A stretch of 36,258 bases of DNA from Actinomycetota bacterium (lineage in GTDB: Bacteria > Actinomycetota > Coriobacteriia > Anaerosomatales > UBA912), in assembly GCA_023488435.1 (NCBI GenBank), contig JAMDCK010000048.1, positions 1 to 36,258 of the forward strand, written 5' to 3'. The first letter of the stretch is position 1, and the number at the start of each line of letters is the position of its first letter. Of this stretch, positions 1 through 36,258 are shown piece by piece. The translations under genes and the position numbers were made by a program. Below the pieces are notes generated by a model. That model was not told the origin of the DNA. It saw nothing but the letters and a program-made list of their open reading frames with translations, and made no database searches.

Positions 1-77
1 TCGAGCTGTGCACAAGTCACTTCTTCTGGAAGCTCGATCTCTAGCACACCGAGTTCGATACGGACTATCATAGACAT
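1..77 (-). CDS. 5' end of an unidentified gene, cut by window edge
   Basis: A minus-strand reading frame opens with ATG at 77-75 after a good GAGGAG ribosome-binding site about six bases upstream, and runs open to the window edge. Only about 25 residues are visible: MSMIVRIELG, then VLEIELPEEV, then TCAQL. A short beta-strand-like start of this kind would fit a MoaD/ThiS-type ubiquitin-fold protein, but the piece is far too short to prove that. A second in-frame ATG two codons later (71-69) is an alternative start. The gene diverges from the bifunctional nuclease gene at 244. Confidence 0.5.
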   Translation of the reverse strand, partial: MSMIVRIELGVLEIELPEEVTCAQL

Positions 78-243
78 GCGGACTCCTCTCTTCTCTCGGT
101 TTGGTAACCTCACTGAAGGACGAGTCCGCATCTTTGTCAACCAGCCCCCAGTTTGTGATGCTTCCTATGATTCCCACGCGTTTGCGGTATTGCCTTATGA
201 TGTCCTAGGATGCAAGTTCGTCTCATAAAGAAGTCTAGGCCCC
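78..243. other. divergent intergenic region
   Basis: This 166-bp spacer separates two divergently oriented genes and so should carry the promoters of both. I see no convincing -35/-10 pair, RNA gene or strong hairpin in it. Confidence 0.4.
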
Positions 244-741
244 GTGATCCTCGTCCGCATAGCTGCTCTTTCCGTAGATGCCACCTCAAATCAACCGGTG
301 ATAATCCTGCGCCCGTTGGATGAGGAAGGCTCCTCTGCTCGCCTGCTCCCCATCTGGATCGGCCACTCCGAAGCGGCCTCGATCCTCATCGCGCTGCAGA
401 ACATCGAGTCCCCGCGCCCTATGACCCACGACCTGCTACACAACATCATCACCACACTCGGCCAAACGGTGGATCGGGTCGAGATCACTCGGCTCGACGG
501 CGGCACCTTCTACGCATCTGTGATCCTGGCCTCCGAAGGCACCTCGCTAACAGTGGACGCGCGACCAAGCGACTCGATCGCACTCGCTGTTCGCACCGGG
601 TCGCCCATCTACGTCGCCGAGGAGGTCTTCACCGAGGCCTCGATCATCGCCGACCAGCTCCAGGAGATGGACGAGGAGGCGCAGGTCGAGGAGTTCCGAG
701 CTTTCCTCGACGATGTCGACCCCAGCGACTTCCAGGGCTGA
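244..741 (+). CDS. bifunctional nuclease family protein (BFN, DUF151)
   Basis: This 165-residue protein matches the BFN/DUF151 family in length and layout. The N-terminal half has the family pattern of a beta-rich stretch followed by LLPIWIGHSEAASI at about residues 34-47. The second half has the RPSDSIALAVR segment at about 107-117, which is the most recognisable family signature, and then an acidic tail. Members are proposed to have DNase and RNase activity, and the fold is found across actinobacteria, plants and other bacteria; the cellular role here is not shown by the sequence. The start is a GTG with only a weak upstream purine run. It stands alone on the plus strand, with its 3' end facing the efflux permease gene 26 bp away. 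Confidence 0.85.
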   Translation: MILVRIAALSVDATSNQPVIILRPLDEEGSSARLLPIWIGHSEAASILIALQNIESPRPMTHDLLHNIITTLGQTVDRVEITRLDGGTFYASVILASEGTSLTVDARPSDSIALAVRTGSPIYVAEEVFTEASIIADQLQEMDEEAQVEEFRAFLDDVDPSDFQG

Positions 742-767
742 ACGCTCGCCCTTCGGCGTCTAGCGGC

Positions 768-1951
<1,184 letters not shown>

Positions 1952-1955
<4 letters not shown>

Positions 1956-2782
1956 CGGGGGGTCCCAGCCGCTTCGCTCGCAGCCTGAGCCGCTAGCATA
2001 GCTTCCAGGTTGGCTTTGGCGTCGATCCGTTCGAGCACCGTCTCCTGCCGGACGATCAGGCCATCGCCCAAGTGGATGATCCTCTGTCCATGAGAGGCTA
2101 CCGCATGGTCATGCGTGACAAGCACGACCGTGATACCCTCGGAGTTGAGTCGCTGGAGAATAGCCATGATCTCCACGCCCGAGCGCGAATCGAGGTTGCC
2201 CGTGGGCTCGTCGGCGAGTACGATGCTCGGCTTGGTGACGAGCGCCCGTGCGATAGCGACTCTCTGCTGCTGACCACCTGAGAGCTGATTAGGCAGATGG
2301 TGGATGCGATCAGCAAGACCCACCTGGTCAAGGGCCTCTTTGGCCGCTTTGGCTCTGTCGGAGGCGGACATTCCTGCATAAATGAGCGGCAGCTCGACGT
2401 TGGCCTGAGCCGTCGTCCTAGCAAGCAGGTTGAAAGCCTGGAAGACGAAGCCTATCCGCTTGTTCCGGACCGCCGCAAGTTTGTTGGGCTCCATGTCCGA
2501 AACCTCTTCGCCCTCAACTTTGACGGTGCCCGACGTCGGCAGGTCGAGAAGACCGATGACGTGCATCAGCGTCGACTTGCCGGAGCCCGATGGCCCCATG
2601 ATAGCTAGCATCTCACCGGCGTTGACATCGAGGTCGACTCCGCGAAGCGCATGGACCTCTACTTCATCGAGGACGTACGTCTTCGTCACGCCCGTCGCAG
2701 TCAACACCGGACGCACCATCCCGTTGCCAGCTAGGCTTTTCGCAGATGCCGAAGAAAAAGGTCGGTCTTGTGTTGCGCTCAT
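1952..2782 (-). CDS. ABC transporter ATP-binding protein, MacB/LolD type
   Basis: This 276-residue ATPase carries the complete nucleotide-binding set: Walker A GPSGSGKST, Q-loop in FVFQAFNL, the signature LSGGQQQRVAIARAL, Walker B with VLADEPTGNLDS, and the H-loop VTHDH. The DEPTGNLDS form is typical of the LolD/MacB/FtsE group. About 30 residues precede the ABC domain, and a 45-residue tail follows it. It overlaps the adaptor gene upstream and the permease gene downstream by four bases each, which indicates one operon with coupled translation. It should sit on the cytoplasmic face and power the permease. Confidence 0.92.
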
Positions 2783-4269
2783 TCTGCAGGTCGCACTCGC
2801 AATCCATCAGTCAGTTCCGTGGGGCCCGACAAAGCGACTTCATCGCCCTCCTCGAGTCCTGACAGTACCTGCGCCTCAGTCTCGGTGACTGTTCCGACTT
2901 CCACCCGAGTACGAACCAATGTCTGTCCGTTGGTCAGCACATAGACGTGAGTCTGTCCGCCTTCATCGAAGAGCGCTTCGATTGGTATCGTCATAGCCTC
3001 AGAGATGGCCTCGATCTCAATCTCGGCATCTCCCTGCATACCGTCTCTCAGTTCTACGTCGGCCGGCACTTCGGCAAGCTCGATGTAGACCAGGAATGTC
3101 GTACCTCCGGTCGCGGTTATTTCAGCGATCGGCGAGATTCTCGTCACCACTCCGCTCAACTCCGCCAACGGAAATGCGTCCACCCTGATGAGTGCCTTCT
3201 TATCTTCGGCCACCCGCGCAATGTCGGCCTCATCAACCTGTGCGACAAACTGCCCAGTTGTCATATTCACGACCGAGAAAGGTGCTGCTTGAGGGGAAAC
3301 GGGCGTTCCGATGGTCGGTTTTACAGCTGGAGCTCCCGGTATCGCGGATCCGGCCGAGCGGAACACCACAACCCCGTTTACGGGTGCAACCAGTGCGGAT
3401 TCATCCAAGTTCCTTTGCGCTAGCGCCACTGCATCCCTGGCTTGGCTGATAGCAGCTCGAGCAGCCCGACGCTCGGGGGACAGATCTGTGCTCTCAAGTC
3501 TGTCTTGCTGGGCTTTGGCTGTCAGATATCCGATGTGGGCCTGATCCCGTGCCGCTAACGCCTGCTGGCGAGCTGCGGCTTCGTTCGCTGCGACTAAACC
3601 GGCCTCCCGTTGTTGGGCTGCGATGTGGGCCTGTCGAGCCTGCAGCATGGTAGCCTCTGCTGCGACACGAGCTCCTTCAAGCGTGGGCGTGGGTGAAGCC
3701 TCATGAGCACTCCGCGCGGCTTCGAAAGCAACCGTAGCCTGCTCATGCGCCCTACGAGTTTCTTGGGTTACCCTGCGCGCAGCTTCGACTTCTGCGGCCA
3801 TCGGTCCCGGTCCACCAGATGCTCCCGCTGCCTTTGCCGCTGCTTGATACTGCCTCCAGGCCACGTCCGTTGCCGTACGAGCTGCACGAAGCTCACCGCT
3901 CCCCGGCTCCTGTCGCTCAATCGCAGCGAGCTGGGATTCGGCTTGAACGAGGCCCGCCTCAGCCTGTTTTAGCTGCAACTCGAAGGGCTCACGCTCAAGC
4001 GTGGCGATTACAGTTCCTGATGCGACCTGCTGTCCTTCTTCTACAAGTATCGCTTCTATAACTCCCGGACTCCGAGGAAACACATCCCCTCGCTCGCCCA
4101 TCTCTATCTGTCCGGAGGCTGTCACAGCCACCCCGAGGGTTTCTACCCTCACGGCCGCTGTCTCCACTTCGACTACTGCCGAACGGGTTCCCAGGATTGC
4201 TGCCGCGGCGCCGGCTCCAATCAGGAGCAGCACTATGAACCCGACTATCAGTTTCGTCTTGCGTGACAA
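2779..4269 (-). CDS. MacA/HlyD-type membrane fusion (adaptor) protein
   Basis: This 496-residue protein starts with an N-terminal signal-anchor helix (about 6-27). A beta-barrel/lipoyl half follows (GVIEAILVEEGQQV, about 69-82), then a long alanine/glutamine-rich coiled-coil hairpin (about 95-290), the second lipoyl half (LVAPVNGVVVF) and the membrane-proximal domains. The layout is that of periplasmic adaptor proteins working with MacB-type transporters. The start is TTG at 4269-4267, chosen because a strong AAGGAGG lies seven bases upstream. It is first in a three-gene operon with the ATPase and permease. Similar adaptor-ABC sets occur in Gram-positive bacteria without an outer-membrane partner, so no TolC-like protein is needed or seen here. 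Confidence 0.88.
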   Translation of the reverse strand: MSRKTKLIVGFIVLLLIGAGAAAAILGTRSAVVEVETAAVRVETLGVAVTASGQIEMGERGDVFPRSPGVIEAILVEEGQQVASGTVIATLEREPFELQLKQAEAGLVQAESQLAAIERQEPGSGELRAARTATDVAWRQYQAAAKAAGASGGPGPMAAEVEAARRVTQETRRAHEQATVAFEAARSAHEASPTPTLEGARVAAEATMLQARQAHIAAQQREAGLVAANEAAARQQALAARDQAHIGYLTAKAQQDRLESTDLSPERRAARAAISQARDAVALAQRNLDESALVAPVNGVVVFRSAGSAIPGAPAVKPTIGTPVSPQAAPFSVVNMTTGQFVAQVDEADIARVAEDKKALIRVDAFPLAELSGVVTRISPIAEITATGGTTFLVYIELAEVPADVELRDGMQGDAEIEIEAISEAMTIPIEALFDEGGQTHVYVLTNGQTLVRTRVEVGTVTETEAQVLSGLEEGDEVALSGPTELTDGLRVRPAE

Positions 4270-4341
4270 TTGCTGCCTCCTTCGCTTCCTATTACCGTTT
4301 CGGCAATAGCAAAACTGTATCCAACATCGAACAACCAGTTC

Positions 4342-5016
4342 TTACCCTTTGTTCAGAGCATCCAACAATGGGGGCAGGGCGACTATGGTTTCGAGTGCGT
4401 GATCCACGCCAGGCCCTAGCACGGTAGCCTCTGGAAATGGACCCCATAGAGCCGCGACGCTAACCGCCCCGGCCGCATTTGCTGCCTCCATGTCGAATTC
4501 ACTATCCCCAACGTACACGCATTCCGAGGCCTTTACGCCGAAGCGCTCAGCGGCCAAGTAGAGGGGCTCCGGTTCTGGTTTGTGGCTGTCGGTGTCATCG
4601 CAGCTCACAAGGATATCGACGTACTGATCAAGCCCTGTGACAGCAAGGCCTCGTCTGGCGGCTTCACCCGCCTTCGATGTGACGACCCCAATCGGATAAC
4701 CCTTAGCCTTGAGCGCCGCTAAGGTTTCACCGGTGTTTGGGTACGACTTTACCCAAGCGTCATGGTGAATCGCATTGTGTTCTCTGTAGACTCGAAGTAG
4801 CTCATCCGAATGCTCCCGCGAGAAGCCTCTCAGCTGCTTCACCAACGGAGTTCCGATATTTCGCATGAGCTGCTCATCTGTCAGAGCCAGGCCAAGAACA
4901 GTACTAAGGGCGTGCCTCAACGAGGCAACTATCAGCGGTATCGAGTCGATCAGGGTTCCGTCAAGGTCGAACAGCACTACCCTTACGGTTCGCCGAGGAC
5001 TGCTGACATCATTCAT
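4342..5016 (-). CDS. HAD-family phosphatase, PpaX/phosphoglycolate phosphatase-like
   Basis: From the ATG at 5016 this is a 224-residue haloacid dehalogenase hydrolase. Motif I is FDLDGTLIDS, with the nucleophile and acid/base aspartates. Motif II is the VTSK segment, and the acidic motif is VGDSEFDMEAANAAG. An alpha-helical cap lies between motifs I and II, as in subfamily IA. Relatives hydrolyse pyrophosphate (PpaX) or phosphoglycolate (Gph); the substrate here is unknown. The frame stays open upstream to 5100, which would overlap the end of gyrA by 56 bases. I prefer 5016 because it gives the usual family length, although its ribosome-binding site is weak. The gene follows gyrA on the same strand. 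Confidence 0.8.
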   Translation of the reverse strand: MNDVSSPRRTVRVVLFDLDGTLIDSIPLIVASLRHALSTVLGLALTDEQLMRNIGTPLVKQLRGFSREHSDELLRVYREHNAIHHDAWVKSYPNTGETLAALKAKGYPIGVVTSKAGEAARRGLAVTGLDQYVDILVSCDDTDSHKPEPEPLYLAAERFGVKASECVYVGDSEFDMEAANAAGAVSVAALWGPFPEATVLGPGVDHALETIVALPPLLDALNKG

Positions 5017-5044
5017 CGCTTCTGCAGCATGGCTCGATGATGAG

Positions 5045-7639
5045 TTATTCGCCGCCCTCATCTCCATCATCGAATTCCTCGCTGACCAAGTCCTCTGCAT
5101 CGGCCAGACGTCTGTCTTCTTGAACTGTGCCCGGCGCTCCTTGGTCTTCGGCTGTCTCGATCTGCATGGCCGTCTGTCCTTCGACCATTCCCTTGCTTTT
5201 ATTGGCTTTCTTCCCCGCTGAAACCCGGGCTATGGCCACGACCTTGTCTGTAGGCCCGACGTTCATGACCTTGACGCCCTGAGTGGAGCGGCCCAGCTTG
5301 GAGATATCGTCCGCCTTCACCCGGATGACTACGCCCTCCAGGCTGATCAGCATCAATTCGTGCTGTGGCTGGATGATCTTCATCCCGGCCAAAAGCCCCT
5401 TCTTCTCCGTTACCTGTATGGTCCTGACCCCTTGTCCGCCACGCCGCTGGACCGGATAGGCATCAACAGGGGTACGCTTGCCGAATCCACGCTCCGTCAC
5501 CACGAAAAGTTCGGAGTTGCTGGGGGCTATCTCCATGCCCAGGGCCGCCTCCCCTTCCTTGATGTTCATGCCTTTGACTCCCATGGTGTCGCGCCCCATA
5601 GGCCGAGCATCGCTCTCATTCCAAACGATTGCCTTACCCGCCGATGAAACCATCACGACGTGCTCTCCCGACTTGACCCGCTTGACGGCGATCAGCTCAT
5701 CTCCGGATCTGAGGTTAATCGCTATAAGTCCGTCCCGCCTGCTCCGGTCGTAGGCCTGAAGGGCGGTCTTCTTGACCATTCCGGCCCTTGTTGCGAAGAG
5801 GAGGTAATCATCCGGTCCGAACTCTCGGGTGGTGATAGCGGCGGCTATCTTCTCACCCTGCTCAAATGGTAATAGATTGACTGCAGCTGTTCCTCGGGCG
5901 TGCCTTGACCCCACAGGGAGCTCGTGAACTTTCAGGCGGTACACCTTACCCTTTGTGGAAAAGAACAGCACGTAGTCATGGGTGGAACTGATGAATAGAT
6001 GTTCAACCAGATCGCTTTCTTTGAGATTGAGTCCGCTGACTCCCTTTCCGCCTCTTTTCTGCTGTCTGTATGTGGCCACAGGCAGCCTCTTCACGTAACC
6101 AGCTCTGGTGATTGTGACCACCATGTCCTCTTCGGCTATAAGGTCCTCAACATCGAGATCAGCAACTGTGCCGGCCAACTCAGTTCTTCTCGGGTTCGCA
6201 AACTTCTCCCTAATCTCTGTCAGTTCATCCTTGATGATCTGGAGCACTAGGTTTACATCGCCTAGAACTTGCTTGTACCAAGCGATCCTCTCGCGTAATC
6301 CATTGAGCTCTTCGTCGATTTTGCCTCTTTCTAGGCCCGTTAGACGCCTGAGCCTCATCTCAAGGATGGCGTCTACTTGTGCGTCTGAGAAGCCGAACCT
6401 CTCGACTAAGCTGGCTTTTGCCTGATGATCGTCTGCGCTTCCTCTTATGATCCTGATAACCTCATCGATATGGTCTAGCGCAATAACGTAGCCGTCGAGG
6501 ATATGTGCCCTCTCCTCGGCTTTCCGAAGATCGAAGGTCGTCCGGCGAACAACCACTTCCTTTTGGTGCTCGATGTAGTGTTTAAGCATCTCTGGCATGG
6601 TCAGTGTCTTTGGTACGCGATTGACCAGAGCCAGCATGATTATGCCGACGCCCGTCTGAAGCTGAGTGTGTTTGAAGAGCTTGTTGAGCACGACCTGAGG
6701 AATGCAAGAGTTCTTCAGCTCTACGACTATACGCATGCCTTTTCTGTCAGACTCATCTCTCAGATCCGATATCTCTGTGAGCTTCTTCTCCCTTACCAGC
6801 TCTGCGATTTTTGTCACTAGCTTTGACTTGTTCACCGTGTAGGGGATCTCGGTGATGATGATACGCATGCGCCCTGTCGAGGTCTGTTCTATGTGAGCCT
6901 TACCCCTGACTCTGATGGAGCCGCGCCCTGTGGCATAGTAGTCGGCTATACCCTCCCTGCCCATAATGGATCCCCCGGTTGGGAAGTCAGGTCCTGGCAT
7001 CACCTGCATGATGTCTGCTGCACTGGCGTCCGGGTTGTCTATCATCAAGAGAACAGCGTCTATCGCCTCACCGAGGTTGTGCGGAGGAATGTTGGTTGCC
7101 ATACCTACGGCGATGCCGGCCACCCCGTTGACGATTAGATTAGGGAATCTGGCTGGGAGCACCAATGGTTCTTGTAGCGATTCGTCGTAGTTGGGCCCAA
7201 AGTCCACGGTTTCTTTATCGAGGTCACGAAGCAGCTCCGAAGCAATTTTACGCAACCGCGCTTCTGTATACCGCATCGCCGCAGCGCGATCGCCGTCTAC
7301 GGATCCGAAGTTACCATGTCCGTCGATAAGCGGCTCTCGCATCGAGAAGTCTTGGGCAAGACGCACCATCGTGTCGTATACCGCCGCATCTCCGTGCGGG
7401 TGGTACTTACCTATTACTTCACCCACAGTCCAAGCGGACTTCTTGTAAGCCCTTCCCGGCGTAAGTCCTGACTCGTTCATCGCATGTAGAATCCGGCGAT
7501 GCACTGGCTTGAGTCCGTCCCTAACATCAGGCAAGGCCCTCGCTACAATGACACTCATCGAGTATTCGAGAAACGACTCTCTGAGCTCTTGCTGAATATC
7601 TACTGGAAGTACCGTTGATTCAAAAAGTTCCTCGGACAC
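5045..7639 (-). CDS. gyrA: DNA gyrase subunit A
   Basis: This 864-residue protein is the breakage-reunion subunit of gyrase, which with GyrB introduces negative supercoils. The N-terminal winged-helix/tower part includes [20 protein letters not shown] and the catalytic tyrosine in the AMRYTEARL motif (about residue 120). The C-terminal beta-pinwheel contains a gyrase-specific box, QKRGGKG (about 535), and a second, more degenerate copy, QRRGGQG, which separates it from ParC. The tail is acidic (ending DDGDEGGE). The GTG start at 7639 follows GAGGAG and lies one base after the stop of the small gene between gyrB and gyrA. The three genes form one operon. Confidence 0.98.
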
Positions 7640-7640
7640 T

Positions 7641-8090
7641 CTATCGTTCTCCTCGTCGCTTCGTATACCTTATGGCGGTCCAAGCGGCTATACCAATGAA
7701 GCCGCCTCCGAAGACTATCAAGATAAGCCCACCGGTCGCTCCAGCAACGCCGGCTTGAGCAGTCCGGACTGTTGCCACCACACCCCAAACCACCATCATC
7801 AGTCCCACTGCTCCCAAAAAGAGGGAGCTTAAGAGGCTTACCGTGCGAAGCTCTTTGCCAGAGTCGGACTCTTGCATGGATAACTGAACAAGCATGCCCT
7901 CTAACTGCTCTGGCACCACTTTGGGCCTTGAGGACTCCTCGTTCGATCCTGCCTGAAGCTGTGGTTTTAGAGGCAAAGGCTGCTGCGGTGTTTCTTCCGC
8001 CTCTTTGACTGGTTGAGGCGAATCGGCTTGCTGCTCCCATGGAGGGGGCCTGAATTCAGGTGCTTTCTTACGTTTAGGCAGGTCTTCCAT
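7641..8090 (-). CDS. small two-helix membrane protein between gyrB and gyrA, unknown function
   Basis: From ATG at 8090 the product has 149 residues. The first half is hydrophilic and rich in proline, glutamate and glutamine (about 1-70), with no recognisable domain. The second half has two membrane segments, about 83-103 and 110-131, and a basic end (RYTKRRGER). It lies between gyrB and gyrA with almost no spacing and must be cotranscribed with them. An alternative ATG at 8117 overlaps the gyrB stop region and would allow translational coupling; a weak GGAA favours 8090. I do not recognise a family. The position recalls small membrane proteins found near gyrA in actinobacteria, but no homology to them is claimed. 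Confidence 0.7.
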
Positions 8091-8109
8091 TTCTGTATTC
8101 CATATCGCG

Positions 8110-10026
<1,917 letters not shown>

Positions 10027-10119
10027 CTATAAACTGGTCAATATGGAAGCACAATATGTGCTCAGCCAGGAGTTATGATAGCACAACCTGTTGTATATCT
10101 TTGTTGTGGTGGTTGGCCT

Positions 10120-10614
10120 CTAATCTTTGGTCGACGCCCCTTTCTTGATCTCGAGATCCAAGGCTGTAACCTTGATTGCAAGGTCTCTGAGGTGTTCGTT
10201 ATGTATACAACTTACACTCTTCTCAAGGTTGAACTTTTCGTCATCATCAAGGGGGATTTTCTTAATAACGGGTTTATTTTGAGCCATTGTTTTGCCGATG
10301 TCGTCAGACTCAGTAGTGTTGTTGACAACATAGAACACAATGTCCCTTAATGAGGCCTTACTGTTTCCTGTCGTATTGTTGATTTGAAGAATTAGATCGT
10401 GTTTGATTGCAGATAATTCTGTTGCCCAAGCCGACGAGGTAACCGCAACCTTAACCACTCCGTTCTTGAAACTGACAACCTTGGTGTTGGATGAAATTTG
10501 GGCACCAACGAGGTTATGCCACACTGATATGAGAACGGAAAGGTGGATAAAGTTCTGATTCTTACGTATACCTTTGTGATCACTAAGTAGGTTTCGGATG
10601 GGCACTAAAGACAT
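10120..10614 (-). CDS. dciA: DUF721/DciA family protein, putative replicative helicase operator
   Basis: This 164-residue protein has the N-terminal DUF721 fold: a helical start, then the pattern VWHNLVGAQISSNTKVVSFKNGVVKVAVTSSAWATEL at about residues 31-67, including the characteristic W...V(G)...I..H/T and W..EL positions. The C-terminal 80 residues look non-conserved and charged. DciA-family proteins bind DnaB and help load or operate the replicative helicase in bacteria that lack DnaC/DnaI loaders. The gene sits between dnaN and gyrB, the standard place for this family in actinobacteria. The usual recF between dnaN and this gene is missing; only about 24 bp separate the two here. Strongly AT-rich codon choice is visible. 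Confidence 0.75.
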   Translation of the reverse strand: MSLVPIRNLLSDHKGIRKNQNFIHLSVLISVWHNLVGAQISSNTKVVSFKNGVVKVAVTSSAWATELSAIKHDLILQINNTTGNSKASLRDIVFYVVNNTTESDDIGKTMAQNKPVIKKIPLDDDEKFNLEKSVSCIHNEHLRDLAIKVTALDLEIKKGASTKD

Positions 10615-10638
10615 CTATCCGCATCCTAAATTCAGACG

Positions 10639-11736
10639 CTAGTTTATCCGGACGGGCATGATCACATACATATATCCATCCCGATCTTCAGATCTGATCA
10701 GTCCTGGTTTTAGTGGACTCACAACATTTAAATTGATTGTGTCTCCAATGGAAGCATTGATTCCATCGAGAAGGTAATTGTGGTTATATGCCATCTCTAC
10801 ATCGACACCACTCACTTCTGCAAACACCTCTTCTTTGGCATTTCCTATATCTTGACTAGTGGATATCAGAGTAAGTTTGTTATCTTCTGTTGATACCATC
10901 AGGCGTATTGATGTGTTGTGTTGTGTAAGTATTGCGACTCTCTTTACAGCTTCGAGTAGGTCCTTTTTGTTCACTTTAAGGGTTGTCTGGAAATCAGTTG
11001 GGATTAACTGCTTGTAGTTCGGGAAGGTGCCTTCAATCCTTCTTGTGATAAACGTGTCTTTAGCTACATCCATAATGATTTGATTATCGGTTATGGCTAT
11101 TGAGAGCATGTCGCCAGTAGTGGACTTGACTACATCCTCGAATATTTTACCGGGAATGATTACCTCGAGGTTTTCGTTATTGTTTTCCAGCATGACACTA
11201 CTAACCGCAAGTCTATATGAGTCGGTTGCCACCATAGTGAGTTTTGAATCGGTTATTGTCATATAGATTCCGGTTAGTATAGGCCTGGTTTCATCCCTAC
11301 TGATCGCCTTATTTACTTCTTGGAGTGATTCCAAGATAACTAGCCGGGGAATCAAGATTTTTTGACTGATATCTAATACGGGAAACTTAGGAAACTCCTC
11401 ACTCTGCAACGTTGATAGAGTGAATAAAGAGCGTTCACATTTTATTTGGAGACTATTGTTTTCAACGACCAAACTAACGGAAGCTGATGGAAATGATTTG
11501 ATTATCTCTGAAAACAGGCGTCCGGGGACTACAACGACACCAGGCTCGGAAACTCTGCTTTGAATCACTGATCTAACAGATATCTCTAAATCTGTTGTGG
11601 ATAGGGTTACCTGACCATCGGCACTTGCTTCTATCCGTACTCCAGACAAAATCGGGATTGTGGATCTCGAGGATAAACCTTTTGTAATCACAACAATCGA
11701 CCTGAGTAGTTCTTCCTTGTCAACAACTAGGTTCAT
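10639..11736 (-). CDS. dnaN: DNA polymerase III sliding clamp (beta subunit)
   Basis: This 365-residue protein has the normal length and the threefold-repeated clamp domain structure of DnaN. Recognisable parts are the N-terminal LSTTDLEISVRS segment, the central MVATDSYRLAVSS segment and the C-terminal YMYVIMPVRIN end, which contributes to the partner-binding pocket. The clamp ring tethers DNA polymerase III to DNA and recruits repair and initiation-control proteins. It is downstream of dnaA, separated from it by the AT-rich 230-bp spacer that probably contains the unwinding element. Its base use is visibly richer in A and T (ATA, TTA and AGA codons) than in genes farther from the origin. 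Confidence 0.97.
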   Translation of the reverse strand: MNLVVDKEELLRSIVVITKGLSSRSTIPILSGVRIEASADGQVTLSTTDLEISVRSVIQSRVSEPGVVVVPGRLFSEIIKSFPSASVSLVVENNSLQIKCERSLFTLSTLQSEEFPKFPVLDISQKILIPRLVILESLQEVNKAISRDETRPILTGIYMTITDSKLTMVATDSYRLAVSSVMLENNNENLEVIIPGKIFEDVVKSTTGDMLSIAITDNQIIMDVAKDTFITRRIEGTFPNYKQLIPTDFQTTLKVNKKDLLEAVKRVAILTQHNTSIRLMVSTEDNKLTLISTSQDIGNAKEEVFAEVSGVDVEMAYNHNYLLDGINASIGDTINLNVVSPLKPGLIRSEDRDGYMYVIMPVRIN

Positions 11737-11966
11737 GGTAGTTACTACTCCTTAAATTCAATGAACTTTAAACAACAGTAATAGTAATAGGACTACTTTG
11801 TGTTGATAACTACTTTTCCTACAGCTAAACCCATCAATCTTAAGACATCAAACTTGTTGATATTGATACTCGAGTATGGGGAAAATTCCCTACAGATAAT
11901 ACCACCCGTTCTAAAATCAACAATTCGTCCACATGTTATTAGACACCTATCCACGATAAATGAAAC
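11737..11966. other. AT-rich dnaA-dnaN spacer, probable origin unwinding region
   Basis: This 230-bp non-coding segment is strongly AT-rich. On the strand shown it reads AGTAATAGTAATAG at 11777-11790, then a short spacer, then TGTTGATAA at 11801-11809. The last is the complement of TTATCAACA, one mismatch from the DnaA box. Weaker box-like words lie at 11855-11863, 11925-11933 and 11947-11955. The order and orientation (box, short spacer, TAG/TAA triplets, AT-rich run) are those of the basal unwinding system with DnaA-trio in the dnaA-dnaN spacer of Bacillus subtilis. No gene is seen. The function is inferred from this resemblance. Confidence 0.6.
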
Positions 11967-13373
11967 CTAATTCCTCTGCTTGATTATGTTGGTCAACTCC
12001 TGGATCTGGCTGTAGACTTCTCTTTCGCCGGCCATCATGTTTTGAATCTTCGCTGTTGCATGCATTACGGTCGTGTGATCTCGTCCTCCAAACTCTCCAC
12101 CTATTCTAGGTAATGAGAGATCGGTCAACTCACGAGCAAGATACATTGCGACCTGCCTAGGATAAACAATACTTTGGGACCTCTTACTACTTATCAATTC
12201 AGTATGGGTAATGGAGAAGAACTTACAAACCTCCTTTTGGATGGAGGATATAGAAATAGGCCTAGATCTACGCTCAGGAAAGATATCCTTCAACACACTA
12301 CTGGCTAACTTGATATCTATCGTTTGTCTTGTTAGTGAGCTGTATGCCACAACGCGGATCAAGGCGCCCTCGAGTTCTCTAATATTCGATGAGATTCTAT
12401 CGGCGATAAACATCATCACTTCAGAGGGCACATTTAGACGCTCAGTTTCTATTTTTCTTTTCAAGATCGCGATTCTTGTTTCGAGATCAGGAGGTTGAAT
12501 GTCTGTAATCAAACCCATTTCAAAACGACTTCTCAACCGCTCTTCTAACATTGCGATGTCTTTTGGGGGCCTGTCAGACGACAAAATCACTTGTTTGCCG
12601 GACTGCTGTAATGTATTGAATGTATGAAAGAACTCCTCTTGGGTCCCCTCCTTACCCTTTAAGAATTGAATATCGTCGATCAACAAGACGTCGTTAGTCC
12701 TATATTGTTTCCGAAAACCACCAATTCTCTTTTTGTCCCTATCGGCTATTGAGTTGATAAAGTCATTCGTGAATTGTTCGGATGTTACATAGCACACCTT
12801 CATATGAGGAAATCCTTGATTTACGTACTTGGCTATAGCGTGAAGTAAATGTGTCTTACCTAACCCTACCCCCCCATAAATAAAGAGCGGGTTATAGGCT
12901 CTACCAGGTGCTTCTGCGACAGCCAACGCTGCAGCATGAGCGAAACGGTTAGATGTTCCTATAACAAAGGAATCAAAAGTGTATTTTGGGTTCAATGTAC
13001 TGAGCTTAGGTTCACTCGGAGATATTTTCGACAAAACTCGGTCCGAGGGAGGCAGTGGAGGTTCTAGTTGCTCATCCTTGAAACTTTGTCCAGTAGGCGT
13101 TGTTGGTTCCTCGTGAATAATGAACTTAACTACCAATGGCTCGTCTGTAACAGAGCGAAGGGCTGACGCAAGCAGGTCCGAGTACCGCGATTCGAGCCAA
13201 TCCCTGGCAAATTCATTCTGGACTCCAATTATCAGACTCCCCCCTGAGATCTCGAGTGGGCTCATGTGCTCGAACCATGTCTTGAACGTAGGAGTGTTGA
13301 GCTCAGCACGAACAACATCAAGAACGCTAGCCCAAAGCGACGACATGGTGGAATCGGCCCTATCTATAACCAT
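11967..13373 (-). CDS. dnaA: chromosomal replication initiator protein DnaA
   Basis: This 468-residue initiator has all four domains. Domain I (about 1-80) contains [12 protein letters not shown], and a variable linker follows. The AAA+ domain carries Walker A in [13 protein letters not shown] (about 168-180) and Walker B in LLIDDIQFL (about 230). The C-terminal helix-turn-helix includes the DnaA signature [11 protein letters not shown] (about 430). Conserved box-binding residues are present, so recognition of ordinary TTATCCACA-type boxes is expected. The ATG at 13373 follows GGAGAT by eight bases. Only 12 bp separate it from the stop of the GHKL/winged-helix gene upstream, so the two are probably cotranscribed, with the promoter lying in the origin region. 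Confidence 0.98.
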
Positions 13374-13385
13374 GAATAATATCTC

Positions 13386-14447
13386 CTATTCCGAGAATAA
13401 CTGGTTCACACAATTGACTCCCGCGCGGGTGAGAGTCCTGCGGCCGACGTCGTTTTGTTCGATCAGACCCACCATGGTCAAATGCTCTAAGTCCCGAAAG
13501 GCCGTTGATAGGCCCACCGAGAGCTCTTTGGAGAGCAGTGTCGGCCCCACCTCGCCGTATTCGAAGGCCAAAGCTAAAACCTTCTTTTGCCTAGGAGTTA
13601 GATTGTTATCATGATTCTGAATCTCGGTGACTTGGGGCGTAAGGACTCCGTCGGCCGAGTTCGTCGGGGTACCGGAAGGGAGGGCTGCTTCCAATGTGAG
13701 AACTGTGCCGGTGCCGAGGTTGTCCTCAATTGAAAAGTTGCCCCCACTGCGAGTCAGGTAGTCGCTTACTAGGGGTAGACCAGAACCGACTCCACGAATT
13801 ACGGCCTTCATGTCCGAGCTCGCTGTAGTGAATCCGGGCAACAGGGCGTGAGCTTTGTTTGAAATGCCGGGCCCTTGATCTGCAACTCTGAGCACGCGAC
13901 CAGATTCCAAAATCGAAACCACTACATTACGAAAATCAGCATGAATCAAGTTCTCCATGATTTCTCTGATGACAGCGTAGGGAAAACTACCGCCCATTTC
14001 GCAAACTAATCGGTGGGTGCCGCTGCTCAGCTCCTCGATGAGTGAACCAGCAGACGAAGACTGGAGGACAGTCATTTTAGGGGGAGTGCCGAGTGAGTCA
14101 TAAACCACAACTTCGGCAAGGAAAAGATGTGAGTGCGAAGGCGCGGGCTGATCAACTTCATTCAGTACCGTATACATGCGTGCGCCTTCGGAAACCCGAG
14201 TTGCATTCTCAAAAAAAGTCCTCAACGCGCTTCCTCCATTGGAGCCAACGGATAACACTGTTAGGAACAAGCAAAACCAAAGCTCACCCAGAGTTCGATT
14301 AGCAGCACCTAAACTTGGGAGTCCCAGGCCCCACAACTCGTGTTTCCAGTTATCAACAGGACTTTCCATAAATGTGGACAACTCCTCCCCGAGGGTGGAT
14401 GTAACTATCCGAAGAGTGTCAATTCCCGCCGCCGGACAATTTTCCAA
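13386..14447 (-). CDS. GHKL-type ATPase with C-terminal winged helix, adjacent to oriC and dnaA
   Basis: This protein of up to 353 residues has three parts. The first is an N-terminal region of about 130 residues with no recognised domain and some hydrophobic stretches. The second is a histidine-kinase-like ATP-binding domain (about 155-265) with N-box REIMENLIHADF, G1 box VADQGPGIS and G2 box GVGSGLPLV. The third is a C-terminal winged helix (about 285-350) in which LTPRQKKVLALA is followed by a helix-turn-helix-like segment. No phospho-accepting H-box is evident, so it looks more like an anti-sigma/GHKL regulator than a sensor kinase. The TTG at 14447 lacks a ribosome-binding site. An ATG at 14369 preceded by GGGGAGGAG is a reasonable alternative (327 residues). 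Its position suggests a role in controlling dnaA or initiation, but the function is unknown. Confidence 0.75.
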   Translation of the reverse strand: MENCPAAGIDTLRIVTSTLGEELSTFMESPVDNWKHELWGLGLPSLGAANRTLGELWFCLFLTVLSVGSNGGSALRTFFENATRVSEGARMYTVLNEVDQPAPSHSHLFLAEVVVYDSLGTPPKMTVLQSSSAGSLIEELSSGTHRLVCEMGGSFPYAVIREIMENLIHADFRNVVVSILESGRVLRVADQGPGISNKAHALLPGFTTASSDMKAVIRGVGSGLPLVSDYLTRSGGNFSIEDNLGTGTVLTLEAALPSGTPTNSADGVLTPQVTEIQNHDNNLTPRQKKVLALAFEYGEVGPTLLSKELSVGLSTAFRDLEHLTMVGLIEQNDVGRRTLTRAGVNCVNQLFSE

Positions 14448-14519
14448 GCAAACAATATTCGAAAATCAGTCGAGTTCTGTGGAAAAGGCCAGCAGAGAGC
14501 GAACGAATATACGTAGCAT

Positions 14520-14528
14520 TGTGGATAA
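14520..14528 (-). promoter_or_regulatory. perfect DnaA box
   Basis: TGTGGATAA on the plus strand is the exact complement of the consensus TTATCCACA. It is the only perfect match I found in the origin region and anchors the surrounding set of one-mismatch boxes. Confidence 0.8.
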
Positions 14529-14811
14529 CTATTCACGATCTGCCTACAGGCATCATTGAGTTGCATTTGGTGCGGCTATTCAGTATTTCAAGGGACAATC
14601 GCACTGTGCAAAGCTTGTTGTAGGAAGGCGATGGTATCAGAACGCAGCCCCACTAGATATGAGTGGGCGAATGTTGTCCACAGGGCGGGCGACCATAAGT
14701 CCTGCGTTTTCCACAGTATCCACAGAATGGAGGAGAGTTTGAGGTGGATGCACGCCCATAAATTTCCGGGGTGCAGAAAGTGACAATACGAGGAACTTAG
14801 TAGGTGGCAGG

Positions 14812-14841
14812 TTGACATTATGGTCCCCGCATCTATACAAT
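14812..14841 (+). promoter_or_regulatory. probable promoter for rpmH-rnpA operon
   Basis: A perfect -35 hexamer TTGACA (14812-14817) is followed after 18 bases by TACAAT (14836-14841), one mismatch from the -10 consensus. Transcription would start about 40 bases upstream of the rpmH start codon. It is placed at the right edge of the DnaA-box cluster. Confidence 0.6.
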
Positions 14842-14890
14842 CGTCGGGCTGTCCGCCCTGGTTCTGGGGCGGCGAATGGAGGAAATTCAG

Positions 14891-15025
14891 TTGAAACGCA
14901 CATACCAACCTAATAACCGCAAGCGAAGCAAAACACACGGCTTCAGAGTGAGAATGTCCACAAAAGCCGGCAGAGCGATAATCTCCGCACGTCGCAGAAA
15001 AGGACGTGCAACCCTAACAGCTTAG
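14891..15025 (+). CDS. rpmH: 50S ribosomal protein L34
   Basis: This 44-residue basic protein reads [20 protein letters not shown] and continues with [20 protein letters not shown], the unmistakable L34 pattern. It is a small large-subunit protein that binds 23S rRNA. The start is TTG at 14891, with GGAGG at 14878-14882, about eight bases upstream. It is the first gene to the right of the origin and is followed ten bases later by rnpA, the usual rpmH-rnpA arrangement. A DnaA-box-like word inside the gene (14954-14962) is encoded by the conserved MST residues and is probably coincidental. Confidence 0.97.
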
Positions 15026-15035
15026 GGATAAAAAC

Positions 15036-15401
15036 TTGAACGCACTCGGAGGCAGTGTGTTACGTGCACAGGCGCCCGGACGTGTAGTCGAAGAGATCTT
15101 TCGCCACGGCAGGCGATATTCAAGTTCGAAGATCACAGTGCTTGTCTGCGATGGCGACTCTTTCGATCCTCCCGCAGGCCTGGTTGCAGCCATCGCAGGC
15201 AGGAAAATTGGCGGAGCCGTTATCCGAAACCGGGCCAAGAGGGTCATTAAAGAGGCCGTTAGGCTCTCAGGAGGTCCCTGGGGGGGCTTCAGGATTGCAA
15301 TCATCGCTAGACATTCACTCGAGAACACAACCCCGTCAGAGGTGGCATCTCAGCTTAGTGGTATATTACGAAAGAGCCAGGTTGACAGGGGCCCACTGTG
15401 A
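15036..15401 (+). CDS. rnpA: ribonuclease P protein component
   Basis: This 121-residue basic protein carries the family signature in GRKIGGAVIRNRAKRVIKEAVR (about residues 51-72), whose RNRAKR core binds the RNase P RNA. The N-terminal part, with EEIFRHGRRYSS, corresponds to the pre-tRNA leader-binding face. With the catalytic RNA it removes 5' leaders from tRNA precursors. It starts with TTG ten bases after rpmH and overlaps yidD by four bases (GTGA), so rpmH, rnpA and yidD should be one transcript. Confidence 0.95.
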   Translation: MNALGGSVLRAQAPGRVVEEIFRHGRRYSSSKITVLVCDGDSFDPPAGLVAAIAGRKIGGAVIRNRAKRVIKEAVRLSGGPWGGFRIAIIARHSLENTTPSEVASQLSGILRKSQVDRGPL

Positions 15402-15607
15402 AATTTCTAATAGTTAGTATAATAAATCTTTATAGGCGATTCATATCACCCCTGCTCCCACCAGCCTGTAGATTCTCCCCCACCTGCTCTGGCTATGCAG
15501 TCGCTGCTATCGACAAATATGGAGTTATACGTGGCAGCTGGCTCTCACTCGTGCGAATATCCCGATGCCACCCATGGAACCCCGGTGGCCACGATCCGGT
15601 GCCCTGA
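15398..15607 (+). CDS. yidD: YidD membrane protein insertion efficiency factor
   Basis: This 69-residue protein has the full YidD signature: YRRFISPLLPPACRFSPTCS (about 12-31), then YAVAAIDKYG and RCHPWNPGGHDPVP at the end. The conserved cysteines (C25, C31 and C52) are all present. YidD is a small amphipathic inner-membrane-associated protein that assists YidC-dependent insertion. It begins with GTG inside the rnpA stop and lies just before yidC, as in many bacteria. Confidence 0.95.
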   Translation: MKFLIVSIINLYRRFISPLLPPACRFSPTCSGYAVAAIDKYGVIRGSWLSLVRISRCHPWNPGGHDPVP

Positions 15608-15658
15608 AGTCATGTTGTCCATGCGCCTATGAAGTTCTGACTTAGGAGGTCCAATAAC

Positions 15659-16372
15659 GTGTGGCTCACATTCAAAGATCTGATATTTAGCGGACTTCAA
15701 TACCTGTATGGTGTTACTGGCGATTACGGTTGGGCAATTGTTCTTCTAACTCTTGTCCTCAGGATTGCTATCGCACCCCTGGTGGTCAAGCAAACTAAGT
15801 CCATGCACGAGCTGCAAAGAATCCAGCCGAAAATCAAAGCCCTGCAGAAGAAGTACAAAGATGACAAAGAGAAGCAGCAAGAGGAAATACTAAAGTACTA
15901 TCAAGAGAACAAGATTAATCCCTTCGGTGGGTGCTTACCTATATTGCTTCAGATGCCTATCTTTCTTGCCCTCTTCCAGGTTCTGGGCGGTACGCCGGAA
16001 AATCCCGGACACTTGTTGCGGCACCTACAGTCCTTAGAGCCCATGCAAAGCGAGGCGGCTAAACGGTTTTCTGTCCTCCTATCAGACATTACCCTCACGC
16101 CCGCGGCGGTCTATGCGGATGGTGGTTTATTGGCATCCCTCCCCTACATCGTCCTGGTGGTAATGTTCGGCTTGAGTGTATGGCTTCCAATGCAGCTTAT
16201 GCCGGGCGAGCGACAGCAAAAGCAGATCGGTATGATTATGGCAGTGATGATGCTCTACTTCGGCTGGATTAGCCCAGCGGGAGTCCTTCTCTACTGGGTA
16301 ACTTCCGCTGTGATAGGAATTGCCCAACAACAGGTTATCCTGAAGTATCTGGCGACAAAAAAGGGAGATTGA
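15659..16372 (+). CDS. yidC: YidC/Oxa1 family membrane protein insertase
   Basis: This 237-residue protein is of the short Gram-positive type without the large periplasmic domain. The first core helix (about 24-42) holds the conserved arginine in TLVLRIAIAPL. It is followed by the cytoplasmic coiled-coil hairpin (KIKALQKKYKDDKEKQQEEI), then NPFGGCLPILLQMPIFLALF and further helices near 165-185, 195-210 and 212-230. Family role: it inserts membrane proteins alone or with SecYEG. The GTG at 15659 is preceded by TTAGGAGGT. It lies between yidD and jag, four bases before the latter. Confidence 0.95.
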   Translation: MWLTFKDLIFSGLQYLYGVTGDYGWAIVLLTLVLRIAIAPLVVKQTKSMHELQRIQPKIKALQKKYKDDKEKQQEEILKYYQENKINPFGGCLPILLQMPIFLALFQVLGGTPENPGHLLRHLQSLEPMQSEAAKRFSVLLSDITLTPAAVYADGGLLASLPYIVLVVMFGLSVWLPMQLMPGERQQKQIGMIMAVMMLYFGWISPAGVLLYWVTSAVIGIAQQQVILKYLATKKGD

Positions 16373-16376
16373 TAAT

Positions 16377-17129
16377 ATGAAAAGGGAGGTAGTCGTTGAA
16401 GGCCCGTCCATTGCTGAGGCACTTGACGTGGCTCTGGAAGAGCTTGGGGTTCAGCAGGACTCGGTAGACTATGAGGTTCTTGAGCCAGAAGGCTCTGATG
16501 AATCAAATTTCTCATCGGAACGCACGGCTTTTCGTCTCCGCGTTGCCCTAACGACTGAGTTTATGACAGAAATGACTGCTCACGCTGGATTCGTTGCCGA
16601 TGAAGGAGGCGAAGACGGGGGCGCCGACCTTGGTTTTAGTGTCCGCCACACCCACCCGGACCTCACAGAGGAGGAGCTAGACAGGGTGGCAGACCACGCC
16701 GTCAAGGTCCTCAGAGCGCTGCTTGACAGTTTCAGACTCGCCGCAGAGATCGAAGAATATGAGGGCGATGAAGGGGAGATCATACTAGACGTAGTGGGAG
16801 ATGATCTCGGCATTCTAATCGGACGCCATGGACGCTGCCTTGACGCTATACAGGTTCTGGTTGCAGCTGCGACCAGCAAGGCACTCGGATTCCGTTACCC
16901 GGTAGTGATAGACGTGGAAGGCTATAGGAACAGGATGCGGGCCAAAATCGAGGCGGTGGCTCAGCGCTCAGCCGAAAGGGCCATTCGATCCCGCGAAGAA
17001 GTTAAGTTGCGACCTATGACTGGCTACGAACGTCGGACAGTCCACTTCGCACTGAGAAATAACACACGCGTGACTACCGTCAGTGAAGGGGAAGAGCCTT
17101 TTCGAGCAGTGGTGATAAAGCCAAACTAG
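16377..17129 (+). CDS. jag: Jag/KhpB RNA-binding protein
   Basis: This 250-residue protein has the three-part Jag structure. The N-terminal Jag_N domain (about 1-50) contains VEGPSIAEALDVALEELG. An acidic linker region follows, then a type II KH domain with the LIGRHGRCLDAIQVL loop (about 142-156), and an R3H domain (about 185-245) with the R-x3-H motif in YERRTVHFALR. KhpB-type proteins bind RNA, often with KhpA, and affect cell elongation and division in Gram-positive bacteria. It is the last gene of the rpmH-to-jag cluster, and a hairpin terminator candidate follows 21 bases after its stop. Confidence 0.93.
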   Translation: MKREVVVEGPSIAEALDVALEELGVQQDSVDYEVLEPEGSDESNFSSERTAFRLRVALTTEFMTEMTAHAGFVADEGGEDGGADLGFSVRHTHPDLTEEELDRVADHAVKVLRALLDSFRLAAEIEEYEGDEGEIILDVVGDDLGILIGRHGRCLDAIQVLVAAATSKALGFRYPVVIDVEGYRNRMRAKIEAVAQRSAERAIRSREEVKLRPMTGYERRTVHFALRNNTRVTTVSEGEEPFRAVVIKPN

Positions 17130-17150
17130 ATTTTTACAATGGTATGGATC

Positions 17151-17174
17151 AAGGGGCGCTAAGCGGCGCCCCTT
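17151..17174 (+). terminator. hairpin after jag, probable terminator
   Basis: A perfect nine-base GC-rich stem (AAGGGGCGC at 17151-17159 paired with GCGCCCCTT at 17166-17174) encloses a six-base loop. The following T-run is weak, so Rho-independent termination is likely but perhaps incomplete. Confidence 0.55.
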
Positions 17175-17342
17175 GTCATTTAGGGCAAACCCATATACCT
17201 TCAGGAAAGGAAACGGGTGGCCAGCGCCAAAAACTTGGGTATCAGAGGCTTTTGGCAAACAACAGCGCCATTTGGTGTGAAAGGATTGGATTGAAACAAT
17301 GAGCGACCTGCATCTGTGTTCCCAACTCAACCTGTTGCGGAG

Positions 17343-18083
17343 ATGTTTCACGTGAAACCTAAAGACCGACTCGCCTTAGAAGCACAATTAAGGACCTACC
17401 TCGCCGAAGCGGCCGTTCCGGTTACCGGTGGGCAGATTACCGCCCTGCTTGATCACTTGAGGATGGTGCTGGAAGTTAACTTAAACCATAACCTCACCGC
17501 AATCCGTAATCCCCAGGAAGCTTTGCGACTTCACGCCATCGACTCCATTATGGCGCTCGACTCCTTGCCGGCGATGTCTCGCCGCCTGGTCGATATCGGA
17601 TCCGGTCAGGGATATCCGGCGATACCATTCGCAATCCTTAAACCATCGATGCAAGTTACCATGATTGAGTCAGTTGGACGCAAGGCGCAGTTTCTAGAGG
17701 CAGCAATACACAACCTGGGAATCGCCGACCGAGTCAATGTTCTGAACTGTCGAGCGGAATGTGTCCCAGAAGAGACGCTTTCAGCATATGACGTCGTGAC
17801 TGCACGAGCGGTTGCATCGCTGGCTTCCCTGGTGGAGCTTGCCAGTCCGCTTCTGCGGTTCTCTGGAGTTCTCGTGGCCATGAAGGGATCACCCGAAGTA
17901 AGCGAGCTCCAAGCTGCGAACCTAGCAGCTGTGCGGTGTGGAATGAGCCCAGGGCTGCATCACGAGTACAGATTGACGGGCGGTGAGGAGCGGCGCATGA
18001 TTTCTAGGTATGAAAAAGTCGGGCCCCCCTTGGTTCAACTCCCTCGGAGAGTCGGCCTTGCCCAGAAGCGCCCACTAAAGTAG
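17343..18083 (+). CDS. rsmG: 16S rRNA (guanine-N7) methyltransferase RsmG (GidB)
   Basis: From ATG at 17343 this is a 246-residue Rossmann-fold methyltransferase. The SAM-binding motif is LVDIGSGQGYPAIPFAIL (about 79-96), followed by IESVGRKAQFLE and the later VVTARAVASLASLVEL, all RsmG-typical. The enzyme methylates G527 of 16S rRNA, and loss of it can give low-level streptomycin resistance. The chosen start gives the common N-terminus MFHVKP, which is encoded by the overlapping parS site. An in-frame GTG at 17316 would add nine residues but has no ribosome-binding site. parA follows after about 54 bp. Confidence 0.93.
   Translation: MFHVKPKDRLALEAQLRTYLAEAAVPVTGGQITALLDHLRMVLEVNLNHNLTAIRNPQEALRLHAIDSIMALDSLPAMSRRLVDIGSGQGYPAIPFAILKPSMQVTMIESVGRKAQFLEAAIHNLGIADRVNVLNCRAECVPEETLSAYDVVTARAVASLASLVELASPLLRFSGVLVAMKGSPEVSELQAANLAAVRCGMSPGLHHEYRLTGGEERRMISRYEKVGPPLVQLPRRVGLAQKRPLK
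17344..17359. promoter_or_regulatory. parS: parS centromere-like site
   Basis: The 16-mer TGTTTCACGTGAAACC differs from the consensus parS palindrome TGTTTCACGTGAAACA only at the last base; the inner 14 bases are a perfect palindrome. It overlaps codons 1-6 of rsmG and lies about 1 kb before parA and parB. ParB loads here with CTP and spreads to form the partition complex. It is the only copy I found in the window. Confidence 0.9.
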
Positions 18084-18137
18084 TCTATCGTCGGCGGATC
18101 ACTTCGTATATAATTCCGGTGATTCGGTCAGTCAACC

Positions 18138-18938
18138 ATGGGCGGGAATATGCAGACATGTGATCAAGGCTCAAAGGCGCGGATACTCGCTGTTGTTAAT
18201 CAAAAAGGGGGTGTCGGCAAAAGCACCACTGCTGTGAACCTCGCAGCGTGTCTCGGTGCGGTTGGGCGTCGGACGCTGCTGATAGATTTGGACCCGCAGG
18301 GCAATGCGACCAGCGGATTTGGCCTAAATATTGGACAACGGCGGGCCTGTGTCTACGATGCGATGCTTTCCGATACGCCACTTAGCGATATTGTCGAGAG
18401 CACCGAACACGAACACGTGTTCGTAGTACCGGCAACGATACAGTTGGCTGGCGCAGAGATTGAGCTGGTCTCTGCTCTTTCGAGAGAGAATCGGCTGAAA
18501 AATATCTTATCCCCTGTGGTAGCCGATTACGATTTCATCATCATAGACTGCCCGCCTTCTCTCGGGCTACTGACGATCAACGCGCTCACAGCGGCCGACG
18601 GTCTTTTGATACCAATTCAGTGCGAATATTATGCGCTTGAGGGGCTTGCCAAATTGATGGACAGCGTCCGTTTGGTGCGAGCCCACCTAAATCCATCGCT
18701 CGAGGTGTTTGGCGTTGTAATGACCATGTATGACTCACGAACTAGGCTGTCACAGCAAGTGGTTGAAGAGGTCCGAGATTACTTTGACGGAAAAGTATTT
18801 GAGACCCTGATTCCCCGAACAGTTCGACTGTCTGAAGCTCCGAGCTTCGGGCAGCCCATCACGGCCTACGATCCCAGCGGAAAGGGTGCAGAGGCCTATC
18901 GATCCCTGGCAAATGAGGTGGTGCTTCGTGTCGACTAG
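18138..18938 (+). CDS. parA: chromosome partitioning ATPase ParA (Soj)
   Basis: This 266-residue protein is a deviant Walker ATPase. KGGVGKSTTAVNLA (about 24-37) contains the signature lysine, DLDPQGNATSGFG follows it, and IIDCPPSLGLLTINAL (about 134-149) is the Walker B/switch region. ParA coats the nucleoid as an ATP dimer and is released by ParB, which moves the origin. A TATAAT at 18109-18114 lies 23 bases upstream, without a good -35. A second ATG at 18150 could also serve as start, since GGGCGGGA precedes it. The gene is tightly linked to parB. Confidence 0.95.
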   Translation: MGGNMQTCDQGSKARILAVVNQKGGVGKSTTAVNLAACLGAVGRRTLLIDLDPQGNATSGFGLNIGQRRACVYDAMLSDTPLSDIVESTEHEHVFVVPATIQLAGAEIELVSALSRENRLKNILSPVVADYDFIIIDCPPSLGLLTINALTAADGLLIPIQCEYYALEGLAKLMDSVRLVRAHLNPSLEVFGVVMTMYDSRTRLSQQVVEEVRDYFDGKVFETLIPRTVRLSEAPSFGQPITAYDPSGKGAEAYRSLANEVVLRVD

Positions 18939-19800
18939 AAAAGGACTCGGGCGTGGACTCGCTGCAATAATTCCCGGTATCACCCAGGATGAGGCTGGCG
19001 ACGATACCCTTCTGCCAATCGCACAGATCGTTCCAAATCCAAACCAGCCGAGGACCGACTACGACGAAGAGAGTCTATCTGAGCTCACCGATTCAATCAA
19101 AAAGGTCGGCCTACTCCAGCCGATCATAGTCCGCCCTTTGGGGGACAGATATCAGATTATTGCCGGCGAAAGGCGATGGCGGGCATCTTCCGCAGCGGGT
19201 TTGGAAACGGTCGCGGTTCGGATTCTAAGCGCCACGGACTTGGAGTCGCTAGAGATTGCTCTCATCGAGAACCTTCAGCGAGAGGACCTAAATCCTATCG
19301 AAGAAGCCAGGGGCTATCGCCACTTGCTCAGTGAGCATCAGATGACACAGGCTGAGCTGGCCAGCAAGGTTAGCAAGTCCCGCTCGGCGGTTACTAACGC
19401 ACTGAGATTGCTTGACTTGCCTGACGAGATTCAAGACCTAGTCTACACAGCTAAGCTTTCGTCCGGGCACGCTAGAGCCATCTTAGCGGTCACAGATGAA
19501 GACCAGCGATTGAAGCTTGCGGCCAAAGTCATAGCAGAAGGACTTTCAGTTCGGGAGACAGAGAATCTCGCCAGGCTGTATGCTGTGGGAAAGACGGGGC
19601 GCGAGAATCGTGCGGTGACACCACGCGCATACAAAGTGGTGGCCCTTAAACTTCGAAAGATGCTGGGAACAGGTGTTCGTGTAAAGCAGTCTGCCACAAA
19701 GGGCAAGATCGAGATTGAGTTTCACGGGGAAGAGGATCTCGACAGGATATTTCGCTGTATCAATGGCGAGACCGCTACTCCCGTGGCTGAGGTGGACTGA
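18928..19800 (+). CDS. parB: chromosome partitioning protein ParB (Spo0J)
   Basis: This 290-residue protein has the CTPase boxes of the ParB N-terminal domain: PNQPRTDYDEESLSELTDSI, GERRWRAS (about 74-81) and ENLQREDLNPIEEARGY. A central helix-turn-helix with KVSKSRSAVTNALRLL reads parS, and a dimerising C-terminus closes the protein. It is a CTP-dependent clamp that spreads from parS. I start it at GTG 18928, which lies inside the last parA codons and is preceded by GAGGTGG at 18915-18921. An upstream in-frame ATG at 18886 would overlap parA by 53 bases and is less likely. It overlaps the next gene by one base. Confidence 0.95.
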   Translation: MSTRKGLGRGLAAIIPGITQDEAGDDTLLPIAQIVPNPNQPRTDYDEESLSELTDSIKKVGLLQPIIVRPLGDRYQIIAGERRWRASSAAGLETVAVRILSATDLESLEIALIENLQREDLNPIEEARGYRHLLSEHQMTQAELASKVSKSRSAVTNALRLLDLPDEIQDLVYTAKLSSGHARAILAVTDEDQRLKLAAKVIAEGLSVRETENLARLYAVGKTGRENRAVTPRAYKVVALKLRKMLGTGVRVKQSATKGKIEIEFHGEEDLDRIFRCINGETATPVAEVD

Positions 19801-20102
19801 TGCGCTGTAGAACAGGTGCCTTCGTAGGCGGAATGCTACTCGGGATCGGTTTAGGAGCTCTCCTAGGGGTGCTCTTCGCACCTGTTCCTGGTGTAGAGGC
19901 TCGGAGACGGTTGTCTGCCAGAGCAGTGATAGCCGCCGAGGCGGCGAGGACGATGGCGCAAGATGCGGAATTGGCTGTATCAAGACTCGGTGCCAGGGTG
20001 GACAATCTCCGCGGCGTGGATGATGCTGCAGTGTGGCGTCGAGTCAACGAAATCCGAGACCGAGTCCGCTCGTATGACACCGATTTATCGAACCTTCCCT
20101 AA
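19800..20102 (+). CDS. YtxH-like small membrane-anchored protein
   Basis: This 100-residue protein has one N-terminal glycine-rich membrane segment (about 6-29, TGAFVGGMLLGIGLGALLGVLFAP) followed by a basic-then-helical tail that ends near SYDTDLSNLP. The pattern of a GxxxG-like helix followed by APxxGxExRRRL resembles YtxH-type proteins of unknown function. Its ATG shares one base with the parB stop (TGATG), so it is cotranslated with parB. Whether it has a role in segregation is unknown; the contact with parB is the only clue. Confidence 0.7.
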   Translation: MRCRTGAFVGGMLLGIGLGALLGVLFAPVPGVEARRRLSARAVIAAEAARTMAQDAELAVSRLGARVDNLRGVDDAAVWRRVNEIRDRVRSYDTDLSNLP

Positions 20103-20127
20103 GAAGCCCGCCCGACCTACGGCGGGG

Positions 20128-20773
20128 GAGCTTTGTCGGCGTATTGCTATTAGCCACCTGAGCGGTGTGTCTGACTGAGCTGACCGCAAGCCGCATTGAT
20201 GTCGGAGCCTCGGCTGACACGGATGGTGGCAGGAATGCCTGCCCGCCGAAGAGCGGTCTTGAATATGGCTAGCCTTTGAGAAGACAGCCTCTCCGCGTGG
20301 GTCGGCCCAGGGTTACAGGCCATGAGGTTTACATGGCACAGCAACCCAGAGCAAAAATCAATCAAGGACCGCAGTTGAGAATCGCTGTCGTTCTCCGAGG
20401 AGATGAAAGCGTACTCCAGTGAAACCCGTCTTCCCGTGCGGGTCGTGTATTCTTCCAGTGCTGCGCGTAGCTCAGGCAAGGTGTGCTGTCGCACCCCGGG
20501 CATCAGCTGGTCTCTCGTTTTTTGGACCGCTGAGTGGAGCGAGATGGCCAGTGTGTACTGCCCGGGCTCCTCGGCGAATCTGCGAATCCCATCCAGTAGT
20601 CCTACAGTCGAGACTGTTATGTGTCTAGCTCCGATACCAATTCCGAAACTTGAGTTGATGAACCGAAGTGCGGCCATGCAGCTATCATAGTTGAGGAAAG
20701 GCTCGCCTTGCCCCATCAGAACCACGTTGGTTACGCGGCGATCAAAGTCACGCGCTACCACGTTAGCCTGATC
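20128..20773. repeat. direct repeat copy 1 (duplicated rlmN 3' half)
   Basis: This 646-bp block is repeated at 20782-21427 with an offset of 654 bp, and I found no difference by eye. It contains the last 200-odd codons of rlmN and about 20 bp beyond the stop. Eight bases (20774-20781) separate the copies. Confidence 0.9.
20150..20773 (-). pseudogene. truncated rlmN 3' fragment
   Basis: This is an extra copy of the C-terminal part of RlmN, starting near residue 145 of the full protein (the QANVVARDFD segment). It keeps the GQGEPFLNYD motif and the C-terminal ACGQL cysteine but lacks the radical-SAM CxxxCxxC motif and the N-terminal domain, so it cannot bind the iron-sulfur cluster or act alone. 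It lies in the same reading frame as the intact gene upstream, but TAA and TAG stops separate them. A GTG at 20761 could in principle start a 203-residue peptide. I treat it as a duplication remnant, or possibly an assembly artefact. Confidence 0.8.
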
Positions 20774-20781
20774 ATCAGGCT

Positions 20782-21427
20782 GAGCTTTGTCGGCGTATTG
20801 CTATTAGCCACCTGAGCGGTGTGTCTGACTGAGCTGACCGCAAGCCGCATTGATGTCGGAGCCTCGGCTGACACGGATGGTGGCAGGAATGCCTGCCCGC
20901 CGAAGAGCGGTCTTGAATATGGCTAGCCTTTGAGAAGACAGCCTCTCCGCGTGGGTCGGCCCAGGGTTACAGGCCATGAGGTTTACATGGCACAGCAACC
21001 CAGAGCAAAAATCAATCAAGGACCGCAGTTGAGAATCGCTGTCGTTCTCCGAGGAGATGAAAGCGTACTCCAGTGAAACCCGTCTTCCCGTGCGGGTCGT
21101 GTATTCTTCCAGTGCTGCGCGTAGCTCAGGCAAGGTGTGCTGTCGCACCCCGGGCATCAGCTGGTCTCTCGTTTTTTGGACCGCTGAGTGGAGCGAGATG
21201 GCCAGTGTGTACTGCCCGGGCTCCTCGGCGAATCTGCGAATCCCATCCAGTAGTCCTACAGTCGAGACTGTTATGTGTCTAGCTCCGATACCAATTCCGA
21301 AACTTGAGTTGATGAACCGAAGTGCGGCCATGCAGCTATCATAGTTGAGGAAAGGCTCGCCTTGCCCCATCAGAACCACGTTGGTTACGCGGCGATCAAA
21401 GTCACGCGCTACCACGTTAGCCTGATC
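20782..21427. repeat. direct repeat copy 2 (within intact rlmN)
   Basis: Second copy of the 646-bp repeat; it covers the 3' part of the complete rlmN gene plus 22 bp downstream of its stop. It is the parental copy, since only here does the sequence continue into the N-terminal coding part. Confidence 0.9.
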
Positions 21428-21853
21428 TACGATCTCTCCGACACTAAGATCCCGCACGAATCCGGCCCGGCCGGTTGCACAGAAGGTGCACCCCAGCGGA
21501 CAACCGGCTTGAGTGGAGATGCAGACAGTCAGCCTGCGTCCATCGGGGATGCCGACACTTTCGATAGTCACTCCATCATGCAAGGCCAGGAGATATTTCC
21601 TACAAAGATCGGACGGGGAAATATCAGTTCGAATGATCTTAGGCGTAGTTAGGGGAGCCGACTGAGCAAGGGCGGCGAGAAGTCCGTCGGGGAGGTCGCT
21701 CATTTCGGCATACGAGCTGACTCCCTTCTGGTACAGCCACCTGATTAGCTGGTGCGACCGGTACTTCTCATAACCAAGACTCATGACTAAGTGCTCGAGC
21801 GACTCCTCATCGAGCGCCTTTATGGGACACGGGAGACACAGAGGGGCCATCAT
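20804..21853 (-). CDS. rlmN: 23S rRNA/tRNA adenine-C2 methyltransferase RlmN
   Basis: This 349-residue radical-SAM enzyme methylates C2 of A2503 in 23S rRNA and of A37 in tRNAs. It has the N-terminal accessory domain (YEKYRSHQLIRWLYQKGV), the cluster-binding CxxxCxxC in CPLGCTFCATGRAGF (about 118-132), the GQGEPF motif, and the C-terminal methyl-carrying cysteine in INAACGQL (about 336). It starts immediately after the rubrerythrin stop, with either of two adjacent ATGs, and forms an operon with it. Its 3' half is duplicated downstream. Confidence 0.95.
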   Translation of the reverse strand: MMAPLCLPCPIKALDEESLEHLVMSLGYEKYRSHQLIRWLYQKGVSSYAEMSDLPDGLLAALAQSAPLTTPKIIRTDISPSDLCRKYLLALHDGVTIESVGIPDGRRLTVCISTQAGCPLGCTFCATGRAGFVRDLSVGEIVDQANVVARDFDRRVTNVVLMGQGEPFLNYDSCMAALRFINSSFGIGIGARHITVSTVGLLDGIRRFAEEPGQYTLAISLHSAVQKTRDQLMPGVRQHTLPELRAALEEYTTRTGRRVSLEYAFISSENDSDSQLRSLIDFCSGLLCHVNLMACNPGPTHAERLSSQRLAIFKTALRRAGIPATIRVSRGSDINAACGQLSQTHRSGG

Positions 21854-22363
21854 TCAGCCTTGTAGCTCCTTTAGCGCGGCAGCATAATCGTTTCGATGCT
21901 CCTTTTCGAACCTGCCCACGGAGCGAAAGTAAAAAGCAATCTCAGGGAAACCCTCTTCTTCTGCGATTTGAGCGAACTTCGGGTACATATCTTCGTACTC
22001 GTAGTCCTCGCCAGCCGCCGCAGTCGCAAGATTAGCCGAGGTGGTTCCGAGGCGACCCATATAGGCGAGATGTCCTAGTGCATGAGCGGTTTCCTCCCGC
22101 CCCGCGCGATCGAATGCCTTGAGGGCTGATTCAGGAGCTCCCTCCAGCTGTGCGATTCTGCGGAACAGAATATACAGCCTGTTGGCCTGCGATTCTCCGG
22201 CGAACGCGGCTTCAAGATTCTCCAAGGTCTTCGTGCCGCTCAAGTCCCCAGGGCCGGCGTACTCCACAAAGAATGATGCAGGCGCACCACATACCGGACA
22301 GACATCGGGGACGGGTCCGATGTGGTAATAACCACAGCCTTTGCAGCGAGTCTTATCAATCAT
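21854..22363 (-). CDS. rubrerythrin with N-terminal rubredoxin domain
   Basis: This 169-residue protein begins with a rubredoxin-like iron site, CKGCGYYHIGPVPDVCPVCG (about 8-27, two CxxC pairs). A ferritin-like four-helix domain follows, with ExxH-type metal ligands in FAGESQANRLY, REETAHALGHL and RFEKEHRNDY. The rubredoxin-first order is that of so-called reverse rubrerythrins, whereas classical ones have it at the end. Such proteins reduce hydrogen peroxide, and sometimes oxygen, in anaerobes. The ATG at 22363 follows AAGGAG closely. rlmN is directly downstream and htrA is upstream on the same strand, 19 bases away. Confidence 0.92.
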   Translation of the reverse strand: MIDKTRCKGCGYYHIGPVPDVCPVCGAPASFFVEYAGPGDLSGTKTLENLEAAFAGESQANRLYILFRRIAQLEGAPESALKAFDRAGREETAHALGHLAYMGRLGTTSANLATAAAGEDYEYEDMYPKFAQIAEEEGFPEIAFYFRSVGRFEKEHRNDYAAALKELQG

Positions 22364-22382
22364 GGGTGCTCCTTTCGAACGG

Positions 22383-23666
22383 TCACTCTGAGGGTTCGGT
22401 CGGGCTTTCAGTAGCGTCGGGGAGATTGGCAGGCTTTATGCCGACTTTCATCTCGACTTCGATGCGTCGATCATCCCGATAAAGGTGCAATGTTACGGAT
22501 GCCCCGACCTCATGTCTCCGGACGTGGAGAATCAGGTCCTCCATCGATCGGATCGGCTCGTCATTGAGGGCTACAATCAGGTCGTCCGGACGAATGCCCG
22601 AGGCTTCAGCCTCAGTGTCTGGGGTGACGGCAACGACCAGAGCTCCTTCTGTCACAGGAAGTCCTTCGGATTCGGCCAAAGCCTCATGCACGGTCTGACC
22701 TTGAATGCCAAGGAAGGGGTGTTCAACGGTGCCGTCTTCGATCAACTGATCAGCGATACGAACGGCGTTGGCCACAGGGATGGCGAATCCAATACCATCG
22801 TTCGCACCAGAATCGGTGAATATCGCGGTGTTGATACCGATAAGCCTACCAAGCCGATCAACTAGAGCGCCGCCAGAATTCCCGGGATTGATTGCGGCGT
22901 CCGTCTGAACGACGTCCACTAGCGGGTAGACTCCCGTTCTGTTGCTAACGGAATCGGTTATCGACCGGCCAATCGCCGAGACCACTCCTGAGCTTACCGA
23001 GTGCGTTAACCCGAACGGGGAGCCGATAGCCACGACCAATTGGCCAACTTCCAGTTCGGCGGAGTTCCCGAGTTCGATCAAAGGCAACTCTCCCTCGACG
23101 CGAAGCACGGCCACATCGGTCTCCTGGTCGGCGCCCACTAGAGTAGCCTCGCGACGCTCTCGGTCAGTGCCGGTGATGATTATGCGGTTTGCCCCTCCGA
23201 CAACGTGGGCGTTGGTCAGGACAAACGTTCCACCGTCGGGTGCTTGGCGAAAGGCGACGCCGGAGCCGTTGCCGCGGGCAGGGGTACGTGGAGGATCCTC
23301 TGGGAGGCCGTCCATTCCTGAGATGGACGATCCTGCAACGTCGATGTTGACCACGCTGGGGACGGCAGCCGCGGCAGCAGCGGCCACAGGTTCATCGGTT
23401 TCAGGCGCAACCACTCTGATCGACCTTTGCGATCCAGAGCCGTCGGTACCTTCGGCCTGCATGATCCAAGCGCCGAGTATTCCGGATCCAAGTCCTCCGA
23501 TAGCACCTACCACTAATGCGACGATTACCAGCATTGCGGTGGATGGACGGCTAGATACGACAGCACTCTCTGCAGGTGCCGAAGTTGGTGAAGCGGGGGT
23601 GGACGAAGTCATCTCGGCTGCAACCGGGGTGGTCTGCGGCGGCGCCTTTTCGAACTCCTCTGACAT
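22383..23666 (-). CDS. HtrA/DegP-like S1C serine protease with PDZ domain
   Basis: This 427-residue protein has a disordered cytoplasmic N-terminus (about 1-40, proline/threonine/alanine-rich), one membrane helix (about 45-70) and a trypsin-like protease domain with the catalytic triad. The triad lies in LTNAHVVGG (His), DVAVLRV (Asp) and NPGNSGGALVD (Ser). A single PDZ domain (about 315-405) follows and contains VVAVTPDTEAEASGIRPDDLI. This is the usual layout of membrane-anchored HtrA proteases of Gram-positive bacteria, which degrade or refold damaged exported proteins. An alanine run at about 95-103 precedes the protease core. The start has GAGGTGAGG upstream. Confidence 0.93.
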   Translation of the reverse strand: MSEEFEKAPPQTTPVAAEMTSSTPASPTSAPAESAVVSSRPSTAMLVIVALVVGAIGGLGSGILGAWIMQAEGTDGSGSQRSIRVVAPETDEPVAAAAAAAVPSVVNIDVAGSSISGMDGLPEDPPRTPARGNGSGVAFRQAPDGGTFVLTNAHVVGGANRIIITGTDRERREATLVGADQETDVAVLRVEGELPLIELGNSAELEVGQLVVAIGSPFGLTHSVSSGVVSAIGRSITDSVSNRTGVYPLVDVVQTDAAINPGNSGGALVDRLGRLIGINTAIFTDSGANDGIGFAIPVANAVRIADQLIEDGTVEHPFLGIQGQTVHEALAESEGLPVTEGALVVAVTPDTEAEASGIRPDDLIVALNDEPIRSMEDLILHVRRHEVGASVTLHLYRDDRRIEVEMKVGIKPANLPDATESPTEPSE

Positions 23667-23953
23667 GGATCCTCACCTCTGAATATCGTAACCGTGTGTT
23701 TACTTTACCCATATTAGGGCGGATTTGTGGATTACCCGTGGCGAATAGAAAAACGGCTACACTCTATGCCCATCTACAGAGTGCAGGTTCCATGCCATCA
23801 AGCATGTTGAGAGAGGCACTCTACTGACGTAGACTCTACAGGCATGATTGGAGCTGAATGGCCGCACAGCGTTCGCTTACCGCTGCTGGCGATCGCCTCG
23901 ATCAGCCCACGACGAACCGATGTTCTTGCGTGCTAACACGAAGGAGCGGATTG
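23667..23953. other. divergent intergenic region
   Basis: This 287-bp spacer lies between the leftward protease gene and the rightward membrane-protein gene. A weak inverted repeat with ACTCT and AGAGT arms near 23760-23782 is visible. I see no RNA gene and no convincing promoter pair. The segment should hold promoters for both sides. Confidence 0.4.
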
Positions 23954-24337
23954 ATGGATGAGAATGCTGCTGGAACCGCTGCCGCGGTGGCTCCAGTACA
24001 CACGAAACCGGAAAGAGCTTTCGTCTGGATGTATGCGGCATTGTGGTTAGGGTTGATTGGAGTCTCGGCATACTTGTTAGGTCCATGGAGCACCGCACAA
24101 GGTACGGGTGTCGAGTACTACAGGATCCTACTCGCATCGGGTTTCGTGCTGACGGTATCTGGGCCGGTGTTCGCACTTCTAGCCTGGCTGATTGTACGGC
24201 ATAAGGTCACGATGGATGAACCGCAAAGCCTGTTTGGGCGAATAATGCTCAAGACCATTGGAGCGGGCCTCCTCGGCGCTGTGAGTTGGACCCTCATGCT
24301 TCCGACACTGGACTACATGCGAACAGGTCTCGGGTAA
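23954..24337 (+). CDS. three-helix membrane protein, unknown function
   Basis: This 127-residue protein has a short alanine-rich N-terminus and three predicted membrane segments at about 22-44, 55-83 and 97-118. I do not recognise a family. The ATG at 23954 is chosen because AAGGAGC lies eight bases upstream; the frame is open further upstream to 23858 but without such a site. ddl follows after 14 bp, with its own ribosome-binding site, so the two genes are probably cotranscribed. Partnership with cell-wall synthesis is only a contextual guess. Confidence 0.7.
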   Translation: MDENAAGTAAAVAPVHTKPERAFVWMYAALWLGLIGVSAYLLGPWSTAQGTGVEYYRILLASGFVLTVSGPVFALLAWLIVRHKVTMDEPQSLFGRIMLKTIGAGLLGAVSWTLMLPTLDYMRTGLG

Positions 24338-24351
24338 AGGAGAGGGCCATC

Positions 24352-25311
24352 ATGAATCCGAGCAAGCAAATAAACGAAGCCGAAATGCAGGCGCGGCGGA
24401 TATTGGTTCTCAAAGGAGGAAGATCTGCCGAAAGAGAGGTCTCGCTCAATAGCGGGGCCCAGGTCGCGAAGGCCCTTTTGGAGGCGGGGCACGATGTGAT
24501 CGAACTGGATTCGGCAAGGGATGATTTTATTGAGACAATCGTTAGAGCCCAGCCAGACATCGTTTTTGTCTGCCTCCACGGAAGATACGGCGAAGACGGA
24601 ACAGTCCAGGGGCTATTGGAGCTGCTCGGCATCGCGTATGTAGGATCGGGGGTCCTGGCTAGCGCCCTAGCGATGGATAAAGTGATGTCGAAGCACATGT
24701 TCGCTCACGCAGGTCTACCAACCCCGCGATATGAAGTGGTCAGCGGTAGCGCCCCGGTCGATTTGGAGATGATAGTGGCCGCTCTGGGCGAGAGGACCGT
24801 AGTAAAGCCTGCGAACGAAGGTTCGGCGATCGGAGTTTCGGTTGCGCACGACCTCCAAGAGCTGGCCTTAGCGATCGAGACAGCCCTAGGGTTCGACGAC
24901 AAGGTGTTGGTCGAGGAGTTCGTAGCCGGCGTGGAGATCACGGTCGGTGTGCTCGGCAACGAAGATCCTGTAGCGCTACCCACGATTGAGCTAGTGCCCT
25001 CCGCCGAGTTTTTGGACTACGAAGCTAAGTACACTCCGGGCAAGAGTCAACATATCATTCCCGCACGCATCAGTGACGAGGCGACCGTAAAGGCAGGGGA
25101 GATTGCCGTGAGTGCTCACAAGATCCTCGGATGCAGGGGGATGTCCAGAGCGGACCTGATCGTTGCAGAAGGGGACAGGGTCCTGCTTCTGGAAACGAAC
25201 ACTATCCCCGGCATGACGCCAGTGAGCCTTTTGCCGGAGGCCGCGGCTGCATACGGACTATCTTTGCCTGAGCTGTGCTCTCTTTTGGTGAAGCTGGCGT
25301 TCGACAAGTAA
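24352..25311 (+). CDS. ddl: D-alanine--D-alanine ligase
   Basis: This 319-residue ATP-grasp enzyme joins two D-alanines for peptidoglycan precursors in the cytoplasm. Visible family features are VLKGGRSAEREVSLNSG (about 17-33), HGRYGEDGTVQGLLELLGI, YVGSGVLASALAMDK, the ATP-grasp VVKPANEGSAIGVS (about 152), the RADLIVAEGDRVLLLETNT segment and PGMTPVSLLPEAA near the end. The ATG at 24352 has AAGGAGAG upstream. An earlier in-frame start at 24286 would overlap the preceding membrane-protein gene by 52 bases. It converges with the sensor kinase gene, six bases apart. Confidence 0.95.
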   Translation: MNPSKQINEAEMQARRILVLKGGRSAEREVSLNSGAQVAKALLEAGHDVIELDSARDDFIETIVRAQPDIVFVCLHGRYGEDGTVQGLLELLGIAYVGSGVLASALAMDKVMSKHMFAHAGLPTPRYEVVSGSAPVDLEMIVAALGERTVVKPANEGSAIGVSVAHDLQELALAIETALGFDDKVLVEEFVAGVEITVGVLGNEDPVALPTIELVPSAEFLDYEAKYTPGKSQHIIPARISDEATVKAGEIAVSAHKILGCRGMSRADLIVAEGDRVLLLETNTIPGMTPVSLLPEAAAAYGLSLPELCSLLVKLAFDK

Positions 25312-25317
25312 GGTCCG

Positions 25318-26829
25318 TCAGGAACAACGCAAGGCGGCCGGAAGCCTGATGACAAATAGGGCTCCACCGGCGCGCTGACCGCGCTCGACCCATACCGAAC
25401 CCCCGTGGGCCTCCACCACTGTCCTTACGATGTAGAGACCCAGCCCGACACCAGACCTTTGTCCATCTCCGGGGATCTTGGCAAAACGCTCGAAGATGAG
25501 ATTCCGGTTCTCGTCAGAAACGCCCGGGCCTTCGTCCTCCACGCCTAACGTCACCCAGCCCCCGCCGCATCTCGCCGTCAAGCTTATCGTCGTGTGTGGC
25601 GGCGAGTGTTTTTGAGCGTTCGTCACCAAGTTGTTCAGCACCTGCCGAAGACGCCGATATTCTCCAAGGACTACACAGGCACCGACTGCATCAACCGTCA
25701 GCCGGTGTTTGGATGTGTGTTCCAGAGAAGCACACACGTCTTCTGCGAGTTCTTTTAGATCCACCGGGAGCATGACGGATGGAGCAAGCATCTCCTCTGC
25801 CCGAGCGGTGTGCAGAAGGCTCTCAAGAAGATCTTGCATTACTTCGGTGGATCGCCGGGCACCGGCTATGACCTTCTCGGCAACTGGAGCAGGCGGGGCG
25901 GAGGAGAGAATCTCAAGATAGCCGCTGATCGCGGTGAGAGGTGCACGCAGATCATGGGATACGAGCGAGATGACCTCGGTGCGAAGTGAATCGATGCGCA
26001 TCTCTTCGGTGATATCCGAGGTATTGACCAAGAGGCGGTCGGGAAAGCCGTCGATCCGACGCACGGTGACCTTCAGCCATGGCGGCGACCTGCCGGATTG
26101 ACGTACAACGACTAGGGTGCTTTCGCCCTCGCCGGGAGCGAAGGCCTCGGTGGGGTTTAGAGGGCGCTCCTGGGAATCCAAGAGATCCGTGGTGGCAAAT
26201 GCCGCGAACAAGTCCTCGCCGAGAAGACCTTTTGGGCTAAAACCGAAATGTGCCAGGGCGCTCGGGTTCACCATTTCGATTTTTCCTCGTTCGACCAGGA
26301 TCATGCCTTCGGCGGACTGTTCGAAGGTCATTTCCAGTGAGCTCTTTGCCTCCGCGAGATCGTTCATGGCGCGAGCCACAGCGCTCTCATGTTGTTCCAG
26401 CGCGACACCCATCATGTTGAAGGAGTTCATCAAATCCTTGAACTCACTTGGAAGGTCGTCGTCAACTGTCAGCGGATTGAAGCGCCGACCCTCAGAAACC
26501 GTTTGCGCCTGCTCGCGTAAGCGTGTCGCCAGCCGCTCAACCGAAGAGCCTATTGCGGCGGAGAGATATAACCCGACAACCACGCTCACCGACACAGCCA
26601 GAAACAGGGAGAAGATCAAAACCAACTCCATGTGTCTGGCAAACAGGCTGTCCATGTACACCGTGTCTTGAAGAACGGGCAGGCGCAGTAAATCCCCGAT
26701 GCGATAGAGAGACACCGCAATCACGAGAACTGTCAGAATCGCCAACAGCACTGTGAGGGTTAGCCGTGACATAAGCGTTTTGGGCATAACTCGCACAAGT
26801 AGTGTTCTTGCCTTGGAAAACGGGGCCAC
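25318..26829 (-). CDS. orphan membrane sensor histidine kinase (HAMP-PAS-HisKA-HATPase)
   Basis: This 503-residue kinase has two membrane helices (about 21-43 and 68-92) with a short outer loop between them. A HAMP-like linker comes next (about 92-145), then a PAS-like domain (about 165-270, with FEQSAEGMILVERGKIEMVNPSALAHFG) and the dimerisation/phosphoacceptor domain with the H-box ISLVSHDLRAPLTAISGY. The ATPase domain has VLNNLVTNAQKHS, VEDEGPGVS, IFERFAK and GVGLGLYIV. The small extracytoplasmic loop suggests sensing within the membrane or by PAS. No response regulator is adjacent, so its partner lies elsewhere. The start is GTG at 26829 with AAGGA upstream. Confidence 0.92.
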   Translation of the reverse strand: MAPFSKARTLLVRVMPKTLMSRLTLTVLLAILTVLVIAVSLYRIGDLLRLPVLQDTVYMDSLFARHMELVLIFSLFLAVSVSVVVGLYLSAAIGSSVERLATRLREQAQTVSEGRRFNPLTVDDDLPSEFKDLMNSFNMMGVALEQHESAVARAMNDLAEAKSSLEMTFEQSAEGMILVERGKIEMVNPSALAHFGFSPKGLLGEDLFAAFATTDLLDSQERPLNPTEAFAPGEGESTLVVVRQSGRSPPWLKVTVRRIDGFPDRLLVNTSDITEEMRIDSLRTEVISLVSHDLRAPLTAISGYLEILSSAPPAPVAEKVIAGARRSTEVMQDLLESLLHTARAEEMLAPSVMLPVDLKELAEDVCASLEHTSKHRLTVDAVGACVVLGEYRRLRQVLNNLVTNAQKHSPPHTTISLTARCGGGWVTLGVEDEGPGVSDENRNLIFERFAKIPGDGQRSGVGLGLYIVRTVVEAHGGSVWVERGQRAGGALFVIRLPAALRCS

Positions 26830-26956
26830 TGTTCACATCCTTATTACAGGTTCATTCCTATCATCGGCCATTGCGGCCGTTGGTACAACACATGAGGGGA
26901 CGAGCGGTAACAGAAGCGGGAGAGGGCTCTGACTTGTCACACACAGGGACCGAGGC

Positions 26957-26985
26957 TTGACAGAGGAGTTCCTGAGGAGTAGCAT
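26957..26985 (+). promoter_or_regulatory. probable feoAB promoter
   Basis: A perfect -35 TTGACA (26957-26962) and a TAGCAT -10 (26980-26985, four of six) are separated by the optimal 17 bases. Transcription would start near 26992, about 75 bases before feoA. Confidence 0.55.
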
Positions 26986-27000
26986 CAACGCGGACTTCGA

Positions 27001-27016
27001 CTTAGCATGCACTAAG
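27001..27016. promoter_or_regulatory. inverted repeat, possible metalloregulator operator
   Basis: CTTAG and CTAAG form perfect five-base arms around a six-base spacer, just downstream of the inferred feoA transcription start. The position suits repression by an iron-sensing regulator of the DtxR/IdeR or Fur class, although the sequence is not a textbook box for either. Confidence 0.35.
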
Positions 27017-27065
27017 GCGGGCGGGTTCTATCGCCGGTCGACGACGCCAATCAGGAGAATGAACA

Positions 27066-27350
27066 ATGTATGAGCGCAAAGATGACAAGGACCCAGCACC
27101 ACCCATCCGTACCCTGGATCAGCTGAGATCAGGGGAGTGGGTCGAGATAGTCGCGGTCGACGACGATACCGTCAGATCGCAGGCGATGAGGTTGGGGATA
27201 CACTCGGGAGCACTGGTCACTTGCGTCACAAAAGTCCCAGCCGGCCCCATCGTCTTGGGGCATGGGCGCCAGGAGATCGCGATAGGTAGGAACCTGGCCA
27301 AGAAGATCACTGTGACGAGTTGCTCAACGTCGAACGGAAGGGGTGACTGA
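27066..27350 (+). CDS. feoA: FeoA family ferrous iron transport protein
   Basis: This 94-residue protein has the SH3-like FeoA fold: LDQLRSGEWVEIVAVDDD, then SQAMRLGIHSGALVTCV, a PxGPIVLGHGRQEIAIGRNLAKKI stretch and a short basic end. FeoA is a small cytoplasmic partner thought to regulate FeoB. The ATG at 27066 follows AGGAG by eight bases. Its final base overlaps the first base of feoB (TGATG), so the two are coupled. Confidence 0.92.
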   Translation: MYERKDDKDPAPPIRTLDQLRSGEWVEIVAVDDDTVRSQAMRLGIHSGALVTCVTKVPAGPIVLGHGRQEIAIGRNLAKKITVTSCSTSNGRGD

Positions 27351-29200
27351 TGGGGCACAGTCACGCACCTAACTCGCTCCTAGCCAGGTCCGGAGCCGAA
27401 ATGGTCGTCTTGGCAGGCAACCCAAACGTGGGCAAATCGGTGGTATTCAATGCGCTGACCGGAACCTACGTTGATGTGTCCAACTATCCAGGAACCACCG
27501 TGGAGCTTACCAGAGGAGTTTTTGGCGACCGCGACCTGGTCGATACTCCTGGCGTGTACGGGGTTTCCAGCTTCAACGATGAAGAGCGTGTGGCGAGAGA
27601 CATCATCGTCGACGCTGACATCGTGATAAATGTCGTCGATGCGGTGCATTTGGAGCGTGATCTCTTTCTGACCCTGCACCTTGTCGATATGGGCAAGAAG
27701 ATGATCGTCGCGCTCAACATGGTCGACGAGGCTCGCTCGCGGGGCGTGAAGATAGATAGGGACTTGCTGGAGGATCTTCTCGGAGTACCTGTGGTGGAGA
27801 CCGTGGCGGTCACCGGGTCAGGTATCCCGGAGCTCAAGGATGCGGTGGGAAGAGCGCGGGTAGGGCACGCGGATGCACGCATGCAAGAGGAGCTTGTGCT
27901 CATGGCCTCGCGCGTGGGTACACGTGCCGAAGCGCTGCTGGTTCTCGAGGGCGACGAGGTGATCGCTTCTCGGCATGGAATCGAACCCGGCGCTGCGCGC
28001 GACGAGCTCTATCTGGCCCGGCGGGAGAGGGTCAACGACATCATCGGGCACGTGAGGACCGAGACGCAGGAAGGCATCTCGGTCTCGGCCAGGATCTCGC
28101 GGGCCATGATGCATCCTGCGACGGGCATTCCGATGCTACTGGTGTTGCTCTGGGGGATGTACAAGGTGCTTGGGGAGTGGATCGCCGGGGGTCTGGTGGG
28201 CGTGCTCGAGGAAGGCTTGATGATCACCTATTTTGAGCCGTTCGTGCGTGAAGCGGTCGCCGGGATAGTGGCCGAAGGCTCCGTTGCATACACGATTCTG
28301 GCGGGTGAATTCGGCGTGCTTACGATGACCCCGACCTATCTGATCGGAGTCATATTCCCCCTCGTTACCGGCTTTTATGTGCTGCTCGGGCTTCTCGAAG
28401 ACTCGGGGTATCTGCCTAGGGTTGCAGCGCTTGCTGATCGCGCGCTTTCGGGCATCGGTCTGAACGGGCGCGCCGTCATCCCAATCATCCTGGGCCTCGG
28501 TTGCGTCACCATGGGCACGCTGACAACCCGGATACTCGGTTCAAAGAGGGAGCGATTCATTGCCACGGCGCTCATGGCGATAGCGGTGCCTTGTTCGGCA
28601 CAGATCGCGGTCATAGCCGCGCTGATGGCGGGAACGGGACCGGTTTATGCGGCCGCGTACTTCGTCATACTCCTGGCAATCTTCGTTGGAGTGGGGACAG
28701 TGCTGGCGCGGCTCACACCCGGAGTGACCACGGACTTGCTGATCGATATCCCTTCGCTCAGAGTCCCGAGAATCGACAATGTGCTGCGCAAGACTGTGAC
28801 CAAGGTGTGGCACTTCATGAAAGAGGTCACCCTGTTCTTCGTGGCTGGCGCTCTCCTGATCTCAACTTTGAGTGTCACGGGAGCACTTGTGAGGATCAAG
28901 GGTGCACTCGAGCCGCTGACTGTGGGATGGCTTGGGCTACCCGCCGAGGCGGCGACTGCGTTCGTGATGGGCTTCGTCCGGCGGGACTTCGGTGCAGCAG
29001 GCTTTTTCAACATGGATCTCTCGCCAGCTCAGTTGTTGGTTGCGATGGTAACGATAACGCTGTTCGTGCCCTGCATAGCGAGCGCGATGGTGATCCTCAA
29101 GGAGCGCGGCATCGCTTATATGATTGGGCTGTTCATCAGCGCAGTAGCGATAGCGTTTATCGCTGGCGGACTCATTGCGCGAGTGATAGGAGTGGTTTAG
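27350..29200 (+). CDS. feoB: ferrous iron transporter FeoB
   Basis: This 616-residue membrane transporter has an N-terminal G domain with G1 GNPNVGKSVVFNALTG (about 23-38), G3 DTPGVYG (about 65) and G4 NMVD (about 122), then a guanine-dissociation-inhibitor-like helical domain and a membrane part from about residue 255. The membrane part has the two Gate-like halves, including LGLLEDSGYLPRVAALADR and GLGCVTMGTLTTR. The length is at the short end for the family, with little after the last helix. It imports Fe(II), which is typical for anaerobic or acidic habitats. A small cysteine-rich ORF starts directly after its stop. Confidence 0.96.
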   Translation: MGHSHAPNSLLARSGAEMVVLAGNPNVGKSVVFNALTGTYVDVSNYPGTTVELTRGVFGDRDLVDTPGVYGVSSFNDEERVARDIIVDADIVINVVDAVHLERDLFLTLHLVDMGKKMIVALNMVDEARSRGVKIDRDLLEDLLGVPVVETVAVTGSGIPELKDAVGRARVGHADARMQEELVLMASRVGTRAEALLVLEGDEVIASRHGIEPGAARDELYLARRERVNDIIGHVRTETQEGISVSARISRAMMHPATGIPMLLVLLWGMYKVLGEWIAGGLVGVLEEGLMITYFEPFVREAVAGIVAEGSVAYTILAGEFGVLTMTPTYLIGVIFPLVTGFYVLLGLLEDSGYLPRVAALADRALSGIGLNGRAVIPIILGLGCVTMGTLTTRILGSKRERFIATALMAIAVPCSAQIAVIAALMAGTGPVYAAAYFVILLAIFVGVGTVLARLTPGVTTDLLIDIPSLRVPRIDNVLRKTVTKVWHFMKEVTLFFVAGALLISTLSVTGALVRIKGALEPLTVGWLGLPAEAATAFVMGFVRRDFGAAGFFNMDLSPAQLLVAMVTITLFVPCIASAMVILKERGIAYMIGLFISAVAIAFIAGGLIARVIGVV

Positions 29201-29344
29201 ATGCCGGTAAGCAAGACCTGTTTGAATTGCCAAATGCCTCTCTCACAAGGTGCGGTCCGATGCCCACGATGCAACGCACTGAACACGCCAGCCTGCTCAG
29301 GGGCCTGCTCGACTTGTGCGAAAGGCCACGCAAAGAAGGACTGA
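29201..29344 (+). CDS. 47-residue cysteine-rich protein encoded after feoB
   Basis: An ATG directly abuts the feoB stop, with AGGAG at 29188-29192 as ribosome-binding site eight bases upstream, and opens a 47-residue frame. It encodes seven cysteines arranged as C7-x2-C10, C21-x2-C24 and C32-x3-C36-x2-C39, plus a histidine at 43. The first four form a zinc-ribbon-like pair of knuckles (CLNC and CPRC). The last three plus the histidine could bind a second metal or a cluster. There is no membrane segment, which separates it from FeoB-associated cysteine-rich membrane proteins. It is not a known FeoC by sequence. A role as a metal-sensing or metal-handling partner of FeoAB is an inference from position. 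Confidence 0.65.
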   Translation: MPVSKTCLNCQMPLSQGAVRCPRCNALNTPACSGACSTCAKGHAKKD

Positions 29345-29432
29345 GCCGGAATTTGCCTTTGCATCGGCCTAGGTACGGCAGTACGATGGTCGACGCGTGA
29401 ATGTTCAGGCAAATAGAGAGAGGACCGGCACC

Positions 29433-29984
29433 ATGTCCGAAGCAACCAAATCCAGACGGCAGCTAACTATCCTTGCGGTCGTTGCGGGGGCGCTGCTAGT
29501 CGCGATCATCGGCATTTTCGCGGTCCGCTTCCTGGCTCCGACTGAGCCTCGATCAGTCGAGCCGGTGGCTCAGGTACCTGAAGCGGAGCCACAGGGGCAG
29601 ATGCCACCGGGAATGAACCAGGCACCCGAGGTCGAGTTCGATCCAACCACGGCCCCGGTCGTTCCTGACGGCCAAACCCCGGAAGAGTACGTCAGGGAGT
29701 ATCTGGAGCTTTGCTCGGCGGGGGAATTCGAACAGGCATACACCATGCTGCCGATAGCGACGCAGCTTCGCTACGGGACCGCTGCCTCATTCGCCGAAAC
29801 GCTGGAAAGCTACAATATCTCCGGATTCGATGTATCGCCACAGCAAGAGAGTGGCGACCAGATCACGGTCGTCGGGACGCAGCGGGCTCAAGGGATTTCT
29901 TTCCCGCACACTTGGACCTTTGTGCGGGGTGGGGACGGATCGTGGCTCGTGAAGTCCCGGCAAATGGGCTCCGCGGTCCAGTAG
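29433..29984 (+). CDS. membrane-anchored extracytoplasmic protein, unknown
   Basis: From ATG at 29433 this 183-residue protein has an N-terminal signal-anchor helix (about 12-34). A proline/glutamine-rich spacer follows (about 36-80), then a C-terminal domain of about 100 residues (EEYVREYLELCSAGEFEQAYTML ...) that resembles the small NTF2-like/DUF4878-type exported domains. That assignment is tentative. It is placed between the feo cluster and dinG. AGAGAGAGGA upstream supports the chosen start; an in-frame GTG at 29397 would add 12 residues. The spacing gives no clear operon partner. Confidence 0.7.
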   Translation: MSEATKSRRQLTILAVVAGALLVAIIGIFAVRFLAPTEPRSVEPVAQVPEAEPQGQMPPGMNQAPEVEFDPTTAPVVPDGQTPEEYVREYLELCSAGEFEQAYTMLPIATQLRYGTAASFAETLESYNISGFDVSPQQESGDQITVVGTQRAQGISFPHTWTFVRGGDGSWLVKSRQMGSAVQ

Positions 29985-29998
29985 GCCGCATCTAGGGA

Positions 29999-32887
29999 AT
30001 GAGTGACTCATTAGCTAGATATCTTGCTCCGGGCACCGTCCCAGATGTTATTCGTGCATACGGCGAGCTTAGTGATCGGGCCTTGAGTGCAGTCTTTGGA
30101 CTCGAGGACGAGGTCGTCATCGTCGACATCGAAACGACCGGGATCGATCCGGAGAGGGATCGAATCATCGAGGTGGCGGCGCTGCTTTGCCGAGGGCCCG
30201 AGACCGTCGACAGGTTTCACACCATGGTCGACCCGGGGCGGCGCATTCCCGAAGCCATAGTCCAGCTCACCGGGATCGCCACGTCGATGGTTCGCGGAGA
30301 GCCTTCGCCTGCAGAAGCCGCTTCGGCATTGGTCGACTTCGTGGGCGGCAGGGAAGTCATCGCGCACAATGCCGCTTTCGATCGAGAGTTCCTGCAAAGA
30401 GCGGTGCCCGGTCGCGGATTCGTGGAGCCGTGGCTCGATTCGGTTCGGCTGACACAAATAGCGTTGCCGCGGCTGAGAAGCCACACTTTGTCTGACCTGG
30501 CCGCGGTCTTCGGCGTCCACACGCCAACCCACAGAGCTGGCGATGACGTCGAAGCGCTCGCTCGCATCTGGCGCATCGCCCTGTGCGGACTCGATCTGCT
30601 GCCTCGAGCTCTCGTCCAGGAGCTCGCAACAGCCCTAGCCGGGTATGACCCCAAGCTCTCGGCCACCCTGGCGCAGGTCAGCTTCGATCAGAGAGCCGCA
30701 GCCTTCGACCTTCGGGAGGAGAGGAAGCGCCTCGTTTCGGCAGATGATGCCGAAGCGATGCGGGATGCAAGGGAGGTCGAACTCCGGATTCCCAGTGAGG
30801 CAGAGCTGGTCGAGGCGTTCTCCGACTCCGGGCTGGCCGGTCGGATGTACGAGAGCTTCGAGGCCCGGGCTGAGCAGCTGCAGATGGCCCGCGCTGTCAC
30901 AGAGGCGTTTGCCGAGGGGCGCCACGCCGCCATCGAAGCGGGCACGGGGGTTGGCAAGTCGCTGGCGTACTTGGCTCCGGCGGCGTACATCGCGCAGGCC
31001 AGCGGAGTCGGAATCGGCATCGCGACCAAAACGAATTCGCTTCTCGATCAACTGGTGCATGGCGAGCTACCGGCCCTGAGCTCGGCGATGGAGGCCGATT
31101 TCAGGTACGTCTCGCTCAAGGGCTACGATCACTATCCATGTCTTCGAAAGCTAGAGAAGGTCATGTCCGACCCGCAGGACATGCAGGCACAGGAGATCGT
31201 CTCGGTCGCCACGCTTGCTGCCTGGACGGCGCAAAGCGCCTGGGGTGACCTCGATTCGGTCAACACCCATTGGAGCACAGGACTCAGGCAGCGGATATGT
31301 GCTTCAATCAGCGAGTGCACCCGCAAGAAATGCAGGTACTTCCCGAATCTGTGCTATCTGCACGGGACCCGGCGCAAGGCAGGGAAGGCCCACATCGTGG
31401 TGACCAATCACGCCCTCCTCTTCAGGGATGCTGCGGCCGGCGGCGGAATTCTACCGACGCTGCGCCACTGGATCGTGGATGAAGCCCATGCTGCGGAGGC
31501 CGAGGCTCGTCGGCAGTTGACGCTCGAGGCGTCCCACCGAGATCTGGGCGCTACTTTGGCGCTCCTTCACACCAAGGGAAGAGGCGGGATTCTAGAGGGC
31601 GTTCGCCGAAAAGCGTTGCAGGCGGAATCAGTGACGACCACCGATCTAATCCACGCAGTGGATGCCCTGGAGGAACGCATTGGGACAGCCGCCGCTCTGA
31701 CCGACTCGTTCTTCGACTACGTCAAGGATATCGGCGAATCGGTCGGAGACAGGGACTACACTTACTGCGAGCTCAGGATCGACGGGCGGATCCGACATAC
31801 GAGGGAGTGGGCCGCAGTAGAGAGGGTGGGCGCATCGCTGGCCAAGCATCTGGAGGCTATCGTTGAAGCCGGGCGTAACCTAGTGATGCTATTCGAGGAG
31901 GCGGGCCGGGATTTCTCAGAGACCGGAGCGGACGTGGCCGGTGCGCTCTCGCGAATCGCAGGGCAGCGCGAGGCGATCATGGTAGTGCTCACTGGAGAGC
32001 GTCCGGATCTCCTCTACTACGCCGTGATCGACAGGCGACCGCACATCAAAGCTGAGCGACTCTGTGCCGCCAGCGTCGACGTCGGACAGATAATCGCCGA
32101 GGAGCTCTTCCCGCAAGCTGACTCCATGGTGTTCACGAGCGCGACGCTGGCTTCCGGCGACGACTTCTCGCACTTCGTTCGCGGAGTGGGGCTCGACAGG
32201 CTGGGCCCGACCGGGTTTCGCACGGTGCGACTGGATTCGAGCTACGATTTCGACCGCCAGATGGCGGTGTTCGTACCCGATGACCTCCCGGAGCCCAATC
32301 GCCCGAAGTACAAGGAGTCGATCGAGAGCCTGCTCTTCGAGATACACGTCGCGATGGGAGGCTCGATCCTGACGCTCTTCACCAACCGTCGCGAGATGGA
32401 GGCGCTCTACAGCGCACTTGCCCCGAGACTCAAGGCCGAAGGAATCGCGCTGCTCATCCAAGGCAAGGGAACCTCGCCCAAACGCCTACGGGAGCAGTTC
32501 ATCGCCGATGAGCAGTCGGCACTCTTCGCGACCAAGGCGTTCTGGGAAGGGTTCGATGCCAAGGGGCGCACATTGCGAGGGGTCGTGATCCCGAAACTTC
32601 CCTTCGGCAGGCCGGATCAACCGCTGGCTGCGGAGAGAGAGTCGCGCGAGGGCTCGGCCGCGTGGCGCAAGTACGCGCTACCCGAGGCGATCATCGAGCT
32701 CAAGCAAGCCGCGGGTCGCCTGATCCGCTCCGCCGAGGACACCGGCTGCCTGGTGATCGCCGACTCGCGGGTACTGCGCAAGGCTTACGGGCGCGAGTTC
32801 CTCTCGGCGTTGCCGGTCGACGATGTCGAGGTGCTACCCACCGAGCAGGTCATCCGCGAGATCCGCGACCGCTTCTCGCACCTCTGA
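29999..32887 (+). CDS. dinG: DinG-family helicase with N-terminal DEDD exonuclease domain
   Basis: This 962-residue fusion begins with a DnaQ-like 3'-5' exonuclease (about 35-200): VIVDIETTG with the catalytic Asp/Glu, AHNAAFDREFL, and HRAGDDVEAL with the catalytic His and Asp. The helicase part (about 260-960) is of the XPD/DinG superfamily 2 type. It has Walker A IEAGTGVGKSLAYLAPA, a cysteine set between about 375 and 460 (including C in HYPC and the SECTRKKC/NLC region) that suits a 4Fe-4S cluster, DEAH box VDEAHAAEAE, and motif VI QAAGRLIRS. Gram-positive DinG proteins carry this exonuclease fusion, and some of them lack helicase activity and act as exonucleases. It converges with pafC and overlaps it by 54 bases. 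Confidence 0.92.
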   Translation: MSDSLARYLAPGTVPDVIRAYGELSDRALSAVFGLEDEVVIVDIETTGIDPERDRIIEVAALLCRGPETVDRFHTMVDPGRRIPEAIVQLTGIATSMVRGEPSPAEAASALVDFVGGREVIAHNAAFDREFLQRAVPGRGFVEPWLDSVRLTQIALPRLRSHTLSDLAAVFGVHTPTHRAGDDVEALARIWRIALCGLDLLPRALVQELATALAGYDPKLSATLAQVSFDQRAAAFDLREERKRLVSADDAEAMRDAREVELRIPSEAELVEAFSDSGLAGRMYESFEARAEQLQMARAVTEAFAEGRHAAIEAGTGVGKSLAYLAPAAYIAQASGVGIGIATKTNSLLDQLVHGELPALSSAMEADFRYVSLKGYDHYPCLRKLEKVMSDPQDMQAQEIVSVATLAAWTAQSAWGDLDSVNTHWSTGLRQRICASISECTRKKCRYFPNLCYLHGTRRKAGKAHIVVTNHALLFRDAAAGGGILPTLRHWIVDEAHAAEAEARRQLTLEASHRDLGATLALLHTKGRGGILEGVRRKALQAESVTTTDLIHAVDALEERIGTAAALTDSFFDYVKDIGESVGDRDYTYCELRIDGRIRHTREWAAVERVGASLAKHLEAIVEAGRNLVMLFEEAGRDFSETGADVAGALSRIAGQREAIMVVLTGERPDLLYYAVIDRRPHIKAERLCAASVDVGQIIAEELFPQADSMVFTSATLASGDDFSHFVRGVGLDRLGPTGFRTVRLDSSYDFDRQMAVFVPDDLPEPNRPKYKESIESLLFEIHVAMGGSILTLFTNRREMEALYSALAPRLKAEGIALLIQGKGTSPKRLREQFIADEQSALFATKAFWEGFDAKGRTLRGVVIPKLPFGRPDQPLAAERESREGSAAWRKYALPEAIIELKQAAGRLIRSAEDTGCLVIADSRVLRKAYGREFLSALPVDDVEVLPTEQVIREIRDRFSHL

Positions 32888-33772
32888 GGGGCCGAGGACC
32901 TCGATCGCGCCCAAGTGAGCCACCACCTGACGAGCCAACCAAGCGTGCCCCGCGAACGGGATGTCAGCCAGGGCAGAGCCATCAGCGAGCTGTTCTACCA
33001 CTTGGAGTCCGGGCCACTCGGCTTCGGCGAGTTCGAGACCGGGCGCAAGCCGCAACCTAGCGATCGGCAGCCCAGCGGTTGTGAGCGGGGTGCCGATCGG
33101 GGTTACGTTGCGTGCAGCGAAGATTTCGCCCGTGACCCGGATGTCGCAGATGCGGTCGAAGCGAAACGTCCGCTCCGCCTCGGCTTGACGGCACCAAGCG
33201 CGCAGGTACCAGGTGTCCCGGTCCCGCAAGGTGCCCACCGGCTCCACAGTGCGCTGCTGCGGCGCATCGCTGCCGGCGCTCTGGTACTCGAGTTCGAGAA
33301 CACGGCCACTTTCGATCCCCAGAGAGACCCTGCGCAGAACCTCGGCGAAATCCGGGGAAGCTGCCGAAGAAGCCATGACCATGCGCTCCACGTCCTCGAT
33401 GCGCGCGCTAGGCGTGGAAGCCGAGGTCAGCGTAGCAAACAGTGGGTCCGCAGAGGGGACGCCGGCGATCTCGAGGGCTGCGATGAGAGCTGCCACTTCG
33501 GCGGGGGTAAGTCGGATCGGGCGCTCTAGGGCGGGCATCTGGCCGAACACGTCGACACTGGCTCCATCGACGAGCACTGGAATGAAGCTCAGCGGGTCGC
33601 GTGGATCTCCGCTGCATAGCGAGAGTACGGTCAGTTCCTTAGCCAGCGTCTGCCGCGAGAGGCCTGTTCGTTCCGATAGCTCGGTGATAGGGATCGTGGT
33701 GTTGGGCTTGAGCTCGCGCAGCACCGAAAGTACCCTCGTCAGCCGTTGTTGTCCGTCGATGCGCTCGGTCAT
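32834..33772 (-). CDS. pafC: PafC-like WYL-domain transcriptional regulator
   Basis: From ATG at 33772 this 312-residue protein has an N-terminal winged helix (about 1-60, with a helix-turn-helix in SERTGLSRQTLAKELTVL), a middle helical region, and a C-terminal WYL-type domain in which DTWYLRAWCRQAEAERTFRFDRI (about 195-220) is recognisable. The ATGA overlap with the stop of the upstream pafB-like gene shows translational coupling, which is the pafB-pafC arrangement of actinobacteria. In mycobacteria PafBC activates RecA/LexA-independent DNA-damage genes; whether it does so here is inferred. Upstream codons to 33922 are open but overlap pafB too far. Its end overlaps dinG. Confidence 0.82.
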   Translation of the reverse strand: MTERIDGQQRLTRVLSVLRELKPNTTIPITELSERTGLSRQTLAKELTVLSLCSGDPRDPLSFIPVLVDGASVDVFGQMPALERPIRLTPAEVAALIAALEIAGVPSADPLFATLTSASTPSARIEDVERMVMASSAASPDFAEVLRRVSLGIESGRVLELEYQSAGSDAPQQRTVEPVGTLRDRDTWYLRAWCRQAEAERTFRFDRICDIRVTGEIFAARNVTPIGTPLTTAGLPIARLRLAPGLELAEAEWPGLQVVEQLADGSALADIPFAGHAWLARQVVAHLGAIEVLGPSEVREAVADLADDLLGG

Positions 33773-34749
33773 GGCTTCACGCCCCGATGCATCTGTACGA
33801 CACGCCGAAGACCCTCTGCGATCTCGCGGCCGATTTCCTCGGGATGCAATACCGAAACGCCGGGGCCGTTCTCGATCACCCAGCGGGCTAGGCGGGATCG
33901 ACTGCGGGCGGTGGTGCTCCACAGGCGGCCACCGTCGGGCGTGACATCCAGTGACCCGCTGCCTGCAGTGAGGTACTCGGCTCGCCAGGCTTGCCCAGGG
34001 GCGATGGCGATCCTCACATCAAGGTCCTCTTCGCCAAACTGGAACGGAAGCCTCACATGAGACGAGATCGTGAAGTCCTCAGGGATCTCGAAGTCCGGGG
34101 TCCTCGGCGATCCGGAGTTGACGGACAAGGATTCAACCAGTCTGACAGAGAACGTCCGGCGCGCAGAGATGTCCACATCCCACGCGACCAGATACCAGCG
34201 TCCGGCGAACAGATAGACACCCCAGGGCTCCACGTTCCTTCGGCGATGCTGACCGTTTGCCCCGGTGTAGTCGAAAGAGACGCGCTTGCGTGCGAGGATG
34301 GCATCGAAGAGAAGCGAGGCAGCGGCCGTTTCGTCGTCAAAGTTGGCGTCCCGCCGAGGAGGGGCAAGGGCGGGGTCCTCGACGGCAGTCGATATCTTGG
34401 ACAGAGCCGTTCCTAGCGCTGCGCCAAACGGAAACGACGGGTCATCGCGAAGGGTCGTCCCGATACTGCCGAGGAATATCCGATCCCCCGCCGAAAGGTG
34501 GATGTGCGGAGCGAAAGTCGCAGTTGCGTCCAGCATGTATCGGCCTTCAGCGTCGGCTTCTATCACGAAACCTGCGTCAACAAGCATCCTTTTGTCTCGC
34601 TCGAACATGCGCTTGAAGGAGGCGTCCGTCTGGCCGGAGGCACCAGGATAGCCGTCGGCTTGTTCGCGGATATCCTCGGCGGTTATCGGCTTCTTTGCGC
34701 GCGCCAACACAAGAGCCAGATTGATGACGCGTTCTATGGGGTCGGGCAT
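33769..34749 (-). CDS. pafB: PafB-like WYL-domain transcriptional regulator
   Basis: This 326-residue protein has an N-terminal winged helix (about 1-65) with the PafB-type signature TDASFKRMFERDKRMLVDAGF. A WYL domain follows near residues 175-240 (VEPWGVYLFAGRWYLVAWDVD), and then a C-terminal extension. The start is ATG at 34749: AAAGGA lies eight bases upstream of it, whereas a TTG six bases earlier would be too close. A probable promoter with TTGGCC and TACAAT lies 30-60 bases upstream. It is first of the two-gene paf operon and would sense a DNA-damage-related ligand through WYL, which is family knowledge only. Confidence 0.85.
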   Translation of the reverse strand: MPDPIERVINLALVLARAKKPITAEDIREQADGYPGASGQTDASFKRMFERDKRMLVDAGFVIEADAEGRYMLDATATFAPHIHLSAGDRIFLGSIGTTLRDDPSFPFGAALGTALSKISTAVEDPALAPPRRDANFDDETAAASLLFDAILARKRVSFDYTGANGQHRRRNVEPWGVYLFAGRWYLVAWDVDISARRTFSVRLVESLSVNSGSPRTPDFEIPEDFTISSHVRLPFQFGEEDLDVRIAIAPGQAWRAEYLTAGSGSLDVTPDGGRLWSTTARSRSRLARWVIENGPGVSVLHPEEIGREIAEGLRRVVQMHRGVKP

Positions 34750-34778
34750 CGGCAAAGTCCTTTCGGATGCAGATGTCG

Positions 34779-34807
34779 ATTGTATCCGAGGAGGCGGAGT
34801 CGGCCAA
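34779..34807 (-). promoter_or_regulatory. probable promoter of the pafB-pafC operon
   Basis: Read on the minus strand: -35 TTGGCC (34807-34802, four of six matches), exactly 17 bases of spacer, and -10 TACAAT (34784-34779, five of six matches). The start of transcription would lie close to 34772, about 25 bases upstream of the pafB start. Confidence 0.45.
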
Positions 34808-34848
34808 CGCCGGTGGACGGCGGAGCGGATTTTGGACTGGTTAAGCGA

Positions 34849-34878
34849 AACGAGGCGCGTGGGGGAACGCGCCTCGTT
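34849..34878. repeat. perfect inverted repeat (11-bp arms)
   Basis: Arms AACGAGGCGCG and CGCGCCTCGTT flank an eight-base loop. No T-run follows on either strand, so a terminator role is doubtful. It could be a regulator-binding site or an RNA hairpin near the paf promoter. Confidence 0.5.
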
Positions 34879-35074
34879 CTATCGAGCAGGCGGGATCCGC
34901 CCCTGAGGGGGGGGAGGAGAGGGCGGGTCGCCAACGCTCGATTACCAGTTTAGCAACGACTGTGCCAACACATAAATAGAAATCGCCAACTTTTGTATAT
35001 TTTTGTTCCCAATAGGTGGCAGGTGCTAACATGCAAGTTAGAAAAATCGCCGCAGAGTTATCCTAGGAGGACGG

Positions 35075-35989
35075 GTGGACGACAAGAAGCCGAAGATCAG
35101 CAAGAAGGCCATCATCGCGATCGCCATCGTGGTCCTGCTTCTCGCTGCAGGCGGGGCTTATGCATACTTCGAGATACAGGAGAGGGACGCTGCTTTAGGC
35201 AGACTCGCTCAGGCGACAGAGCTGCTAGCTTCGGCGGATAGCATTGTGATCGATGCGGACGCCGTGGTCAGGGGGGACATCACTCCTGAGCTGGGAGCCA
35301 AAGCGAGCCAAGCCGCAACAGCTCTGCCGACGGCCGTTGCCGATCTGCAGGAAGCGATTGAACTCTTGCAGCGCATCCAAGACGACCTTCCCAGCGAACA
35401 AGCCCAAGAAGCTGTTGCACTGATTGCATCCGCTGAAGGCCGCCTAGCTATGCTCGAGCACGCGCCAACCCTTTTGCAGGCCAATATCGTTGCGGCGGCC
35501 TCTCTGGAGCCCGCTCGTGCCGCGTGGGAACACGTCTCGGCGGCCGAGGGCCTCAAGGATCAGGCAACGACCGAGTACAACAGGCTGACCAGGGCATCGG
35601 TCACGCGGTCACAGCAACTCAACACCCAGGCCGAAGAACGCTTTAGGCAGGCAAAGGAGCAATTTCGCCTCGCCGATTCGGCGTTTCCCGAGGCCGAGCT
35701 GGGCAGGTTCATTACTTACATTGAGGCCAACCTCGAAATGCTGGCTATCTCCAAAAGAGCCGATGCTGCATTTTTGGCGGGCCGCATCGCCGAAGCGAAT
35801 ACCCTCGCCGGCCAGGTGAACACGAAGGACGCGCAGATCGTCGAACAACTGAAAGCGCTGCCCGAAACCCCGGAGGCTGCAATCGCAGGCGCTTACGAGA
35901 AGCTGGCGGGACCCGCAACGGAGCTCTACTTCGAGGCGCGGGACCGGGTCACAAAGGCAGATGCAGAGCTGGAGAGGCTGGCTCAGTAG
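35075..35989 (+). CDS. membrane-anchored coiled-coil protein, unknown function
   Basis: This 304-residue protein has a short basic N-terminus, one membrane helix (about 9-30) and a long alanine/glutamate/leucine-rich helical extracytoplasmic region (about 33-300) suggestive of coiled coils. No enzyme motif is seen. The GTG at 35075 has AGGAGG at 35065-35070 as ribosome-binding site. It converges tail to tail with the Crp/Fnr-type gene. I do not recognise the family; spectrin-like or tetratricopeptide-like helix bundles are alternatives, with no decisive motif. An envelope structural role would be a guess. Confidence 0.75.
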   Translation: MDDKKPKISKKAIIAIAIVVLLLAAGGAYAYFEIQERDAALGRLAQATELLASADSIVIDADAVVRGDITPELGAKASQAATALPTAVADLQEAIELLQRIQDDLPSEQAQEAVALIASAEGRLAMLEHAPTLLQANIVAAASLEPARAAWEHVSAAEGLKDQATTEYNRLTRASVTRSQQLNTQAEERFRQAKEQFRLADSAFPEAELGRFITYIEANLEMLAISKRADAAFLAGRIAEANTLAGQVNTKDAQIVEQLKALPETPEAAIAGAYEKLAGPATELYFEARDRVTKADAELERLAQ

Positions 35990-35990
35990 G

Positions 35991-36258
35991 TCAGCTCTTG
36001 GTCCAACCGCTGCCGCGCTCGGCTAAAGACCTGACGTCGAGCACGGTTATCTTCTGACCATCGACCTTGATGATGCTCTCCTCGGCAAGCTTGGCGAGAG
36101 CCCGAGACAGGGTCTCGGGTACGGTGCCTACGGCTGCGGCTATGTCGGCTTTCGACCTATCGAGGACGACCTCCACGCCGTCCGGTGACCTCGTACCCGA
36201 CGATAACGCCAGGTGAAGGAGGTGCGCAGCCACGCGCGAAGGCACATCCAGCCGAAGG
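35991..36258 (-). CDS. Crp/Fnr-family transcriptional regulator, C-terminal part (partial)
   Basis: The frame is open to the window edge, so the N-terminal sensor domain is outside. The visible 88 residues are the winged-helix DNA-binding domain: LRLDVPSRVAAHLLHLALSS, then the helix-turn-helix SKADIAAAVGTVPETLSRALAKL and the wing EESIIKVDGQKITVLDVRSL. Family members typically sense cAMP, oxygen through an iron-sulfur cluster, nitric oxide or haem; the ligand cannot be known from this part. The ETLSRALAKL recognition helix is typical of the Crp/Fnr family. Confidence 0.85.
   Translation of the reverse strand, partial: LRLDVPSRVAAHLLHLALSSGTRSPDGVEVVLDRSKADIAAAVGTVPETLSRALAKLAEESIIKVDGQKITVLDVRSLAERGSGWTKS

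Follow-up and report, generated by a model that had tools for sequence, protein, structure and literature searches.

Introduction

Detailed knowledge of how bacteria regulate replication initiation comes from a small number of model lineages. Regulators described as acting on DnaA or oriC include SirA, YabA, Soj, Hda, SeqA, DiaA, AdpA and MtrA; to our knowledge none of them joins a GHKL ATPase domain to a winged helix (wHTH) or has its gene between oriC and dnaA, at the head of the dnaA operon. Here we describe such a gene from a window of 36,258 nucleotides, the whole stretch of Actinomycetota DNA that was analysed. It resembles the known regulators in its proposed role and, as regards Soj, also in its genomic nearness to the origin. 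The closest solved fold is that of DIP2311 from Corynebacterium diphtheriae (PDB 3LMM; 272 columns, E 2.4e-8, 18% identity with Foldseek), where a GHKL domain is likewise followed by a winged helix, and histidine-kinase catalytic domains come next. DIP2311 carries an N-terminal AlbA_2 (Schlafen-like) domain. The N-box E-x-x-x-N is that of GyrB, MutL, Hsp90, PDK and SpoIIAB, with the glutamate serving as general base; histidine kinases are usually without it. We found no study of a GHKL-wHTH gene beside dnaA in the open-access literature, and for this reason regard it as probably an overlooked regulator of the timing of replication start.

Position and limits of the gene

The minus strand open reading frame ending at 13386 encodes an HATPase_c domain (PF02518, E 1.7e-9, which passes the cut-off) followed by a predicted C-terminal winged helix. 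Its start had been placed at 14447 in the initial annotation, which adds 74 spurious codons made of oriC sequence. The real start is almost certainly the TTG at 14225, because it is preceded by a GGAGG Shine–Dalgarno sequence and yields an N-terminus, MRTFFE, that fits the MKxFF/Y start conserved in the family. Most members from the window's order (length about 265-290 aa) begin in this way straight after a strong Shine–Dalgarno sequence. The features around the gene are as follows:

13386..14225, minus strand: GHKL-ATPase/winged-helix gene with corrected limits, TTG start at 14225, TAG stop at 13386-13388, 279 aa; placed by Shine–Dalgarno sequence and family N-terminus
14233..14237, minus strand: Shine–Dalgarno sequence GGAGG of this gene, read from the sequence
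13383..13387, minus strand: Shine–Dalgarno sequence AGGAG of dnaA, overlapping the TAG stop of the GHKL gene, read from the sequence
11967..13373, minus strand: dnaA, 468 aa, which also served as the query for dnaA searches in relatives
14891..15025, plus strand: rpmH (bL34), the divergent neighbour of the origin, from the sequence and the loci of relatives

The 12 bp distance to dnaA given in the initial annotation is confirmed by the window sequence. Since the dnaA Shine–Dalgarno sequence overlaps the stop codon of the GHKL gene, translation of the two genes is probably coupled, and the spacing by itself suggests that they may also be co-transcribed.

Domain structure and ATP site

The domains and boxes of the protein map to the minus strand of the window:

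13686..13979, minus strand: GHKL ATPase domain (HATPase_c, PF02518), residues 83-180, model pLDDT mostly >90
13938..13964, minus strand: N-box EIMENLIHA, residues 88-96, with E88-x-x-x-N92 and H95 invariant in 98/98 members
13866..13880, minus strand: G1 box DQGPG (D116, G118, G120), 98/98 members
13779..13793, minus strand: G2 box GVGSG (G145, G147, G149), 97-98 of 98 members
13392..13613, minus strand: predicted C-terminal winged helix, residues 205-278, from the AlphaFold model and TrmB/IclR/MarR-type family matches; the family HMM match reaches into this region

The ATP-binding boxes had been recognised from the window alone, and the comparison with relatives upholds them: 97 of 98 members retain the full set, and E88, N92, H95, D116, G118, P119, G120, G145 and G149 are invariant in all 98, members of two phyla included. 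PF02518 is matched by all of the 58 family members searched, and the three boxes together with the HATPase_c fold (from Pfam, the 98-member alignment, the model and Foldseek) place the protein in the GHKL superfamily. The conserved residues predict that it binds and hydrolyses ATP.

For the winged helix, the window protein alone gives a weak match, but TrmB is matched by 45/58 members and HTH_IclR by 42/58, and the AlphaFold model (pLDDT 85) predicts the fold at the C-terminus with high confidence; these family matches and the model assign it to the winged-helix fold. In the model a variable low-confidence tail is followed by a beta hairpin (35-56), the GHKL core, a low-confidence linker (about 181-204) and the winged helix (205-278). 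Many proteins from other families within the class have about 60-200 additional residues in this linker. In several class members (locus L064, 34-1179, and other frames of 320-490 aa) the stretch that joins the GHKL domain to the winged helix is long and Pro/Gln-rich. No NCBIfam or Pfam family was matched above its curated cut-off over the whole protein. A role as a defence gene was considered and rejected, the PADLOC matches being weak and confined to the wHTH part that is common with Csa3/CasR. The family also departs from DIP2311 in that AlbA_2 is absent among the Pfam matches listed, the N-terminus consisting instead of the variable tail and the beta hairpin, and in that it gives HATPase_c whereas HATPase_c_4 is absent among the matches listed.

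With the catalytic domains of histidine kinases (KinB, 3D36; HK853; CckA) the family has the HATPase_c fold and the G1 and G2 boxes in common, and the solved structures nearest in sequence include the KinB catalytic domain and others of this kind. A degenerate two-component sensor kinase is nevertheless highly improbable. The family has no dimerisation/His domain (HisKA is absent among the Pfam matches listed for 58 members), its N-box is the E-x-x-x-N of hydrolases and Ser kinases in all 98 members, a winged helix is added, and the ATP site is conserved almost perfectly, not decaying. The only invariant histidine, H95, lies within the N-box and no histidine outside this box reaches 30% across the 98 members, which agrees with the absence of a phospho-histidine box remarked on in the initial annotation.

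The E-x-x-x-N box is also what the family shares with the anti-sigma serine kinases SpoIIAB/RsbW and with PDK/BCKDK, and profile similarity extends to branched-chain ketoacid dehydrogenase kinases and sporulation kinase B. The protein could accordingly be imagined as a PDK/BCKDK-like or SpoIIAB-like Ser/Thr kinase whose substrate is DnaA or some other partner and whose winged helix serves for docking. We consider this improbable. The conserved DNA-binding domain, an addition relative to SpoIIAB/RsbW, favours action on DNA, and no sigma-factor, anti-anti-sigma or STAS partner gene is evident beside the gene in the window, where its neighbours are dnaA and rpmH. Assignment to SpoIIAB/RsbW itself fails by a wide distance (13 bits with the spIIAB model against a cut-off of 135), and HATPase_c_2 is absent among the matches listed.

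Conservation of the locus next to dnaA

The order rpmH <- oriC -> gene -> dnaA (-> dnaN) was found in all 33 loci first compared, and further loci show the same arrangement of rpmH, oriC, gene and dnaA wherever the contig reaches. Across about 90 loci the gene stands head-to-tail with dnaA, with a median gap of 12 bp and frequent 4-bp overlaps. When the coordinates of the GHKL gene match were compared with those of the dnaA match in 80 further genomes, the two were adjacent, co-directional and within 3 kb of each other in 74; three of the others lie across the junction of a circular contig, two are contig breaks and one is a local inversion. This last case, genome G445, is the sole true rearrangement among the 80: the gene has been inverted and separates rpmH from oriC; it is read divergently from dnaA and still abuts oriC. 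The inverted locus is L152 (G445:C15:54000-66000, at 3196-5330), and L100 from the same genus keeps the standard order. Homologues scattered away from dnaA had been named at the outset as the outcome that would speak against a role in its control, and linkage held at every retrieved locus long enough to show it.

Such an order is inherited in the class and in other deep branches, from rpmH through oriC and the gene to dnaA and dnaN, so that the word 'inserted', used for the gene in the initial annotation, has to be given up. The distance matrices of the GHKL protein and DnaA are correlated over 78 loci (r = 0.75, reached by 0/999 permutations). This correlation shows shared descent, and an interaction between the two proteins does not follow from it alone; at the level of sequence, the gene is co-inherited and co-evolves with DnaA. 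A mobile or inserted gene was rejected, given vertical co-inheritance and the same site everywhere.

With a broader profile an orthologue, nearly always as a single match, was present in 190/199 high-completeness genomes of the window's class. A profile search across the phylum found it in 154/396 genomes, and 38/43 genomes of a second phylum have it; the MAGs through which the latter entered the survey bear the title 'Terrabacteria group bacterium ANGP1' or, in one case, Armatimonadota. The distribution covers deep Actinomycetota, probably Coriobacteriia, Rubrobacteria and others, and a second phylum. Among 61 relatives searched most have a strong orthologue with 44-54% identity; a contig scan with window-specific peptides detected three relatives only. 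Fifteen genomes of the order gave no strong match. Eleven of these are also without dnaA and are therefore regarded as assembly gaps, the assembly of one (G010) breaks at the 5′ end of dnaA, and three (G012, G023 and G028) are true losses in which dnaA comes straight after oriC, the rpmH-dnaA interval measures 610-940 bp and no copy exists elsewhere. The gene is thus not indispensable everywhere.

Since these gene-less lineages retain rpmH, dnaA and dnaN together, the block itself is stable, and the gene could be a bystander, a housekeeping gene of unrelated function that was retained as the rpmH-oriC-dnaA block seldom rearranges. We hold this to be unlikely, though less so than a Ser/Thr kinase. 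It accords poorly with the stop/start overlap with dnaA in many lineages, with co-inheritance at the same site in two phyla and with an architecture that is that of a regulator.

The origin region

The origin was placed between rpmH and the GHKL gene because of its DnaA-box words and the switch in GC skew:

14226..14890, no strand assigned: oriC/promoter region from rpmH to the GHKL gene, with DnaA boxes, GC-skew switch and a box pattern conserved in 30 loci
14350..14381, both strands: two DnaA-box words, TTATCAACA (+) and TTGTCCACA (-), from a word search, earlier placed inside the gene
14478..14528, minus strand: DnaA-box words TTTTCCACA (14478-14486) and TTATCCACA (14520-14528), from a word search
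14674..14724, plus strand: DnaA-box cluster TTGTCCACA, TTTTCCACA, GTATCCACA, from a word search

Seven DnaA-box-like words lie at 14350-14724; the whole window has 22, where 9.9 +/- 2.9 would be expected. The sign of the GC skew switches at about 13.5-15 kb of the window. The origin upstream of the gene is thereby substantiated, as is, through PF02518, the family matches and the model, the presence of a gene for a GHKL ATPase with a winged helix between the DnaA-box region and dnaA. One detail of the earlier description does not survive: the two words at 14350-14381, thought to lie at the 5′ end of the gene, sit about 125 bp upstream of the corrected start and were drawn into the gene by the misplaced start at 14447. 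Over about 90 loci the density of DnaA boxes is 2.8 per kb in the interval between rpmH and the gene and 0 in the gene or in the gap to dnaA. Three further DnaA-box-like words, each with one mismatch (11717, 11801 and 11925), occur at the dnaN start and in the dnaA-dnaN gap (window 11717-11933).

In the 30 loci of the window's order the interval from rpmH to the gene measures about 665-775 bp, has conserved DnaA-box clusters at both ends and contains a minus-strand rpmH promoter (TTGACAC/TATAATC). A conserved sigma-70-like promoter in the plus direction (TTGTTG-N17-TAGAAT), reading towards the GHKL gene and dnaA, lies inside oriC about 450 bp before the gene in L001-L030; the window's own copy is degenerate. 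A motif search of these intervals with three sites per sequence yielded, ab initio, the element TTGAAAACnCCTGnTCA, which is not a DnaA box and is repeated in the oriC of the order (L001-L030) at about -420 (+), -150 (+) and -80 (-) from the gene. We do not take it as a proven operator: its first copy persists in the gene-less locus L122, it is degenerate in the window, and it has no prominence in the second phylum or in most other classes. An unconstrained EM motif search of the regulatory region collapsed to A-runs and gave no operator, 8-mer enrichment by group yielded mainly promoter words and the TTGAAAACnCCTGnTCA element, and an operator for the winged helix was thus not demonstrated by the motif and 8-mer searches of the oriC intervals.

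The narrow length range and conserved box layout of the order's oriC, and the fact that the gene touches oriC even in G445 where it is inverted away from the dnaA operon, are what one might expect of a component of the origin complex. Such a protein would not be mainly a transcription factor; it would bind oriC and, through its ATP state, promote or block DnaA assembly, strand opening or helicase loading. A site between oriC and dnaA is equally expected for a regulator of the dnaA operon, however, and three lineages manage without the gene, and we consider an origin-complex component a minority possibility, at roughly one chance in five.

A proposed model for the control of dnaA

The reading that we favour, on anatomical and evolutionary evidence and with about an even chance of being correct, is that of a protein that regulates the oriC-dnaA operon through ATP-gated DNA binding. 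Promoters inside oriC would drive transcription of the GHKL gene along with that of dnaA. In the soluble product, the GHKL domain would bind or hydrolyse ATP and thereby set the DNA-binding state of the two winged helices, probably with ATP-dependent dimerisation as in GyrB and MutL. The protein would then bind the oriC/promoter region and adjust its own expression and that of dnaA, and possibly the readiness of the origin, in step with the level of ATP or the state of growth. Control of dnaA expression or origin firing by ATP or by a partner, as proposed in the initial annotation, would be compatible with this scheme; the DNA target, the direction of control and the phenotype are what we infer from it.

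This single-copy, uncharacterised gene is kept between origin and dnaA by a whole class, which probably includes common human gut bacteria, and by several distant lineages; its product combines an invariant ATP site with a DNA-binding domain. Should this protein control DnaA or oriC, it would be an initiation regulator built on a GHKL domain, of which we know no example. More tentatively, and with somewhat less than even odds, the family may represent an ancient class of replication-initiation regulators, so far uncharacterised, in which an ATP-sensing GHKL domain with a winged helix, encoded at the head of the dnaA operon and bound to oriC, would link the energy state to the supply of DnaA or the firing of the origin in deep Actinomycetota and a second phylum.

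Composition and gene content around dnaA

Over dnaN-dnaA (window 9000-13500) the G+C content falls to about 43%, compared with about 55-64% towards the ends of the window. Between dnaN and gyrB recF is absent in the window, where 10017-10639 holds just a 164-aa ORF; in L152, which is from the same class, a RecF-like ORF follows dnaN at 8676-9803. One genome encodes, besides a standard dnaA, a second and diverged DnaA-like protein with 39% identity (G273:C9:1648-2946).
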